From Corallococcus coralloides DSM 2259 (lineage in GTDB: Bacteria > Myxococcota > Myxococcia > Myxococcales > Myxococcaceae), in the NCBI RefSeq assembly GCF_000255295.1, contig NC_017030.1:2170001-2234000 (forward strand): a DNA stretch of 64,000 bases, written 5' to 3'. The notes under the pieces were generated by a model. That model worked only from the letters and a program-made list of their open reading frames with translations. It was not told the origin of the DNA and ran no database searches. The first letter of the stretch is position 1; each line of letters opens with the position of its first letter. This document shows positions 1 to 64,000 of the stretch, one piece after another. The translations under genes were made by a program, and so were the position numbers.

Positions 1-351
1 GCCCGGGCCAAAGAACTGCACACACGTCTCATTGGCGTGGGCCAGGCTCATCAGGAAGTTTCCGGCCACGGGGAGCGTGGTGGCGATGTTTCCCCCCGCC
101 CAGCCGGCGTAATAAGGGCCAGGCAGGCTCGCGGGACGCGGCGAGCCATCCTGCTTGATGCACAGCACGGGCAGCCGCGCGGTGCACGCCGTGTCTCCGA
201 AGTAGGCGTCGCAGTCCAGGCAGCCCACTTCATCGACGCCGGAGGCGTGATTGGACTTACGCCACGTCATCCCCATGCCACCGGAAGCGTCGGCCGCTGG
301 CGCGAACGCAAGCGTGACGGTGGCAATCAATGCCTTGAAGTAGTTTTTCAT
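1..351 (-). CDS. Secreted Cys-rich hypothetical protein (3' end outside window)
   Basis: The gene reads leftward off the window edge; 117 codons are visible and no stop is seen. It begins with a short basic N-terminus and a hydrophobic stretch ending in APAADA, consistent with a Sec signal peptide. The mature part carries five cysteines in view (C44, C47, C56, C64, C110), a Gly/Tyr/Trp-rich patch (PYYAGWAGG) and an FFGPG motif at the cut. This points to an exported, disulfide-stabilised protein of unknown role. From memory, similar short secreted proteins with a GWAGG...GPG layout occur in other myxobacteria; I cannot assign a function. A sigma70-like promoter lies just upstream. Confidence 0.7.
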   Translation of the reverse strand, partial: MKNYFKALIATVTLAFAPAADASGGMGMTWRKSNHASGVDEVGCLDCDAYFGDTACTARLPVLCIKQDGSPRPASLPGPYYAGWAGGNIATTLPVAGNFLMSLAHANETCVQFFGPG

Positions 352-397
352 GGTTTTTGCCAAAATCGGGTATTTGGCGGTGTTCGTATGGGCTCGC

Positions 398-427
398 ATT
401 AGGCATTTGCTGTTGATTGATTGTCAA
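398..427 (-). promoter_or_regulatory. Candidate sigma70 promoter for the partial secreted-protein gene
   Basis: On the minus strand TTGACA (422-427) is a consensus -35 box. It is followed after 18 bases by CCTAAT (398-403), a 4/6 match to TATAAT. The region is AT-rich compared with its surroundings. Transcription would start near 391, about 40 bases before the ATG at 351. Confidence 0.5.
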
Positions 428-475
428 GCCTTGGGGGTGTTGCGCGTTTTCGCGGAAAGGTTCATCGCGAATGGA

Positions 476-547
476 GACGTCACGTCATGGCGTAAGGGAT
501 TGCCACGAGGACGTCACGAAATGACTGACGTAAGGGGTTGCCACGAG
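476..547. repeat. Tandem direct repeat, two imperfect copies
   Basis: Two adjacent copies, 476-509 and 510-547. Both start GACGTCACG, contain GTAAGG(G/A)TTGCCACGAG and end at the same base pattern; the second copy carries 4 extra bases in the middle. The repeat sits between two leftward genes, behind the end of the barrel gene. No role is known; it could be a duplicated regulatory site or a small intergenic repeat. Confidence 0.6.
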
Positions 548-572
548 AGCGCCGCGGAAGACGCGGGCGCGG

Positions 573-1817
573 CTAGTGCCAGGTGCCCACGCCGAAGCCC
601 CAGCCGAAGTAGAGGCGGGACACATCGGCGAAGCCGCTGACGCGCCACGAGGTGTCGGGCGAGAACAAGCCGAAGACGGACCATTGGAACAGCCGCAGCT
701 CCGCGCTGGCGGTGCCATGCAGGCGCGGCCCGACGGTGTCGAAGCGGCTGGGCTCCAGGTAGCTGCCCGCGCGCAGCTGCAGCCGGTTCTCGATGGGCTC
801 CAGCTCCGCGCCGATTCGCGGTGAAATCGAGAGGCTCCGCCCCGAGCGCTCCAGCTGCTGCGACAGGAAGGAGTCGAAGCCGATGGCATTCGGCACCGCG
901 CCGCTGATGAGCACGGAGCCGGTCAGCAGCAGCTTCGACCGAGGCAGGGCCCTGTAGCGCTCCGCGCGGTCCGGGCCCCACGGCAGCTGGAGCGGGCGGT
1001 CGCCGAACTGCCAGGCGATGCCTGCTTCGATTTCCCAGGGGAGCCTGACGGAGGTGGGCAGGTAGAGGCCGGCGACCTTCACGTTGCCGGCCTCGTCCGC
1101 GGTGGTCGGGCCGCCTGGGGTGAGCCCTCCCTGGACGGGGGCCCGGAGCGTCAGCGCGGCGCGCAGCGGCAGGCCCATGGGCGTCCAGAGGGCGCCAGCC
1201 TCCACGTTGCCGCCGAACATGCTGGCGAACTTGTTGTTCGGGTCCTCGGCGGTGTTGATCTCCAGGACGACCGCGCGCAGCCCCACGCCCACCGTCAGCT
1301 CGCCATCGAGGAAGCCGCGAGCGAGCTGGAACTGGAAGCGGGTCATGCTCAGGTTGAGGAGCTGTCCATTCGCGTCCTGGCCCAGGGCATAGTTCTGCAT
1401 CGACGCGGCGCCGCCCAGCCCCCAGGGGCCCCACTGAATCAGCCCGCCAAGCTGGGTGAAGATGAAGTCGTCGTTGGCGAAGCCCACCGCGCCGTTGTTG
1501 TCGAAGTCGGTGTCGCGCAGCGAGCTGGGAAAGGTGAAGGCCAGCGACAGGTCGTAGTCCACGTGCTTGGACGAATAGAGCGAGCGCACGGCCGGAGCGG
1601 CCGTGTTGACGCTGATGCCCTCGACGCCCTCCGCGATGGGCGCGTACGCGCCGGCCAGCCCCGACACCCGCACCGGCGCCAGCACCGGGCCCTGGTACAC
1701 GTCGATGGCGTAGTTCGAGCTGGTGAGCGGCGGGTTGTCCGCGAGCGCCCCACCGCTGGAGACCATCACGGCCAGGGCCGCGAACCGGGCGAGGGAGGAG
1801 GGACGGGGAGAGGCCAT
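573..1817 (-). CDS. Outer-membrane beta-barrel protein, FadL/OmpP1-like
   Basis: A 414-residue protein. The ATG at 1817 is preferred over an upstream one at 1958 because it directly precedes a basic, hydrophobic signal peptide ending at Ala-Leu-Ala. After cleavage comes YAIDVYQGPVLAP, then a segment about gene products that 'look like' FadL/OmpP1 N-termini (GLAGAYAPIAEGVEGISVN). The rest alternates polar and hydrophobic residues as in transmembrane strands and ends in a hydrophobic, aromatic segment (FGWGFGVGTWH), as barrels often do. A transport or surface role is inferred only. It is divergent from the LytS-type kinase, with 130 bases between them. Confidence 0.6.
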   Translation of the reverse strand: MASPRPSSLARFAALAVMVSSGGALADNPPLTSSNYAIDVYQGPVLAPVRVSGLAGAYAPIAEGVEGISVNTAAPAVRSLYSSKHVDYDLSLAFTFPSSLRDTDFDNNGAVGFANDDFIFTQLGGLIQWGPWGLGGAASMQNYALGQDANGQLLNLSMTRFQFQLARGFLDGELTVGVGLRAVVLEINTAEDPNNKFASMFGGNVEAGALWTPMGLPLRAALTLRAPVQGGLTPGGPTTADEAGNVKVAGLYLPTSVRLPWEIEAGIAWQFGDRPLQLPWGPDRAERYRALPRSKLLLTGSVLISGAVPNAIGFDSFLSQQLERSGRSLSISPRIGAELEPIENRLQLRAGSYLEPSRFDTVGPRLHGTASAELRLFQWSVFGLFSPDTSWRVSGFADVSRLYFGWGFGVGTWH

Positions 1818-1947
1818 GGCGGAAGCGAGGTCCCGCGAGGATACATGCCCCCTGGCGGGGCGCCGTCGTCCCGTTCGCTGCAACCCGGAGCCCTTTGGCT
1901 GCACCCGTCCGGAAGTGGACCCGGTTCGCGCGTAGACTCCACGGGCC

Positions 1948-3087
1948 GTGGAATCCACCTCTCCCTCCGCGTCCGCGCCGTCCGTGCTGCTGCCGCTGCT
2001 GCGCCGCGTGCCGCTGCTGATGCTCGTCTGCGCGGTGCCGGGCGTCGTCTCCGCGTTCCACTCCTGGGTCTATGCCCAGGCCCGGGAGCCGGGCTACCCG
2101 CTCAGCCGGGCGCTGCTGGTGCAGATGCCGCAATGGCAGTACTGGGCGTTCGCCACGCCCTTCATCCTCGCGCTCGGACAGCGCTTCCGCCTGGAGCGCG
2201 GCGTCTGGCCCCGGAGCGCCGCGGTCCTCCTGGCCGCGCTCGTCGCGGTCATGGTCCCCTACGTCAGCATCATCTACTTCGCCGCCCGGACCACGGGTGA
2301 GACGTGGCTTCAGGAGAGCACCTGGGCGCGGATGCTGCCCTTGATGATGGCCAAGTACAGCATCCTGTCCCTGCTCATCTACGGCGGCATCCTCGCCATC
2401 GGCTACGCGGTGGACTACCACCGCCGCTTCCGCGAGGGGGAGCTGGCCCAGGCCCACCTGGAGACGCGCCTCGCGCACGCGCAGCTGGACGCCCTGCGCG
2501 CCCAGCTCCACCCGCACTTCCTCTTCAACACGCTCAACGCCATCTCCGTGCTGGTGCGCAAGCAGGACACCGCCGGCTCCATCCGCATGCTCACCGGCGT
2601 CAGTGAGCTCTTGCGCATGGCCCTCCACACCACGGGCCGCCAGCAGGTCCCCTTCCACGAGGACGTCGACTTCCTGGAGCGCTACCTCGACATCGAGCAG
2701 ACCCGCTTCCAGGACCGGCTCCAGGTGGCCCGCGCCATCGACCCGGGCACTCTGGGCGCGCTCGTGCCCAGCCTCATCCTCCAGCCCCTGGTGGAGAACG
2801 CCATCAAGCACGGCATCGCCACCCGTTCCGGCGCGGGACGCGTGGAGCTGCGAGCCTCGCGCGAAGGGGCGCGGCTGGTGCTGGAGGTGCTCGACGATGG
2901 CCCCGGGCTCGCACCCGGCTGGGACCGCCAGGACGGCCGCATCGGCGTGGCCAACGTACGGGACCGCCTGCGACAGCTCTACGGCGACCGCCACGTCTTC
3001 ACGCTGGAGAACCGCGCCGGAGGCGGCGTGCGTGCCCGCCTGGAGCTGCCCTTCCAGGCCGCCGTGCCGGAGGCGCTCAGGGCATGA
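1948..3087 (+). CDS. Sensor histidine kinase, LytS/YpdA (His_kinase) family
   Basis: A 379-residue membrane kinase starting with GTG. Residues about 12-155 hold four hydrophobic helices and serve as the sensor part. The His_kinase domain follows with the family motif LHPHFLFNTLN; H190 is the likely phosphorylated residue. The ATPase part has the N box LVENAIKHG (about 268-276), a G1 motif DDGPGL and a second glycine motif GRIGVANVRDRL. The stop overlaps the start of the LytTR regulator by four bases, so the two are translationally coupled and form one two-component system. The signal sensed cannot be read from sequence. Confidence 0.93.
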   Translation: MESTSPSASAPSVLLPLLRRVPLLMLVCAVPGVVSAFHSWVYAQAREPGYPLSRALLVQMPQWQYWAFATPFILALGQRFRLERGVWPRSAAVLLAALVAVMVPYVSIIYFAARTTGETWLQESTWARMLPLMMAKYSILSLLIYGGILAIGYAVDYHRRFREGELAQAHLETRLAHAQLDALRAQLHPHFLFNTLNAISVLVRKQDTAGSIRMLTGVSELLRMALHTTGRQQVPFHEDVDFLERYLDIEQTRFQDRLQVARAIDPGTLGALVPSLILQPLVENAIKHGIATRSGAGRVELRASREGARLVLEVLDDGPGLAPGWDRQDGRIGVANVRDRLRQLYGDRHVFTLENRAGGGVRARLELPFQAAVPEALRA

Positions 3088-3884
3088 ACACGGCCGCCGC
3101 CATCCGCACGCTCGTCGTGGATGACGAGCCCCTGGCTCGCGAGGGCCTGCGCCTGCTGCTGGCCGCGGACCCGGAGGTTCGCGTGGTGGGGGAGGCCGGC
3201 AACGGACCGGAGGCGGTGCGCCTCATCCGCGAGCAGCGGCCGGACCTGGTCCTGCTGGACGTGCAGATGCCGGAGCTCAATGGCTTCGAGGTGCTCGCCC
3301 GGCTGGACCCTGGCGAGGTGCCCGCCATCATCTTCGTCACCGCGTATGACCAGTACGCGCTGCGCGCCTTCGACATCCACGCGCTCGACTACCTCCTCAA
3401 GCCCTTCCGCGACGACCGCTTCCACGACGCCATCAGCCGCGCCAAGGCGCAGGTCCGCATGGCGCGGATGTCCGACCTCAGCCAGAAGCTGATGTCCGTG
3501 CTCTCCACCTACGGCGAGCGGGACGGCACGCCCGCCCCGGCGCCCACGCCGCCCGAGCCGTGGATGCGCCGGCTGGCCATCCGCGACGCCGGCCGGGTGG
3601 TGTTCCTGGACGTGGATGAAATCGAATACATCGAGGCCGCTGACTACTACGTGCAGATCCACGCGGGCGGGAAGGTCTACCTCCACCGCGAGACGATGCA
3701 GAGCCTGGAGACGCGCCTGGAGCCGGAGCGCTTCATGCGCATCCACCGCTCGGCCATCGTGAACGCGCGCCGCATCCGCGAGCTGCGCAGCGAGGGCCGC
3801 AGGGACCTGGTCGTGGTGCTCACCTCCGGCGCGGAGCTGCGCGTCGCCCGAAGTCACCGCGAGAAGTTCCAGCACCTGCGCTGA
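3084..3884 (+). CDS. LytR/AlgR-type response regulator (REC + LytTR)
   Basis: A 266-residue regulator. The receiver domain (about 1-125) has the acidic pocket VVDDE, the phospho-acceptor D59 in LLDVQMPE, and the conserved lysine K106 in YLLKPF. A proline-rich linker (about 147-157) leads to a LytTR DNA-binding domain (about 160-266) with the typical IEYIEAADYYVQIH and FMRIHRSAIVN segments. The ATGA overlap with the upstream LytS-type kinase makes that kinase its partner. LytTR regulators bind tandem repeats upstream of targets; none is obvious at this operon, so targets are unknown. Confidence 0.95.
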   Translation: MNTAAAIRTLVVDDEPLAREGLRLLLAADPEVRVVGEAGNGPEAVRLIREQRPDLVLLDVQMPELNGFEVLARLDPGEVPAIIFVTAYDQYALRAFDIHALDYLLKPFRDDRFHDAISRAKAQVRMARMSDLSQKLMSVLSTYGERDGTPAPAPTPPEPWMRRLAIRDAGRVVFLDVDEIEYIEAADYYVQIHAGGKVYLHRETMQSLETRLEPERFMRIHRSAIVNARRIRELRSEGRRDLVVVLTSGAELRVARSHREKFQHLR

Positions 3885-3893
3885 AGGACTTCG

Positions 3894-4364
3894 TCACGAA
3901 GCCAGGGACGCGGAGGTGCGGCGCACCAGGAATCGCCGCCACGGCTGGCGCTCCCAGAGCACTCCCCCCAGCAGCACCGCGACGCCGCTCCAGAGCAGCA
4001 GCGCGTTCTCATCCAGCGCATGACTGAGGATGAGCAGCCCGCCCCCCGTGCCTGAAATCGCAAGCGGTGCCAGGCGGCGAAGGCGCCACGCCCTCCATGC
4101 ATTCACGGCGAGCGACAGGGAGACGGCCACCCCCATGAAGAGCAGATGGGAAGATTCGGAGAGCGAGACGCCGAGCCCCACGAAGGACAGCACCTGCGCA
4201 TAGGCCGAGAGGTGCCCCGGGCACACGGCACACGCCAGAAGCGGTAACCATGAAGCCCAGCGGCCCCCGGGGCGTGATGCCTCCGCCCGATGGTGGAGGC
4301 AGTCACAGGACGCATCGGGAAGACGCCCCTCCGTCGTGACAGCGCTGTTGTCCGATTCAGGCAT
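3894..4364 (-). CDS. MerC-like small integral membrane protein
   Basis: A 156-residue protein. The N-terminal 35 residues are soluble and contain a CDCLHH metal-ligand-like cluster. Four hydrophobic helices follow, the first with a CxxC (LLACAVCPGHLS) as in MerC mercury-transport family proteins, then a loop and a helix starting LSFVGLGVSLSE. MerC relatives outside mercury operons are linked to metal homeostasis; no other mer gene lies here, so mercury is not implied. A 21-base palindrome of Fur-family type lies 50 bases upstream of the start. The family call is by motif and topology only and could be wrong. Confidence 0.55.
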   Translation of the reverse strand: MPESDNSAVTTEGRLPDASCDCLHHRAEASRPGGRWASWLPLLACAVCPGHLSAYAQVLSFVGLGVSLSESSHLLFMGVAVSLSLAVNAWRAWRLRRLAPLAISGTGGGLLILSHALDENALLLWSGVAVLLGGVLWERQPWRRFLVRRTSASLAS

Positions 4365-4413
4365 GGTCGTGCTCCAAGGCGAATGGGGGTTCCAGGTACT
4401 GCGTCACGGATTT

Positions 4414-4434
4414 AAATGCAACTGTGTTGCGTTT
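4414..4434. promoter_or_regulatory. Fur/Zur-type palindromic operator candidate
   Basis: A 21-base inverted repeat with half-sites AAATGCAAC and GTTGCGTTT around a TGT centre, one mismatch. Size, AT-rich outer arms and position (50 bases before the MerC-like start, 130 before the divergent hydrolase) fit a Fur-superfamily metalloregulator box. Which metal is involved cannot be told. Confidence 0.45.
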
Positions 4435-4563
4435 ATGGGGCTGCCCGTTTGCCGCTCGGGTGGGCCCGTTCGCCGCGGCCATGACTCCATTGGCTGCCCG
4501 GTGCCCAAGCGGGGCGCTCGAACAGGCACGGTGCCGTCCGTCCACTCCCCACGGAGGCACTCC

Positions 4564-5703
4564 ATGCCTGCTTCATCCGCCCTGAAGTTGTCCGCTCTCG
4601 TCCTGGGCACGCTGCTCGCGGTGGCACCCGCGAGCGCCGCGACGAACGCGTCGTATCCGCTCCCGCCTGCTTCCTCGCGCCATGAAGCACCCATCCAACA
4701 AGCGCGGGCCTTCGCCCAGAAGCTGCTCAAGGACTTCCAGCTGCCGGGCCTCTCCGTGGCGGTCGCGCATCGCGGTCAGGTCCTCTGGTCCGAGGGTTTT
4801 GGCTACGCGGACCTGGAGCAGGGCATCCCCGTGACGCCACTGACCCGCTTCCGCGTGGGCAGTGTGTCCAAGGTCCTCACCGCCGCCGCCGTGGCCCGCC
4901 TGGTGGAGGAGGGCAGATTGAACCTGGATGCCCCCATCCAGAAGTACGTGCCGTCCTTCCCCGTGAAGCCATGGCCCATCACCACGCGCCAGCTCACCGG
5001 GCACCTGGCGGGCGTCCGTCACTACCTGGACCGCGATGACGCCATCTTCCAGGAGGCCAGGCACTTCAGCAGCCTCACCCAGGCCCTGGGCCTCTTCCAG
5101 GACGACCCGCTGCTGTCCGAGCCCGGAACGGCCTACGCCTACTCCAGCTATGGCTTCAACCTGGTGGGCGCCGTGGTGGAGGGCGCCGCGCACGAGGAGT
5201 TCCTCCGCTACATGCAGCGCGCCGTCTTCGAGCCGCTGGGCATGCGGCACACCGGGGCGGACCATCCCCATCAGCTGATTCCGAACCGCACGCGCTTCTA
5301 TGCGAACGGCCCCGAGGGCCGCCACCAGCACGCCGCCCACGTGGACAACAGCTACAAGTGGCCCGGTGGCGGCTTCCTCTCCACCGCCGAGGACCTGGTC
5401 CTCTTCGGCTCCGCGCACCTCCAGCCCGGCTTCCTGCGCAAGGAGACGCTGGCCCTCCTCTTCACCTCGCAGAAGCTCAAATCCGGCAAGGAGACGGGCG
5501 TGGGGATCGGCTGGCGCATCGGCGTCTCCGCGCAGGGCCGGCGCATCCTCCACCACCGGGGCGCCATCGAGGGCGGAAGGGCCATGCTGATGCTCTTCCC
5601 GGACTCCCAGCTCGTCGTGGCCCTGCTGGGCAACACCTACGCGGACTTCGCGGAGGAGCAGGCCGCGCAGCTCGGGGAGCTCTTCATGCCCGCGCCCCGG
5701 TGA
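4564..5703 (+). CDS. Secreted serine hydrolase, class C beta-lactamase / LACTB-like fold
   Basis: A 379-residue exported protein. The ATG at 4564 follows a strong ribosome-binding site (ACGGAGG) and begins a signal peptide ending ASA-A at about residue 26; the longer in-frame start would put 76 odd residues ahead of it. The catalytic S-x-x-K is S100-V-S-K103. The second motif is Y193-S-S within YAYSSYGFN, as in LACTB-type peptidases, instead of the Y-x-N of true AmpC enzymes. The third is HHRG near the C-terminus. Likely a periplasmic peptidase or esterase; resistance to beta-lactams should not be assumed. Confidence 0.85.
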   Translation: MPASSALKLSALVLGTLLAVAPASAATNASYPLPPASSRHEAPIQQARAFAQKLLKDFQLPGLSVAVAHRGQVLWSEGFGYADLEQGIPVTPLTRFRVGSVSKVLTAAAVARLVEEGRLNLDAPIQKYVPSFPVKPWPITTRQLTGHLAGVRHYLDRDDAIFQEARHFSSLTQALGLFQDDPLLSEPGTAYAYSSYGFNLVGAVVEGAAHEEFLRYMQRAVFEPLGMRHTGADHPHQLIPNRTRFYANGPEGRHQHAAHVDNSYKWPGGGFLSTAEDLVLFGSAHLQPGFLRKETLALLFTSQKLKSGKETGVGIGWRIGVSAQGRRILHHRGAIEGGRAMLMLFPDSQLVVALLGNTYADFAEEQAAQLGELFMPAPR

Positions 5704-5706
5704 GCC

Positions 5707-6600
5707 CTACTTCCGCTTCCGGCCGCGGGACTTCGACGGCGTCGGCTCGGCCAGCGTGGCCAGGGCATCCACGAAGAGCCGGACCTTGGGGGGAAGGTTC
5801 GACCGGCTGGGATAGACGACGTGGATGGGCCGCAGCATCGCCGGCTTGGGGCCGAAGAGGACCTTCAGCCGGCCGTCGCGGAGGGCCTCCTGGCAGAGGA
5901 GCTCCGGCACCCGCGCGATGCCGACCCCGGCGATGGCCGCCTCGCACGCAAGCTCGCTGTCATTCACCATCAGGACCGGATCGATGCGGGACTTCACGCC
6001 CTCGGCCTCCCACGTCTCGAACGCGCTGAAGCCAATGCAGCGCGCGGAGCCAAGCTCCCTGGCGTCCGGGATGCCGTGCTTCGACAGGAAGCGGGGGCTC
6101 GCGACGAAGCGGACCGCGCCCTCTCCCAGCTTTCGCGCCACGAGCGATGAATCCGTGAGCGGACCGATGTGGATGGCGACGTCGAATCCCTCTTCGATGA
6201 GGTGGACACGGCGGTCCGCCAGCACCAGCTCCACCCGCGCCTGGGGATAGCGGCCGAGGAACTTCGAGATGACAGGGGTGAGGTAGCGCCGGCCGTAGAG
6301 CACCGGTGAGGAGACCCGAATCAGGCCGGTGGGATCCGCCTTGCCCTGCTGCACCTCGCTGTTCGCTTCCTCGATGAGCGCGGCGATGGCGGCGCAGCGC
6401 TCGGAGTACGTCACGCCTGCCCCGGTGACACGCAGGCGCCGCGTGGTCCGTTCGAGGAGCCGCACGCCAAGCCGCTCCTCCAGATGGCGGATGCGCTCGC
6501 TGACGGTCTGCTTGGTGATGCCGAGCTTGAGCGCCGCGCGGGTGAAGCTCTCCTCGCGGACGACCGTCGCGAAGAGGAGCATGTCGGCCGGTGGAATCAT
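5707..6600 (-). CDS. LysR-family transcriptional regulator
   Basis: A 297-residue protein, the usual LysR length when the ATG at 6600 is used; an upstream ATG would add 36 atypical residues overlapping the neighbour's leader. The N-terminal winged helix-turn-helix is clear (DMLLFATVVREESFTRAA, KQTVSERIRHLE), followed by a substrate-binding domain (about 90-290). It ends four bases from the stop of the serine hydrolase. It is divergent from the glutathione S-transferase gene, with a perfect inverted repeat between them, so regulation of that gene and of itself is likely. The closest style is the DsdC/YafC-like aromatic group; the inducer is unknown. Confidence 0.92.
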   Translation of the reverse strand: MIPPADMLLFATVVREESFTRAALKLGITKQTVSERIRHLEERLGVRLLERTTRRLRVTGAGVTYSERCAAIAALIEEANSEVQQGKADPTGLIRVSSPVLYGRRYLTPVISKFLGRYPQARVELVLADRRVHLIEEGFDVAIHIGPLTDSSLVARKLGEGAVRFVASPRFLSKHGIPDARELGSARCIGFSAFETWEAEGVKSRIDPVLMVNDSELACEAAIAGVGIARVPELLCQEALRDGRLKVLFGPKPAMLRPIHVVYPSRSNLPPKVRLFVDALATLAEPTPSKSRGRKRK

Positions 6601-6618
6601 GGCCGTCAAGATTAACCT

Positions 6619-6648
6619 GACAATGAGTTCGTCCGGGGCCGCATTGTC
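6619..6648. promoter_or_regulatory. LysR-type operator candidate between LysR and GST genes
   Basis: A perfect 7-base inverted repeat, GACAATG (6619-6625) and CATTGTC (6642-6648), separated by 16 bases, lies in the 106-base divergent spacer. Placement and dyad symmetry fit a LysR regulator site. Confidence 0.5.
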
Positions 6649-6706
6649 CGGGCACTCCGCCAGCCTCATGGTGTGTGGCCTCACGCAACCCGCAGGAGTG
6701 CCACCC

Positions 6707-7312
6707 ATGAAGCTCTATTTCGCCCCCCGGACCCGAGCGGTCCGTCCCCGCTGGCTGTTGGAGGAACTCGGCGTGCCCTATGAGCTGGTCAGGCTCGACC
6801 TTGCCCGGCAGGAGAACACCACCCCTGAGTACCTGGCGGTGCATCCGCTGGGAGACCTCCCCGCCCTGGTGGATGGGGATGTCACGCTGCTCGAGTCCCT
6901 GGCCATCTGTCTGCACCTGGCCGACCGGTTCCCGGAGAAGCACCTGGCGCCGCCAGTGGGGAGCAGGGAGCGCGGTCCGTATTACGGCTGGATGGCCTTC
7001 GCCGAGTTGAGCCTCGACCCGGTGGTGATGGAGTTCTACCGGGACGCGCAGTCGCCGGGGGCGCGCGAAGTCCCGGAGGAGGAGGCCGCGAAGCTCAGGA
7101 CCCGGCTCACGGCTGCTCTCGACCTCATCCAAAGGGGGCTCGGCGGCCGTGAAGTCCTCGTGGGGGAGTCCTTCACCGCCGCCGACGTGGTGATGGCTTC
7201 CATCCTCCACCTGGCGAACACGCTGATGCTGCTTGGCGGGCATCCGGAGCTGGTGGCGTACGTCAGGCGCCACTCTCAACGCCCCGCGGTGCGCAGGGCG
7301 GTCGCTGGGTGA
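6707..7312 (+). CDS. Glutathione S-transferase family protein
   Basis: A 201-residue protein. The start at 6707 has a ribosome-binding site (GCAGGAG) and gives the standard thioredoxin-fold N-terminus (MKLYFAPRTRAVRP). Residues 1-80 form the glutathione-binding half, with the cis-proline region LGDLPALVDG and the ESLAI motif that contacts the gamma-glutamyl group. The alpha-helical C-terminal half (about 90-201) contains the conserved helix start GESFTAADVVMASIL. The likely role is conjugation or isomerisation of electrophilic compounds in the cytoplasm. It is controlled, by inference, by the divergent LysR gene. Note that this window also carries genes for a different thiol, bacillithiol. 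Confidence 0.9.
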   Translation: MKLYFAPRTRAVRPRWLLEELGVPYELVRLDLARQENTTPEYLAVHPLGDLPALVDGDVTLLESLAICLHLADRFPEKHLAPPVGSRERGPYYGWMAFAELSLDPVVMEFYRDAQSPGAREVPEEEAAKLRTRLTAALDLIQRGLGGREVLVGESFTAADVVMASILHLANTLMLLGGHPELVAYVRRHSQRPAVRRAVAG

Positions 7313-7384
7313 GCCGCTACCAGGTCTTCGCCGCGGCGAGCGTCTTTCGTCGGCTCTGGATGCAGCGCGTTCCCTGCCAGAAGT

Positions 7385-7426
7385 CGTATATGCCTTGACG
7401 GGCATATGACTTCGTGGGCATATACG
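7385..7426. promoter_or_regulatory. Three-half-site operator at the ArsR start
   Basis: CGTATATGCC (7385-7394), GGCATATGAC (7401-7410) and GGCATATACG (7417-7426) are three copies of one half-site. The first and third are exact inverted repeats of each other; the middle one has a single-step variation. The last copy ends four bases before the ArsR ATG at 7431. This is a very likely autoregulatory operator and sits where RNA polymerase would bind. Confidence 0.65.
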
Positions 7427-7430
7427 GGGC

Positions 7431-7775
7431 ATGGAATCATCGTTCGCGATCATCGCGGAGCCGAACCGCCGGGCCATCCTGAGCCTGCTGGCGGCGTCGG
7501 AGCACTCCGTCGGCGAAATCGAGCACCAGCTGCGGATGCCGCAGACGTCGGTGTCCAAGCACCTGCGCGTGCTGCGCGACGCCGGCTTCGTGGAGTCGCG
7601 CGTCGACGCTCAACGGCGCGTCTATCGCATCCGCCCCGAGCCGCTCATGGAGGTCGATGAATGGCTCGCGCCATTCCGGCGCTTCTGGACGGTTCATCTG
7701 GACGCGCTCGAACGCCATCTCGACCGGATGGACTCCGAACCCGAACCCGAACCCAAGAAGGGAAAGAAACGATGA
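7431..7775 (+). CDS. ArsR/SmtB-family winged-helix repressor
   Basis: A 114-residue regulator with the compact ArsR fold: EPNRRAILSLLAASEHSVGEIEHQL, then the recognition helix QTSVSKHLRVLRDAGFVESR and a beta wing (AQRRVYRIRPE). No metal-binding ELCVCDL-type cysteine motif is present, so it is not a metal sensor of the classical kind. ArsR proteins of this subtype regularly sit in front of AHSA1/SRPBCC genes. The last bases overlap the AHSA1 start (ATGA). The C-terminus is Lys/Glu-rich. The leader is nearly absent, and repeated half-sites reach up to the start codon. Confidence 0.93.
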   Translation: MESSFAIIAEPNRRAILSLLAASEHSVGEIEHQLRMPQTSVSKHLRVLRDAGFVESRVDAQRRVYRIRPEPLMEVDEWLAPFRRFWTVHLDALERHLDRMDSEPEPEPKKGKKR

Positions 7776-8338
7776 GCCACCGTGCGAAGTACACGCCCGG
7801 CCCCGCGGCCGGAGCCAGGGTCCAGAAGGAAGGCGAGAAGTGGACGCTCGTCCTCGTCCGGGATCTGCGTCATCCCCCGGCGAAGGTGTGGCAGGCGCTG
7901 ACCGACCCCGCGCACCTGGCCGAGTGGGCGCCGTTCGACGCGGACCGGAACATGGCCAGCGTGGGGCCGGTGAAGCTCTCCACGGTCGGGGCGCCGACGC
8001 CGCAGGTCGCCGAGACCACCGTGAAGCGGGCCGAAGCGCCGAAGCTGCTCGAGTACAGCTGGGGGCCGCAGGACCTGCGCTGGGAGCTGGAGCTGACGGG
8101 CGCTGGCGGCACCCGGCTCACGCTCTGGCACAACATCGACCGCGGCTTCATCGCGTGGGGCGCCTCGGGCTGGCACATCTGCTTCGACGTCCTCGACCAT
8201 CTCCTCTCGGGCGACCCGCTGGGCCGCATCGTGGGGCCCGATGCGATGCAGTACGACTGGCAGCGCTTGAACTCCGAGTACGCGGAACAGTTCGGGGTCC
8301 AGAGTCCCACCTGGAAGGCCAGCAACTCGAAGCAGTGA
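7772..8338 (+). CDS. SRPBCC/AHSA1-domain protein
   Basis: A 188-residue protein. The start at 7772 overlaps the ArsR stop; a longer frame opening inside ArsR is an artefact. It has the AHSA1 (activator of Hsp90 ATPase-like) START-type fold: KVWQALTDPAHLAEWAPFDAD near the N-terminus, a run of beta strands with LLEYSWGPQDLRWELEL, and the C-terminal amphipathic helix region (GWHICFDVLDHLLSG). These proteins bind small hydrophobic ligands; the ligand here is unknown. It is the second gene of a four-gene operon under the ArsR repressor. Confidence 0.9.
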   Translation: MSHRAKYTPGPAAGARVQKEGEKWTLVLVRDLRHPPAKVWQALTDPAHLAEWAPFDADRNMASVGPVKLSTVGAPTPQVAETTVKRAEAPKLLEYSWGPQDLRWELELTGAGGTRLTLWHNIDRGFIAWGASGWHICFDVLDHLLSGDPLGRIVGPDAMQYDWQRLNSEYAEQFGVQSPTWKASNSKQ

Positions 8339-8349
8339 AGGAGCACACC

Positions 8350-8766
8350 ATGGAATCGACCCTGCCGAAGCCGGCGCTCGTCGCCGCCAGGACGTCCCCC
8401 AAAGCCGTGACCATCACCTTCTGGATCGCCACCGCGCTCTTCTGCCTGGAGATGGGCTTCACCGCCTACGCGCAGTTGAACCTGCAGGATGCGGCGGATG
8501 GGTTCACCCGCCTGGGCTTCCCCGGCTACTTCCGCGTGGAGCTGGCGTGGGCCAAGGTCCTCGGATTGCTGGTGCTGGTCGCACCGGTGCCGGGGCGGCT
8601 CAAGGAGTGGGCCTACGCCGGCTTCGCCATCAATCTCGTCTCGGCGCTCATTGCCCACTTCGCGGTGGGAGACGGCCCGGAGGCGTGGGCCTTCGCGGCG
8701 TTCACCAGCGTGCTCTGGGTGGTCTCCTACGTCTCCTGGCGCAACCTGCAGGGAGGACGGGCATGA
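8350..8766 (+). CDS. DoxX-like integral membrane protein
   Basis: A 138-residue protein, starting 11 bases after the AHSA1 stop with a GAAGGAG ribosome-binding site. It has four hydrophobic helices and the DoxX-family pattern: FWIATALFCLEMGFTAYAQL, then LGFPGYFRVELAWAKVLGLLVLV and a last helix pair with AYAGFAINLVSALIAHFA. DoxX-like genes coupled to ArsR and AHSA1 genes are a common arrangement of unknown purpose, perhaps linked to thiol or solvent stress. Its final bases overlap the next start (ATGA). Confidence 0.85.
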   Translation: MESTLPKPALVAARTSPKAVTITFWIATALFCLEMGFTAYAQLNLQDAADGFTRLGFPGYFRVELAWAKVLGLLVLVAPVPGRLKEWAYAGFAINLVSALIAHFAVGDGPEAWAFAAFTSVLWVVSYVSWRNLQGGRA

Positions 8767-9197
8767 AGAAGGCCGTCGCGAAGGAGTCCGCGTCCGCGTT
8801 GATCGACCAGCGGATCCAGGACCTGGGGGACTGGCGTGGAAAGACGCTCGCGAAGGTGCGTGCGCTCATCCACGCGGCGGACCCCGAGGTCGTCGAGGAG
8901 TGGAAGTGGATGGGGACCCCTGTCTGGTCCCACGACGGCATCATCTGCACGGGGGAGTCGTACAAGGCCGCCGTGAAGCTGACGTTCCTGAAGGGCGCCG
9001 CGTTGCCGGACCCCGCCGGGCTCTTCAACTCCAGCCTCGAAGGGAACGCCCGGCGCGCCATCGACATCCACGAAGGCGACAAGATCAACGAGACGGCCTT
9101 CAAAACGCTCATCCGTGCCGCGGTGGTGCTCAACCTGGAGAACAAGAGCAACAAGCCCAAGGCTTCGCGCGCGAAGCGCAAGCCAGCTCCGAAGTAA
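8763..9197 (+). CDS. DUF1801 (YdhG-like) protein
   Basis: A 144-residue protein, translationally coupled to the DoxX-like gene by an ATGA overlap. The DUF1801 core spans about 20-125, with the diagnostic EEWKWMGTPVWSHDGIICTGESYK stretch read here in part, a beta-strand VKLTFLKGA and a GNARRAIDIHEGD segment. The C-terminal 20 residues are a Lys/Ala/Pro tail that could touch nucleic acid. The family resembles frataxin-like YdhG/YobT proteins and has no firm biochemical role. It is the last gene of the ArsR operon. Confidence 0.88.
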   Translation: MKKAVAKESASALIDQRIQDLGDWRGKTLAKVRALIHAADPEVVEEWKWMGTPVWSHDGIICTGESYKAAVKLTFLKGAALPDPAGLFNSSLEGNARRAIDIHEGDKINETAFKTLIRAAVVLNLENKSNKPKASRAKRKPAPK

Positions 9198-9248
9198 CTG
9201 TGAGAGGCTTCCCGGACGGCCGCATCACCCTCCGCAGGAGCGCATCCG

Positions 9249-9743
9249 ATGCTTCGTCCCGCTGTCCGGAAGCCTTTCATCCCGTTGACCCTGGCCACCG
9301 TGCTGATGGCGCTCGGTGTCCTGCTCATCGCGCCGAACGCCTGGGCGGAGAAGCCCGCGAAGCCCACGTCCAAGCCCGCGGACCGGCACTACATCCGCAA
9401 GGTCGACCAGTCCTCTGTCGCCAAGGACAAGAACACCGTCATCGAGTCGCGGGTCGATGTCAGCCGGGACGTGAAGGACATCAACGATGGCAAGGCGAAG
9501 AAGGGCAGCGATTCGGGGGCCGTGACCTGGACGCTCAACGGGCGGACCTACGGAGCCCATGACAATGGTACGCTGTATCCCATCCGTGGCACCGGGTTCC
9601 ATGAGCTGAACCGCTCGGCCTTCAAGGCATTGGGGGTCTACAACAAGTTCGACGACACCCCGCGCGCGAAGGAGATCCTGGACAAGATGGGCACGTCCCA
9701 GGGCGACAGGAAGGCCGCGCTCAAGGCGCACATCGCGGGTTGA
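9249..9743 (+). CDS. Small secreted protein of unknown function
   Basis: A 164-residue protein with a good signal peptide (basic start, hydrophobic core, NAWA-E cleavage at about 35). The next 55 residues are Lys/Asp-rich and probably flexible. The last 70 form a compact module: TWTLNGRTYGAHDNGTLYPI, then GTGFHELNRSAFKALGVYNKF and a final helix. No family is recognised with confidence; this module reminds me of the short C-terminal modules of secreted polymorphic effectors, an unverified impression. Only 11 bases separate it from the next gene, so both are likely one transcript. Confidence 0.7.
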   Translation: MLRPAVRKPFIPLTLATVLMALGVLLIAPNAWAEKPAKPTSKPADRHYIRKVDQSSVAKDKNTVIESRVDVSRDVKDINDGKAKKGSDSGAVTWTLNGRTYGAHDNGTLYPIRGTGFHELNRSAFKALGVYNKFDDTPRAKEILDKMGTSQGDRKAALKAHIAG

Positions 9744-9754
9744 GAGGGAAAGCC

Positions 9755-10192
9755 ATGCAGCCGGAAAGACAAGTTGTCGGATTCATCGCGCGGGGAGCCG
9801 TGGAGGATGGGCGCCTCTTCGACAGCATCGGCCGCGCGCTCGGTCTCCCTCCCGAAGGTGTGGCGCGCTTCGACGTGGACGGCCCCTCGGATGCGGCGGT
9901 GCTCGTCGAGACCGCGCTCCGGTCCAAGGGTTTCCGCACGGATGTGACCCTCTACGTCGATGTCTCCCGCACCCGAGTGTCCTCGGGACTCACGTCGGTG
10001 GAGGTGGCCACCCGGGTCGCGGCCCTGCTCGGCGAAGAGGTCCTGGTCTCGCCTCCCGCGGACGACCCGGCGGTCGCCACCTCCTGGTTCCTCGTCACGC
10101 CCGACGGGAAGCGTTTCCGGGCCAGCGAAGTCTCGCTGGAGGGTGACGAGGACTCCTTGGAGATCGACCGGGCGTCCCTTCGTCCCGCATAG
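9755..10192 (+). CDS. Cytoplasmic hypothetical protein, partner of the upstream secreted protein
   Basis: A 145-residue protein without signal peptide or membrane helix. The ATG at 9755 follows GAGAGGGAAAG; an earlier TTG overlapping the previous stop is less likely. It is acidic, with alternating strands and helices: VGFIARGAVEDGRLFDSIG, then a middle strand VTLYVDVSRTRV and FLVTPDGKRFRASEVSLEGDE near the end. No family is recognised. The size, acidity and position directly behind a small exported protein would suit an immunity or regulatory partner, but that is inference. It converges on the NlpC/P60 gene. Confidence 0.65.
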   Translation: MQPERQVVGFIARGAVEDGRLFDSIGRALGLPPEGVARFDVDGPSDAAVLVETALRSKGFRTDVTLYVDVSRTRVSSGLTSVEVATRVAALLGEEVLVSPPADDPAVATSWFLVTPDGKRFRASEVSLEGDEDSLEIDRASLRPA

Positions 10193-10205
10193 CGAAAGCA
10201 CGTCC

Positions 10206-10230
10206 AGGCGCAGCCGATTCCAATGCGCCT
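10206..10230. terminator. Weak stem-loop between convergent genes
   Basis: AGGCGCA (10206-10212) pairs perfectly with TGCGCCT (10224-10230) around an 11-base loop. It sits in the 36-base gap between two convergent genes and overlaps the stop of the minus-strand one. There is no T run. Confidence 0.35.
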
Positions 10231-11659
10231 ATGGCCGGGTGACGTGGACAAGGCTCGTCATCGCGTCCACGTACAGGGTCGTGTCGTCCGCGTACAGCGG
10301 CAGCAGCGGGGTGACCGACACCTGGTTCAGCTTCGTCTTGCGGACCTGCTGTGTGGCCGGGTCCTTGAACACGGCGTAAGGGACATCCTGGATGACATAG
10401 GGCTCGCCGTTCACGTGGCCGATGATCATCAGCACATGGCCGGGGACGACGACGAGGTCGCCCACCTCCGCCTGCTTCAGCGCGCGCACCCGCTCTTCGT
10501 GTGAGTCCTGCGCTGTGAAGAGGCGGTGGTTCAGCGCCGCGCTCTTCCCCTGCATCCCGGAGTTGGGCGGCAAGAGCAGCCCCATGCTGCGGTACACCTC
10601 GCTGGTCAGGCCGCTGCAGTCGCGCGCATTGAACTGGTGACCCCAGCCGTAGCGCTCGCCGAGGAACTTGAAGGACTGGCGGAGGATGTTGGCGCGCGTC
10701 AGTGGCAGGTAGCCCGGCGCGGTGTCGGCGGTCCGGCGCAGCAGGGCGCTCCGGAAGGCCAGCGAGCCGTCCTCTTCGCGCACCGGCAACTGCACCGGCC
10801 AGGATGCATAGCTGCTGGCGCCGTTGACGGGCTCGCCGGGCGCCACGTCGGCCCGCGGCAGCGCGACCCCCATGTCGAGCTCCAGCTCGGACACGCCCGG
10901 CGCTTCTGGCGTGAAGACCGTGCGCACCTGGTCCCCCGTGACGACGCGCCCGGGCGCCATCGCCACGTAGGAGAACACCGCGTCCGCCGTGCCCTCCGCG
11001 ATGTCGCCGCGCTGGACCCACGCGGGACCCTGCGTCGTCTGGACGAACAGCCATTGCTGGTCCGCGCTCTGATGCGCGATGACGACCGGCTCCCCCGGGA
11101 ACAGGATGCCGGCCTGGAGGCTTTCGTAGTCGCGCGAGTCCTCCGACGCGAAGAGCCGCCGGTCGGACGGCAGCGAGCGCAGGTGCGTGCGCCGCACGCT
11201 GAGGCCGTAGCGCGCGGCGGTGGCTTCGGGGATGTGCTCGGCCGCGGCGTTCTGGCGAAGCCCGTCGAGCATTGCCTCCGTCACCGGCTGGCCCTGTTCG
11301 TCGATGACCGCCGGGATGGGCGTCTGCTGCGCAGCCCTGACCCAGCCAGCGACCTGTGCCCGTGTCAGCGTGGCCGGGAGGCCCTTCAGGTCAATCAGGC
11401 CGCCCTCCGGACCGAACGCGAGCTCGCGCTTCGCCGCCACCTGGCCGGCATCGAGCAGCACCGCATCGGGAGACGGCGCGCGGCGGATCCAGAACCCGGG
11501 CGTCAGCATGTCTTCGCTGAACGCCGGCACCCCGGACGGGGACACCGCGAGCGCGGCCGGCGCGGCGCAGGCGGTAAGGCTGGCCGCGGCCCCCATCACC
11601 GCGAGCGACAGTGCCCGCATGCGCCACGGATGAGGAGAGGGGAATGCCAAGCGTCTCAT
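10229..11659 (-). CDS. NlpC/P60 cell-wall peptidase lipoprotein with SH3 domains (YkfC-like)
   Basis: A 476-residue protein. The start at 11659 has a GGGAGCAG ribosome-binding site and gives a lipoprotein signal with lipobox LTAC31. Residues about 45-140 match the N-terminal stabilising domain, about 150-310 the two bacterial SH3 domains, and 320-476 the NlpC/P60 catalytic domain seen together in gamma-D-glutamyl-diamino-acid endopeptidases. The nucleophile is C348 in NARDCSGLT and the histidine is H408 in VPGHVLMIIGHV. It should cut muropeptide stems in the periplasm, for recycling or remodelling. It stands alone, without permease or epimerase genes nearby. Confidence 0.9.
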   Translation of the reverse strand: MRRLAFPSPHPWRMRALSLAVMGAAASLTACAAPAALAVSPSGVPAFSEDMLTPGFWIRRAPSPDAVLLDAGQVAAKRELAFGPEGGLIDLKGLPATLTRAQVAGWVRAAQQTPIPAVIDEQGQPVTEAMLDGLRQNAAAEHIPEATAARYGLSVRRTHLRSLPSDRRLFASEDSRDYESLQAGILFPGEPVVIAHQSADQQWLFVQTTQGPAWVQRGDIAEGTADAVFSYVAMAPGRVVTGDQVRTVFTPEAPGVSELELDMGVALPRADVAPGEPVNGASSYASWPVQLPVREEDGSLAFRSALLRRTADTAPGYLPLTRANILRQSFKFLGERYGWGHQFNARDCSGLTSEVYRSMGLLLPPNSGMQGKSAALNHRLFTAQDSHEERVRALKQAEVGDLVVVPGHVLMIIGHVNGEPYVIQDVPYAVFKDPATQQVRKTKLNQVSVTPLLPLYADDTTLYVDAMTSLVHVTRP

Positions 11660-11722
11660 GGGTTCTGCTCCCGCTCGAGGGTCGGTTGCTCTCCTATCGG
11701 AAGAACGAACGCTCCGCGGGGG

Positions 11723-12622
11723 CTATTTCACAGGGGGTTCGCTGTGGCCCAGGTTGCGGTCCACCACGGTGAAGCCCGCGGACTGATAGAGGGCGACGGA
11801 CGCCGGGTTGTCCTCGAAGGCGTACACGATGGCTCGCCGGGCGCCCATCCCGTGCATGCGTCCCAGCCCCTCGTGCAGGAGCGCACGCACGAGCCCGCGG
11901 CGCCGGTGCTCTGGGGCGCATGCGGTCGGTTCGAACTCGCCCACCGCGTTGACCTCGTCGAACCAACCGAGCGCGCAGGCCGCGAGGCTGCCGTCGGGCG
12001 CCTCGGCGACGAGGTCCAACGCCGGCTGGTAGCGCGGCGCCTCCATGAGCTGCGCGTACACCTCCGTCGTCATCCGCTCGGTGCCGAAGCCGCGCCGGTG
12101 AACGAGGGCGCGCGCGGCCACCTCCTCCAGACCTCGCACCGCGCGCACCCGGTAGCCCGCGGGCAGCGGAGGCGGTGGGGGCGGCAATGCGTGGAGCGGC
12201 AGTTCGAGATGCAGGTAGCACCCGCCCGGGGTGCGCAGGCAGCCCGACCGTTGCAGCGCCGCGAGCAGCGGACCGTTGCTCTCCAGCGCCCACAAGGTGG
12301 CAGGCGGTGAGGTGCTCCCGTGACGCGCGCGCACCCAGGGCAGCATGTCCTGCACGAAGGCGTTCGCGTGCGTGAGCGGATGCACGAGCAGGTCTACGTC
12401 GCCGTTGCCGTAGGCCCACGCGAAGCCGGCGAGCTGCCCGGGCTCGGGCTCCCACAGGGCGATGTCCTCCCTGGGCCGTACCTGGGCATTGCGCAGCAGC
12501 CTCCAGGTCAGGTCCCCCACCGCGCACTCCACGTGGGGCCCGCGCTCCGCCCAGGCACGCGCCACGAGCTGCTCCATGGCTTCGAGGTCGGCCACATCGC
12601 GATAGGGGCGGAGGCTGGACAT
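11723..12622 (-). CDS. GNAT-family N-acetyltransferase
   Basis: A 299-residue protein, about twice the size of one GNAT domain. The C-terminal half (about 150-295) carries the clear acetyl-CoA motif: EFEPTACAPEHRRRGLVRALLHEGLGRM read in part, then the beta-bulge region ARRAIVYAFEDNPASVALYQSAGF. The N-terminal half (about 1-145) looks like a decayed second GNAT copy, as in mycothiol-synthase-like tandem GNATs. The substrate is unknown. An AGGAGG sits almost at the ATG, closer than usual. It is 63 bases from the NlpC gene and read in the same direction. Confidence 0.88.
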   Translation of the reverse strand: MSSLRPYRDVADLEAMEQLVARAWAERGPHVECAVGDLTWRLLRNAQVRPREDIALWEPEPGQLAGFAWAYGNGDVDLLVHPLTHANAFVQDMLPWVRARHGSTSPPATLWALESNGPLLAALQRSGCLRTPGGCYLHLELPLHALPPPPPPLPAGYRVRAVRGLEEVAARALVHRRGFGTERMTTEVYAQLMEAPRYQPALDLVAEAPDGSLAACALGWFDEVNAVGEFEPTACAPEHRRRGLVRALLHEGLGRMHGMGARRAIVYAFEDNPASVALYQSAGFTVVDRNLGHSEPPVK

Positions 12623-12729
12623 CCCTCCTCTCTACTCCGATCGGGAACCCGGATGGCAGGGGGGGCCGGGCTCTCCAGCGGGGGAATGGGGTGGAGCGCG
12701 CCGCGCGCTATGCTGCCTCACCAATCCCC

Positions 12730-14577
12730 ATGGCCTCCTCTCGTATATCCGCTGGTTTCGTCCGCAGCCTCGTGTTGCCCGCGCTGCTGCTCTTCGCCCT
12801 GCCGCTGCTCGGGCTCTGGTTCGCCGGTCATGCCTCCGACCGCTTCGATGCGCAGGTGCTCGAAGTCATCGAGAAGCAGATTGGACGGGACACGACGCTG
12901 AGCGAGGCCGACCGTCAGGAGGCGCTCGCGTTCTACCGCGAGGTCCCCGCGTCGGCGGCCTGTCAGAGCGACAGCGAGGAGCTGGCGAGCTACCGCGACG
13001 GGCTGGGCGAGGCGTGCTCGGACGCGAAGCAGTTCGGGTGGGCGTACCTGGCCTCCTGGGTCCTGCTGGCGCTCGGGCTTGGCTCCACGGCGGTCGCGCT
13101 CCTGTGCGGCCTGGCCGCGTTCATCTCGCGTCCCTTCCAGTACGGCAGCTTCGTGGTGGGCTGGTTCGTGCTCCGCATCACCAGCGCCCTCCAGGTGCTG
13201 GGGCAGGGGGCGCTGCTGGTGTGGCTCTCCTATTGGGTGACCGCCCTCTGGGCCAATCGCTACTACCCGAAGCTCATCGGCATCATGGCCCTCCTGGCGG
13301 CCGGCGCCGTCTTCCTGGTGGTGGTGGCCATCTTCAGCCGCCCGCCCATGAACTTCGACGTGGAGGCGGAGGAGGTGCCCGAGGCTCGCGCCCCGGAGCT
13401 GTGGGCCTGCGTGCGCCGGCTGTGCGCGCGGCTCCAGACGCCGCCGCCCGACCACATCCTCGCGGGCATCGACACCAACTTCTTCGTCACGGAGAGCGAC
13501 GTGCGCGTGGACGGGCGCGTCCTCACCGGCCGCACGCTCTTCGTGAGTCTGTCCCTGCTGCGCCTGCTGGAGCGCTCCGAGGCGGAGGCCGTCCTGGCGC
13601 ACGAGATGGGGCACCTGCTGGGCGGAGACACGGGGCACGGCAAGCGGCTGGCGCCCATGCTCTCGCACTTCGGTCACTACCTGGAGACGCTGCGCGACGG
13701 CGGCGTGACGCTCCCTGTCTTCTATTTCATGGCGGCCTACCGCGGGCTGTTCGAGCTGTCCCTGGGCCGCAGCCGTCGCGCCAGCGAGCTCGCCGCGGAC
13801 CGGCTGGCGGCGGGTGTCACGTCGGGGCAGGACATCGCCCGCTCGCTGGTGAAGGTGGGCGCGTACTCGAGCTTCCGGGACCGCGTGGAGGCGAAGCTCT
13901 TCGCCCAGGACGAGCAGCACCAGTCGGTGGCCATCTCCCAGCGGGTCGCGCTGGGCTTCTCCGAGTACGCCCAGTCCGAGGTGGTGCACGACGACCTGCA
14001 GGGCGCCGTGACGCCTCATCCGTTCGACTCACACCCGCCGCTGGGCGCGCGCATGGAGAACGTGGGCGTCCAGCTGAAGCCCGCGGACATGGCGCAGGTG
14101 CTCCTGGAGCCCGTGCAGTCCTCGTGGGTGGAGGCCTTCGAGGACGCGGAGGCCATCGAGGCGCGGCTGTGGGGCGCCTACGAGGCGCGCTTCTCCCAGG
14201 CCCATGACCTGGCGCTCGCCTGCCGTTACGGGCCGTCCACGGACGAGGAGCGGCAGCACGTGGAGAAGTTCTTCCCGGCGCTCGTCTTCGAGGGCAAGGA
14301 GGCCGGCTACGAGGTGCGGATGGACTACGCGCAGGTGAGCTGCTCGGAGTGGGAGGAGCCCGTCGAGTTCGAGCGGATCTCCTCCGCCTCCACCGCCGAC
14401 CGCATGTTCAAGAAGTACCTGGACCTGAAGGTCACCGGCGAGGGCCGCTTCAAGGGCGGGCGCTCCATCTGCTTGAGCAAGCTGAAGGAGCAGGACGCGG
14501 TGCTGGAGGCCTTCGAGCGCTACCTGGGACGGCACCGGTTCATGAAGGCGCACCGCTCGGACTCGCAGGCCGCGTGA
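12730..14577 (+). CDS. M48-family membrane metallopeptidase
   Basis: A 615-residue protein if ATG 12730 is used; GTG 12691, preceded by a GGGGGAATG stretch, would add 13 residues and cannot be excluded. A signal anchor (about 9-32) and several membrane helices (about 100-215) precede the M48 domain. The zinc site is H291-E-M-G-H295 in AVLAHEMGHLLGG, with the third ligand expected in SELAADRLAAG downstream. The C-terminal 150 residues are soluble and without a recognised domain. M48 enzymes such as HtpX and CAAX proteases cleave misfolded or prenylated membrane proteins; the substrate here is unknown. Confidence 0.9.
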   Translation: MASSRISAGFVRSLVLPALLLFALPLLGLWFAGHASDRFDAQVLEVIEKQIGRDTTLSEADRQEALAFYREVPASAACQSDSEELASYRDGLGEACSDAKQFGWAYLASWVLLALGLGSTAVALLCGLAAFISRPFQYGSFVVGWFVLRITSALQVLGQGALLVWLSYWVTALWANRYYPKLIGIMALLAAGAVFLVVVAIFSRPPMNFDVEAEEVPEARAPELWACVRRLCARLQTPPPDHILAGIDTNFFVTESDVRVDGRVLTGRTLFVSLSLLRLLERSEAEAVLAHEMGHLLGGDTGHGKRLAPMLSHFGHYLETLRDGGVTLPVFYFMAAYRGLFELSLGRSRRASELAADRLAAGVTSGQDIARSLVKVGAYSSFRDRVEAKLFAQDEQHQSVAISQRVALGFSEYAQSEVVHDDLQGAVTPHPFDSHPPLGARMENVGVQLKPADMAQVLLEPVQSSWVEAFEDAEAIEARLWGAYEARFSQAHDLALACRYGPSTDEERQHVEKFFPALVFEGKEAGYEVRMDYAQVSCSEWEEPVEFERISSASTADRMFKKYLDLKVTGEGRFKGGRSICLSKLKEQDAVLEAFERYLGRHRFMKAHRSDSQAA

Positions 14578-14586
14578 GCAGGAGCT

Positions 14587-14618
14587 CCGCCCGCTGGCGT
14601 CACGTCGCCGGCGGGCGG
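14587..14618. terminator. Bidirectional stem-loop terminator
   Basis: CCGCCCGCTGGCG (14587-14599) pairs with CGCCGGCGGGCGG (14606-14618) with one T-G wobble and a 6-base loop. It lies between the convergent M48 and SUKH-like genes and overlaps the latter's stop codon. There is no T run, as usual for GC-rich genomes. Confidence 0.65.
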
Positions 14619-15505
14619 GTGCGGTAGAGCGTTCCGCTCAGGAGCTCGAACCAGGTGCCGGCGGGAAGCAGGGTCCCCGCGACGTTCGCGTCGGCGCGCA
14701 GCGTTCCCTGGTCGAGCTTCCCCCGTAGGAGACGTACCTGGGTGCCGGCGGCCAGGGGGAGCCCCTCCACGTCGTGGTCGCGGGCCAGCATGCCGGACAC
14801 GCTGGGGGCGTAGATGGGATCCTCGACCATGACCTCGTGGAAGGGGGCCAGCGGGAGGCCGTCGACGACGATGGGCTCGGCCGGGGTGAAGCGCAGCGGG
14901 CGTCCCGTCTTTGGATGAAGGGCGAGCACCGTGTCCCCGGCGCACGGGATGCCGTCCACGACCGCGCGTTCGGCCAGGGTGACGAATTGGATGCGGCCCG
15001 CGTCGGTCATGTAGACGGACGTGCCCGCCCGGGCCACGAAGCCTCCCTCGCAGCGCGCGTTGTCATGCACGGTCACGACCGCGGGTCTGCCGGTGCTCGC
15101 GTGGACTCGCTCGACGTCCACCAGGCCTTCGATGCCCGGCACGCGCACGCTCTTCGGAGCCTGCCGCGACGCGAGCTCATCGAAGGTGGGCATGTCCCGC
15201 GGATGCAGGCCCTCCGCGACGCGCTGGAGGAGCTCGTCGTAGGAGGCCGCGATGTAGCGGGTATCGCCGTACACCTCGCTCATGTGGAGGTAGAAGATGG
15301 CCCCCACGCCCTTCTTCAGACAGTCCTCGACGTCGAGGTACCAGACGCCGCCGCCCCCATCCCTGGCGAAGGGGACCAGACCGGGGGGCAGCTCTTCGCT
15401 CTCATCTCCGTGCCTGTCGATGTTGAGGCGCGTGCGCGGCCCCTCGGTGCTGCGCTGCTGGGACAGGTCTTCCAGGAGCCTGGCGGGAAAGCGTGGGTCG
15501 ATCAT
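14600..15505 (-). CDS. SUKH (SMI1/KNR4)-like protein with repeat C-terminus
   Basis: A 301-residue soluble protein. The first 105 residues resemble the core of SUKH/SMI1-KNR4 domains: LPPGLVPFARDGGGGVWYLDVEDCLK, read in part, then IFYLHMSEVYGDTRYIAASYDELLQ, a typical SUKH closing helix. The C-terminal 170 residues contain three or more short beta units of the kind VDGIPCAGDTVLALHPKTG and VDGLPLAPFHEVMV, each starting V(E/D)G(I/L)P. SUKH proteins are often immunity proteins of contact-dependent toxins; no toxin gene is adjacent. The domain call is by eye. The repeat part looks like a structural beta-solenoid. Confidence 0.6.
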   Translation of the reverse strand: MIDPRFPARLLEDLSQQRSTEGPRTRLNIDRHGDESEELPPGLVPFARDGGGGVWYLDVEDCLKKGVGAIFYLHMSEVYGDTRYIAASYDELLQRVAEGLHPRDMPTFDELASRQAPKSVRVPGIEGLVDVERVHASTGRPAVVTVHDNARCEGGFVARAGTSVYMTDAGRIQFVTLAERAVVDGIPCAGDTVLALHPKTGRPLRFTPAEPIVVDGLPLAPFHEVMVEDPIYAPSVSGMLARDHDVEGLPLAAGTQVRLLRGKLDQGTLRADANVAGTLLPAGTWFELLSGTLYRTRPPAT

Positions 15506-15547
15506 TCCCAGACAGCTTCCGCTGCAATCGCGCCGCGCGGCAATCGC

Positions 15548-15574
15548 CCCGGCCCGGCCTCATGCCGGGCCGGG
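15548..15574 (-). terminator. Strong GC stem-loop terminator
   Basis: CCCGGCCCGGC (15548-15558) pairs perfectly with GCCGGGCCGGG (15564-15574) around the loop CTCAT. It lies 25 bases past the stop of the DNRLRE lipoprotein gene on the minus strand and upstream of the SUKH-like gene, separating their transcripts. Confidence 0.65.
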
Positions 15575-15599
15575 ACGGGGCAATGCTTGCCTGGAGTCG

Positions 15600-17609
15600 T
15601 TACGGTGTGAGGCGCAGGAAGAGGAGCTCGGCCGCACCTCCGGGCGCGACGTACTCCTGGGAGTTGAGCGTCACCGGGTTGCGGAAGGTGCCTTCCAGCA
15701 GCGTGCTCCCATCCGGGAGGACCTCCATGTCCGACATGCTCAGGTCGGGGTCCATCACCCGCGACCACAGGTGCGCGCCCGAGGCGCTGAAGCGGGCCAC
15801 GAAGTGACGGCCCTCGGCCGGGTGCCCCAGCGGCCCGCCGCCCAGGTCGAACAGGCCATTGGACATGGCGCGGACGGTGATGTTGCCGGCGGTGTCGACC
15901 CCCAGGTCGAGGAAGCTTTCATCCCGCCCGGTGCCATGCTTCCGGACCCAGAGGTCGCCGCCCGAGGCCGACAGCGCCCCGACAATCGCATCCGACGAAG
16001 GCCCGCTGTTGCCGGGCACGCTGGTGAACGTGGCGCCCGCGAAGCTGAAGGAACCGGAGAAGGCACCGGCGAAGGCGAGGGACCCATCCGGCCTGAGCGC
16101 GAGGCCCCCCAGGCTGCCTGTCGCGCCATTGAAGGCACGGGACCAGAGGAGCGCGCCCTCCGGGCTGTAGGCGGCGATGAAGGGCGTTGACGGAGCCGTC
16201 GCACCCATGCGGCCCGTGCCCGCGACGCCGGTGACGAAGACGCGGCCGTTCGCGTCCGTCAGGACATCCTCCGCGGAGACGCTGTCGTAATACAGGTCGC
16301 TGGTGCCCGCGGGGACCGCCAGGGACCACAGGGGATTGCCCTCCCATGAGAACTTCGCGAGGAACAGGCTCTCCTGGGAGTCGGTCGTTCCGGAGACAAA
16401 CGTCTCACCGCCCAGGTTCAGCTCACCCACGAAGCCGCCGGTGACGAGGAGGCTGCCGTTGGCGTCGCTGGTCACCCTGCTGGCGTTGACGTAGCGCTGG
16501 GACAGCTGGGCGCTGCCCGTGGGGGCGAAGCCGTGGGCCCACACGAAGTCGCCGTTCGGCGAGTACTTGGCGATGAAGAGGCCCACGTCGTCCTCGTCCT
16601 CCACCGGCGGCAGGGGGCCCGCTCCCAGGTCCGGCGCGCCATTGTAGTTGCCCACCACGAGGATGTTCCCCAGCGGGGTGAGGGTGACGGCATTCGCGTG
16701 GAGGCGGGCAGAGGGCGTGAAGGGGACATAGGCCCGTGACCACTGATGCGAGCCATCCGCGGCGTACTTCGCGATGACGAAGCTGTTCGCGCTGGTGAAG
16801 GTCTGTCCGCCGAAGTTGCCCTGCTCATTGTAGGCGGCAAGCGTCACGAAGCTGCCGTCGGCGGCCGCGTCCATGCCTCCCGCCCGGGTGGGGAATGACT
16901 GGAAGCCTTCGCCACCGCGCACCCTCGTCCACGCGACGTCTCCCCCCGTGCCCTTGCGCGTGCAGACGCTCTTGGCCACGGTGAGGTCCAGCCGCGGCAC
17001 CAGGGTCGTCCCCGTGGACTCGGATGAGCGGAAGTCCGTGCCATCGCCGCTCGTGGGCACCAGCACGAAGCCGAACGTGCCCGGCTCCATCACCACCGAC
17101 GTCACGTCGTACTCGACGAGTTGGTGGGTGATGATGCTGCCCTGGTCTCCCAGCAGGGCGCCAGACGCGTGACCGGGGCGGTTGTTCCAGTTCAGCGACG
17201 CCTCGCTCCAGTCCGTCCCCGTCTGGTAGAGCGCCGGGCCGTCGGAGCTGCCGTCCACGGCATTCAGCTGGAGCTTCGCCCGGACGATGACGCCGCCCTG
17301 AAGCAGCGCCTGGGGGACGTTGAACTTCAGGAAGCCTTCTGACTGGGGATTGGCATCCACGACGACCCTGTCGAGCCCGCCATGGGTGGCCGTGGGGGCG
17401 GTCGCGGAGGCGTAGGTGTCCTCCGTCACGACCACCCGGAGGTTCTCCACCTGGACCACCGCTTCGCACGCGTCCAGCTCCGCTGTCTCTTGTGCCGTGT
17501 CCCCGTCCTTCACGCTCTCTTCTGCTCCGCCGCAGTGGGTCAAGAGCATCAGTCCCGCCATCCACCCCGCGCTCATGCGCATCCGCCGCCACATCTTCTT
17601 CCCCGACAT
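15600..17609 (-). CDS. Secreted lipoprotein: DNRLRE domain plus beta-propeller repeats
   Basis: A 669-residue exported protein. The ATG has a GGAGAGGG ribosome-binding site and starts a signal peptide with lipobox LTHC. Residues about 48-210 form a DNRLRE-type carbohydrate/adhesion module (TEDTYASATAPTATHGG, LQLNAVDGSSDGPALYQT, SEASLNWNNRPG). Residues about 225-669 hold repeats of about 60 residues with the pattern F.A.Y...G...W....G, as in SBBP propellers, alternating with GG.F.F..... strands. The surface location is inferred; function is unknown. Large families of such proteins are normal in myxobacteria. Confidence 0.8.
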   Translation of the reverse strand: MSGKKMWRRMRMSAGWMAGLMLLTHCGGAEESVKDGDTAQETAELDACEAVVQVENLRVVVTEDTYASATAPTATHGGLDRVVVDANPQSEGFLKFNVPQALLQGGVIVRAKLQLNAVDGSSDGPALYQTGTDWSEASLNWNNRPGHASGALLGDQGSIITHQLVEYDVTSVVMEPGTFGFVLVPTSGDGTDFRSSESTGTTLVPRLDLTVAKSVCTRKGTGGDVAWTRVRGGEGFQSFPTRAGGMDAAADGSFVTLAAYNEQGNFGGQTFTSANSFVIAKYAADGSHQWSRAYVPFTPSARLHANAVTLTPLGNILVVGNYNGAPDLGAGPLPPVEDEDDVGLFIAKYSPNGDFVWAHGFAPTGSAQLSQRYVNASRVTSDANGSLLVTGGFVGELNLGGETFVSGTTDSQESLFLAKFSWEGNPLWSLAVPAGTSDLYYDSVSAEDVLTDANGRVFVTGVAGTGRMGATAPSTPFIAAYSPEGALLWSRAFNGATGSLGGLALRPDGSLAFAGAFSGSFSFAGATFTSVPGNSGPSSDAIVGALSASGGDLWVRKHGTGRDESFLDLGVDTAGNITVRAMSNGLFDLGGGPLGHPAEGRHFVARFSASGAHLWSRVMDPDLSMSDMEVLPDGSTLLEGTFRNPVTLNSQEYVAPGGAAELLFLRLTP

Positions 17610-17966
17610 TTCCCTCTCCTCTACCTTTGGCTACCGCACGTGGGTTGCGCTTTCGCCGAAACCCTTGCTTTCGCGCCCCCGGTGTCTGGTCAATACAAAG
17701 GCTGTACCAGCGTGGTAGGGATTGAGCTGCCTTTGACGCGCCACTGCAAAAGTGGCGGGGCCCGGTCTGCGAAGCGGGGGTGATGACTGCTGTCGTGGCC
17801 CTGGTGACGGCAGTCACCAGTCCTCGGGCTCTTCCTGGGGCGTCGCATCCGCCAACCCCTTGGAATCACGGGCCACATCGTTCGACCAGGGCCCGGCATG
17901 ACGGGTGCAGTAGGGGGTGGCGTCGCTGTTCTGCTCCCCCTTCGACGTACTCCTGAGGTTCCCGCC
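17610..17966. other. Divergent intergenic region with hairpins
   Basis: 357 bases between two divergent genes. The part next to the lipoprotein (its 5' leader) holds GCTTTCGC twice (17649-17656, 17667-17674) and a small stem GGGTT/AACCC (17642-17646 with 17660-17664). A perfect hairpin, CGCCACT-GCAAA-AGTGGCG, lies at 17739-17757. I tested the leader by eye against common riboswitches, including c-di-GMP types, and found no match. No gene is seen; a short frame ahead of the right-hand gene is only its 5' extension. Confidence 0.5.
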
Positions 17967-19139
17967 ATGGCCCGTCGCATCGGTTCGTCCCTGTCCCGCT
18001 CCGCCACCCTCCCGACCTCCACGGCGTCCAAGCCCAAGCCGCCGGCGCGCGCGTCGACGCTCCCCGCCTCGACGACGGCCACGAAGCCCACGGCGACGAC
18101 GGCCACGAAGCCCACGGCGACGACGACGCCCGCGGCGACGGCCACGAAGCCCACGGCGACGACGCCCGCCGCGAACACGGCGACGCCGCCGAAGCACGCG
18201 GGGGCTCCCGAAGGACAGCCGTCCTACAGCCCGTGGTCGCTGAACTCAGGTACGGACGTGGCGGTGAGCGGCGGTGACAACAAGCTCACGGCGCCCGCGG
18301 CCGCGAAGCAGACCATGTTCATCGACAAGCCGGCCACGCCCTACCAGAAGGACACCTTCGGCGGTGGCCGGCTGAGCGGCAACATGGGGTCGATGCAGGC
18401 CTCCACCACCAGCCACAGCGGCGGTGGCGTGCACCACTACTCGGCCCAGGCCGAGGTCCAGGGGCCCAACGCCTCCTTCGATTGGCAGAAGTCGCACGCG
18501 GGCCGGATGGGCGTGTCGAGCGCGCAGGTCACCGGCGAGGCCAACAGCTTCAAGGCGCAGGCCCAGGCCGGCGTGTCGGCCGACACGGGCTCGCACGCCT
18601 ACACCGCCGCGCTGACGGCCAAGGCGGAGACGGGCGTGGGCGTCACGGCGAGCGCGAACCACGACTTCAACCGGCACGTGGGCGGCTACGTGAAGGGTGA
18701 GGCGAAGGCCTCCGCCTCCGCCTTCGCCGAGGGCGTGGCCACCCTCGACCCGAGGACGGCCACGGCGATGGTCTCCGGGCAGGTGGGCGCGGGCGCCACG
18801 GCGGGCGTGTACGGCACGGCGGGCGGGCACCTGGGCCGGGTGCACGGCTCGGTCACGGCGGGCGCGGTGGCGGGCGCGTCGGCCCAGGCGGGCGGCAAGT
18901 TCGGCCTGGAGAATGGCTTCCTCAAGCAGTCCGCTGATGTGAGCACCGCCCTGGGTGTGGGCACCCACGTGAAGTCGGACGTGGCGGTGGACCTGCGTCA
19001 CCACATCAAGCCGGGCATCGCCTCGGGCCTGCGCCCGGCCCTCGGCAGCGCCATGGCCGTGCCGGCGCCCGCGATCGCCATCGAGCCCGAGAAGTCGGGC
19101 ATCGAGAAGCTCTTCGCCAAGGCCTTCGGCAAGGAGTGA
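17967..19139 (+). CDS. Repeat-rich Ala/Gly/Thr protein of unknown function
   Basis: A 390-residue protein starting at ATG 17967 (MARRIGSS). Residues about 10-85 are Thr/Ala/Pro/Lys low complexity with repeated TATKPTAT units encoded by tandem DNA repeats. A linker with a DTFGGGRLSGNMG motif follows. Residues about 140-350 consist of alternating short polar strands such as AQAQAGVSADTGSHAYTAALTAKAETG, read in part, typical of beta-solenoid or glycine/alanine filaments. No signal peptide is present. Similar A/G/S-rich segments occur, from memory, in N-terminal parts of myxobacterial polymorphic effectors. No function can be assigned. Confidence 0.65.
   Translation: MARRIGSSLSRSATLPTSTASKPKPPARASTLPASTTATKPTATTATKPTATTTPAATATKPTATTPAANTATPPKHAGAPEGQPSYSPWSLNSGTDVAVSGGDNKLTAPAAAKQTMFIDKPATPYQKDTFGGGRLSGNMGSMQASTTSHSGGGVHHYSAQAEVQGPNASFDWQKSHAGRMGVSSAQVTGEANSFKAQAQAGVSADTGSHAYTAALTAKAETGVGVTASANHDFNRHVGGYVKGEAKASASAFAEGVATLDPRTATAMVSGQVGAGATAGVYGTAGGHLGRVHGSVTAGAVAGASAQAGGKFGLENGFLKQSADVSTALGVGTHVKSDVAVDLRHHIKPGIASGLRPALGSAMAVPAPAIAIEPEKSGIEKLFAKAFGKE
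18075..18161 (+). repeat. 24-base tandem repeat coding for TATKP units
   Basis: The unit ACGGCCACGAAGCCCACGGC occurs at 18075, 18099 and 18138, the first two exactly 24 bases apart and the third after a 15-base insertion of GACGCCC-type sequence. It codes for the Thr/Lys/Pro linker of the repeat-rich protein and is a candidate for length variation. Confidence 0.7.
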
Positions 19140-19149
19140 CCTGCCCTCG

Positions 19150-19275
19150 TCAGCCGATGACGAGCCCCAGGTTCATCCAGAAGATGCGGGCGTTCCCGGG
19201 CGCTCCCTGCTTGAGCTTCCGAGGCCCTTTCGGTGCCGGGAGGAACGGGGGCGTTTCAGGAACGCTCGGCTTCAT
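19150..19275 (-). CDS. Small 41-residue protein coupled to the FtsW/RodA-like gene
   Basis: The ATG at 19275 overlaps the stop of the upstream membrane-protein gene by four bases (ATGA), which argues for translational coupling. The product is proline- and lysine-rich (VPETPPFLPAPKGPRKL) and ends in a hydrophobic segment ARIFWMNLGLVIG. It may be a real small membrane-associated subunit or just a fortuitous frame. No family is known. Confidence 0.4.
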   Translation of the reverse strand: MKPSVPETPPFLPAPKGPRKLKQGAPGNARIFWMNLGLVIG

Positions 19276-20150
19276 GACGCGGCGGATGATACCCGCGCGG
19301 TGGCCCAGGCTGCCGCGAGGATGCCTGTCGCCGCGTACCACCCCAGGATGGGGCCTGCCCCGGCCCCCATCACCGGCACCGGAAAGTTGCCCAACGTCGT
19401 CACGCCAAGAGTCGCGGCGATGTAGACGACGAGACTGGCGGGAAGGGCCCATTCCTGGCCTCCGCTCGCTCGCGCGCGTTCGGTGACAAGCGCTGCCGGC
19501 AGCAGGAGGAGCGCCAGCGCCAGGACGGCCGCGACGCCGAGCGCGGGCGCCACGCTCGCGGCCAGGTGCACGATGCGCTCGACATGGGGAACCGCGGCGA
19601 GCGGGTCTGGCCGGAGCCACGCGGCGAAGCCGAGGACGAGCGTTCCGGAGCAGCTGGCTGCACGGAGGAGCCAGGGCGTCGAAGGCGCGCAGGCGAGCAG
19701 GGCGCTCGCGGCCAATGCGAAGGCCGTCCCCTGGCCCGCGTCAGGCTGAAGGGCATGAACGGCCGACATCCCCAGGGCCAGGCCCGCGGAGACAGCGAAG
19801 CGCTGGTGCAGGGCCGCGCTCATCCCCAGCAGCACCCAGGGGACGGCCAGGGTGGAAGCGTGGAGGCGAACGGACCCCAGCACCAGCCACCGATGAACCC
19901 CGTCGAGTCCCGGGAAGAGAAGCGTCGAGGCGGTGAGCAGCACCGCGACGAAGGCGATGGGGACGGAGGCTTGCGGGAGTGCCGTGCTCGAAAGGCGTCC
20001 CACCAGGGCCGCCGTCCCAACACCCAGTGCCGCCGCCAGCACATTGACGGCGAAGGCGGTGGCGGGCACGCCACTTCGCCACGCGACAAACGCGCCCAGG
20101 AGAATGGCGGGAAGGGGCAGCAGCGCGAACCACCGCGGCATGTGCGTCAT
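19272..20150 (-). CDS. Polytopic membrane protein, weakly FtsW/RodA-like
   Basis: A 292-residue protein with about eight to nine hydrophobic helices and very short loops. Two spots recall the SEDS family (FtsW/RodA lipid-linked glycan polymerases): MSAVHALQPDAGQGTAFALA, similar to the LQPD.G region of FtsW, and PVPVMGAGAGPILGWYAATG near the C-terminus, similar to the P.PFVS.GG segment. It is shorter than true FtsW (about 380) and lacks cell-wall neighbours. It might instead be an unrelated transporter-like protein. The start could also be M4 (20141). Confidence 0.5.
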   Translation of the reverse strand: MTHMPRWFALLPLPAILLGAFVAWRSGVPATAFAVNVLAAALGVGTAALVGRLSSTALPQASVPIAFVAVLLTASTLLFPGLDGVHRWLVLGSVRLHASTLAVPWVLLGMSAALHQRFAVSAGLALGMSAVHALQPDAGQGTAFALAASALLACAPSTPWLLRAASCSGTLVLGFAAWLRPDPLAAVPHVERIVHLAASVAPALGVAAVLALALLLLPAALVTERARASGGQEWALPASLVVYIAATLGVTTLGNFPVPVMGAGAGPILGWYAATGILAAAWATARVSSAAS

Positions 20151-20230
20151 GGACGCGCATCGTACGCGGTCAGGCGCTGGACGTATCGCGCGCCCAGCGC
20201 CTGCTTCAAGTCGGGTCCAGCGACAGAGGG

Positions 20231-20500
20231 CTAGTTACAGGGCGCGCCGCAGGTGCCCGCACCGCGGGCCTGACATGCCGCCGTGTTGATGCAGAACAAG
20301 CCATCACCCGTGCAGCACCCGAGCAACCGCGAGGACTCGTCCGTGGTCTCGTCCGGAACCGCGCTGCTGGGCGCGGTCGAGACAAGCACGGCCTCGTCGT
20401 TCGCCACGACCTCGGTCGGGGCGAGCTGAGAAGTGGAGACAGCCATTCCCACCGCGAAGGCAAAACTCAGGGCAACTCCGGAAACAAGCGTCCGCAGCAT
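20231..20500 (-). CDS. Small secreted Cys-rich peptide
   Basis: The ATG at 20500 follows AAGGAG with ideal spacing, and the 89-residue product starts with a classical signal peptide (MLRTLVSGVALSFAFAVGMA). An acidic, Ser/Thr-rich spacer (about 30-60) leads to a C-terminal knot-like segment of 28 residues with seven cysteines: CCTGDGLFC, then TAACQ and GTCGAPCN. The upstream in-frame ATG at 20617 adds 39 unlikely residues. This is the pattern of an exported disulfide-rich mini-protein. An odd number of cysteines leaves one free or dimerising. No maturation genes are adjacent. Confidence 0.7.
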   Translation of the reverse strand: MLRTLVSGVALSFAFAVGMAVSTSQLAPTEVVANDEAVLVSTAPSSAVPDETTDESSRLLGCCTGDGLFCINTAACQARGAGTCGAPCN

Positions 20501-20978
20501 CTGATGCTCCTTGGGTTGAGAGGCGTTGGGGATGGTACTCCCAGTGTGTCCCGCAATCCAAGACGCTCGGGTGGGCAGCCGGGATGGTTGGGTATGGATG
20601 TATTTTGATGGGCGCAATGAATGACGCGCTTCGGCGCTCTGCGCGAAAGCTTGTCAGTCCCACGCGCACCGCGAATCGCAGTTGCTGTACCTGGTGCGTG
20701 GAGAGATGAGCTGCGAAGGGTCGAACGCCCTCTGGATCGTCCCGCCGCAATCCGCGCCGTGGATCCCCGGCTCCGGCTGCTCGGTACATGGCGAACCGCC
20801 TGGCCGCCGCGCCCATGTAGAAGCCGTAGCCGCGCGCCCCCTGCCGTGGTACCCAGCCGGCAGCCACTTGACGCTCCGATGGCGGTGCGACGTTCTGTCG
20901 CGACCGTAGGGTGTCCTCGGGTGGCATTCGTCGGCTGGCGCCTCCCGGGTCATGACCCCGTTGTCTCTGGAGGCCCCC
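20501..20978. other. Intergenic region, 478 bases, no convincing gene
   Basis: Lies between the divergent Cys-rich peptide gene and the deoxyhypusine-synthase-like gene. A minus-strand frame ends at 20654 with a Cys-containing tail (PCTEQPEPGIHGADCGG), but it has no credible start or ribosome-binding site and atypical composition, so I do not call it. No terminator or repeat is evident. Confidence 0.4.
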
Positions 20979-22001
<1,023 letters not shown>

Positions 22002-22010
22002 TCACGCGCG

Positions 22011-22052
22011 AACCGCGGCAGGGCCCGGAACGCGTTGGGCCCTGCCGCGGTT
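22011..22052. terminator. Strong bidirectional terminator
   Basis: AACCGCGGCAGGGCCC (22011-22026) pairs perfectly over 16 bases with GGGCCCTGCCGCGGTT (22037-22052) around a 10-base loop, followed by TTC. It lies between the convergent DHS-like and SBBP-repeat genes. Confidence 0.85.
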
Positions 22053-22068
22053 TCATCGGAGACCTCGC

Positions 22069-23337
22069 TCAGAAGCGGACGAGGAAGGCGTCATTGCCGC
22101 CGGCGCTGGTGTTGCCGCCGAGGCTGCCAGCCGTCTGACCGGCGACGTAGGCGTTGCCGGAGGCGTCCACGGCCACGCCGCGGGCGATGTCCTGGCGCGA
22201 CGTGCCCAGGAGCCGGCTGCCCACCTTCGTGCCGAGCGCGTCGTAGCGGGTGAGGAAGGCATCGGAGCCGCCCGCGGACGGGATGTTGTCGAGCCCGGAG
22301 GTGTAGCCGACCACCTGCACGACGTTGTCCGGGGTGACGGCGACGCCGAACGCGTAGTCGGGCTGCTCGCCGCCGAGCATGCGGCTCCAGGCGCGGTTGC
22401 CGGCGCTGTCGTAGCGGGCGAGCAGCACGTCGACGGTGCCGTTGTTGGTGTTGCCATCCAGGCTGCCGAACGTCTCGCCAGCAATGTAGACGCCGCCGTC
22501 AGGACCCACCGCGACGCTCTTGGCGTCATCCAGTTCGCCCGCGTCAATCTGCCGGACCCACTGCTGGACGCCCAGGATGTTGAGCTTCAGCAGGAAGAGG
22601 TCGCTGTTCCCCGACGAGGTGGTGCCGTCGAGGCTGCCGGAGGTGTTCCCGACGATGTAGACCTCATGGCCGGACGTGACGGCGATGCCACGCGCCACGT
22701 CGCTCGCGGACGTGCCGTACTGCTGGAGCCAGTACGGGTTGCCCGCCGTGTCATAGAGCCCGGCGATGATGTCGTAATTGTTGGGGTTGCCGCCGTTGGC
22801 GAAGCTGCCGCCGGTGTATCCGGTGAAGTAGAGGGTGTCGTCCGCGCCGACGGCGATGCCGGTGGCGAAGTCATCCATCTGCGTGCCGTTCTGGCGCAAC
22901 CACAGGCGGTTGCCGGCGGCGTCATACTTGGCGATGAAGAAGTCGAAGCCGCCCGCATTGGTATAGAAGTCGAAGCCGCCGTAGGTGGTGCCCGCGACGT
23001 ACGCATTGCCGTCCGCGTCGGTGGCCACGGCGGTGGCGCGGTCATTCCCGGGGGTGCCCAGCTGGCGGGCCCACTGGAGGTTGCCGGCGGTGTCGTACCG
23101 GGCAATGAACGCGTCCTGACCGCCGACCTTCGGGTCGGCGCCGAGCTGGCTGGTCGTCTGACCCACCACGTAGACGCTCGCGCCCGACACGGCCACGGCG
23201 TTGGCCTGCTCATCCAGATTGGCGCCGAGCTGCGCCACCCAGGACGGGGAGGGAACCTGGGCCGCGGCGACGGAGGGGAGACCCGCGGCGCCGACGACGC
23301 CCGCGAACCCGAACATGCTCAAGAGAAGGTGTTTCAT
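22069..23337 (-). CDS. Secreted SBBP-type beta-propeller protein
   Basis: A 422-residue exported protein. ATG 23337 is preferred to 23349 because a GGAG sequence lies right before it. The signal peptide ends near AAA-Q. Then about seven repeats of roughly 52 residues run to the end, each with the SBBP pattern: A.A.D..GN.YV.G.T.G...........G..D.F...YD..GN..W..Q.G. Such proteins form closed propellers outside the cell. There is no lipobox, so it is probably released or bound via other partners. Function unknown. It shares this architecture with the DNRLRE lipoprotein 5 kb away. Confidence 0.85.
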   Translation of the reverse strand: MKHLLLSMFGFAGVVGAAGLPSVAAAQVPSPSWVAQLGANLDEQANAVAVSGASVYVVGQTTSQLGADPKVGGQDAFIARYDTAGNLQWARQLGTPGNDRATAVATDADGNAYVAGTTYGGFDFYTNAGGFDFFIAKYDAAGNRLWLRQNGTQMDDFATGIAVGADDTLYFTGYTGGSFANGGNPNNYDIIAGLYDTAGNPYWLQQYGTSASDVARGIAVTSGHEVYIVGNTSGSLDGTTSSGNSDLFLLKLNILGVQQWVRQIDAGELDDAKSVAVGPDGGVYIAGETFGSLDGNTNNGTVDVLLARYDSAGNRAWSRMLGGEQPDYAFGVAVTPDNVVQVVGYTSGLDNIPSAGGSDAFLTRYDALGTKVGSRLLGTSRQDIARGVAVDASGNAYVAGQTAGSLGGNTSAGGNDAFLVRF

Positions 23338-23471
23338 CACGAGCTCCATTTCTCAGTGGGGGGACAGCCGCGGCATCATGGGGGAGAAGTCTGACGCCAC
23401 GGTATCCTTGCAAGACCACGAGAAACGGGCGCGCGGGAAGATGGGTAATTAAAGACACGCATGCGAGCGCG

Positions 23472-24386
23472 TCAGGTCATCTCGCGACGCTGCCGTACCC
23501 AGGCCTCGAAGCTCATGGGCGAAAGGCCGTAGGAGCGCGCGATTTCGGGCCGGGCCAGCAGCGGGGCGACGTTCATGTACGTCATGCCTTGCGCCACGCC
23601 CGGATGCAGTCCGGCCGCGACGGCCTCTTCAATCGAGGAGGACCAGGCGACGTACTCCTTGCCGTCGACGCGCGAGAGGACCTCGGTGATTTGAGGAAGC
23701 GTGAGCACGTCACCCGCGAGCTCCAGCGTCACCCCATGGAACCTCGCGGGATCGTGGATCGCCGCCGCGGCCGCCTTCCCGATGTCCTCGGGGGCGATCA
23801 GCGCCAGGGGCTTGTCGGCCCTGACCACCGTGAGCAACCGGCGTCCGTCGACGAAGCCGGCGGGATCGAACATCGGGTGGTCCATGAAGGTGGAGAGCAG
23901 GAGGACGGTCCAGTGCTTGAAGCCCGCGGTGCGGACCAGGTCGCACGTGGCCAGCTTGTTCTCCCAGTACTCCTCATGGAACTTCCAGCGCCCCTCCGCC
24001 CAACCCTCGACGTCGCGGTGGGCGCCGACGCCGGACGTCGCGGTGTGCACGAACGTCTCGACGCCCTCGGCGAGCGCGGCCTCGACGAGGTTCCTTCCTT
24101 GCTGACGCTCCTTGCTGAAGTCGATGCCGGTCGCGGAGACGATGGGTGACTGCATCGAGAAGACCGCCCGCGTCCCGGCGCAGGCGGCGCGCAACGACGC
24201 CGGATCGTCCAGGTCCCCGACGACCACCTCCGCGCCCGCCGCCGCGAGTGCCCTGGCGTTCGCCGCCTCCGGGTTGCGCACCAGGACGCGCACCTTGGTG
24301 CGGCCCTCGGCCAGCAAGGCCCGGGCGGTGGCGCCACCCTGGCGTCCTGTGGCGGCGGTGACGAGAACGGTTTCGCTGCGGCTCAT
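23472..24386 (-). CDS. NmrA-like NAD(P)-binding protein (atypical SDR)
   Basis: A 304-residue protein with AAAGGAG upstream of its ATG. It starts with a Rossmann fold (VLVTAATGRQGGATARALL), followed by VRVLVRNPEAANARAL for NADP discrimination and VVVGDLDDPASLRAAC. The C-terminal half (about 180-304) is substrate-binding and contains DHPMFDPAGFVDGRRL. Members either reduce small molecules such as quinones or sense the NADP/NADPH state. The active-site YxxxK of classical SDRs is not evident. It is divergent from a TetR gene, and the two share a 105-base spacer with operator-like repeats. Confidence 0.88.
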   Translation of the reverse strand: MSRSETVLVTAATGRQGGATARALLAEGRTKVRVLVRNPEAANARALAAAGAEVVVGDLDDPASLRAACAGTRAVFSMQSPIVSATGIDFSKERQQGRNLVEAALAEGVETFVHTATSGVGAHRDVEGWAEGRWKFHEEYWENKLATCDLVRTAGFKHWTVLLLSTFMDHPMFDPAGFVDGRRLLTVVRADKPLALIAPEDIGKAAAAAIHDPARFHGVTLELAGDVLTLPQITEVLSRVDGKEYVAWSSSIEEAVAAGLHPGVAQGMTYMNVAPLLARPEIARSYGLSPMSFEAWVRQRREMT

Positions 24387-24403
24387 CGGCGACTCCTTTG
24401 TAA

Positions 24404-24452
24404 GTGGGGGACCCCACCGTTTATGTTCATGTTAAATATGGAGGGGGCCCCC
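24404..24452. promoter_or_regulatory. Paired TetR operator candidates
   Basis: GTGGGGGACCCCAC (24404-24417, a near-perfect palindrome) and GGGGGCCCCC (24443-24452, perfect) lie 37 bases centre to centre. Each is followed by CCGTTT(A/G)T, so the two sites are also direct repeats. Between them is an AT-rich stretch, GTTAAATATG, that could hold a promoter -10. They sit between the NmrA-like and TetR genes. Confidence 0.55.
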
Positions 24453-24491
24453 GTTTGTCAAAGAGAAGGGTCTTGTGAGGAGGAGAGCGCC

Positions 24492-25043
24492 GTGGAGCAG
24501 GTGAAGCGGTTGCGCGCGGACGGCCGCCGCAACCGGGAGCGGATTGTGGAGGTCGCCGCGGAGCTGGTCGCCAGGGAGGGCGCGCAGGTGTCGCTCGAGG
24601 AGATCGCCCGGCGGGCAGGGGTGGGCTCCGCGACCCTGCACCGGCATTTTCCGTCGCGGCAGGCGCTGCTGGAGGCGGTCTTCCGGGATGGCGTCGCGCA
24701 GCTCTGTGCGCGCGCGGCCGCGAAACCGGGCAAGGCGCCCGCCGACGAGCTGGCGGACTGGCTGGAGGAGGTGACGGTCTACACCGTGACCCACCGCGGG
24801 CTCGCCGCCGCGCTGCTGGCCGGCCCGGAGGGGCTCTCCGCCGAAGACATCTGCTGCACCGACCTGTTGCTCAACGTGGTGAAGGCGCTGGTGGCGCGGG
24901 CGTCATCCGTGGGTGCGCTTCACGCGGGCGCCACCGCGGAGGACCTGGTGAAGCTGGTGAACGCGATCGCCGTCGCGAACGAGAACGATCCGACCACCGC
25001 GCGGAGGGTGCTGCGCCTCGCGCTCACGGGCATCCGGCGCTGA
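24492..25043 (+). CDS. TetR-family transcriptional regulator
   Basis: A 183-residue regulator. The GTG at 24492 is chosen since an AGGAGG precedes it; an ATG 69 bases upstream lies inside the operator-like repeats and adds a non-homologous tail. The N-terminal HTH is typical: RERIVEVAAELVAREGAQ, then EEIARRAGVGSATLHRHFPSRQALLEAVF. The helical ligand domain (about 70-183) has a TetR_C-type pattern with LAAALLAGPEGLS. It belongs to the group that represses a divergently placed oxidoreductase, here the NmrA-like gene. The ligand is unknown. Confidence 0.92.
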   Translation: MEQVKRLRADGRRNRERIVEVAAELVAREGAQVSLEEIARRAGVGSATLHRHFPSRQALLEAVFRDGVAQLCARAAAKPGKAPADELADWLEEVTVYTVTHRGLAAALLAGPEGLSAEDICCTDLLLNVVKALVARASSVGALHAGATAEDLVKLVNAIAVANENDPTTARRVLRLALTGIRR

Positions 25044-25073
25044 GCGCCTTTCAAGTGAGCGCAGGCGAACCCA

Positions 25074-25111
25074 GGCCCCCAGCACGAAGCCAGAAGGCGG
25101 TGCTGGAGGCC
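25074..25111. terminator. Terminator with T-rich tail
   Basis: GGCCCCCAGCAC (25074-25085) pairs with GTGCTGGAGGCC (25100-25111), 11 of 12 pairs, followed by TTGTT. It lies between the convergent TetR gene and the large dehydrogenase lipoprotein gene. Confidence 0.7.
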
Positions 25112-25120
25112 TTGTTGGAC

Positions 25121-28063
25121 CTACTGGGGGCAGGTCGCGGGCTCGAGGTAGAAGGCCTCCCACGAGGTGGCGTCAGCGGGGTTGCAGATGCCCACGTTGC
25201 CTCCGTTGCCGCTCTGGATGGGAGCGCCGGGGGTGTTCTCCTTCCAGTTGCGCGCGGTGCCTGTCGTCGCTTCGAAGCCATAGCGATTGCGCCCGCCGAA
25301 GACGCCGCAAGCGTGGCGGGTGAACGCCTCCGCCGTGCCGAGCGAGGCATTCACGGTGAGCTGATCCGCGACCACCGCCAGGTACGCGCCGCTCGCTCCC
25401 TTGAGCTTGTACTTCGCGCCGCTGGTGACGAGCTCGAAGACCGCGCCACCGGCCTGCGTCGTGCCGAGGGCGGCCACCTTGCCCGCGCCGTCGACGGTGA
25501 GCCACTGGTCGGTGCGCTCGCTCTGGATGCGGAAGCAGCCCGCGCTGCCGCTGGCCTCGGTCTGGCAGGTCGCATCGCAACCATCGCCCGGCTGGGTGTT
25601 GCCATCGTCGCATTGCTCGCCGCTCTCGACCGTGCCGTTGCCGCACACGGGGCCGCCGCCGCTGCCCGGGCAGGCCACCGGTTCGAGGTAGAAGCCCTCC
25701 CAGGCACCGCCATCGGCCGGATTGCAGGCGCCGCCATTGCCGCCGTCACCACTCTGGATGGGCCCGCCCGTCGTGGTTTCCTTCCAATGGGGCGCGCTCC
25801 CCACGGAGGCCCGGAAGCCGACGCGGGTGCGCCCGCCGTAGCCGCAAGCCAGCTGGGTGAACGACTCTCCGCTGGTGAAGTTGGCGCCCATCGTGAGCTG
25901 GTTCGCCACCACCGTCAGGAACGCGTCGCCGGAGCCCTTGAGCTTGTACTGGGTGCCGTTCGGAACGAGCTGGAAGATCTGCCCGCCTGCCTGCGTCGTG
26001 CTGCCGGCGACGACCTTGCCCGCGGTGTCGACGGTGAGCCACTTGTCGCTGCGCTCGCTTTGAATCTGATAGCAGCTCCCGCCCGAGGTCTCGACGAACA
26101 GGGCGGTGTAGGTGGCCGCGCTGCCAGGCGTGATGAACGTATGGGATTGCGCGCCGCCGTCCGACCACGACGAGAACGCCCAGAACTTCCCGTTCGCATA
26201 CTGCGGCGACTCGACGCCCACGGAGCGGACGACACCGACCACGCCGGTCGTGTCGTGCGGCGCCGGGACCGGCCTCCCGTCCATCAGGACCTGCAGTCCG
26301 CTCGGCACGCTGGTCACCGTGAGCGGGACCGTGACGGGGTGGACGTCGCGATACGTCGTGTGCGTGAGGCCAATCGAGTCGCGCACCGTGAGCCGTACGC
26401 GATACCAGACATTGGCCGAACTCTCGCCGATGTTCGGGATGGGCCAGCTCCCGCTCGCGATGCCGGTGGTGTCGGCCATGGCCGGGTGCGTGTGGGTGTC
26501 GTGATGGAAGGTGATGTTCCAGGTCATCGCGCTCGGCGGCAGCGCGCCATCCTCCTGGTCGCTGGCCGAGCCGGAGAACGTCAGGTTCGTGGCGGCGATA
26601 TAGGTCGCGCCCGTGGCCGGCGTCAGGATGGTGGCCACCGGCGGCTTGTTGGACGTCACCGTCAGCACGGCCTCGGTGCTGGTGGTCGAGCCCAGGCCGT
26701 TGGTCACGACCACGCGGAAGCGCGCGCCGCTGTCGCCAAGCTGCGCGGCGGTCAGCTCATAGCCCGGCGAGGTCGCGCCGGGGATGTCCACGCCGTTGCG
26801 CTGCCACCGGTAGGTGAGAGGCGGCTCGCCGCTCGCCGACACCGTGAAGGTCGCCGGATAGCCGACCGAGACCAACGTGCTCGCGGGCTGCTGCGCGATG
26901 CTCGGCGGCAGCGAGGCCGTGTAGGCGATGCGGCCCACCTGGCCCGCGCCGCGCGCCAGGTAATAGAGCGCGCCATCCGGCCCGACATCGAGGTCCACGG
27001 GCCCCGAGGCGGCCGTCGCGAACAGCGAATGCGCACCGGTGTTCGGGTCGATGCGGGAGATCCAATTGTTGGTGTAGTCCGCGAAGAAGTACTGACCGAC
27101 ATACGCGCTGGGAAAGGCCGTGACGGGGGGATTGTAGAAGGCACCGCCCGCGATGCAGTTGCCGGCGGCCGTGCCAGAGCCATGCGGATACGCGAAGAAC
27201 GGCTGCGTGAGCTCCGGGCGGTTGGTGAAATAGCCTTCCGTCATCGGCCAGCCGTAGTTGGCACCGGCCTGACCGCGGTTGATCTCCTCCCAGCCGCCTT
27301 CGCCCACGTCGTTGATGAACAGGATTCCCGTGCCGGGTTGAACGTCGAAGGTGAACGGGTTGCGCAGCCCCATCGCCCAGGTCGCCTTGGCGAGCCCGGT
27401 GGCGGTCGCATAGAACGGATTGTCCGTGGGGATGCTGCCGTCCGGGTTGAAGCGCAGCAGCTTGCCGAGCGGCGTGTTCAGGCTCTGCGAGTTGGAGGAG
27501 ACCGCGTTCTCTCCGACCGAGACATAGAGCTTGCCGTCGAGTCCGAAGCGGACCGCGCCGCCGTTGTGGTTGGCGGCGTCGAGCGTCGGGAAGTCGGCGA
27601 GCACCAGCTCGCTTCCGGGAACCACCACATTGCCGTTGGCGGTGAAGCGGCTGACCCGGTTGTGGATGCTGCCGGCGACCGACGTGTAATAGACGTAGAG
27701 ATAGTGGTTGCTGTCGAAGTTGGGATCGAACGCGACGCCCATCAGCCCACGCTCGTTGCCGGTATCCACGGCGAGCGTCATGAACGGCGTCGACAGGAGC
27801 TGGCCGTTCACGACAACCCGCAGCGAGCCATTCTTCTCCGAGATGAACAGGCGCCCGTCGGGCGCGAAGGTCATGGTGGTGGGGCCCTGGAGGCCGCTGA
27901 CAAAGACCGAGTCGGCAAAGTTGGGCTCTTGCATGACCGCGGCTGCTCGCGCGACCTCCAGCTCCAGAGGCGCCTGCGTCGAGCAGCCCACGAGGAGAGA
28001 GAAGACCGCGCATACGACGAAGAGCGGTAGGGGGGACTCCGCTCGGACACTCGTTCCTGGCAT
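25121..28063 (-). CDS. Large secreted lipoprotein with PQQ-type sugar dehydrogenase (GSDH) domain
   Basis: A 980-residue protein. The ATG at 28063 has GGGAGCAGCAG upstream and gives a lipobox LLVGC. Residues about 50-385 are a GSDH propeller: LQGPTTMTFAPDGRLFISEK, GERGLMGVAFDPNF-like strand, AANHNGGAVRFGLDGKLYVSVGEN and AMGLRNPFTFDV. Then come an Ig-like domain (PPSIAQQPAS..., about 395-475), a second Ig-like unit, a strand-rich module, and two copies of a beta-trefoil/fascin-like unit (CYQIQSERSDKWLTVD; CFRIQSERTDQWLTVD) around a DUF4215 Cys repeat (GEQCDDGNTQPGDGCD). Likely a surface sugar-binding oxidoreductase; cofactor genes are absent here. Confidence 0.85.
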   Translation of the reverse strand: MPGTSVRAESPLPLFVVCAVFSLLVGCSTQAPLELEVARAAAVMQEPNFADSVFVSGLQGPTTMTFAPDGRLFISEKNGSLRVVVNGQLLSTPFMTLAVDTGNERGLMGVAFDPNFDSNHYLYVYYTSVAGSIHNRVSRFTANGNVVVPGSELVLADFPTLDAANHNGGAVRFGLDGKLYVSVGENAVSSNSQSLNTPLGKLLRFNPDGSIPTDNPFYATATGLAKATWAMGLRNPFTFDVQPGTGILFINDVGEGGWEEINRGQAGANYGWPMTEGYFTNRPELTQPFFAYPHGSGTAAGNCIAGGAFYNPPVTAFPSAYVGQYFFADYTNNWISRIDPNTGAHSLFATAASGPVDLDVGPDGALYYLARGAGQVGRIAYTASLPPSIAQQPASTLVSVGYPATFTVSASGEPPLTYRWQRNGVDIPGATSPGYELTAAQLGDSGARFRVVVTNGLGSTTSTEAVLTVTSNKPPVATILTPATGATYIAATNLTFSGSASDQEDGALPPSAMTWNITFHHDTHTHPAMADTTGIASGSWPIPNIGESSANVWYRVRLTVRDSIGLTHTTYRDVHPVTVPLTVTSVPSGLQVLMDGRPVPAPHDTTGVVGVVRSVGVESPQYANGKFWAFSSWSDGGAQSHTFITPGSAATYTALFVETSGGSCYQIQSERSDKWLTVDTAGKVVAGSTTQAGGQIFQLVPNGTQYKLKGSGDAFLTVVANQLTMGANFTSGESFTQLACGYGGRTRVGFRASVGSAPHWKETTTGGPIQSGDGGNGGACNPADGGAWEGFYLEPVACPGSGGGPVCGNGTVESGEQCDDGNTQPGDGCDATCQTEASGSAGCFRIQSERTDQWLTVDGAGKVAALGTTQAGGAVFELVTSGAKYKLKGASGAYLAVVADQLTVNASLGTAEAFTRHACGVFGGRNRYGFEATTGTARNWKENTPGAPIQSGNGGNVGICNPADATSWEAFYLEPATCPQ

Positions 28064-28221
28064 CGCTGCTGCTCCCGGGCGCATGGGGGGGTGGGGGGAT
28101 TCCGGCTTTTACACTGAAGACCTGTTCGCCTGGGGCCGATTCAGCAATCCGGCAATGGATTCCCCCGACCATCGTCATAGGTGCAGCGAATCGCGTAGCG
28201 CGCCTCAGGGGGGAGGCTCAC

Positions 28222-30018
28222 ATGGACGGAATTTCTCGTTTCTCATCGGCTCTGAATGGTGTCCGGACGTCTTCGGTCTCGGAGACGGCCTCGCAGCCAA
28301 CGCCGTCCCAGGACTCCACCGCCGAGCGCACGCTGCGCGAGCTGTTCTCCCGCAGCAGCTTCGAGCCGTCGTCCCGCCCCGCGGCGACCTCGTCCTACAG
28401 GGCCCTGTCCCAGCCCACGGCTCCTCCGGACGTGTCCAACCCGTCCGTCAGCGATTGGCAGGCCTGGTGCGAGCAATTCAAAGGCAATGCCGAGGCCGAG
28501 CTCAACCGCAAGCGCGGCACCACCCTGCCGGACGTCACCGCCGACCAGGTCATGCATGGTTCCCACTCGCCCATGTATGCGGCGGGCCGCTCCACCGTGC
28601 CCGGCAACGAGAACATCCCCGCCTTCTTCCAGGACTTTCCCGCCACCGGCGAGCGGCAGATGCAGCTCTACACCTTCTGCCGCCCGCCTCCGGGCCAGAC
28701 CCTGGACCCCACGGACCGCAACCAGTGGGTGTCCTTCGAGGTGCATGGCGACCTCTGCAAGGCCTACTCGGACAACACCTTCACCCACGGCCGCCAGGGC
28801 ACCAACTCGCTCCTGGGCTACCCCAACTCCGGCCTCGAGGACGGCGTGAAGGCCCGCCCGCCCTTCCTCGATGATCCGATGGTGAAGGCCTTCCGTGACG
28901 CCCGGGTCGCCGCCGGCAAGCCCGACATGGTGCCCTTCCAGGAGTTCCAGAACGGCTACCTCGTCGACCTCGGAGGCAAGGTGCAGGCCTTCTCCAAGGA
29001 CGGACAGCGCCTGGGCACTGCGTGGCCCGGCGGGGACATGACCGCGACGGCGACGCAGGGCCCAGGGGGCGTCCAGACGCCGACGGGCCCCTACGGCACC
29101 ACGGGTCCGTTGAACGGGGACACCTCCTTCGGCAACGCGACGGTGCAGATGGGCACCTCCGCGAGCCACGGCGGCGCTGTCACCAGCCTCGTCTACGACG
29201 GCAAGGAGTACATCAACAACAAGGACCATGGCCGGCAGATGCAGGTGGCCTTCTCGCTGGATGGCTACGACGAGGCCCTGATGCCCACCGAGGCAGGGAG
29301 CCACCAGAATGGCGCGGACCCCATTTCCACGACGGAGGTGGTGGGCTACGGCGCGCAGCCCGGCCGCATGACCAGTTCCGTGCACCCCGCCTACTGGCTG
29401 GAGCCGGGAGAGGAGGCGGGCCCGTACAACAGCGTTCCCAAAGCCAAGAACACGACCCTGGTGTCCGAGGATGTCATCACCAAGGACATCACCGTCGGTG
29501 TGGGGGGACACGACAACGTCATCCAATACGACAGCCACATCCACCTCGCCGCCTCCCACGACAAGATCTACGCCGAGGTCCCCACCACCTACGTCAACGG
29601 TGAGTTCGAGAAGCACTACCGCTTCGACCCGGCGACGGGCGAATCGCGCGAGTACCCCCGGGTGCACTCGGAGCCCCCGAAGCCCCCGGAGGAGAGAAAG
29701 GGCTTCCCGGACGAGGGGGGCAACGTGCCGCTCATCGTCGCCACCGGGGATGGCAAGCATGCCATGGCCATCTGGTCTCCGGATGAGAGGCGGTCAGACC
29801 TCCAGTACCGCCTGCACCAGTTCGACCTCGGCAACCCCGCGGACGACTGCACCAAGCTCGGCGTCACCTTCGGCATGTCGGAGGACGTGCCCGCTGACAT
29901 CCAGACGCGGTCCTACGTCATCGTCGGCACCGTGGAGGAGGTGAAGGCCCGGCTCGCGGAGCTGTACAGTCAGAACCCCACTGGCGTGGAGCGCAAGTGG
30001 CCGGAGGACGTTCGCTGA
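28222..30018 (+). CDS. Large hypothetical protein with possible carbohydrate-related domain
   Basis: A 598-residue protein starting at ATG 28222 after GGGGGGAGG. The first 65 residues are Ser/Thr/Pro-rich and flexible, without a signal peptide. An LGFP-like patch (SLLGYPNSGLEDG) is at about 195. The central part has a distinct block: VTSLVYDGKEYINNKDHGRQMQVAFS, read in part, then EALMPTEAGSHQNGADP and HPAYWLEPGEE, which recalls a galactose-mutarotase-like family I have seen in secreted carbohydrate-active proteins. The family name is not certain. The protein appears complete and well coded. It is followed after 20 bases by the GFA gene. Confidence 0.7.
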   Translation: MDGISRFSSALNGVRTSSVSETASQPTPSQDSTAERTLRELFSRSSFEPSSRPAATSSYRALSQPTAPPDVSNPSVSDWQAWCEQFKGNAEAELNRKRGTTLPDVTADQVMHGSHSPMYAAGRSTVPGNENIPAFFQDFPATGERQMQLYTFCRPPPGQTLDPTDRNQWVSFEVHGDLCKAYSDNTFTHGRQGTNSLLGYPNSGLEDGVKARPPFLDDPMVKAFRDARVAAGKPDMVPFQEFQNGYLVDLGGKVQAFSKDGQRLGTAWPGGDMTATATQGPGGVQTPTGPYGTTGPLNGDTSFGNATVQMGTSASHGGAVTSLVYDGKEYINNKDHGRQMQVAFSLDGYDEALMPTEAGSHQNGADPISTTEVVGYGAQPGRMTSSVHPAYWLEPGEEAGPYNSVPKAKNTTLVSEDVITKDITVGVGGHDNVIQYDSHIHLAASHDKIYAEVPTTYVNGEFEKHYRFDPATGESREYPRVHSEPPKPPEERKGFPDEGGNVPLIVATGDGKHAMAIWSPDERRSDLQYRLHQFDLGNPADDCTKLGVTFGMSEDVPADIQTRSYVIVGTVEEVKARLAELYSQNPTGVERKWPEDVR

Positions 30019-30038
30019 CGTTCACGAGGAGGTCGTCC

Positions 30039-30434
30039 ATGCATCGCGGTTCCTGCTTGTGCGGCGCGGTCCGCTTCACCGTGGAGGGCGAGCTGCCCGC
30101 CCCTGACGCATGCCACTGCGGCAAGTGCCGCAAGCACTCGGGCCATTACTTCGTCTCGACCGACGTGCCGCGCTCCGCCGTGACGATTGAGGGCGCGGAC
30201 AAGGTCGGCTGGTTCCAGTCGTCCGAGAAGGCGCGTCGCGGGTTCTGCTCCGTCTGCGGCTCGTCGCTGTTCTGGGACCCGCTCCACCGCGATTGGATTG
30301 GAATCGCGATGGGCGCCTTCGACACGCCGACCCACACCCGCATCGCGGTCCACGTCTACATGGCCAACAAGGGCGATTACTACGACGTCGCGGACGGGGT
30401 GCGGCAGTTCGACACGATCCCTCCGAGGCCCTAG
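30039..30434 (+). CDS. GFA (CENP-V/GFA) domain zinc protein
   Basis: A 131-residue protein. ATG 30039 follows an AGGAGG. It carries the complete zinc signature of the glutathione-dependent-formaldehyde-activating family: C6-L-C8-G, then C25-H-C27-x-x-C30 and F-C70-S-V-C73-G, with FWDP following. The fold binds structural and catalytic zincs; many members act on small sulfur-linked substrates, and formaldehyde activation by glutathione has been questioned for the family. Its frame continues, after only a TAG stop, into a headless sirtuin frame, which suggests a recombination scar just downstream. Confidence 0.93.
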   Translation: MHRGSCLCGAVRFTVEGELPAPDACHCGKCRKHSGHYFVSTDVPRSAVTIEGADKVGWFQSSEKARRGFCSVCGSSLFWDPLHRDWIGIAMGAFDTPTHTRIAVHVYMANKGDYYDVADGVRQFDTIPPRP

Positions 30435-31097
30435 CGATTTGACGGGCCGAATCCCAGCCTGCGCAAGCCCCACGAGTCCTGGCAGCTCTACCTCCGGCGT
30501 GCCGAGGTGGCCCTGGCGGCGAAGCCCAACCCGGCCCACCTCGCGCTCGCGCAGTGGGAGCGCTGGCAGGAGCAGCGGGGCCGCGCGTTCACGCTCGTGA
30601 CCCAGAACGTGGACACGCTGCACGAGCAGGCGGGGAGCCGCGCGCTCATCAAGGTCCACGGAAGCCTGGACCGCGCCCGGTGCACCAAACGGGGCTGTGA
30701 GAACGGGGCGCCGCGAGGCTCGGTGCCGCTGGCGTCGGTGGACTTCGGCCCCTTCCACGCGTTTCCATCGCCACGGACCGTGCCTCGCTGCCCCCGCTGC
30801 AACAAGCGGATGCGGCCGCACATCCCCTGGTTCGACGAGTTCTACGCCGAGCACCAGGACTACGGCATCCAGCGGGTGGAGGAGCGCGCGAAACGCAGCC
30901 GGCTGGTCCTCTTCATCGGGACGTCGTTCTCCGTGGGCGTGACGGACCGGGTGAGCACCCTCGCGCTCCTGCGCGAGGCGAAGGTCCTGAGCATCGACCC
31001 TTCGGGCACCTCGCGGGTGCCCGGCATCGAAGTCATCCCGGAGCGCGCGGAGGAGCTGCTCCCCCGGTGGATCCAAGCCCTGACGGAATCCCCCTGA
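30435..31097 (+). pseudogene. Sir2-family NAD-dependent deacylase, N-terminus missing
   Basis: The open frame begins right after the GFA stop and is in the same frame; the first usable start is GTG 30507, giving 196 residues. Sirtuin parts present: PNPAHLAL, the catalytic TQNVDTLHEQAG and HGSL (active His), two zinc cysteine pairs (CTKRGC; CPRC) and the NAD-ribose GTSFSVG. Missing: the whole N-terminal Rossmann part with GAGIS...GIPTFR, needed to bind NAD. The codons before 30507 still read as sirtuin (SWQLYLRRAEVALAA). I infer a 5' deletion; the product should be inactive. Confidence 0.75.
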
Positions 31098-31243
31098 CTG
31101 GTGGAGCTGCACCGCGCTGTCGTCGTGGACGAAGCCGCCGTCCGCGACCCCTGTGCCGCGCAATGGGCCGGGGACCGCTTCGTAGACAGGTCCGAGCCGA
31201 GCGGGTTCGTGCTCGGCGCCTTCCCCAACTCCCCTGAGATTCG

Positions 31244-33067
31244 ATGCTTCGCCTTGTCCCGCTCTGGGTCTTCGTCCTCCTCGTTCCGACACTCGCCCTT
31301 GCGACGGATGCCCCCGCGCCCACGACGGCCGCCGAGTTGCGGCAGTCGCTGACCGCACTGCTCGACACGCACCACATCCCCGGCGCGAGCTACGCGGTGT
31401 TCGACCGCGAGGGCACGGTGCTCCGTGGGACCATCGGGCTGACCGACAGCGGCACCCGTGCCCCCGTCACCGACGACACGCTCTTCCGGCTTGGCTCCAT
31501 CACGAAGACGGTGACGGCCATCGCCATCATGCAGCTGGTCGAGCAGGGCCACTTCGATTTGCAGACGCCCGTCTCGCGGTTGCTGCCAGACGCGCCCATC
31601 CAGAACCCGTTCAACGACACCGATCCGGTCCGCGTGATCCACCTGCTCACCCACACCGCGGGCTTCGACGACATGCACGCCAAGGCGTTCTTCAGCCCGG
31701 TGGAGCGGCGGGGACGCCACCTGGAGAGCAGCCTCCAGCATCCGGAGCCGCTGGTGGTGCGCTGGCGGCCCGGCGTGTACGAGGGCTACAGCAACCCGGG
31801 TTACGTGTTGCTCGGCGCGATTCTGGAGGCCCACTATCAGCAGCCGTGGGATGAGGTCGTCTCGGCGCGGGTTCTGGGCCCGCTGGGCATCACGCGGTTC
31901 GCCACGCTCGCCACGCAGGCGGCTCGGGGCGACCACGCCTCCGGCCACACCGGTGACGACATGCACCGGACCCCTGTGTTCTTCGAGCAGACCCAGGCGG
32001 ACGGCGCGCTGTGGTGCACCGCTGAGGACCTGGCCCGGCTTGGCCGCTTCCTGCTCACCGACGGCGCCACCGCCCCCGGAGTGCTGCGGCCTGAAACCGT
32101 CCGCGCCATGAAGCAGACCGGAGCGACGGTGGGAACCCGGGCGGGAGGGGTCTATGGCTCCAGGCTGGGCCTGCAACACCGCATCGTCGCGGGCATGCTC
32201 TGGCTGGGCCACTCCGGCGGCCTCCTGGGTGGAAAGGCGAGCATGCACTTCCATGCCGAACAGGGGCTGGGCTACGTGCTGCTGCTCAACAGCGAGAACG
32301 AGATTCGCAAGCTCGAGGTCCCTCTCGCCGCCTTCATCTCCCAGCGGACGCGGTGGAAGCCACCGGCGCCGACCCTGCGCCCGGTGGAGGGCGACGTCGA
32401 CGGCTGGTACCGCGTCGTCAACCCGCGCATCTCGCTGGCGGGGCTGCCCACATACCTGCTCCATGCGAGCCGGGTGCGGGCGCAGGGCGACACGCTGACC
32501 ATCGAGCCCTTCCTTCCGGGGTTCGGCTACCAGGCGACGCTGAAGCACCACGGCAATGGACTGCTCTCCGACATCGACTACGGCGACGTGGTCAACGGGG
32601 TCCTGGTCCGGGATGGGAACGGCGCCGCCGTGGGAATCGAGACGGGGGGCGACTTCCTGGAGCGCACTTCGATGGTGGCGGCGGTCCTGCCGCTCGTGAG
32701 CGTGCTGCTATCGCTCGTGCTCCTCGTGAGCACGCCGTTCGGACGGCGCACGTCGTTGCGCAATCGCTGGATGCGCCGCCTGCCGAGCCTTGCCCTGTTG
32801 ACGCTGGTGCTCGGCATCGTCTGCGCGGCGAACCTCGAGCTGACCCTGCTCGCGCACAAGAACTGGCAGACCGTGGGCGTCTGGGCGGCATCCGTGCTGT
32901 TCCCGGCGCTGGGGGTGGCGGGTGTCGTCCTCAGCGTGCGCACCTGGCGGCAAGAGCCCGCGGCCCTGGCCCGGTGGCGCTGCCTCCTCGGGTCCGCGTC
33001 TGTCGTGTGCCTGAGCACCTGGCTCGCGACGTTCGGCATGTTCTCGTTCGCGCTGTGGCGGTGGTGA
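31244..33067 (+). CDS. Membrane-anchored serine hydrolase (beta-lactamase fold)
   Basis: A 607-residue protein with an N-terminal signal sequence ending near ALAT (20). The beta-lactamase/transpeptidase fold covers about 28-360: S85-I-T-K88 (nucleophile), Y-S-N in GYSNPGYVLLG, and HSGG later. A second beta-rich domain (about 375-470) and four membrane helices at the C-terminus (about 478-605) follow. This layout is usual for PBP4*/FmtA-type esterases and peptidases fused to a membrane tail. It probably faces the periplasm. It has no partner genes; it converges with the immunity-like gene. Confidence 0.88.
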   Translation: MLRLVPLWVFVLLVPTLALATDAPAPTTAAELRQSLTALLDTHHIPGASYAVFDREGTVLRGTIGLTDSGTRAPVTDDTLFRLGSITKTVTAIAIMQLVEQGHFDLQTPVSRLLPDAPIQNPFNDTDPVRVIHLLTHTAGFDDMHAKAFFSPVERRGRHLESSLQHPEPLVVRWRPGVYEGYSNPGYVLLGAILEAHYQQPWDEVVSARVLGPLGITRFATLATQAARGDHASGHTGDDMHRTPVFFEQTQADGALWCTAEDLARLGRFLLTDGATAPGVLRPETVRAMKQTGATVGTRAGGVYGSRLGLQHRIVAGMLWLGHSGGLLGGKASMHFHAEQGLGYVLLLNSENEIRKLEVPLAAFISQRTRWKPPAPTLRPVEGDVDGWYRVVNPRISLAGLPTYLLHASRVRAQGDTLTIEPFLPGFGYQATLKHHGNGLLSDIDYGDVVNGVLVRDGNGAAVGIETGGDFLERTSMVAAVLPLVSVLLSLVLLVSTPFGRRTSLRNRWMRRLPSLALLTLVLGIVCAANLELTLLAHKNWQTVGVWAASVLFPALGVAGVVLSVRTWRQEPAALARWRCLLGSASVVCLSTWLATFGMFSFALWRW

Positions 33068-33088
33068 CGCGGCTGACATGGACCTGCG

Positions 33089-33607
33089 TCACCCGGTGAA
33101 TGCGCCCCAGCAGATGTCGTTCCGCGCTCGCTGGTCTTCGAGGACGAGCTCACGGAGGGGCGCGGGGATCCGCTTCCGCTGCCATCCGAGCTCCTTCAGG
33201 CGGGCCCCTTCCGCGTCGCCCTCGGCGACCGACGCGGCGGCGGCACGGATGGCATACGCCGCCGCGCCCAGGTAGTGCGCGGCGACGTGGGCGACGGCCA
33301 CTGCCTGGCCTGCGGCGAGCGCGGCGAACTTCGCCGGGTCAGGCAACCCGCGAGCCGCGGCATTGGCCACGAACGCGGTCTTGTGGGCGTCACGCATGGA
33401 CACCTCGCCCCGGATCCACGCCCGGCCCACGGCGATGGCGTCACGGGGGCGCGCGTCCCCAGGGCACGCTTTCTCGAAGTAGGGCAGGACGTGCTCCGCG
33501 CAGAGAGCAGCCCACTCCGCGAGCAGGTGGTGGTCCTCGTCCGTCAGGCTCCCGCCACGACGGATGGTGATCAGCCGGGGGTCTCGCTCTTTCGGTAGGA
33601 TTGGCAT
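33089..33607 (-). CDS. Putative immunity protein (Imm5-like)
   Basis: A 172-residue cytoplasmic protein; the ATG at 33607 is preceded by CAGGAAACC, whereas upstream in-frame starts have none. The sequence matches, from memory, the family annotated as 'putative immunity protein': DPRLITIRRGGSLTDEDHHLLAEWAA, read in part, an alanine-rich helical centre (KFAALAAGQAVAVAHVAAHYLG) and the closing motif RARNDICWGAF. The family is all-helical. No toxin gene lies beside it, so it is an orphan; the target is unknown. It is divergent from an uncharacterised gene. Confidence 0.75.
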   Translation of the reverse strand: MPILPKERDPRLITIRRGGSLTDEDHHLLAEWAALCAEHVLPYFEKACPGDARPRDAIAVGRAWIRGEVSMRDAHKTAFVANAAARGLPDPAKFAALAAGQAVAVAHVAAHYLGAAAYAIRAAAASVAEGDAEGARLKELGWQRKRIPAPLRELVLEDQRARNDICWGAFTG

Positions 33608-33731
33608 GGTGGTTTCCTGAAGGCCCATGCGGCAACCGCGCGGCGCCTGTTCGAGCAGAATGAATCCGTCGCCAGGTTTCGTATCCTCATTAATCCTAAT
33701 CCTCATCCCCTGAGCTCAAGGCTGGTGCGGC

Positions 33732-34226
33732 ATGTCGACTCCAGGAGCGATCGCTGTGTACACGTCGGGCTCGGGAGTTCCCGAGCACGTCTCCGAGCGG
33801 CCCTGGCGTGGGGTCGATCATTTCCGGAATGGCTCCCCGTCTGGACTCGGGAAACACCTCATCGAGTGTGTGTTGCACGTGAAGGGCGACATGCAGGCCG
33901 TGGTGCGCCAGCTCATCGATGAGGCTCCCTGGGGCTGGACCAACTGCATGCCTCGGCCCGATGCGCCGGAGGGCGAACGCCACACAGAAGAGGACCCCGG
34001 CCCACGGGTCGCACAGGATGAGACCGGGCTCGTGGCCTACATCCACGTCTTCAACCTGGAGGCGCGTCGGCTCGACGCCTTTTCGACCTACGTCGGTGAC
34101 GACGGCAAACGGATCAGCTCCGTGGTCTTTTCTCCCACAGGCGTGCCCGACCTGCCGGCGCTCGGCTTCGCGAAGATCCTGAGGGCGCACGTGGCCCGCG
34201 ACTTCGGCTCCAATGAAGGGAGCTGA
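33732..34226 (+). CDS. Hypothetical cytoplasmic protein
   Basis: A 164-residue protein from ATG 33732, without signal or membrane segment. It contains two tryptophan-bearing stretches (RPWRGVDHF; EAPWGWTNC), an acidic loop, and a C-terminal half with strands LVAYIHVFNLEARRLDAFSTYVG and SSVVFSPTGVPDLPALGF. No family is recognised. It lies only three bases before the methyltransferase gene and is surely cotranscribed. Divergence from an immunity-like gene could mean a shared defence context, but nothing in the sequence proves it. Confidence 0.65.
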   Translation: MSTPGAIAVYTSGSGVPEHVSERPWRGVDHFRNGSPSGLGKHLIECVLHVKGDMQAVVRQLIDEAPWGWTNCMPRPDAPEGERHTEEDPGPRVAQDETGLVAYIHVFNLEARRLDAFSTYVGDDGKRISSVVFSPTGVPDLPALGFAKILRAHVARDFGSNEGS

Positions 34227-34229
34227 CGC

Positions 34230-34805
34230 GTGCACGAGTACGATTTGATCGCGGACTGGTATGCGGCCCACCGCGCAGGCCCCAGGGGTGTCCCGGAAGT
34301 GACAGCGCTCGCGGCCTCACTTCCAGCCGGCGCCTGGGTGCTGGATGCCGGCTGTGGCACGGGACTGCCGCTGACGCGGGTGCTGCTGGAGCACGGCTGC
34401 CAGGTGATGGGCGTGGACAGTTCCCGCGAGCTGCTGGCGCGCTTTCAAGCGAACTTCCCCCATGTCCCGGTGCGCTGTGCGCCCATCCAGTCGTGTGAGC
34501 TTCAGGACCGGGCATTCGACGCCGCGATCTCGTGGGGAGTCCTGTTCCACCTGCGCCACGAAGAGCAGGAACAGGCGATCGCCAACATCGCCAGGGCATT
34601 GAAACCGGGCGCCGCGTTCCTCTTCACCTCGGGCGACGCCCACAGCTCCATCGATGGCGCGCCGATGAATGGCGTGCCGTTCCGCTATCACTCGTACAGC
34701 GTCGACGGGTATCGCGACCTGCTGCGCGCTCACGGGCTCACGCTGGAAGCGACGCACACGGATCCGGGCGGGAACGTCTACTACCTGTCGCGAAGGACGG
34801 GATGA
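34230..34805 (+). CDS. Class I SAM-dependent methyltransferase
   Basis: A 191-residue enzyme starting with GTG 34230, three bases behind the previous stop. Motif I is clear (AGAWVLDAGCGTGLPLTRVL), motif II has the acidic residue in VMGVDSSRELL, then FDAAISWGVLFHLRHEEQ (motif post-II) and the methyltransferase_11-type strand ALKPGAAFLFTSGD. It is short and has no extra domain; the substrate is unknown. It is followed after 37 bases by the virginiamycin-lyase-like gene, and the set may form one operon. Confidence 0.93.
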   Translation: MHEYDLIADWYAAHRAGPRGVPEVTALAASLPAGAWVLDAGCGTGLPLTRVLLEHGCQVMGVDSSRELLARFQANFPHVPVRCAPIQSCELQDRAFDAAISWGVLFHLRHEEQEQAIANIARALKPGAAFLFTSGDAHSSIDGAPMNGVPFRYHSYSVDGYRDLLRAHGLTLEATHTDPGGNVYYLSRRTG

Positions 34806-34842
34806 GGCGGCTGCTCGCCACTTGCTTCAACGGGAGCCTTCC

Positions 34843-35367
34843 ATGACACGCGCCCCATCATTCACCCTTCGCGAGTACCCCATCTGCGACGACGGCTGTG
34901 GTCCCTACGACATCACGACGGGGGCAGACGGAGCCCTCTGGTTCACCCTCAACCAGACGAACGCCCTGGGCAGGATGACCCTGGATGGAGCCGTCACCCT
35001 CTTCCCGCTCCCGCCCCCCGGCGCGGCGCCCGTCGGCGCGACCGCGGGGCCGGATGCCATCTGGTTCGTCGAAATCATCGCGGGACAGCTTGACCGCATG
35101 GCCCTGGACGGAACGGTGGTGGAGTTCCCCCTGCCTCATCGCGATGCGAAACCCCACGCCATCGTGGCCGGCAGGGACGGAACGTTCTGGTTCACCGAAT
35201 GGGGCGGCAACCGCGTTGGCAGTATCAGCGGAACCGGGGCGATCCAGCTGTACGACCTTCCGACGCCCGCCTCCGAGCCGCACGGCCTGACCCTGGGCCA
35301 GGATGGCGCGGTGTGGATCGCCTTGGAGAAGGGCCGGGTGGCCCGCCTGGATCCACTGCTCCCATGA
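34843..35367 (+). CDS. Virginiamycin-B-lyase-like propeller, three blades short
   Basis: A 174-residue protein; the ATG 34843 follows GGGAGCC. It aligns, from memory, with Vgb (about 299 residues), which linearises streptogramin B by cleaving its ester bond. The first 45 residues match blade 1 (YPICDDGCGPYDITTG, LWFTLNQTNALGRM). The sequence then jumps to Vgb's last three blades (APVGATAG..AIWFVEIIAGQLDRM, KPHAIVAG, LWFTEWGGNRVG-like). About 125 residues are absent, equal to three blades. The catalytic/Mg residues correspond to H105, E145, H147 and E162, all present. The frame is intact. Activity is uncertain. Confidence 0.75.
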   Translation: MTRAPSFTLREYPICDDGCGPYDITTGADGALWFTLNQTNALGRMTLDGAVTLFPLPPPGAAPVGATAGPDAIWFVEIIAGQLDRMALDGTVVEFPLPHRDAKPHAIVAGRDGTFWFTEWGGNRVGSISGTGAIQLYDLPTPASEPHGLTLGQDGAVWIALEKGRVARLDPLLP

Positions 35368-35425
35368 GGTGGGCCCGGGGAGGGGAAGCTCGTGGACGTG
35401 CGCGAACACGAAGTCCTCTTCGGGA

Positions 35426-35452
35426 TGTCACATCCCGCGGGCGGCCGGTGTC
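35426..35452 (+). promoter_or_regulatory. ECF41-type promoter before the AhpD-like/ECF41 pair
   Basis: TGTCACA (35426-35432), 16 bases, then TGTC (35449-35452). The reported ECF41 group consensus, from memory, is TGTCACA-N16-CGTC, so there is one mismatch. It lies 39 bases before the AhpD-like ATG at 35492, as expected for an autoregulated ECF41 operon. Confidence 0.65.
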
Positions 35453-35491
35453 TCCAGGGGGACGGACCCTGATTCTGACCCCGGAGAAGAC

Positions 35492-36088
35492 ATGACCTCG
35501 ACCAGGATTCCCCCGAAGGAGCTCACCGGCCTCTACGGCGCCATGGTGAAGCTGTTCGCCAGCCGGACGTTCGGCCGGGTCCCCAAGTCACTTGGCGTGA
35601 TGTGGCACCACCTGCCGGTGCTGAAGGCCAGCATGGGCTTCGGGCAGAAGCTCCAGAAGTGGGACCAGTGCGACGAGAGCCTGAAGTCGTACGCGCACAT
35701 GGCGGTGGCTTCGCTGGTGGGCTGCTCGTTCTGCCTCGACTTCAACTATTTCATGGCCCACAACCAGGGGTTGGACGTGGCCAAGGCGCGGGAAGTCCCG
35801 CGGTGGCGGGAGTCGGACGTGTTCACCTCCCTGGAACGGGAGGTGCTGGAGTATGCCGAGGCGATGAGCCAGACGCCCCCCACGGTGACCGACGAGAGTG
35901 TCGCCAGCCTGAGGGCGCAGCTGGGTGACGCGGCGCTCATCGAGCTCACCACGGTGATCGGGTTCGCCAACCTGACGACCCGCTCCAACACCGCCCTGGG
36001 CATCGAGTCGGAGGGCTTCGCCGCCTCGTGCGGGCTGAAGCCGATGGTCCAGCCGAGCGCAAGGCTGAGGGAGGCGTCCGCGTCATGA
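35492..36088 (+). CDS. Carboxymuconolactone-decarboxylase/AhpD-like protein
   Basis: A 198-residue alpha-helical protein with GGAGAAG before ATG 35492. The AhpD-type redox pair is C78-S-F-C81 within ASLVGCSFCLDFNYFMAH, followed by H90. The central helix contains SLEREVLEYAEAMSQTP, a typical CMD-family line. It could be a peroxidase/disulfide reductase partner. The gene ends in an ATGA overlap with the ECF41 sigma factor. CMD-type, oxidoreductase or epimerase ('COE') genes are the standard partners of ECF41 factors, which supports both calls. Confidence 0.93.
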   Translation: MTSTRIPPKELTGLYGAMVKLFASRTFGRVPKSLGVMWHHLPVLKASMGFGQKLQKWDQCDESLKSYAHMAVASLVGCSFCLDFNYFMAHNQGLDVAKAREVPRWRESDVFTSLEREVLEYAEAMSQTPPTVTDESVASLRAQLGDAALIELTTVIGFANLTTRSNTALGIESEGFAASCGLKPMVQPSARLREASAS

Positions 36089-36999
36089 CGGCCCCGCCCG
36101 ATGCGGCCCGCGCTCCGCCAGGCTCGGAGGACCTCTTCGTCACCCAGCGCAGCCTGCTCTTCACGATCGCGTACGAGATGCTCGGCTCCGCGGCCGACGC
36201 GGAGGACGTCGTGCAGGAGACCTGGCTGCGGTGGGCGGACATGGGGGACGCAGGCCGGGCGGAGGTGCGTGACCCGCGCAGCTACCTGGTCCGGATGGTC
36301 ACCCGTCAGGCGCTCAACAGGCTGCGCACGCTCACCCGTCGCAAGGAGGACTACGTCGGCGAATGGCTGCCCGAGCCGCTGCTCACCAGCCCCGACGTCG
36401 CCGAGGACCTCGCGCTCGCGGAAAGTGTCTCCATCGCGATGCTCACCGTGCTGGAGACCCTCACGCCGGCCGAGCGGGTGGTGTTCGTGCTCCGGGAGGT
36501 CTTCGACATGCCGTACGACGAGATTGCTCCGGCGCTCGACAAGACGCCCGCCGCCGTCCGGCAGATTGCCCACCGGGCGCGGGAGCACGTGGCCGCGCGT
36601 CGGCCCCGGATGCAGGTCGGCCGGGCGGAGCAGGAGGCGGTCCTGGAGCGGTTCCTGGCCGCGGTCAACTCCGGCGATTTGAAATGCCTGCTCGACGTGC
36701 TCGCCCCCGACGTGGTGCTGGTCGCCGACGGCGGCGGCGTGGTGACGGCGGTCCGGCGCCCGATTGTCGGCGTCGAGCATGTGGCCCGGCTCCTGTCCCG
36801 CTTCCCCACGCTCGCGCCTGACGCTCGGATCTCGACCGCATGGATCAACGGAGCGCCCTCGCTCCGGGTCGACATCGCTGGCAACCTCGACACAGCGATC
36901 AGCGTCGTCGTGGAGAGCGGCCGGATCGCCCGGATCTATGCCATGCGCAACCCGCACAAGATGGGCCGGCTCGGTGAGCAGGTGAAGCTGAGCCGGTAG
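36085..36999 (+). CDS. ECF41-group RNA polymerase sigma factor with SnoaL-like C-terminus
   Basis: A 304-residue sigma factor (SigJ-like). Sigma region 2 is about 18-85 (SLLFTIAYEMLGSAADAEDVVQETWLRW) and region 4 about 115-170 (LTPAERVVFVLREVF, DEIAPALDKTPAAVRQIAHRAR). The ECF41 hallmarks are present: linker W94-L-P-E-P98, then in the SnoaL-type extension D215-G-G-G and N289-P-H-K-M (NPDKL-like motif). In this group the fused C-terminus replaces an anti-sigma factor. ATG 36085 overlaps the CMD gene's stop. A matching promoter lies before the pair, so autoregulation is likely. Confidence 0.95.
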   Translation: MTAPPDAARAPPGSEDLFVTQRSLLFTIAYEMLGSAADAEDVVQETWLRWADMGDAGRAEVRDPRSYLVRMVTRQALNRLRTLTRRKEDYVGEWLPEPLLTSPDVAEDLALAESVSIAMLTVLETLTPAERVVFVLREVFDMPYDEIAPALDKTPAAVRQIAHRAREHVAARRPRMQVGRAEQEAVLERFLAAVNSGDLKCLLDVLAPDVVLVADGGGVVTAVRRPIVGVEHVARLLSRFPTLAPDARISTAWINGAPSLRVDIAGNLDTAISVVVESGRIARIYAMRNPHKMGRLGEQVKLSR

Positions 37000-37041
37000 C
37001 GGACCTGGCCCGGCGGCTGGACTCAGGAGCGCCGACGCGGA

Positions 37042-37620
37042 CTACTCCGCGGGCGTCGCTTTCTCGAAGCGGCGATCCGGCACCAGCCACATCAGCGCGG
37101 CCAGGACGTAGATGGCCTCGGAGAAATGCCCGTTGAAAAAGGCGCTGACGATGCCGGCCACGTAGAAGGCCGGTGAAATCTTGCCCTTGAGATCGCGCCC
37201 GACCGCCAGGGCCAGTGTCGACTTGCGGCCTTGCATCGCCACCAGGCGGCGTTGCAACAGCGTCCAGGCGAAAGCGCACATCAAGAGCACGAAGCCGTAG
37301 AGCGCCAGCGGCACGGACGAGAAATGGTTTTCACCCATCCAGCCGGTGGCGAAGGGAATCAGCGACAGCCAGAACAACAAGTGCAGGTTCGCCCACAACA
37401 CGCTGCCGGTGACATGGCTGATGGTGTGCAAGAGATGGTGGTGGTTGTTCCAGTAGATGCCAATGTAGACGAAGCTGAGCACATAGCTGAGGAAGACGGG
37501 GACCAGGGGCCGCAGGTCGGCCAGGTTGCTGCCGTGCGGTACCTTGAGCTCCAGCACCATGATGGTGATGATGATGGCGATGACGCCGTCGCTGAACGCT
37601 TCCAGCCGGTGCTTGTCCAT
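37042..37620 (-). CDS. TMEM175-family potassium channel (DUF1211)
   Basis: A 192-residue membrane protein; ATG 37620 has GGGGGGAAG upstream, better than the ATG 12 bases earlier. The first helix has the family's selectivity signature RLEAFSDGVIAIIITIMVLEL. Six hydrophobic helices in all are visible, including YVLSFVYIGIYWNNHHHLLH and the helix with LIPFATGWMG. Bacterial TMEM175 proteins form tetrameric, weakly selective K+ channels in the inner membrane. It is a stand-alone gene between the ECF41 pair and the aldo/keto reductase. Confidence 0.93.
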   Translation of the reverse strand: MDKHRLEAFSDGVIAIIITIMVLELKVPHGSNLADLRPLVPVFLSYVLSFVYIGIYWNNHHHLLHTISHVTGSVLWANLHLLFWLSLIPFATGWMGENHFSSVPLALYGFVLLMCAFAWTLLQRRLVAMQGRKSTLALAVGRDLKGKISPAFYVAGIVSAFFNGHFSEAIYVLAALMWLVPDRRFEKATPAE

Positions 37621-37696
37621 GCTTCCCCCCATGCACGCTTCGAGTCCGCGGGCCCAGGATAGGCGGAATGGGGGGCTCGCTCACCTGCCGGCGAGG

Positions 37697-38569
37697 TCAG
37701 GTTTGCTCGGCAAGACGGTTCAATGTCTCCATGTCTTCAGTGCCCAGGGTGAGCTGGGCACTGGCGAGGTTCTCCCGGAGGTGTGTGATTGACGACGTGC
37801 CCGGGATGAGCAGCACGTTGGGAGACCGGCGCAGGAGCCAGGCCAGCGCAACCTGCATCGGTGTCGCGCTCAGCCGCGCGGCCACGTCGTTCAGGGCGCT
37901 CGACTGCAGCGGCGTGAACCCGCCCAGCGGGAAGAACGGCACGTAGGCCGTACCCCTGGCGGCGAGCTCGTCAATCAGGGCGTCATCACTCCGGTGCGTC
38001 AGGTTGTAGTGGTTCTGCACGCAGACGATCTCGGCGATTTTTCGACCCTCGGCGACCTGGCCTGGCGTGACGTTGCTCAGGCCGATGTGGCGGATGAGGC
38101 CGCGCTGCTGAAGCTCCGCGAGCGCGGTGAGCGGCGCCTCGATGGAGCCTTCCGCCGGGCCCGCCGCGCTGAACATGGCCCGGAAGTTCACGACATCGAG
38201 CACCTCGAGCCCGAGATTGCGCAGGTTGTCGTGGACCGAGCGCTCCAGGTCCGCAGGAGAGAACGCAGGCTCCCACGAACCGTTGGGACCGCGCACCGCG
38301 CCGACCTTCGTGGCGATCACCAGACCGTCGCGATACGGGTGCAGCGCCTCCCGGATGAGCTGGTTGGTGACGTGGGGGCCGTAGATGTCACTGGTGTCGA
38401 GATGGTCGACGCCCTGGGCGATGGCCTCTCGCAGCACCGCGACCGCCGCCTTGCGGTCCCTGGGCGGGCCGAAGACGCCGGGGCCGGCGAGCTGCATGGC
38501 GCCGTAACCCACGCGGCGAACGGTGTGTGTGCCAATGCGATAGCTGTCTGGGATGGAACGGTGGGGCAC
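37697..38569 (-). CDS. Aldo/keto reductase
   Basis: A 290-residue enzyme starting with GTG 38569, preceded by CCAGGAG; a longer frame to 39070 has no basis. It is a TIM barrel with the AKR signatures HLDTSDIYGPHVTNQLI (catalytic Asp and Tyr) and VIATKVGA (catalytic Lys). The fourth tetrad position, His in most AKRs, reads Asn here (LDVVNFRAM), a variant known in some families. The nicotinamide-binding LIPGTSSITHLRENL is near the end. It is divergent from a LysR gene over 106 bases, which probably controls it. Confidence 0.93.
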   Translation of the reverse strand: MPHRSIPDSYRIGTHTVRRVGYGAMQLAGPGVFGPPRDRKAAVAVLREAIAQGVDHLDTSDIYGPHVTNQLIREALHPYRDGLVIATKVGAVRGPNGSWEPAFSPADLERSVHDNLRNLGLEVLDVVNFRAMFSAAGPAEGSIEAPLTALAELQQRGLIRHIGLSNVTPGQVAEGRKIAEIVCVQNHYNLTHRSDDALIDELAARGTAYVPFFPLGGFTPLQSSALNDVAARLSATPMQVALAWLLRRSPNVLLIPGTSSITHLRENLASAQLTLGTEDMETLNRLAEQT

Positions 38570-38675
38570 GGTGGGACTCCTGGGGTGAGCGAGGTTTCCC
38601 ACCTCATCTACGCAAGGAATCACTGCGCGACTATCGGTGGCAATCCACACAGGCCGTGCGAAAATCCGCACACCG

Positions 38676-39578
38676 ATGGATGACTTCTCTGATCTCACGG
38701 CGTTCCTGACGGTTGCCCGAGAGGGCGGCTTCCGCAGCGCGGCTCGCGCGTCGGGCACGAGCGCCTCCCGCTTGGGGGATGCGATCCGCCGCCTCGAGGC
38801 CCGTCTGGGCGTTCGCTTGCTCCACCGGAACACGCGCAGCGTGACTCCGACGGACGCGGGGGCGCGGTTGCTAGAACGGCTCGCGCCGGCGCTGGGGGAG
38901 GTGCGGTCCGCACTGGACGTGGTGAACACCTTCCGTGACCGACCCGCGGGGCGCTTGAGGCTCAATGTGCCGATGGCTGCCGCGCGCCTCATCCTCCCTC
39001 GCATCGTGCAGCCGTTCCTCGCGAAGTACCCCGACATCTCCCTGGAGGTGACCGCCGAAGAGCGCCTCATCGACGTGATCGCGGAAGGCTATGACGCCGG
39101 AATCCGTTACGAGGAGCGCCTCGAGCAGGACATGGTGGTGGTGCCCATCGGGCCGCGCACGCAGCGTTACGCGGCGGCTGCATCGCCCGCCTACCTCGAT
39201 CGCCGGGGCCGGCCGAAGCATCCTCGCGATTTGCTCGAACACGACTGCCTGCGCGGGCGCTTGCTGAGCGGACCGGTGCCCGCGTGGGAGTTTGAACGTC
39301 GTGGAGAGACGCTCCACGTCGAGCCCAAGGGGCCGCTGCTCTTCAGCCTCAACACGAGCACCGACCTCGCCGTGGAGGCCGCGGTCGCGGGCGGTGGAAT
39401 CGTCTATCTGTTGGAGGATTGGCTGCGCCCCTACCTCGACCGGGGAGAGCTGGAGCCCGTGCTCGAACGGTGGTGGCCGAGCTTCTCGGGGCCCTTCCTC
39501 TACTACGCGGGCCGGAAGCACCTGCCGGTGCCGCTGCGCACGCTCGTCGACTTCATCAAGTCCACGCCGTGGAGCTGA
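38676..39578 (+). CDS. LysR-family transcriptional regulator
   Basis: A 300-residue regulator; ATG 38676 gives the classical start MDDFSDLTAFLTVAREGGFR. The HTH is at 1-60 (SAARASGTSASRLGDAIRRLEARLGVRLL, read in part) and the effector domain at 90-295, with strands such as LRLNVPMAAARLILPRI. It resembles the DmlR/YafC group that controls adjacent oxidoreductases. GTGCG-N6-CGCAC (38656-38671) lies directly before the start and could be part of an operator. It is divergent from the aldo/keto reductase gene. Confidence 0.93.
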   Translation: MDDFSDLTAFLTVAREGGFRSAARASGTSASRLGDAIRRLEARLGVRLLHRNTRSVTPTDAGARLLERLAPALGEVRSALDVVNTFRDRPAGRLRLNVPMAAARLILPRIVQPFLAKYPDISLEVTAEERLIDVIAEGYDAGIRYEERLEQDMVVVPIGPRTQRYAAAASPAYLDRRGRPKHPRDLLEHDCLRGRLLSGPVPAWEFERRGETLHVEPKGPLLFSLNTSTDLAVEAAVAGGGIVYLLEDWLRPYLDRGELEPVLERWWPSFSGPFLYYAGRKHLPVPLRTLVDFIKSTPWS

Positions 39579-39623
39579 GTCTCCCGCCGTGTGCCTCTCC
39601 ACTCCGAACCACGAGTCTCCCTG

Positions 39624-40250
39624 ATGGCAAGCAAGGCATGCTGGATCCTCTTCTCCGCCCTCTGTCTGGTCGTGGGCCTCTATCCCGGCAGCTACTTCTT
39701 CGCGGCCTCGAACTTCGGACTCCGTGCCTTGAAGGGCAGTGAGCTCCTGACCGACCCCGTCTGGAACGCGGCCTTCTACACGCACATCGCCCTGGGAGGA
39801 CTCGCGCTGGCCATCGGCTGGACCCAGTTCGTCGCGAGGTTGCGACTCCATCGCCCGGGGGCACACCGTCTCCTCGGAAAGGTCTACGTCGGAGCGGTCC
39901 TGCTGAGCGGGCTCACCGGTGTCTACGTCGGCTTCTTCGCCACCGGGGGCGTCATCGCGGCGTCGGGCTTCGTCAGTCTGGGCATCGTCTGGCTCTACAC
40001 CACGGTCTCCGCCTATCGGCTCATCAAGAGGCGGCGGCTCGAAGAGCACCGGCTCATGATGACCTACAGCTATGCCGCCTGCTTCGCGGCGGTCACGCTG
40101 AGACTTTGGATGCCCGTCCTGAGCTACACCCTGGGAGACTTCATTCCGGCCTACAGGATCGTCGCCTGGCTCTGCTGGCTCCCCAACCTCGGCGTGGCAT
40201 ACCTCCTCTTGCGCAGACGGCCCCAGGAGCGCGCGCTGGTGCCTTCGTGA
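39624..40250 (+). CDS. DUF2306 integral membrane protein
   Basis: A 208-residue protein with seven hydrophobic helices starting at ATG 39624. DUF2306 features include THIALGGLALAIGWTQFVARLR, the helix-end RPGAHRLLGKVYVGAVL with its conserved His, and EHRLMMTYSYAACFAAVTLRLW, which has His/Arg residues typical for the family. The family's function is unknown; the histidines may bind a metal or heme. It lies 45 bases behind the LysR gene and may be cotranscribed. Confidence 0.85.
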   Translation: MASKACWILFSALCLVVGLYPGSYFFAASNFGLRALKGSELLTDPVWNAAFYTHIALGGLALAIGWTQFVARLRLHRPGAHRLLGKVYVGAVLLSGLTGVYVGFFATGGVIAASGFVSLGIVWLYTTVSAYRLIKRRRLEEHRLMMTYSYAACFAAVTLRLWMPVLSYTLGDFIPAYRIVAWLCWLPNLGVAYLLLRRRPQERALVPS

Positions 40251-40336
40251 GGAGACCCCGGTTCCAGGCGCCAGCACGCCCGTGGGCGCGAACACGGTGT
40301 GATTGCCAGGATACTCATTGTCGCAGGAGGTCGCTG

Positions 40337-40813
40337 ATGGAGCCGTCCACCGAGGAGTTCATGCGCGAGGCTGTCGCCCTGGCCCGAGCCAACGTCCAGG
40401 CTGGGGGCCGCCCGTTCGGGGCCGTTCTCGTGCGCGAGGGCAGGGTGCTCGCGCGCGCGGTCAACGAGGTCAACCAGACGAAGGATCCCACCGCCCACGC
40501 CGAGCTTCTGGCCATTCGCAATGCGAGCCAGAGCCTGGGGAGCGCCAGTCTGAGCGGCTGCGTCATCTACGCCAGCGGTCATCCCTGTCCGATGTGTCTG
40601 GCCGCCATGCACCTGTGCGGTATCCAGGGCGCCTTCTTCGCCTACTCCAACGAGGAGGGCGAAGCCTTCGGTCTCTCCACGGCGCCAATCTACGCGCAGC
40701 TGGCGCGCGGGCCCCAAGGCCAGTCCCTCCCTCTGACGCCGCTGCGTCCGGCGGGCGAGCAGGGGCTGTACGACGAGTGGAAACGCCAGCAGCGTGACCG
40801 ACGGCGGCCTTGA
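40337..40813 (+). CDS. Nucleoside/guanine deaminase (CMP/dCMP-type zinc deaminase)
   Basis: A 158-residue enzyme with CAGGAGG before ATG 40337. The zinc-dependent deaminase motif is complete: H54-A-E56 and P83-C84-P-M-C87. The N-terminal VALARANVQAGGRPFGAVLV fits the guanine deaminase/tRNA adenosine deaminase branch. The size and the C-terminal segment LARGPQGQSLPLTPLRP suit a GuaD-like purine deaminase more than TadA, but the substrate cannot be proven. It has no operon partner. Confidence 0.9.
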   Translation: MEPSTEEFMREAVALARANVQAGGRPFGAVLVREGRVLARAVNEVNQTKDPTAHAELLAIRNASQSLGSASLSGCVIYASGHPCPMCLAAMHLCGIQGAFFAYSNEEGEAFGLSTAPIYAQLARGPQGQSLPLTPLRPAGEQGLYDEWKRQQRDRRRP

Positions 40814-40852
40814 TGCGCGCCATCCAGGGCGCGCATCAAGGACCGTGTGGAT

Positions 40853-43276
40853 TCAGTACACCACCACCGAGGCGTAGATGCTGGTGCCGTTCGTGTAGGC
40901 CACCAGGGCGCCCCCGTTCGACGGGAGCGCCGCGACCGCTGGCGAGGCACCCGGCCCCACCGTCCTGGCATCCGTGGCGAGGATCATTGCGGCCCCCACG
41001 AGCATCCGGTCCAACTGGATGCTGCCTGTCCCCCGCTGGGACGCGATGTAGCCGTTGCCGAGCGCGTCCGCGTCAATCGTCCGGAGGGGACCGGGAGCGA
41101 CATCCGTGGGGAGGCCTGGCACCTGGGTGCTCGTCCCCGACGCGGACATGGGGATGACGTCCACGTTGTCGTCTCCGAAGGAGCCCGTGACGTAGATGAA
41201 GCCGTTGGAGCCCGTCCAGTCTGAGAAGAACGCCTGCCCCGGAGGGGCGCTCTGCGGGCCGAAGGTGGTCCCCTGGTCGCTGCTGCGGTGGATGCGGAAG
41301 GAGGGATCGTCGCTCACCGAGAAGACATCTCCGCTGATCTTGTCCACGATGATGTCGAAGAAGGCATTGTTCTGGCTCACGTCCGTCACGCTGAAGTCGT
41401 TCGCGCCTCGCGCGAAGTTCCGGAGGACGCGCACCCCTGTGCTGTTGCCTTGCGAGACGGAGATGTAGAGGGCATCCCCCCTGGAATCCAGGCTGAGGGT
41501 GGGGGTGGCCGCCGGGCTGAGGATTCGCGGCACCTCCCAGGTCGCTCCCGCGTCGACGGTCCGGGTGAATATCAGTGCGCCCGCGCTGGTGGCCGCGACG
41601 TACGCGACCCCGGTGGGGCCGCCTTCAATCGCGACCTCCGCCGCGTCGGTGATGCCCAGGGGCGTGGGCCCCACCCAGGTGTGGCCACGGTCCACGCTCA
41701 CGCTGACATGGACCGCCCCCCCGCACCTCATGACGACGTAGAAGCGCCCCAGTGCATCCACCGCCGCCTTGCGCCCCGTGTTCGTGTTGGCGCTGGTGCA
41801 GTTCAGCGTCCCGCTGATGAGCGTGGGGGGCACATTCGTAAAAGCATCCAGCTGGCATGCGGCGTCGCAGCCATCCCCAGGGGTCGTGCCACCATCGTCG
41901 CATTGCTCTCCCGTCGTGCTGTCGAGCAGGCCGTCGCCGCACACCTCCACCCCCTGACAGTCCGCCCGGCAGCCGTCTCCCGCGACGCGGTTGCCGTCGT
42001 CACACACCTCACCCGGATCGATGTAGCTGTCGCCGCAGACAGGCGGTCCCCTGACGGTGATGCTGACCGTGGCGGTATTGGAGGTCCGCGCGCCGTCGCT
42101 GGCCGTGAAGGTGAACGGGTCCGCCCCCTGGAAGTCCGCGTCCGGCGTGTAGAGCCACTGGGCGCCCGTTCCGGACAGGGTTCCGTGCGCGGGAGCCGTC
42201 ACGGTGAACGTGAGCGCATCCCCATCCACGTCCGTGGCCACCAACGTGATGGGCGTCGACGTGTTGTAGCCCACCGTCACCGCGGCGGAGTCCGCCACGG
42301 GCGCGTCATTGACCGGACTCACCGTGACCGAGACGGTGGCTGATGCCTGCTTCTTGCCGTCCGAGACCGTGACCTGGAAGGTATCCACTCCGGCGAAGTT
42401 CGCGTTCGGGGTGTACGTCACGGACGCCCCCGTGCCCGTGAGCGTGCCATGGCCAGGCAGGGTGAAGGTGAAGTCGAGCACGTCGCCATCCGGGTCCGCC
42501 GCGGGGATGGTGATGGCCACCGGGGTGTCCTCGGGGGTGGTCGCATGGACGTCCTCGACGGTGGGCGCCGAGTTGTTGTCGCAAACGCTTGGCTGTCCCG
42601 TGCAGGTGTAGCCCGGCTCCACCTGGCAGACGCTGTTGCAGCCGTCTCCAGAGCGCTGATTGCCGTCGTCACAGGCTTCGGACCCGCCCAGCACGCCATC
42701 ACCACAGAGGACCCGGAGCGACGTCTCCACCGCGTCCACCAGGTAGAGCGCGAGCACCGAGCCCCTCAGTCGCACGTAGCGATAGGGCACGTTCCCCGGG
42801 TATGTCGCCACCGCCACATGCGTCCCCAGGCCCAGCTCCACCAGGTGCAAAGCGCTGGAGCCGATGAAGGTCCCGTCCGCTTTCAGGAAGTCCACCTGCG
42901 CCACCAGCGCCAGCGATAGACCCTGGTAGTAGACGCGCAGGTCGCCGGTGCCTTCCTCACCCTGGCCCAGGTCCAGCACCATCGCCGTGTTGAGCAGGCC
43001 CAGCAGGGTCGCGGCCTGCCCGTCCGGAGCGCCGAGCGCCGCGCTCGCGTTGAGCACCGTCGCCGTGGTGCCCGTCGCCACCGCGTCCGCATACGGGTCC
43101 CACGTCACCGAGGCTTCCGGACGCAGACGCATCAACGCTCCGTTGTCCTCTGGCGATAACCCCTCCGCCAGAGGACGTACCTTTTCCTCCGGGGGCTCCA
43201 CACCACACGCCCCCAGCGATAAGGCCAGCATCACGCCCAGCCCCCAAGACCACAGCCCACCAGAACGGCTTCGCAT
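40853..43276 (-). CDS. Large lipoprotein: Ig-like, DUF4215 repeats and exo-sialidase-like C-terminus
   Basis: An 807-residue protein; ATG 43276 follows GGAGGAG and gives the lipobox LGAC. Residues about 35-180 form an F5/8-type-like beta domain. A first DUF4215 Cys repeat ([19 protein letters not shown]) and a tail ([12 protein letters not shown]) follow. Two Ig/cadherin-like repeats of about 90 residues ([35 protein letters not shown]) are next, then two more DUF4215 units ([30 protein letters not shown]). The last 300 residues have Asp-box-like strands ([19 protein letters not shown]) of a sialidase-type propeller. A surface protein of unknown target. Confidence 0.82.
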
Positions 43277-43590
43277 CGAGTGTCTCCTCCCGAGGAGCAG
43301 GATACAGCCCGGAATGGGCCGTCCCCCCGTGGAATGAACGACACCCCTCCTTGCGCTCGGCGGCTCGGCGCGCAACCTCCGGATGGCCAACGTCCACCGG
43401 CCACCGGCTGACAAGCCTTCAAGTCCCATGGACAGCGCACCTTGATGGGGGCACGCACGGACCGACGGACGATGCCGGCTCGCCTCGCCCTGCGTGAAGG
43501 AGGGGGCAGGGGGCAGGATGTCATGGTGAAGAGAATCGCGTTGCTGCTACCTTGCCCGCGCTTCCCCGCGAACCAAGGAGTCATTGCACG
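43277..43590. other. Divergent intergenic region, 314 bases
   Basis: Separates two oppositely read lipoprotein genes. Apart from their ribosome-binding sites (GGAGGAG at the left edge, CAAGGAG at the right) I see no repeat, hairpin or gene. A purine-rich run (GAAGGAGGGGGCAGGGGG) lies near 43496-43513. Both promoters must lie here but no consensus box stands out. Confidence 0.4.
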
Positions 43591-44202
43591 ATGCAATTCT
43601 TCAAACGGGCTGCCTGTCTTTGTGTCGCTGTTCTCGTCTCTGCCTGCGGCGGAGGAGATGGGGTGACCGGGCAGGCCGACACGCTGGCGCAGCAGGAGTC
43701 GGCGGTGACATCCGCGTCGTTCAACGGATGCATCTACAGCATCTCCGCCTACCCGCAGCCGAACGTGACGCCGACCGTCTATGACATCAAGCTCTTCCGC
43801 CAGCCCATCCCGACGTGTGCGTATGGCTACGGCACCGTGACCCTGGGCACGTCCGTCGTCTATGAGCCGACGCGGTCCGTGGCGGTGAACGCGCTGGGAG
43901 TCGCCGCGAGCTACACCCAGAAGTCGAGCCTCAGCGGCAGCGCGCCCATCACCCTCAGCGTGCACCATGTGGATCCGGCCACGCTGACCGTCATCCGGAC
44001 CAGCGGCCTGGGTGTCTACCTGGGGGCGGGCAACATCGTGTCGGAGAACGTGGCGATTGCCGCGGACGGCACCACGGTCACCGTCACGGGCTCGAAGACC
44101 GGTGTCATCTTCGGAGAGAGCGGCAGCGGGAGCCACTACACCGCGAGCTTCCCGAACTTCTTCACCAGCACCACGCCGCCGACCGTCACGGCGTACCCGT
44201 GA
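43591..44202 (+). CDS. Secreted lipoprotein of unknown function
   Basis: A 203-residue protein; the ATG 43591 has CAAGGAG and gives signal peptide plus lipobox VSAC. The mature protein is Ser/Thr/Gly/Val-rich with many predicted beta strands, for example ASYTQKSSLSGSAPITLSVHH and DGTTVTVTGSKTGVIFGES, and two cysteines (FNGCIYSIS; PTCAYG). There are no recognised domains. It is likely a small surface beta-sandwich. A strong hairpin follows its stop, so it is a single-gene unit. Confidence 0.75.
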   Translation: MQFFKRAACLCVAVLVSACGGGDGVTGQADTLAQQESAVTSASFNGCIYSISAYPQPNVTPTVYDIKLFRQPIPTCAYGYGTVTLGTSVVYEPTRSVAVNALGVAASYTQKSSLSGSAPITLSVHHVDPATLTVIRTSGLGVYLGAGNIVSENVAIAADGTTVTVTGSKTGVIFGESGSGSHYTASFPNFFTSTTPPTVTAYP

Positions 44203-44236
44203 GGCCTCGCCTCGCGCCTCGGGCCACATGAGGTCT

Positions 44237-44272
44237 GGGGCGGGAGACACCTCGTTCGAGGACTCCCGCCCC
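44237..44272 (+). terminator. Stem-loop terminator
   Basis: GGGGCGGGAG (44237-44246) pairs perfectly with CTCCCGCCCC (44263-44272); the 16-base loop holds a second small stem, CCTCG/CGAGG. It lies 35 bases past the stop of the small lipoprotein gene. Confidence 0.75.
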
Positions 44273-44407
44273 GAGGCTCACGGCCTGCTCCATCCATCGG
44301 GTTTGCTACGTCGCACGCGGCGGCCCGAACCACGCGACGTGTCCGTCCGGGGTCTGGCATTTGCTGGCAGTGGAACGAGCGGAGAGGGCTGCCGAGGCGA
44401 ACTCGAA

Positions 44408-45349
44408 TCAGGGGGGCGGTGTCTTGCTTTCCACCCGTCCCAGCGGGGTGGGGCTTGCCATCAACTCCTCGCACGCCACGGCCCACGCACGCTCGCCGGG
44501 GTAGAACGCCTCGTGGAGGTACGCCCAGGTGAGCCGCTGGACGGCGGAGACTCTCGCGGGGTTCTCGTCGGTCGTCTCCGTCACGCGATTCCCGGAGATT
44601 CCACCGAGCATGTGCTCCGCTCCGAACAGCGTCAGGAGCGACTTGGGGCCCGGGCTCAAGGTGTACGCGTCCGTGAACCACTCCGGACCGCGGACGGTCA
44701 ATGGAGAATGGTCCTGGTCGCCCGCCACGACGAGGGTCGGCGTGGTCATCTCCGCATAGACCTGATTCAAGTACGGGAAATGCTCACGCGCGAGCGGGCT
44801 CAGTGCATCGCCCCCGCGCCCGCCTGCGCAAAGCAACACGCCGACCTTGAGCCGGGGATCGGCCAGGTCCTCACCCAATCGGCCATCGGGCCCCCGGATT
44901 CTCGCGCCGAGCAGCATCGCCGTCGTCTGCGCCCCGAACGAGTGTCCAGCCGCGGCAATCCGGCTGTGATCGACGCGGCCCGCGAGCCCCGGAACGGATG
45001 CTTCGATGACGTCCAGGTGATCGAGGACGCGCGTGACATCCTCGACGCGGAATCTCCAGATCAACGGGCTCCGTGGATCCTCCGGTCCGAGGCTGTACGT
45101 CCTCGAATCGAGGAAGGTGGGTTGGATCACGACGAAGCCACGCGCCGCCCAATAGTGCGCGAGGGGAAGATAGCCATCCGACGACGAGCCATGGCCATGC
45201 GCGAAGACGATGATGGGCAGGCCGCTTCCCGTCACGGGTGCGGAGACCCGCACTTCCAGATCCGCGCCACGCCCCGGTGCGGACAGGACGACGGGGCTCA
45301 CCGACACCACCGGAGCGGGCGCTTCAATTCGAGGAATGGATTTGCTCAT
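44408..45349 (-). CDS. Alpha/beta hydrolase (chlorophyllase/PAF-acetylhydrolase-like)
   Basis: A 313-residue enzyme from ATG 45349; the frame extends upstream but those 32 residues lie inside the divergent regulator's start. It has the oxyanion strand PIIVFAHGHGSSSDGY, the nucleophile elbow G-H-S137-F-G in IAAAGHSFGAQ, the acid near LVVAGDQDHSPL and the base H in LFGAEHMLGG. This order fits cytoplasmic alpha/beta hydrolases acting on esters with a lid near LGPEDPRSPLIW. No signal peptide is seen. It is divergent from an AraC regulator by only 35 bases, so that regulator likely controls it. Confidence 0.9.
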   Translation of the reverse strand: MSKSIPRIEAPAPVVSVSPVVLSAPGRGADLEVRVSAPVTGSGLPIIVFAHGHGSSSDGYLPLAHYWAARGFVVIQPTFLDSRTYSLGPEDPRSPLIWRFRVEDVTRVLDHLDVIEASVPGLAGRVDHSRIAAAGHSFGAQTTAMLLGARIRGPDGRLGEDLADPRLKVGVLLCAGGRGGDALSPLAREHFPYLNQVYAEMTTPTLVVAGDQDHSPLTVRGPEWFTDAYTLSPGPKSLLTLFGAEHMLGGISGNRVTETTDENPARVSAVQRLTWAYLHEAFYPGERAWAVACEELMASPTPLGRVESKTPPP

Positions 45350-45384
45350 GGGGCTTGGGATACCGCCTGCGCTATGGACGAGCC

Positions 45385-46359
45385 ATGCGCAAGACTCCAA
45401 AGCAGTTAGCTGAAAAGCCAACGCCGTTGGAGCTTCGAGACCCACGTGGCGATGCGGTCGCCGACGTGCTCGGCGCCTCGTTGATCCGGCACGCTCTCTA
45501 CAACTCCATCGAGGCGCGCGTGCCGTGGGGGCTTCGCATGCCCCGCCAGAACCGCGCGAGCTTCTACCTGGTCGCGCATGGCAGCGCGCGACTGGAGGTC
45601 GAGGGGACGCGGACGCGTGTCCTGTCGACTGGAGATGTCGGTTTCGTCCCTCACGGCACGGCTCACGTGCTGCGGGATTCGGCTGACAGCGAGCCGCTCC
45701 CGGTCCGCGACGGCTCGTACTCTCTCAACGGGAGCCCCCTGCGCATCGGGGGGCGCGGCGCGGCGACCACCCTGGTTGCTGGCTTCTTCGAGCTGAGCGA
45801 CGGACTGGGGCCGGTGCTCCTTCAAGGCGTCCCGCCGCTCGTCGTCTTGTCGGCGAGCGATCCTGCCTCGGTGCCTGGGGTCTCCGCCGCGGTTCAGTTC
45901 ATGCTCACCGAGAGCGCATCGCCCCGACCGGCGAGCAACATCGTGCTCCAGCGTCTGGCGGACGTGCTGTTCGTGCTCGCGCTCCGCGCGACGGTGGGGG
46001 AGGGGACATGTCAGCGCGGCGCCATCGCCGCCGTGTCCGACCCACGGATCTACGAATCGCTGAGCCTCATGCACGCCCGCGTCGCCGACCCATGGACCGT
46101 CGACATGCTCGCGAGACGCGTGGGCATGTCGCGCTCGGGGTTCGCGGCGCGCTTCACGGACCTCGTGGGAGCGTCCCCGCTCCAGTACCTCGCGCGCAGG
46201 CGCATCGCACGGGCCGCGGAGCTGCTTCGCGACACCACCGAGAAGGTGGAGACCATCGCAGGCCGCGTGGGGTACGAGAGCGTTCCTGCGTTCAGCCGCG
46301 CGTTCAAGCGTTGGCAGGGGACGGGTCCGGCAGCGTTCCGGAAATCGATGCAGTCCTGA
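45385..46359 (+). CDS. AraC-family regulator with cupin_6 N-terminus
   Basis: A 324-residue regulator; ATG 45385. The N-terminal half (about 20-205) is a cupin_6 domain with MPRQNRASFYLVAHGSARLEVEG and FVPHGTAHVLRD, as in regulators that sense small ligands. The C-terminal double HTH (about 225-324) reads WTVDMLARRVGMSRSGFAARFTDLVGASPLQYL and ETIAGRVGYESVPAFSRAFKRWQG. From family knowledge such regulators act on the neighbouring hydrolase or oxidoreductase gene. The start-to-start distance of 35 bases with the hydrolase gene makes a shared operator likely. Confidence 0.93.
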   Translation: MRKTPKQLAEKPTPLELRDPRGDAVADVLGASLIRHALYNSIEARVPWGLRMPRQNRASFYLVAHGSARLEVEGTRTRVLSTGDVGFVPHGTAHVLRDSADSEPLPVRDGSYSLNGSPLRIGGRGAATTLVAGFFELSDGLGPVLLQGVPPLVVLSASDPASVPGVSAAVQFMLTESASPRPASNIVLQRLADVLFVLALRATVGEGTCQRGAIAAVSDPRIYESLSLMHARVADPWTVDMLARRVGMSRSGFAARFTDLVGASPLQYLARRRIARAAELLRDTTEKVETIAGRVGYESVPAFSRAFKRWQGTGPAAFRKSMQS

Positions 46360-46373
46360 GGCATACTGCGAGG

Positions 46374-47030
46374 ATGCGCATCGTCGCCGTCGCGGACACC
46401 CACCTCTTCCACGACGAGCTCGTGATGCCTCCGGGCGACATCTTCGTCCACGCGGGCGACATGTGCCGCGCGGGGGACCTGGACGAACTCGCGCGAGTGG
46501 CGTCGTGGATTCGCGGCCTGTCCTACCGTCACAAGGTCATCGTCGCGGGCAATCACGACTGCGCCTTCGCCGACTCGCCCGCGGAGGCCCGGGCGCTTCT
46601 GGGCGAGGACGTCATCTACCTGCAGGACAGCGAGGCCACGGTGGCGGGCCTGCGCTTCTGGGGAAGCCCCTGGCAGCCGGCCTACAACGACTGGGCCTTC
46701 AACCTGCCTCGGGGCACGGCCCTCGCCAGCAAGTGGGCGGCCATTCCCGAAGGACTCGACGTCCTCATCACCCACGGGCCTCCGGCGGGCTTCGGGGATG
46801 GCTCGTCGGTGGGGGGACGCACTGGCTGCGCGGACCTGCGCGAGCGCGTGCTCGCCATGCGCCCCCGGCTGCACCTGTTCGGCCACATCCACGAGGATGG
46901 CGGGCTGTGGCGTCAAGGGGGCACGTGCTTCGCCAACGTCACCACGTGGGAGTGCGAGCGCGCGCCCACCGTCCTCGAGCTCGACGCTCGGGGCGTGACG
47001 GTGGTGAGCATCCCTCCCGCCCGGCGCTGA
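46374..47030 (+). CDS. Metallophosphatase (calcineurin-like phosphoesterase)
   Basis: A 218-residue enzyme from ATG 46374. It carries all motifs of the family: V-A-D-T-H near the start (D8, H10), HAGDMCRAGD, VIVAGNHDC, LDVLITHGPP and LHLFGHIHED. The short form without extra domains resembles MPPED1/2-type phosphodiesterases (UPF0046). Two metal ions (Fe/Mn) are expected; cyclic nucleotides or other phosphodiesters are possible substrates. It starts 14 bases after the AraC gene and is followed after 10 bases by the kinase gene. Confidence 0.93.
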   Translation: MRIVAVADTHLFHDELVMPPGDIFVHAGDMCRAGDLDELARVASWIRGLSYRHKVIVAGNHDCAFADSPAEARALLGEDVIYLQDSEATVAGLRFWGSPWQPAYNDWAFNLPRGTALASKWAAIPEGLDVLITHGPPAGFGDGSSVGGRTGCADLRERVLAMRPRLHLFGHIHEDGGLWRQGGTCFANVTTWECERAPTVLELDARGVTVVSIPPARR

Positions 47031-47040
47031 GTCGCGCTCC

Positions 47041-48951
47041 ATGTCCTGGCGCATCGTCTGGGTCTTCTGCGTCCTATCGCTGCCATCCCCCCAGGCGTTG
47101 GCGCAGGAGGCGCGTCCGGCTGGAAAGTCCGTGCTCCTGCTCATTCCCGAGGACACGGCGCTGCCCGCCATGGCGACGCTCGTCGCCAGTCTCCGCTCCT
47201 CTTTGTGGGAGTCCCAGGGCGGTCCCATCACCCTGGATGTCGAGAGCCTGGATCTGGGGTGGGCTCGCGGGGCTGCCTACACACACGCGCTGCACACCTG
47301 GTATCTGGCCAAGTACCGGGAGCGCCGTCCGGATGCCCTCATCGCCTTCCGCTCCGACGCCATCCAGGTGGCCCTGCAGCTGCGCCGGGAGCTGTGGCCC
47401 GACGTCCCGATGATCGTCCTCTCCGAGGACGAGCGGCTCTGGGAGCAGCAGCCTCGCGGGGAGCGGGTGGCGGGCCTCTGGCTGCGGTATGACATGCGGG
47501 CCACCGCGGAGCTGGCCCTGCGACTGCTGCCCGGCACTCGGAGGCTGGCGCTCATCAACGGCTCCAGTCCCTGGGAGCGCGCGCAGCAGGAGCAGATGGT
47601 GCGAGAGCTGCAACCGTTGCTGGCGCAGCGGGGGCTGGAGTTCATCGACCTGAGCAACCTGCCGCTGGCCGAGCTGCTCCAGCGCGCGAGGACCCTGCCG
47701 GACGACACCACGGTCCTCACCGCCAGCTTCATGACCGACCCCAGCGGGAGGCCCTTCGTGGGGCGCGAGATCGCACGCATGTTGCTCTCCGCCAGCAACC
47801 GGCCCTGCTTCGCCCTCCACGAGACCGTCCTGGGGCTGGGGTTCGTCGGCGGAGCGCTCGTCAGCTACGAGGCCGTGGGCCAACAGCTGGGCATGCTCAC
47901 CTCCCGCGTGTTGCGCGGAGCCCAGGAGGAATTCCTCGCGCCCCTGAAGCCGGCCTCCGTGGACACGCCGACGGTCGACGCCCGCGCGCTGCGGCGCTGG
48001 GACATCCCCCGGGAGCGGGTGCCTCCCGGGGTGCGGCTCGCCTTCGACGAGCCCACGCCCTGGGAGCGCTACCGCTGGTGGGGGCTGGGGGCCCTGATTC
48101 TCAGCGGCCTGCAGGCGCTGGTGGCCGGAGGGCTCGTGGTGGAGCGCCGCCGCCGCATGCGTGCCCAGGCCGAGCTCCTCGAGCGCCAACGCCTGGAGAA
48201 GCTCGCGGAGCTGGAGGCGCGTCGAACGATGGATCAGCTGGCCCACGTGAGCCGGGTGTCCGCCCTGGGCGAGCTGGCCGCCTCACTGGCGCATGAACTC
48301 AACCAGCCCCTGGCCGCGATCCTCAGCAACGCCCAGGCCGCGCGCCGCCTGCTGAACGCCACCCCCGCGGCCCTGGACGAGGTGCGCGAGGCGCTCGCGG
48401 ACATCATCTCCGACGACAAGCGCGCGGGCGAAGTCATTCACCGCATGCGTGCGCTGCTCAAGCGGGGGGAGCCAAGGCAGGAGCTCCACTCGCTCAATGA
48501 CCTGGTGTGCGAGGTGGCGCGCCTGCTGGCCAACGACATGCACCTGCGCGGCGCGACCCTGCGGCTGGCGCTGACCCCGTCGCTGCCCGCCGTCCTGGGG
48601 GACGGAGTCCAGCTCCAACAGGTGCTGCTCAACCTGCTCATCAACGCCATGGAGGCCATGGCCGATGTCCCCGCGGGCCAGCGCCACGTGGAGGTCCGCA
48701 CCGCCTCGCCAGCCCCGGGGCAGGTGGAGCTGAGCGTGCAGGACTCGGGAGGAGGGATCGAACCGTCGCGGCTGGCCCTCCTCTTCGAGCCCTTCTACTC
48801 CACCAAGGAGCAGGGGCTGGGCATGGGGCTGTCCATCAGCCGCTCCATCGTCGAGGCGCATGGTGGCCGCCTCCATGCCGAGAGTCCTCCGGGACAGGGG
48901 GCTCTGTTACGGTGCGTGTTTCCCGCGGCCCACACGGAGTCCCTGCCATGA
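47041..48951 (+). CDS. Sensor histidine kinase with periplasmic ABC substrate-binding-like domain
   Basis: A 636-residue kinase. A signal sequence (1-22) exports a sensor domain (about 25-335) that resembles PF04392-type ABC substrate-binding proteins (VLLLIPEDTALPAMATLVASL, ALIAFRSDAIQVALQLRREL, LGFVGGALVSYEAVGQQLG). A single membrane helix lies at about 346-368, followed by a coiled-coil linker. The kinase core has the H box ASLAH418ELNQPLAAIL, N box LLNLLINAME, G boxes DSGGGI and GLGMGLSISRSIV. It overlaps the FixJ-like regulator by four bases. The kinase probably reads an extracellular solute; its ligand is unknown. Confidence 0.93.
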   Translation: MSWRIVWVFCVLSLPSPQALAQEARPAGKSVLLLIPEDTALPAMATLVASLRSSLWESQGGPITLDVESLDLGWARGAAYTHALHTWYLAKYRERRPDALIAFRSDAIQVALQLRRELWPDVPMIVLSEDERLWEQQPRGERVAGLWLRYDMRATAELALRLLPGTRRLALINGSSPWERAQQEQMVRELQPLLAQRGLEFIDLSNLPLAELLQRARTLPDDTTVLTASFMTDPSGRPFVGREIARMLLSASNRPCFALHETVLGLGFVGGALVSYEAVGQQLGMLTSRVLRGAQEEFLAPLKPASVDTPTVDARALRRWDIPRERVPPGVRLAFDEPTPWERYRWWGLGALILSGLQALVAGGLVVERRRRMRAQAELLERQRLEKLAELEARRTMDQLAHVSRVSALGELAASLAHELNQPLAAILSNAQAARRLLNATPAALDEVREALADIISDDKRAGEVIHRMRALLKRGEPRQELHSLNDLVCEVARLLANDMHLRGATLRLALTPSLPAVLGDGVQLQQVLLNLLINAMEAMADVPAGQRHVEVRTASPAPGQVELSVQDSGGGIEPSRLALLFEPFYSTKEQGLGMGLSISRSIVEAHGGRLHAESPPGQGALLRCVFPAAHTESLP

Positions 48952-49562
48952 CACAAGCCCCCGCCACCATCTTCCTCGTGGACGACGATGAGTCCGTGCT
49001 GCGGGGGCTGGGGCGGCTGCTGCGGGCCTCCGGCCATGCCACGAAGCCCTTCTCCTCGCCCTCCGAGTTCCTCGCACAGCTGTCCGGGGACACGCCGGGC
49101 TGCGCCGTCCTGGACCTGCGGATGCCGGGGCTGAACGGGCTGGAGCTGCAGCAGGCCATGGAGTCCCGGGGCTGCCACCTGCCTGTCATCTTCATCTCCG
49201 GCCACGGGGATGTGCCGGCCAGCGTCAGGGCCATGAAGGCCGGCGCCGTGGACTTCCTCCTCAAGCCCTTTGATGAGCAGCAGCTGCTGGGAGCCATCTC
49301 CCAGGCCCTGCTCAAGGACGCGGCGGCCCGCGCCGGCCGCGCCGAGACCGCCGCGCTGCAGGCCCGTCATGCCGTCCTCACCTCCCGCGAGCGCGAGGTC
49401 TGCGCGCTGGTGGCCCAGGGGCTGACGAACAAGGAGGTCGCCCATCGGCTGGGCACCGCCGAGAAGACCATCAAGGTGCATCGCGCCCGCGTCATCCAGA
49501 AGCTGGAGGTGGACTCGGTGGCGGAGCTGGTGCGGTTCGTCGACCGGCTGGGCCTGGGCTGA
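48948..49562 (+). CDS. FixJ/NarL-family response regulator
   Basis: A 204-residue regulator. The receiver domain (1-122) has FLVDDDESVLRGL, the phospho-acceptor D56 in CAVLDLRMPG and the lysine in FLLKPF. The LuxR-type HTH (about 140-200) reads LTSREREVCALVAQGLTNKEVAHRLGTAEKTIKVHRARVIQKL. It is the FixJ subgroup (short linker). The ATGA overlap with the preceding kinase identifies its partner. Targets are unknown; the lipoprotein gene 64 bases downstream is a candidate. Confidence 0.95.
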   Translation: MTQAPATIFLVDDDESVLRGLGRLLRASGHATKPFSSPSEFLAQLSGDTPGCAVLDLRMPGLNGLELQQAMESRGCHLPVIFISGHGDVPASVRAMKAGAVDFLLKPFDEQQLLGAISQALLKDAAARAGRAETAALQARHAVLTSREREVCALVAQGLTNKEVAHRLGTAEKTIKVHRARVIQKLEVDSVAELVRFVDRLGLG

Positions 49563-49626
49563 GCCCGCGCGGTGTAAGCACTAGGGCCAATATCCCCGCT
49601 GTAGCACCCAGAGTAGAGGAACCTTC

Positions 49627-51384
49627 ATGTCATATTTGTTTTTGAGATGGCTCACGGCGTCAGCCACCGCATTGCGCACCGGGTTGGTGCTGGGACTGGC
49701 CGCCAGCACCCTCGCCGCTTGTCGCGACGACAAACCGTCGCCCAGCGTGCCGCCGGTGGCCCGCAGCGTCAGCCTCGAGACGGTGGAGGACACGCCCCTC
49801 GCGGTGCAGCTGCCGGCCAGCGGCAACGGGGCACTCACCTTCACCATCGTCGACGCACCGGACCACGGCACGTTGAGTGAGATCGGCGCCAACGGCGCCA
49901 TCACCTACACCCCGGGCGCCGACTACAACGGCGAAGATGCGCTCGTCTATCGTGCCACCAACAGCCAGGGCCAGAGCGCCCAGGGCACGGTGACCCTCAC
50001 CATCACCCCGGTGAACGACACGCCTACGCTCTCCCCGGTGGCCAACCAGGCCATCGCCGAGGACAGCTCGACCGATGACCTGGCCTTCACCCCGAGCGAC
50101 GTGGAGACCCCCGCCGACGGCCTGACGGTCACGGCCACGTCCTCCAACACCGTCCTGGTGCCGAACGACCCCGCGAACCTCGTCTTCGGAGGCTCCAGCA
50201 CCCGCCGCACCCTCAAGGTGGTTCCCGCCGCCAACGCCAGTGGCTCCACCACCATCACCCTCCTGGTGGGTGACGGAACCGCCACCACCTCCACCACCTT
50301 CACGGTCGCCGTCACCGAGGTGAACGACGTTCCCACCCTCTCCCCGGTGGCCGGCCAGCGCATCCCTGCTGGCAGCTCGACCGGCGACCTGGTCTTCACC
50401 GTGGGCGACGTGGAGACCGCCGCAGACAGCCTCACGGTCGCGGCCACGTCCTCCAACATCGACCTGGTGCCGAACGACCCCGCGAACCTCGTCTTCGGCG
50501 GCTCGGGCTCCAGCCGCACCCTCAACGTCGTCCCCTCCGCCAGCGCGAGCGGTTCCGCCACCATCACCCTCTCGGTGAGTGATGGCTCCGCCACCACCTC
50601 CACCACCTTCACGGTCGACGTCACCGCTCCTGCGAGCCTCTACTGGACGACTGCCTCCGGCTCGCTGTGGAGGGTGGACGTGAACGGCACGAATGCCATG
50701 GAGCTCAAGACCGGCCTCGGCGGGACCTCTGCCATCGCCACCGATCCGGTGTCCCGTGCCGTCTTCTACACGCGCGACAGCGCCATCGTTCGAGCGGACG
50801 GGGATTGGGCGAACCCGGTCGATGTCGTGGCGAACGGAGGCTTCCCCAGCGGGCTGGCAGTCGATTCGACGAATCGCATGCTGTACTGGTCCGATTTCAA
50901 CGGGAAACGGGTCATGCGTGCCGAGCTGGACGGCAGCAATCCCACGCAGCTCGTCGGCGGCATCGACAGCCCGTCCGCGCTCGCGGTCGATGCGCCGCGT
51001 GGCAAGGTGTATGTCATTACCTATAACAACACTGTGCTCATGCGATTCAACCTGGATGGGACCAACCTGGAGACCGTCGCCTCAGGCCTGGGGGGCCAGG
51101 GCGTAGGTCTGGCGATCGATTCGAGCGGCGGGAAGGTGTACTACTCGACCCGCGGCGGCAGCATCTATGTCACCAACCTGGACGGCGCCAGCCCTACTGC
51201 CCTGGTGACCAACCAGTCCACGGTGCATGGGATTGCCATCGATGTCACGGCCGGGCGGCTGTATTGGGCGGATTGGCTGGGGACCGCGGTCCGGAGCGCC
51301 AATCTGGCCGACGGCGGAGATATCCAGACCGTGAACTCGGGCGGCGCCAGGAACCTGGGTCTGGCCTGGATGCCCGCGCCGTAA
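49627..51384 (+). CDS. Lipoprotein with duplicated Ig-like units and YWTD-type propeller
   Basis: A 585-residue protein from ATG 49627 (weak GAGGAACC ribosome-binding site), lipobox LAAC32. Residues about 40-130 form a cadherin-like Ig domain (VEDTPLAVQLP...). Two nearly identical units of 103 residues follow (about 134-336), each beginning TLSPVA and containing VPNDPANLVFGGS. The rest (about 337-585) is a low-density-lipoprotein-receptor-like propeller: SLYWTTASGSLWRVD, MLYWSDFNGKRVMRAELDGS and RLYWADWLGTAVRSA. Exported; a binding or scaffold role is inferred. Terminated by a strong hairpin. Confidence 0.85.
   Translation: MSYLFLRWLTASATALRTGLVLGLAASTLAACRDDKPSPSVPPVARSVSLETVEDTPLAVQLPASGNGALTFTIVDAPDHGTLSEIGANGAITYTPGADYNGEDALVYRATNSQGQSAQGTVTLTITPVNDTPTLSPVANQAIAEDSSTDDLAFTPSDVETPADGLTVTATSSNTVLVPNDPANLVFGGSSTRRTLKVVPAANASGSTTITLLVGDGTATTSTTFTVAVTEVNDVPTLSPVAGQRIPAGSSTGDLVFTVGDVETAADSLTVAATSSNIDLVPNDPANLVFGGSGSSRTLNVVPSASASGSATITLSVSDGSATTSTTFTVDVTAPASLYWTTASGSLWRVDVNGTNAMELKTGLGGTSAIATDPVSRAVFYTRDSAIVRADGDWANPVDVVANGGFPSGLAVDSTNRMLYWSDFNGKRVMRAELDGSNPTQLVGGIDSPSALAVDAPRGKVYVITYNNTVLMRFNLDGTNLETVASGLGGQGVGLAIDSSGGKVYYSTRGGSIYVTNLDGASPTALVTNQSTVHGIAIDVTAGRLYWADWLGTAVRSANLADGGDIQTVNSGGARNLGLAWMPAP
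50026..50634 (+). repeat. 309-base tandem duplication inside the lipoprotein gene
   Basis: Units 50026-50334 and 50335-about 50634 start with AC(G/C)CTCTCCCCGGTGGCC and share long identical blocks such as GGTGCCGAACGACCCCGCGA. The second unit is shorter at its end. The period of 309 equals 103 codons, so the frame is kept. Confidence 0.85.
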
Positions 51385-51429
51385 CCCTGCGCAGGTGGCA
51401 CCCAGCGCAACCGGTGCGTTGAACCCAGA

Positions 51430-51453
51430 GGGCCCTGTCAGTTGGCAGGGCCC
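51430..51453. terminator. Bidirectional terminator
   Basis: GGGCCCTG (51430-51437) pairs perfectly with CAGGGCCC (51446-51453) around an 8-base loop, flanked by A and TTC. It lies between the convergent lipoprotein and MarR-GNAT genes. Confidence 0.8.
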
Positions 51454-51458
51454 TTCGT

Positions 51459-52340
51459 TCAGGTTCGCGCCGGCAGCCGCTTCTCGAAGAAGAGCTCGGC
51501 GTAGGGATTGTCGTTGTAGCGCTCCATCCGCCGGTACCCCGCGCGCTCGTACAGGGCGATCGCTTCGGTGAGGGTGCTGTTGGTGTCGAGCACGATGCGC
51601 GTGAACCCGTGCGACCGGGCCAGCGACTCCAGGTGCCGCAGCATGCGAGCGCCGAGCCCGGCTCCCCGCCACTCCGGGTGGACCCACATGCGCTTGATTT
51701 CAGCGGCGGGTTTCCGCCCCCCCGCGTTGATGGGCCGGATGCCGCCATACGCGACCGACTCTCCGTCGCTGGTGGCGACGACGTAGTGGGCGCCGGGCTC
51801 TGGCGCGGAAGTGCCCGGGTTGAAGCCGGTGGGAAAGCGCTGCCCCAGTTCGGAGTAGTACCGCCGTAGCGCGGCATGCCCAGCCGGGTCGTCCGGATCC
51901 ACCTCCCGCAGGTGAACGGTGGAGGCGCGGACCAGCAGATCGGCCGTGGCCAGCGCCTCCTCCAGACGCTGCCGCTGACGCGGCGTGAGCGGTTCGGCCA
52001 GCCGGGAGGCGAGCTTCTCGGAGCGGTCGTCGAGTTCGGCGACCGCCGCACGCCCGGGCTCCGTGAGGTTGACGGCGCGCCGGCGTTTGTCGCTTGCATC
52101 GGGCGTGACTTGCACCAGGCCTTCGCGTTCGAGCCGGGAAACGAGGCGGGTGAGGTAGCCGGAGTCGAGATCGAGGCGCTCGCGCAACTCCCGGAGGGTG
52201 GTGCCGCTCGACTGCCCGATCTCGAAGAGGAGCCGCGAGACGTTCAACGGGCGGCCAGTCCCCAGATACGACTCGTCGAGCACGCCGATCCTCTGCGTGT
52301 ACGTGCGGTTGAACTTCCGGATCGTCTGGACGATGGCCAT
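51459..52340 (-). CDS. MarR-GNAT fusion (regulator with acetyltransferase domain)
   Basis: A 293-residue protein when the ATG at 52340 is used. The frame extends 10 codons further, but those codons are a perfect palindrome that looks like an operator, so the shorter start is chosen. Residues about 1-140 form a MarR winged helix (RLLFEIGQSSGTTLRELRERL, DSGYLTRLVSRLEREGLV, DKRRRAVNLTEPG). Residues about 150-293 form a GNAT domain with the acetyl-CoA loop VHPEWRGAGLGARMLRHLE and YERAGYRRM. Known fusions of this type couple gene control to small-molecule or protein acetylation. The target is unknown. Confidence 0.92.
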   Translation of the reverse strand: MAIVQTIRKFNRTYTQRIGVLDESYLGTGRPLNVSRLLFEIGQSSGTTLRELRERLDLDSGYLTRLVSRLEREGLVQVTPDASDKRRRAVNLTEPGRAAVAELDDRSEKLASRLAEPLTPRQRQRLEEALATADLLVRASTVHLREVDPDDPAGHAALRRYYSELGQRFPTGFNPGTSAPEPGAHYVVATSDGESVAYGGIRPINAGGRKPAAEIKRMWVHPEWRGAGLGARMLRHLESLARSHGFTRIVLDTNSTLTEAIALYERAGYRRMERYNDNPYAELFFEKRLPART

Positions 52341-52360
52341 TCTCTGACTCTGGTCAGAGA
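52341..52360. promoter_or_regulatory. Palindromic MarR operator at the start codon
   Basis: TCTCTGAC (52341-52348) and GTCAGAGA (52353-52360) form a perfect 8-base inverted repeat with a 4-base centre. It touches the MarR-GNAT ATG at 52340. Position and symmetry fit an autoregulatory MarR site. The 284 bases from 52361 to 52644 hold no evident gene or hairpin. Confidence 0.65.
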
Positions 52361-52644
52361 TTCGCCGCACGTCAAGCGCTGCGCGCCCCCGTCTGGCACC
52401 GCCGACGATTCGTCCGAAGCAGGGAACGGTTGTGAACCGCTCTCCATGAGAGCCCAGGCCTCATCCCGATGGTCCTGAGCGACGAAATCCCCGGGCCGTT
52501 CGCGGGAGTCACTCGGTGGCGCGCAGCGATATCTCGCGAAGGTGGGTGCCGGCGCTCGTGCCTCGCCATGGCCGGGCTCGCCGGTGTCGTCGACTGCCGC
52601 CTGGCGGGAGGTGACGTCGCGAACATCGCCGTTCTCCAGAGCGC

Positions 52645-54207
52645 TCAGTCGAGCGGGCGGTCGGACTGGAAGAAACAGGCGATCTTCAGGAACCGGAACA
52701 GCGCGTTGTAGGTGGCCCGGTCCAGCCGGTCGATGTCGCTGTCCAGCGCCGCGAGGATCGCAGCGGTGTCGATCTCGCGATGGCGCGATAGCGGAGACTG
52801 TTCGACGAGCTGTCGCAGGTAGGCGCGGTTCTCAGCGATGCCGCGTCGTGCCACCGGGTCGAAGCTCTCCTTGACGTACCCTGTCTCGAACACCGGATCG
52901 CCCAGCCACTGTGTCAGCGTCCGGCGCAGGATGCGGCGGTCGCGCCGGAGTGCGGCGGGCAAGCGTGAGACAAATCGCGCCAGGGCGACGTTCAGATAGG
53001 GATAGACAGGCCACAAGCCGTACCGCAGCAAGCGCTGCGATTGGCTCGCGGCACTTTGCCAGCTGGTCTGTTGCAGCCAGGCCGACGGATAGGTGCTGCG
53101 CGTGCTGAGCGCAGTCGCCATGCCGCGGGCTGAGAGGAAGGGGCACGACGGAGGCTCGGCTGCGACCCCATCCTCCCCGGCCTCACCTTGATAGGCGAAG
53201 TAGAGTTCGTCTCCACCGAATCCCGAGACAAGCGTGTCGATCCCCGCGGAGCGCAGCAGGTGAAATGCGGCTTCGAAGATCTCCGGGTAGTTTTCATCTT
53301 CAGGCGACACCTGATAGCGGCGTCGCCGCAAGCTCCGCGGGGCGAAGGGGGCATAGCGCCCGGCCGGTAGGGACAGGTCGGCGAAGCCGCCAGCGCGGCA
53401 CAACAGCAGGCGGCGCGCGCGTTGCGCTTCCCCCATCGCACCGTCGAACTGCGCCCCCATGCTCATCGCGCCGTCGCCGGTCACGTGCGCGGTGGCCAGG
53501 GCGGTCAGCGCCGAGTCCATCCCCCCGCTCAGCTCCACCGCGGTTCGCCGCGAGTCGAGGGGGCGTGCGTCGAGGATCGAGATCACCGTTTCACGGAACA
53601 GCGCCTCGACATCGACGCCGGGCGGCATTTCACGTGGACCGTCGTGACGCACTGGCTCCGGCAGCACGGCATCCACCCCCGCCGGGGTCACCACCAGGGT
53701 CGCCCCTGCCGTGGCGCGATGGAGCCCCGACACCATCGTCGCCGGGCCATAGGTGGAGATGCCGGCAATCAGGGCGAGTGCGTAATCCCAGACGATCTCG
53801 TGGGGGCCGATGCCGAGCAGGCGGGCATAGTCCCAATCGAAGCGAGCGCGGCCCCCGGTCGCGAGGCAATAGACCGGGATCGATATCGTCGGCGACGCCG
53901 TGTAGCGGATGGCCCGCCGCCGACGGTCGATGGTCAACGCGGCGAAATCAAGCGGGTAGTCCTCGAGGCCGTCGAGGTGTTCCTGGATCAGGCCTTCCGT
54001 AGCGCCGACGACATGTTCGAGCCCTTCCGGATCGTCGGCGAAGCGCTCGAGGACAATGGCGACGATCCGCTCGGCGCCCTCCAGGAGCACGGTCCGCAAC
54101 ATCCGATGCTGCACGAGCAAGACCCGCGAGCGGCCGATGGAAAAGCCCCCCTCGATGAGGCCAAGGGGGCCTGCCAGGTCGTCGAATGCAAGATCGGCTT
54201 GCAACAT
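52645..54207 (-). CDS. Asparagine-synthetase-like amide-forming enzyme
   Basis: A 520-residue protein (ATG 54207; a TTG at 54216 would add three residues). The C-terminal part is an asparagine synthetase ATP-pyrophosphatase domain: AVELSGGMDSALTALA (PP-loop at about 227-232) and LVSGFGGDELYFAYQ. The N-terminal 200 residues resemble the glutamine-amidotransferase half but lack the catalytic N-terminal Cys, as in lasso-peptide cyclases and beta-lactam synthetases, which adenylate a carboxylate and join it to an amine. It follows, with 18 bases between, a 48-residue peptide gene. No RRE, protease or transporter is nearby. The substrate is inferred. Confidence 0.8.
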   Translation of the reverse strand: MLQADLAFDDLAGPLGLIEGGFSIGRSRVLLVQHRMLRTVLLEGAERIVAIVLERFADDPEGLEHVVGATEGLIQEHLDGLEDYPLDFAALTIDRRRRAIRYTASPTISIPVYCLATGGRARFDWDYARLLGIGPHEIVWDYALALIAGISTYGPATMVSGLHRATAGATLVVTPAGVDAVLPEPVRHDGPREMPPGVDVEALFRETVISILDARPLDSRRTAVELSGGMDSALTALATAHVTGDGAMSMGAQFDGAMGEAQRARRLLLCRAGGFADLSLPAGRYAPFAPRSLRRRRYQVSPEDENYPEIFEAAFHLLRSAGIDTLVSGFGGDELYFAYQGEAGEDGVAAEPPSCPFLSARGMATALSTRSTYPSAWLQQTSWQSAASQSQRLLRYGLWPVYPYLNVALARFVSRLPAALRRDRRILRRTLTQWLGDPVFETGYVKESFDPVARRGIAENRAYLRQLVEQSPLSRHREIDTAAILAALDSDIDRLDRATYNALFRFLKIACFFQSDRPLD

Positions 54208-54225
54208 CGCGGTCAACCGCTGGGA

Positions 54226-54372
54226 TCAGGGATAGCCGCCGAACCGGTCGTCGCCCTCGTTGATCTTCGGAGGCATTGGCGAGCCGGGGTCGGACACTTC
54301 AGAGGCAGGCAATACGCTGTCGAGTGCCTTGAGCTGCGCCTGGAGTTGCTTCGACTTAGACGATCTGGTCAT
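54226..54372 (-). CDS. 48-residue peptide, candidate substrate of the Asn-synthetase-like enzyme
   Basis: The ATG at 54372 lies 8 bases from AGGAGG, a very strong ribosome-binding site; ATG 54378 is too close to it. The product has a basic N-terminus (MTRSSKSKQ), an amphipathic helix (LQAQLKALDSVLP), an acidic/Pro-Gly part (SEVSDPGSPMPPK) and a C-terminus INEGDDRFGGYP. This leader-plus-tail layout and its position right in front of an amide-forming enzyme suit a precursor peptide. It does not show the lasso pattern (Thr at -2, Gly1, Asp/Glu at 7-9) clearly. The frame is not random: codon use is ordinary for this genome. Confidence 0.65.
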   Translation of the reverse strand: MTRSSKSKQLQAQLKALDSVLPASEVSDPGSPMPPKINEGDDRFGGYP

Positions 54373-54510
54373 AACCATCTCCTCCTGTCTGGCGGGGTGC
54401 GCCCAACACCAGGCGCCTCGGAAGCCGCCAGATTGACCATCTTGTCAGCAATGACAAGCAGGCACAACAAGCCGAAGGCGCGGTCGTTCAGGGCACCACC
54501 AGGAGAACGC

Positions 54511-55066
54511 ATGGCGGTCAAGAAGTCAGCGAAGCCGAGGGCGGCGGAAAAGCGGCCGAAGTTGAATCCTGCACTCATGCATGCCGCGCGATCGCGCTCG
54601 CTCACGGATGTGCAACGACTCCTCGCCGAGGGCGCATCGCCGGACTCGGCGGGTGCGGCGGGCTCGCAAACCGAAGGCAACCTGGTGGAGACCGTGCGCC
54701 TCTTGCTTGCGGCCGGAGCCGATGTCACGGCGACGGATGGCGATGGAAATACAGCGCTCCACCGCGCGTGCCACAACGGGCACACCGCCGTGATCGAGAT
54801 GCTGCTCGCGGCGGGGGCGGACATGAGGACGCTCAATCGCGAGGGACGCCTCCCGGGGGAGAGTGCGGTCTGGGGAGGGCACACCGATATCGTGCGGCTT
54901 CTCATCGATCGAGCAGGTGCAATCGCTTCCATTGATGATGCGCTTGTCTTCGCGGCGAGCCAGGGGCGCGGATCCCTCGCGGCCGGGGAATCAGCACGGG
55001 GACTCGCCCAGGGAGATTGCAGTAGCGAAGGGGAGGTCGGGCGCGGCGAAGTTGCTCGGAGCCTGA
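54511..55066 (+). pseudogene. Ankyrin-repeat protein gene with frameshift
   Basis: ATG 54511 (AGGAG before it) opens a protein with three or four ankyrin repeats: NPALMHAARSRSLTDVQRLLAEGAS, DGNTALHRACHNGHTAVIEMLLAAGAD and GESAVWGGHTDIVRLLI. Near 54958-54965 (run CAGGGG) the ankyrin pattern leaves this frame and continues in the +1 frame: GADPSRPGNQHG, then DSPREIAVAKGRSGAAKLLG, ending at 55066. The original frame ends at 55095 with meaningless sequence. A real frameshift or a sequencing error is possible. One repeat also seems shortened at the break. Confidence 0.75.
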
Positions 55067-55129
55067 CCTGTCGGTGCGTTGCCTCTCTTGACTGAGTACG
55101 GGCCTGCCCGGATCTGCGAAGCTGGGCGC

Positions 55130-55993
55130 ATGGAACACTTCGTCCAGGTCGCTGAGGGAGTCTCGCTTTGGGTCGAGTCACGAGGCCCGGAGAAGGCTCC
55201 CGCTGTGCTGCTCATCATGGGGTCCACGGCATCGGGGCTGTTCTGGCCGGATGCGCTCGTGGACCTCCTCGCCCGGCGTTACCGGGTCATCCGCTATGAC
55301 CACCGGGACACCGGGGCGTCCACCTGGGATTTCGACCGGGTTCCCTACTCGGCGACCCGGATGGCCGAGGATGCGCTGGCCATCCTCGATGCGCTCGGCA
55401 TCGCTCGCGCGCATGTCGTGGGCCTGTCGCTGGGCGGCTTTCTGGCCCAGTGGCTTTCAGTCACGCATCCCGCGCGGCTTCTCAGCGCGACAGTCATTGG
55501 GGCTCCTGCGCTCGAAGGTGCCCCCGCACGCGCCGGCCTCCCAGCACGCGCCCCCATCGACCCTGGACTGTTCGAGTTCTGGAGCCACATGTTCGACCCG
55601 CGCGGCCTGGATGAGCAGGTGGAGTGGCGGGTCGAGAACTGGCGCAGACTCAACGGCCACGTGATTCCCTTCGATGCCGACGAGTTCCGTGCACTCGAGC
55701 GGCGCGTCATCGCGCATGCGGGCCGTCACGATACTTCGACAGCCCATGCCCGGGCCGACCCTTCGGGGATGGCTCGCGGAGCGGAGCTCCCGCAGGTCAC
55801 CGTGCCCACGCTCGTCATTGCCGCGCCGGAGGACCCCACCCATCCCGCGTCCAATGCCCGGTTCCTCGCGGAGACCCTGCCACGCTCGACCCTGGTGAGC
55901 ATTGAAGGGATGGGGCACGCGCTTCCTCGCGCGATCGTGCCACCGCTCGCGGCGGCGCTCCTGCGGCACTTCGACACGGCCAGGCACGACTGA
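55130..55993 (+). CDS. Alpha/beta hydrolase
   Basis: A 287-residue enzyme from ATG 55130. The fold is canonical: strand APAVLLIMGSTASGLFW, the loop YDHRDTGAST, the nucleophile elbow G-L-S100-L-G-G in AHVVGLSLGGFLAQW, the acid D in APEDPTHPASN and the base H in SIEGMGHALP. This order and the DTGAST motif match RdmC-type esterases and related hydrolases (aclacinomycin methylesterase group). The substrate is unknown. It follows the ankyrin frame by about 60 bases and converges on the second dehydrogenase lipoprotein. Confidence 0.93.
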   Translation: MEHFVQVAEGVSLWVESRGPEKAPAVLLIMGSTASGLFWPDALVDLLARRYRVIRYDHRDTGASTWDFDRVPYSATRMAEDALAILDALGIARAHVVGLSLGGFLAQWLSVTHPARLLSATVIGAPALEGAPARAGLPARAPIDPGLFEFWSHMFDPRGLDEQVEWRVENWRRLNGHVIPFDADEFRALERRVIAHAGRHDTSTAHARADPSGMARGAELPQVTVPTLVIAAPEDPTHPASNARFLAETLPRSTLVSIEGMGHALPRAIVPPLAAALLRHFDTARHD

Positions 55994-56069
55994 AACCCAC
56001 TGCGCGCCCCCGCGCTCCCCGAGGTTTGATTCGCTCGGGGAGCGGGGCGCGCGGTGGCCTAGGGATGCT

Positions 56070-57443
56070 TCACTGCGGCGTGACCTTGATCACCTTGCCG
56101 TTGGTGGCGTCGGTGAGCAGGTAGAGGGCGCCCTCGGGGCCCTGCACCACCTCGCGGATGCGCGAGTCCAGGTTCTTGAGGAGGTGCTCCTCGCCCACCA
56201 CGCGGTCGTTGCGCACCATGAGCCGCACCAGCGTCTTGGCCGCCAGGCCGCCGATGAACATGTTGTTCTTCCACTCGGGGAACAGGGTCCCGGAGTAGAA
56301 GGTCATCCCCGAGGGGGCAATCACCGGGTCCCAGTAGTACACGGGCTGCTCCATGCCCGGAGCCTGGGTGCTCTGGTGGATGGGCGCGCCGGAGTACTCC
56401 TCGCCATACCCGATGGTGGGCCAGCCGTAGTCCTTGCCGGCCTCGGGGCGGTTCACTTCGTCACCACCCTGCGGCCCCATCTCCACCGTCCACAGCCGGT
56501 TCTGGCTGTCGAGCGCCGCGGACAGGACGTTGCGGTGACCGATGGACCAGATCTCCGGCTTCGCCTCCGGGTTGCTCAGGTACGGGTTGTCCTGGGGCAC
56601 GGAGCCGTCCGGATTGATGCGGACCACCTTGCCGAAGTGGCTCTTCACGTCCTGGGCCTGGGCACGGCCTTCAAGGATGGAGCGCTCCCCGAGCGTGACG
56701 AACAGCTTGTTGTCCGGGGTGAACACCATCCGGCCCCCGGAGTGCAGCGTGGACTCGAGCGTGGGCATCATGCGGAAGATGACCTGGACGTTCTCCACGC
56801 GAGGCTGCGCTCCGTCCACGAGCCGCGCGCGCGCCACCGCCAGCCCGTTGCCGCCCTGACGGGGCTCGGTATAGGTCCAGTAGATGAGCTGGCTCGTGGC
56901 GTAGTCCGGGCCCACCTCCACGTCGAGCAGGCCGCCCTGACCGCGTGCGTCCACGGAGGGCAGGCCGCTGACGGCGGCGGACTTCTCGCCCTTCTGCGTG
57001 ACGATGTAGAGCGAGCCGGTGGCCTTCTCCGTCACCAGCATGCGCTGGTCCGGCAGGAAGGCGATGGCCCAGGGGTTCCTGAAGCCGGAGGCAATCTCCG
57101 TGGTCTTGAGGGGCGTCTTCGTCTGGATGGCGGGGACGCGCGTCTGCCCGGGGAAGGCCGGCGTGTTTTCAGGCACGTTGGGCGGGCCCTGCGGAACCGG
57201 GGGGCCGCTGGGGAGCGGATCTTCCGGGGTGCCTGCGTCATTCTCAGGGGTGCCCGCGTCGTCTTCCGGGGTGCCCGCGTCATTCTCAGGGACGCCCGAG
57301 TCATTCTCAGGGACGCCCGAATCCTGTGAGGGAACGCCAGAGTCCTGCAGCTGGGTGCCCGAGTCCGGTGACGTGGGCTCTGGATCGTCCTGGCAACCGA
57401 CCAGGAGGGTGGCGACGATGAGGGACGTTGTCAGGATGCGCAT
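56070..57443 (-). CDS. Secreted PQQ-dependent aldose/glucose dehydrogenase-type lipoprotein
   Basis: A 457-residue protein; ATG 57443 has GTGGAG before it and gives lipobox LLVGC. A 70-residue acidic linker of repeated 7-residue units (GTPENDA, GTPEDDA, GVPENDS) follows. The rest is a six-bladed GSDH propeller: EIASGFRNPWAIAFLPDQRMLVTEK (read in part), the catalytic-site strand GQGGLLDVEVGPDYATS, HSGGRMVFTPDNKLFVTLGE and IGHRNVLSAALDSQ. It probably oxidises sugars at the cell surface with PQQ. It is a shorter relative of the 980-residue protein at 25-28 kb. Confidence 0.9.
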   Translation of the reverse strand: MRILTTSLIVATLLVGCQDDPEPTSPDSGTQLQDSGVPSQDSGVPENDSGVPENDAGTPEDDAGTPENDAGTPEDPLPSGPPVPQGPPNVPENTPAFPGQTRVPAIQTKTPLKTTEIASGFRNPWAIAFLPDQRMLVTEKATGSLYIVTQKGEKSAAVSGLPSVDARGQGGLLDVEVGPDYATSQLIYWTYTEPRQGGNGLAVARARLVDGAQPRVENVQVIFRMMPTLESTLHSGGRMVFTPDNKLFVTLGERSILEGRAQAQDVKSHFGKVVRINPDGSVPQDNPYLSNPEAKPEIWSIGHRNVLSAALDSQNRLWTVEMGPQGGDEVNRPEAGKDYGWPTIGYGEEYSGAPIHQSTQAPGMEQPVYYWDPVIAPSGMTFYSGTLFPEWKNNMFIGGLAAKTLVRLMVRNDRVVGEEHLLKNLDSRIREVVQGPEGALYLLTDATNGKVIKVTPQ

Positions 57444-57612
57444 GCGACTCACTCCACGGGGGGAAAAGGAGGAAGAACCGAACATCGCGTTCTTTGGGGC
57501 GAGTGGGAAGGGCGCGTTACGACGGGTGGCGGTGGTGGACATCGGACTGCGCGCCTCTACACTCCGCGGGCTCTGCGACCCTTCGCGGGTCGGAAAGGAC
57601 GAAGTGAAGACC

Positions 57613-58461
57613 ATGAAGAACCCGCTCTTCGGCTGTATGGCCTCCGCGCTCATGACCCTGGCGGCGACGCCCGCGCTGGCTCAGCTCCAACTGCCGGCCC
57701 CCAGCCCCGCGGCGAAGGTGTCGCAGGAGGTTGGTGTCTCCGAAATCTCCATCGAATATTCCAGCCCTGGCGTGAAGGGCCGGAAGGTCTGGGGCGAGCT
57801 GGTCCCCCATGACAAGGCGTGGCGCAGCGGCGCCAACTCGGCGACGAAGATCACCTTCAGCCACCCGGTCACCTTCGGCGACAAGGCCGTCCCGGCCGGT
57901 TCCTACGCCATCGTCAGCCTGCCCTCGCAGAAGGGCTGGAAGGTGATGCTGAACACGGACCTGGGCCTGTGGCGGGGCGCCGCGCCCTATGACGCCTCCA
58001 AGGACGTGGCCTCGGTGAGCGCCACCACCACGGAGATCCCGGCGCGCGAGCGCCTGACGTACCTCTTCACCGACACCACGGACACCAGCACGCGGCTGGA
58101 CCTGGAGTGGGAGAAGCTGCGCGTCTCCGTGCCCATCACGGTGGACACCGCTGCCTTCGCGAAGGCCAACATCGAGCAGGCGGAGAAGGACGCGGCCAGC
58201 ATGCACACGAGCGCGGCCTCCTACCTGGCGGGCACCGCCAAGGACCCTGCCGCCGCGCTGAAGCACGCCGACGCGGCCGTGGCCGCCAACCCCACGTGGT
58301 ACGCCCACTGGACCCGCGCGAGCGTCCTGTCGCAGATGGGCAAGTACGCCGAGGCCCGCAAGGCCGCGCAGACCGCGTGGGACCTGGGGCAGAAGGACAA
58401 GAACTTCTTCTTCCGGGACCAGGTCTCCAAGGCCCTGGCGGAGTGGAAGAACAAGAAGTAG
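57613..58461 (+). CDS. DUF2911 secreted protein with TPR-like tail
   Basis: A 282-residue protein from ATG 57613 (GAAGTGAAG upstream). The signal peptide ends at ALA-Q (24). DUF2911 covers about 30-185: SQEVGVSEISIEYSSPGVKGRKVWGELVP (read in part), AWRSGANSATKITFSHPVTFG and AGSYAIVSLP, the usual family lines. Residues about 190-282 have a TPR-like helix set (AALKHADAAVAANPTWYAHWTRASVLSQMGKYAEARKAAQTAWDLG). The family is common in Bacteroidetes and Myxobacteria; function unknown. A hairpin ends it. Confidence 0.9.
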   Translation: MKNPLFGCMASALMTLAATPALAQLQLPAPSPAAKVSQEVGVSEISIEYSSPGVKGRKVWGELVPHDKAWRSGANSATKITFSHPVTFGDKAVPAGSYAIVSLPSQKGWKVMLNTDLGLWRGAAPYDASKDVASVSATTTEIPARERLTYLFTDTTDTSTRLDLEWEKLRVSVPITVDTAAFAKANIEQAEKDAASMHTSAASYLAGTAKDPAAALKHADAAVAANPTWYAHWTRASVLSQMGKYAEARKAAQTAWDLGQKDKNFFFRDQVSKALAEWKNKK

Positions 58462-58476
58462 CCCGCCTTCGCTCCC

Positions 58477-58503
58477 GGGGCTCCTCAGCGATGGAGGGGC
58501 CCC
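58477..58503. terminator. Terminator between DUF2911 and bshA
   Basis: GGGGCTCCT (58477-58485) pairs with AGGGGCCCC (58495-58503), one wobble pair, loop of 9. It overlaps the 3' end of bshA, which ends at 58485, and serves both converging transcripts. Confidence 0.6.
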
Positions 58504-59648
58504 GTCAGGAGCCGGCGGTAGAGCGCCTCGTAGCGGTCGATGGCGGGTTCCATCTGGAAGTGCTCCAGGACCCGCGCCCGCGCGCGGTGTGAGAAGCCCT
58601 GCCAGCGCTTCGCGTCCTCGACCAACGTGAGCACGTGCCGGGCCATGGCGGGGACGTCCCCCAGCGGCGCCAGGAAGCCCGTCTCTCCGTGCGTGACGAG
58701 CTCCGGGATTCCGCCCAGGTCGCTGGCCACCACGGGAATGCCGCAGCTCAGCGCCTCCAGCGCGGCGAGCCCGAAGCTCTCCTGCTCGCTGGGGAGCAGG
58801 AAGACGTCGGAGGCGGCGATCAGCTCCTCGAAGCGGTCCTGCTTGCCGAGGAACGCGACGCGGCCCTCCAGGCCCATCTCCCGCAGCATCCGCTCCGCGG
58901 GCGAGCGCTCCGGACCGTCTCCCACCATCACCAACCGGCAGGGACGGCGGCGCTGGACCTCCGTGAAGATGGCGACCACGTCGGCGATGCGCTTCACCGG
59001 CCGGAAGTTGGAGACGTGGATGAGCACCGGCTCGGCGTCGTGCAGGTCCGGGAAGAGCGCGCGCAGGCAGGCGCGGTCGCGCACCGGGGCGTAGCGCGCG
59101 GTGTCCGCGAAGTTGGCGATGACGTCGATGGGGACGCTCTCGGGGATGTCGAAGCCCTGCCACGTCGCGCGGCGCAGGTAGGCCGACGGCACCGTCACCG
59201 CGTCGCTGCGCAGGATGGAGAAGCGGGTAATCGGCAGGTAGCTGGGGTCGATTCCCACCAGCGTGGTGTCCGTCCCGTGCAGCGTGGTGACGACGCGCGG
59301 CGCCCTGGGGCCCAGCACCTCGCGCGCCATCCACGCGGCGGTGGCGTGCGGCACCGCGTAGTGGACGTGCAGGATGTCCAGGCGCTCGTAGCTGGCGACC
59401 TCGATCATCTTGGAGGCCAGCGCGATGGGATAGGTGCTGGACTGCTGGAGCGCCGGGTAGTCGCTCTCCGTCACCTCGTGGAAGACGACCTTGCGGTTCG
59501 TGCCATGGAGCCGGACTGGCAGGTCCCGGGCGATGAAGTGGACGCGGTGGCCCCGGTCCGCCATCGCGAGGCCAATCTCCGTGGCGACCATGCCGCTGCC
59601 ACCGAAGGTCGGAAAGCAGGTGATGGCCACGTTGAGCGGGGCGTTCAT
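58485..59648 (-). CDS. bshA: BshA: N-acetyl-alpha-D-glucosaminyl L-malate synthase
   Basis: A 387-residue GT4-family glycosyltransferase, first step of bacillithiol synthesis: UDP-GlcNAc plus L-malate gives GlcNAc-malate. It starts with [26 protein letters not shown], whose GGSG loop holds the sugar nucleotide, then LDILHVHYAVPHATAAWMA and the donor-binding strand LIHVSNFRPVKRI. The EX7E motif is E-S-F-G-L-A-A-L-E within SEQESFGLAALEALSCG. Cytoplasmic. It overlaps bshB1 by four bases (59645-59648) and is the last gene of the bshC-bshB1-bshA operon. Confidence 0.92.
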   Translation of the reverse strand: MNAPLNVAITCFPTFGGSGMVATEIGLAMADRGHRVHFIARDLPVRLHGTNRKVVFHEVTESDYPALQQSSTYPIALASKMIEVASYERLDILHVHYAVPHATAAWMAREVLGPRAPRVVTTLHGTDTTLVGIDPSYLPITRFSILRSDAVTVPSAYLRRATWQGFDIPESVPIDVIANFADTARYAPVRDRACLRALFPDLHDAEPVLIHVSNFRPVKRIADVVAIFTEVQRRRPCRLVMVGDGPERSPAERMLREMGLEGRVAFLGKQDRFEELIAASDVFLLPSEQESFGLAALEALSCGIPVVASDLGGIPELVTHGETGFLAPLGDVPAMARHVLTLVEDAKRWQGFSHRARARVLEHFQMEPAIDRYEALYRRLLTGPLHR

Positions 59649-60451
59649 GAGCGTGCCGGGAAGAACAGGGGCCGGGCGAAGCTATTCCGGCGGAAGTGGT
59701 CGAGCGGGTCGGCCAGTCCCAGCGCCTCGCGGAGGATGTAGGGCTCGCCGTGGGTGACGCCAATCTGCGCGCCATGGAAGCGGTCCCGGGCCTCCAGCGA
59801 GGACAGCGACAGCGGTGAGCCCACCAGCGTGGGCGGGGCGTCCGGGCGGGGCATCACCTGGCTTGCGTAGCAGTGCACCGCGGCCAGCTTGCGCTCGTAG
59901 ACGGCGGAGACGTCGATGATGACGCCAGGCTCGGCCAGGTGCCGCAGCGGGTAGTAGAGGACCTGCCGCGGCGTGAAGGGCTCCGCGGCGGGCTGCGCGT
60001 CGAACCTACGCACGCCCGCGAAGAAGAGGGCGCGCGTCACCAGCGCGCTGGCCGCCTCGTGGTCCGGGTGTCGCTCCTGCTCCCAGGGCACGACGACCAG
60101 CTCCGGACGCAGGCGGCGCAGCGCCTCCACCACGCGGACCACGGCGGCGGTGCGGGCGCGCTCGGGCTCGGGCGTGTCGAAGCCCGCCCACGGATTGAGC
60201 CAGCCGTCGGGCAGCTCCAGGTTCTCCCGGTGGGCCAGCCCCAGCGCGCGGGTGGCGGCTTCTGTCTCCTCCGCGCGGGACTGCGGCGTGCCGCGCGAGC
60301 TCTTCTCGCCGCGCGTCAGGTCGACGATGCCGGTGCGGTAGCCGCGGGCGGCCATGCTCGCCATCAGCCCGCCGCAGAACAGCTCCACGTCATCCGGGTG
60401 GGGGCCAAAGGCGAGGACGTCGATGTTGTAGGCGGTGCCGGTCGCAGTCAT
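59645..60451 (-). CDS. bshB1: BshB1: GlcNAc-malate deacetylase (PIG-L/LmbE family)
   Basis: A 268-residue zinc deacetylase, second step: it removes the acetyl group from GlcNAc-malate to give GlcN-malate. The metal site is H18-P-D20-D21 in [17 protein letters not shown], with a third ligand in the HPDHEA segment ([16 protein letters not shown]). The G-rich ending and the line [16 protein letters not shown] are typical of BshB1. The ATG overlaps the stop of bshC (60448-60451) and its own stop overlaps the bshA start, so all three are translationally coupled. Confidence 0.92.
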
Positions 60452-62073
60452 GGCGTCAGGTCCTTCGAGTCACCGCGGAAGGGGACACACGCGTCCAGCA
60501 CCTGCTTCGTGAAGGCACGCATCCCGATGCGGCAGGCGAAGTAGGGCAGCCCCAGGACCCGCTCCTGGGGCGCGTCCTCCGGGAAGAGGAAAGTGCGCAG
60601 GCGGTCCACCTGTTCGGCCGCCGTGGCATCGCGCCGGGCGAGCGCGCGGCGGTAGCGGCCCGTCAGGCGGGACACCGCGACCCGCACCGTGCCCCGGGTG
60701 CGGCGCAGCGCGTCCTGGAGGCTCGCGTCCACCGCCGACACCTGTCCGGCGACGCGCTCCAGCTCGGAGGAGAATGCGCCGAAGAGGCGGGCCTCCAGGG
60801 CCTCGGGCGTCTCCAGCGGCTCCGGGGCATTCCGCGTGGCCAGCCGCGTGAGCAGCGTGTCGCGCGGCACGTTCACCTCATCCGGCTGGAGCCCCACCTT
60901 GCCCAGCCACCGGCGCGCGCGGTCATCGAGCACGCGGAAGCGGGCCCGGGGAATGGCGAGCGGCATCGGCCGGCCCGCGTGGGCGTAGAGCGGTGCCAGT
61001 TGCGCGAAGTAGGCCAGCTCGCCCGGGCCGCCGACATACGCCGCCGTGGGGAGCCAGGTGTCCTGGAGGAGGGGGCGCAGCAGCGCGGACGTGGTGAAGC
61101 GCAGCGGTTCACGCTCCAGGGCGGCGTGCAGCGCGTCCTGGGAGAGGGCGCTGCCTTCCGGGTGGCCCACCAGACTCCAGGCGCCTGCTTCCGCCGGGTC
61201 CAGCCGGTAGCGCGGGCCATCGAGCGCCTCCGGTGAGAAGAAGCTGAGCGGCGAGCCGGGGCGGACATGGACCTGCACCGCGTAGCCCGCGCGGGTGAGC
61301 GCCTCCGCACGGGCCGCGAGCACCGCGGAGAGGGTCCCCGCTTCCTGGAGGGCGAAGCGATGCACGGGCGCGGCCAGGGGCGCCAGCCGTGCGTCTCTCG
61401 GGTCGAGGAAGACCAGGCCCTCGTCGGCGAAGAGGGACGACAGCACGTCGGTGAAGGCTTGCGCGAGCGTGGCCTCGGGACGGTAGGCCTGCTCCAGCAG
61501 GGAGAGGAACGCCTCCGCGTGGGGTTCTGCTCCCAGCTCGGCGCGGAGGGTGGCCAGGGCGGGGAGGACGCTCGGGCCCAGGTGGCGGTGGGCGATGGGC
61601 GCTCGAGACGCTGCCGCATCCGGAAGCTCGAGCGCCAGTCGACAGGGCCCTCCGCCCGGACGTGGGATGACACAGTGGTCAATCTCCGGAAGGTCGTGGT
61701 CCTCCGTCTGGAGCCAGAAGACGGGAACACAGGGCCGGCCGGTTTCTTCCTGGAGCGCGCGCGCCGTGACGATGGCGGAGGCGGCCTTGTAGAGCGTGTA
61801 CAGCGGGCCCAGGAAGAGGCCCATCTGCTGTCCCGTCACCACCGCCACGGTGCCGGGCCGCGCGAGCAGCGCGAGGTTGTGCTCCCGGGCGGGACTCGGC
61901 GCGAGGCGCGCGTTCTGCGCGGCGAGGACGTCCAGCAGCGCGGGCGACACCGTGCGCGACGCGGCGGCGGCCACGGCCCGGGCGCGCGCTTCACGGTGCC
62001 GGTAGTCATCGGAAAGGAAGGAGAGCGCGGACGCATCTCCGCGCAGCCACGCGGTCGAGAAGGAGGACGTCAC
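60448..62073 (-). CDS. bshC: BshC: bacillithiol cysteine-adding enzyme
   Basis: A 541-residue protein starting with GTG 62073. BshC adds L-cysteine to GlcN-malate, the last step. Motifs of the family: [26 protein letters not shown] near residue 85, then [20 protein letters not shown], the catalytic-domain line [25 protein letters not shown], and the helical coiled-coil tail (about 430-520). It is the first gene of the operon; an open frame continues upstream to the window edge but lies antisense to the PIG-L gene. The start codon overlaps no other gene. Confidence 0.92.
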
Positions 62074-62205
62074 GGCCTGCGGTGATAACAGGTCGTGGCG
62101 GGCCCGCCACCGGAAGTGCGTGCTCGCACGTCGCGTCCGGCCGTGACGGCAGGCGTCATCCCGGAATGAATGCGGACTGCGCGGGTTGGTATAGGGTCCG
62201 TGCGA

Positions 62206-64000
62206 ATGCGGAACCTGCTCCTTGGAATGACGCTGGCCATGAGCCTTGGATTCGGGTCGACGGCGATGGCGAGGCCTACCCGGCAGCTCCACGCGGGTGA
62301 AATCGCGGCGGGCCTGAAGCGGCTCGGAGTGACCGGCAGTGTGCTCTATGTCGCGGCCCACCCGGACGACGAGAACACGCGCCTGCTCGCGTGGCTGGTG
62401 GGAGAGCGCGGCCTGCGCACGGGTTACCTGTCCGTGACGCGCGGGGATGGTGGGCAGAACCTCATCGGCACGGAGCAGGGCGCGCTGCTCGGGCTCATCC
62501 GCACGCATGAGTTGCTCGCCGCGCGGAGCGTGGACGGCGCGGAGCAGTTCTTCACGCGGGCGCGGGACTTCGGCTATTCGAAGAGCGCGGAAGAGGCGCT
62601 GCGCATCTGGGGACATGACGCGGTGCTGGCGGATGTGGTGCTCGCCATCCGGCGCTTCCAGCCGGACGTCATCATCACCCGCTTCACCACGGAGCCGCCG
62701 AACCACGGCCACCACACGGCCTCCGCGCTGCTGGCGGCGGAGGCCTTCATCGCCGCGGCGGACCCGAAGCGCTTCCCCGAGCAGCTGTCCGAGGTGAAGC
62801 CGTGGAAGGCGGACCGCCTGTTGCAGAACGCCTCCTCGTGGTCGTTCAAGCCCGATGAGGACCTGTCCCGCTACGTGAAGCTGGAGGTGGGCGGCTACGA
62901 CGCGTTGCTCGGGCGTTCGTGGGGTGAGGTGGCCGCGGAGAGCCGCAGCCAGCACAAGAGCCAGGGCTTCGGCCAGGCCGCGGACCGGGGCCCCGCCGCC
63001 GAGTACTTCACGCCGCTGGCGGGGACGCTCCCGAAGCGCGACGTGTTCGAGGGGCTCGACTTCTCCTGGAAGCGTTGGGCGGGCTCGGAGGCCGTGTCCC
63101 GCGCGGTGGCCGCCGCGACGAAGTCTTTCGATGCGCGCGCTCCCCACCGCTCCCTGCCCGCGCTCGTCCGCGTCCACGAGGCGCTGACCGCGCTGCCGGA
63201 CACCCACCCGTGGAAGGCGCTCAAGCTGCGTGAGGTGGAGGCGCTCATCGCCAACTGCGCGGGGCTGTTCCTGGAGGTGCGTGCCGCCACGCCCACCGGC
63301 ATCCCGGGGCTGCCCGTGGCGTTGGACGTGGTGGCGCTGAACCGCTCGCCCGCCGCCGTCGAGTGGGTGGGGTTGACGCTGCCAGGCGAGAAACCCGAGG
63401 CCGTGGGGAAGGCGCTGGGCGCGAACGTGCCCCTGAAGCTGTCGCGCACGGTGACGCTGCCGGCGACGGCGCCCATCTCCACGCCCTACTGGCTCCGGGA
63501 GCCTGTCACCGGGGGGCTCTACACGCTCAAGGGCGAGGACCGCGCGCTCACCGGCCAGCCGGAGGGCGTTCCCGCGCTCTCCGTGGCGTTCGAGTACCAG
63601 GTCGCGGGCCGGCGCTTCCGCGCGGTGCGTCCGGTGCTCCACGCCTGGACGGATCCGGTGCGCGGCGAGCTCTACCGTGACTTCGAGGTCGTCCCGCCCG
63701 TCACCGCCACGCTGGCGCAGGACGTGCTCATGTTCCCCAACGGCGAGTCCCGTGCCGTGCCGGTGGTACTGGCCGCGGGGATGGACCTGGTGCCGGGCAC
63801 GGTGCGGATGGTGGCGCCGCCCGGCTGGCGCGTGGAGCCCGCGTCGATCGGGTTCAAGCTCGCGGCACGCGGAGACGAGCGCACCATCACCTTCCAGGTG
63901 ACGCCGCCCCCGGGCTCGACGAAGGAGGGGGTCCTCTCCGTGGAGGTCGACGTGGGGGACCGCGCCTGGTCGTGGAGCGCCCACTCCGTGTCCCATCCCC
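62206..64000 (+). CDS. Large PIG-L family deacetylase (3' end outside window)
   Basis: A partial protein of 598 visible codons from ATG 62206, with a signal peptide (ends near AMA-R). Residues about 43-230 form a PIG-L/LmbE deacetylase domain with the metal motif A-H52-P-D-D55-[12 protein letters not shown], and the second histidine site NHGHHTAS. The rest (about 300-598) is beta-rich and resembles NPCBM/NEW3-type sandwich modules. It should deacetylate an exported GlcNAc-type or other N-acetylated compound. It is divergent from bshC by 132 bases. It could be linked to bacillithiol or its conjugates, but the signal peptide argues for an external substrate. Confidence 0.85.

Follow-up and report, generated by a model that had tools for sequence, protein, structure and literature searches.

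Two adjacent genes in a 64,000-nucleotide stretch of the Corallococcus coralloides DSM 2259 genome (the window), encoding a 48-residue peptide and an asparagine-synthetase-like (AS-like) enzyme, apparently form a previously undescribed pair that would crosslink a Lys and an Asp of the peptide without the usual helper proteins. Its recurrence in unrelated bacteria, with a single invariant Lys-Asp spacing in the peptide, makes the pair look like a minimal peptide-ring system. With moderate confidence, we propose that it is a minimal RiPP unit, in which the enzyme would adenylate the Asp and couple it with the Lys amine into a seven-residue macrolactam. The suggestion of the first-pass annotation that this is a minimal, undescribed peptide-modifying pair thus finds support in the sequences, its standing as a system and its reaction being presumptive. 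We found no description of such a pair in the literature searched, and the result is limited to it. The features of the pair and the predicted cores are collected in Table 1.

Table 1 Features of the gene pair in the window and Lys-x5-Asp cores of the upstream peptides.
Feature	Position	Strand	Sequence	Basis
AS-like enzyme gene, 520 aa, without glutaminase Cys, ATP site intact (stop included)	52645..54207	(-)		Pfam PF00733 and family alignment
Precursor peptide gene, 48 aa (stop included)	54226..54372	(-)	MTRSSKSKQLQAQLKALDSVLPASEVSDPGSPMPPKINEGDDRFGGYP	AGGAGG 8 nt before ATG; homologues 5' of enzyme
Predicted core (Lys-x5-Asp core, window)	54229..54267	(-)	KINEGDDRFGGYP	Lys-x5-Asp across 9/9 enzyme clades, 0/4000 shuffles
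Upstream region with ribosome-binding site (end approximate)	54379..54480	(-)		DNA kept in four genomes
Lys-x5-Asp core, G054			KINEGNDRYGGYP	
Lys-x5-Asp core, G062			KIDEGNDRYGGYP	
Lys-x5-Asp core, Xanthomonas			KPYLGDDSRWYSTQPGG	
Lys-x5-Asp core, Mesorhizobium amorphae			KVRLPGDSATLMYYL	
Lys-x5-Asp core, Bradyrhizobium barranii			KGPFPSDSANEGYL	
Lys-x5-Asp core, Rhizobium binae			KFLVRGDSARYRY	
Lys-x5-Asp core, B. japonicum			KFVLSGDSARFRY	
Lys-x5-Asp core, Rhizobium Pop5			KGGKPGDMDKLDV	
Lys-x5-Asp core, Streptomyces F12			KAAETSDQGRFED	
Lys-x5-Asp core, NBC_00376			KPAGTEDQGYRDEN	
Lys-x5-Asp core, NBC_00334			KMPGGGDNNGDHCSK	

The window enzyme (P0001) matches the Pfam family Asn_synthase with 30.5 bits, against a cut-off of 21, and carries the ATP motifs SGGMDS and GFGGDEL as well as a K449-E450 site (P0001 numbering). 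The SGGxDS loop and the subsequent active-site motifs, also found in the ATP-dependent amide ligases of the AS superfamily, are invariant in all 16 aligned family members, which have in common SGGxDS, GGD, and then a Glu. As the first-pass annotation had noted, the glutaminase cysteine is missing: there is no Cys at position 2 in the window enzyme, nor in any of the 16 aligned members, in contrast to glutamine-dependent asparagine synthetases, which have their N-terminal catalytic Cys at this position. AsnB of the window genome does carry it (MCGI). The absence of this Cys makes an internal nucleophile plausible. By profile, the nearest solved relative is beta-lactam synthetase (1JGT, E 2e-10), which resembles the window enzyme in its degenerate N-terminal domain and, as predicted here, in closing an amide intramolecularly after adenylation, but acts on a small molecule. 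P0001 itself has no NCBIfam match at E 0.1; 11 of the 16 members match NF033561 (albusnodin-type cyclase; best E 2.7e-10) and 10 match NF033535, all weakly and with scores far under the cut-offs of the lasso models. AlphaFold2 gave a pLDDT of 32 on four close Myxococcaceae enzymes.

The peptide gene has 48 codons, counted from an ATG located 8 nt after an AGGAGG, and the enzyme ATG follows 18 nt past its stop codon, in agreement with the earlier description of a short gene with a strong ribosome-binding site 18 bases before an AS-like gene. Another in-frame ATG, at 54378, sits too near the AGGAGG and was dismissed as the start. The enzyme ATG is kept in all four intact Myxococcaceae copies, and the two genes are closely coupled and probably co-translated. 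Readthrough of the TGA between them was rejected even though this codon and the frame are kept in 4/4 copies, because the spacer varies in sequence; we thus read the TGA as a true stop. DNA 5' of the peptide is conserved to about 90-115 bp in four genomes, with diverging flanks beyond, and the upstream region in Table 1 is presumed to hold the promoter and 5' UTR of the pair. Right before the ribosome-binding site (54379-54420, minus strand), a G+C-rich short inverted repeat (GCGCC...GGCGC) is seen by eye in 4/4 Myxococcaceae copies, and is a possible 5' UTR hairpin.

Among 195 Myxococcota genomes, six contain the enzyme gene, intact in G000, G027, G062, and G054, as a 3' half in G070, and as a fragment in G019. 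The four Myxococcaceae genomes with the intact pair encode enzymes 86-91% identical to that of the window, with the peptide gene directly 5' in every case and an equal spacing of 162 nt between matching in-frame positions. The peptide homologues adjoining the enzyme on its 5' side in G027, G054, and G062 are 74-86% identical to the window peptide, which has no other convincing match among 145 genomes of the order; the pairing is thus not a matter of chance. A scan of genome contigs with P0001 turned up only a copy in Myxococcus dinghuensis, and a phylum search with a diverse family profile found no further Myxococcota members. DNA identity between the copies spans about 100 bp 5' of the peptide gene together with both genes and stops at the enzyme stop codon, and the surroundings of the copies are otherwise unlike, apart from a downstream neighbour common to G027 and G062. 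The conserved unit is therefore the two genes, which are kept by selection and degraded in two other genomes. Indeed, enzyme dN/dS is 0.15-0.22 between Myxococcaceae pairs, and whole-peptide dN/dS is 0.28-0.79 across all pairs, values that few changes underlie; residues 1-30 of the peptide exceed 1 in one pair. A FAD-type monooxygenase gene adjoins or nears the pair in several relatives (L014 8392-9870, L015, L016, L018). It was considered as a third gene, being adjacent in G027 and G062, and rejected, as 44 of the 92 family genomes have it and almost all of these lack the pair; in the window genome it lies about 15 kb from the pair.

Beyond the Myxococcota, tblastn of the window enzyme against plasmids returned 43 records, with 24-30% identity among the matches listed. 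Distant enzymes, 20-30% identical, are found on plasmids of Rhizobium, Mesorhizobium, Bradyrhizobium, Xanthomonas, and Streptomyces, and further searches, seeded with these sequences, led to a coherent family from the same genera and Aminobacter. No relatives were found in scans of viral contigs and phages. In an unrooted tree with two true lasso cyclases and AsnB proteins, the family is split off at 100/100; one outgroup row of the tree (Asn2_own) may be a wrong ORF, which leaves the split from the lasso cyclases and the MCGI-type AsnB unaffected. Two true lasso clusters appear only at the detection edge of the family searches (E 3e-3 and 5e-3); in one, the gene next to the cyclase is annotated as B2, and in the other a peptidase-like ORF occupies this position.

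A short ORF preceded by a Shine-Dalgarno-like site also lies just 5' of the distant enzymes; some records label it hypothetical, and others leave it unannotated. Such ORFs accompany every intact Myxococcaceae copy (4/4) and, among the plasmid homologues examined, nearly all. The first-pass annotation had named two results that would speak against it, homologous enzymes lacking a peptide gene 5' and a peptide that is not conserved, and neither was observed. The peptides, 31-54 residues long and mostly unalignable, each contain a Lys-x5-Asp toward the C-terminus, usually beginning 13-17 residues from the end. This is the sole residue pair and distance common to all nine enzyme clades, which share ancestry. 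Shuffled peptides reach a mean of 2.0 of the nine clades and never nine in 4000 shuffles, and two of 4000 reach nine when the comparison is widened to all residue pairs and all distances up to 15, for a rule that was derived from the same sequences that back it. An ORF with Lys-x5-Asp in its last 20 residues lies 5' of 18 of 20 plasmid family genes, compared to none of 99 control genes from the same plasmid records and the window; this count applied the rule after its discovery, several of the plasmid loci are near-copies of each other, and the choice among candidate upstream ORFs was guided partly by nearness to the enzyme and leader similarity. The remaining two loci are a Bradyrhizobium copy with a frameshift and a Mesorhizobium locus whose ORF has a longer tail. 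In Bradyrhizobium sp. 41S5 (L121 2794-2988), the frameshift in the peptide precedes the predicted core, and this copy is probably inactive. An initial motif, [GSN]D[STDNM], was dropped for the stronger Lys-x5-Asp.

In the window peptide, the key feature, a Lys followed by an Asp at a distance of exactly six residues, places the likely start of the core at K36. Of the two Asp residues in the GDD of the window, the first (D41) is replaced by Asn in G054 and G062, whereas D42 is invariant, which points to the second as the acid involved. The acidic tail GDDRFGGYP, named in the first-pass annotation, is not in itself the key feature; the conserved spacing does lie near the C-terminus. A precursor conserved beside its enzyme, with a constrained C-terminal core, is expected of a RiPP precursor/maturase pair and is seen here.

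No known peptide maturation gene was found by Pfam among the scanned neighbours of the pair in the window, which are a MarR-GNAT fusion, an ankyrin protein, an alpha/beta hydrolase, a glucose/sorbosone dehydrogenase, a histidine kinase, a Big_9/SMP-30-like protein, and a GT4/PIG-L pair. For these neighbours, the earlier claim that the pair adjoins no gene for an RRE, a leader protease, or a transporter was correct. The genome, a single contig of 10,080,619 bases, has no lasso cyclase over the cut-off, one partial borderline match to the B2-type Transglut_core3, located elsewhere, and two PqqD-like genes, both unlinked to the pair. PADLOC gave no match.

Enzymes of the AS family activate carboxylates by forming an acyl-adenylate (PMC13060819; PMC9266682), and those acting in RiPP pathways are established as lasso cyclases, amidases, and nitrile synthetases (PMC13060819). 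In the mechanism that we propose, the AS-like enzyme would bind the precursor by itself and use ATP to adenylate the beta-carboxylate of D42, and K36, six residues earlier, would displace AMP, yielding a Lys-Asp isopeptide macrolactam of seven residues with a six-residue C-terminal tail. The crosslink is predicted to join K36 and D42, as an invariant acid and an invariant amine at fixed spacing argue for a Lys-Asp lactam. The Lys side-chain amine is favoured as the nucleophile because it would require no leader removal, which would account for the lack of a linked protease or RRE; an unlinked protease could instead free the Lys alpha-amine. We infer the reaction, the attacking amine, the timing of leader removal, and the export and role of the product from sequence comparisons.

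A side-chain to side-chain bond between Lys and an acid, made with the leader attached, would resemble those of graspetides, omega-amide or omega-ester peptides formed by ATP-grasp ligases. Unlike these ligases, the enzyme here is AS-like, with adenylation expected; the Asn_synthase (PF00733) is the sole linked enzyme, and no ATP-grasp gene was detected among the scanned neighbours. More tentatively, we suggest that the family represents a RiPP class that spans Myxococcota, Alpha- and Gammaproteobacteria, and Actinomycetota and whose lone AS-like cyclase without RRE, leader protease, or partner would form a side-chain Lys-Asp macrolactam at i,i+6 in a leader-bearing precursor, perhaps with threading of the tail, using lasso-cyclase chemistry with a new nucleophile. 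If so, two genes would suffice for a macrocyclic peptide, providing a compact, engineerable cyclization tool. This would also explain AS-like enzymes without an adjacent RRE or leader protease, which searches relying on those could miss; when Asn_synthase proteins encoded close to RiPP elements were surveyed recently, about 300 candidates were left uncharacterized once lasso cyclases had been set aside (PMC13060819). The K-x5-D rule would then serve as a simple search pattern.

Lasso peptide systems consist of a precursor (A), an RRE and peptidase (B), and a cyclase (C), and the N-terminus of the core must be freed ahead of cyclization. Our pair shares with them, including the albusnodin type, an AS-like enzyme without the glutaminase Cys, a short precursor with a C-terminal core, and an Asp presumed to be adenylated and joined to an amine. 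Lasso cores have their Asp or Glu 7-9 residues in, and the Asp here would be residue 7 (Asp7) of a core starting with the conserved Lys. The main rival to our proposal is accordingly a non-canonical lasso peptide, for which an unlinked or general protease would cut before the Lys, so that the Lys1 alpha-amine is joined to Asp7 and the seven-residue ring is threaded by the tail. The Lys-to-Asp distance equals that of seven-residue lasso rings, such as those of xanthomonins and huascopeptin (Gly1-Asp7), cited in PMC13352647; the core length of 13-17 residues fits small lasso peptides, and the nearest named models include lasso-type cyclases. We nevertheless consider this unlikely. Neither the window neighbours (Pfam) nor the annotations of the plasmid loci include a linked B1, B2, or RRE gene, no Thr is conserved at leader position -2, where the nine clades have P, E, L, Y, A, M, D, R, or L, and an invariant Lys stands where lasso residue 1 is usually Gly (PMC12427821). 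The enzymes also score far below the lasso models and form a clade apart from the two true lasso cyclases, so the earlier statement that this is not a standard lasso cluster can be maintained. The pair probably functions as lasso or graspetide maturases do, yet among the features compared it lacks some that are characteristic of each.

It is quite unlikely that the enzyme instead uses ammonia or another external amine to modify one carboxylate, converting Asp to Asn or forming a C-terminal amide or nitrile, and closes no ring. Such chemistry is known for AS-like enzymes, including the RiPP amidases and nitrile synthetases TsrC, ScdTA, and PesC, which the window enzyme would resemble in acting on a ribosomal peptide, and PesC takes free ammonia as well as glutamine (PMC13060819). 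However, PesC has glutamine as nitrogen donor and MNIO partner genes and modifies a C-terminal carboxylate (PMC13060819), whereas our pair lacks both Cys2 and a partner gene, and its acid is internal. This reading would leave the invariant Lys at fixed spacing unexplained, and modification of the C-terminus is disfavoured because clades differ in their C-terminal residue and in how far it lies from the Asp. That the short ORF encodes no substrate and serves instead as a leader or regulatory peptide, or as a small partner protein, with the enzyme acting on a small molecule like beta-lactam synthetase, would fit the close coupling of the genes and the nearest solved relative but is very unlikely, as the peptide is conserved as a protein, the Lys-Asp spacing persists across otherwise unalignable peptides, and the position of the catalytic Tyr348 of beta-lactam synthetase is F333 in the window enzyme (P0001 numbering) and variable across the family, with Tyr only in the R. 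binae group.

The rhizobial loci have neighbours of their own. A phosphotransferase gene lies 3' of the enzyme in R. binae, R. leguminosarum Vaf-108, Rhizobium NLR16a, B. japonicum, and Mesorhizobium L-2-11, followed in most such loci by a GNAT gene, and GntR genes occur near most of them (L061, L062, L063, L052, L122). These neighbours possibly serve in tailoring or self-resistance. Since Lys acetylation can be a self-resistance mechanism in lasso peptides (PMC13352647), one guess, by analogy, is that the phosphotransferase and GNAT genes protect the producer. On plasmids of the Rhizobium leguminosarum group, an acyl-homoserine-lactone synthase gene adjoins the pair (L065 4817-8997; L064, L123, L054), and in strain 3841 of this group the pair is located just before nifH, which suggests a tie to quorum sensing or symbiosis. 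None of these rhizobial partners accompanies the window pair.

Two other observations concern the window itself. The MarR-GNAT fusion protein is encoded downstream of the pair (51459-52370, minus strand). Further away, the GT4 glycosyltransferase and PIG-L deacetylase genes identified by Pfam adjoin each other (58485-60451, minus strand), and the ORF after them looks BshC-like by eye; the region 58485-63996 (minus strand) is possibly a bacillithiol-type BshA/BshB/BshC cluster in a myxobacterium.
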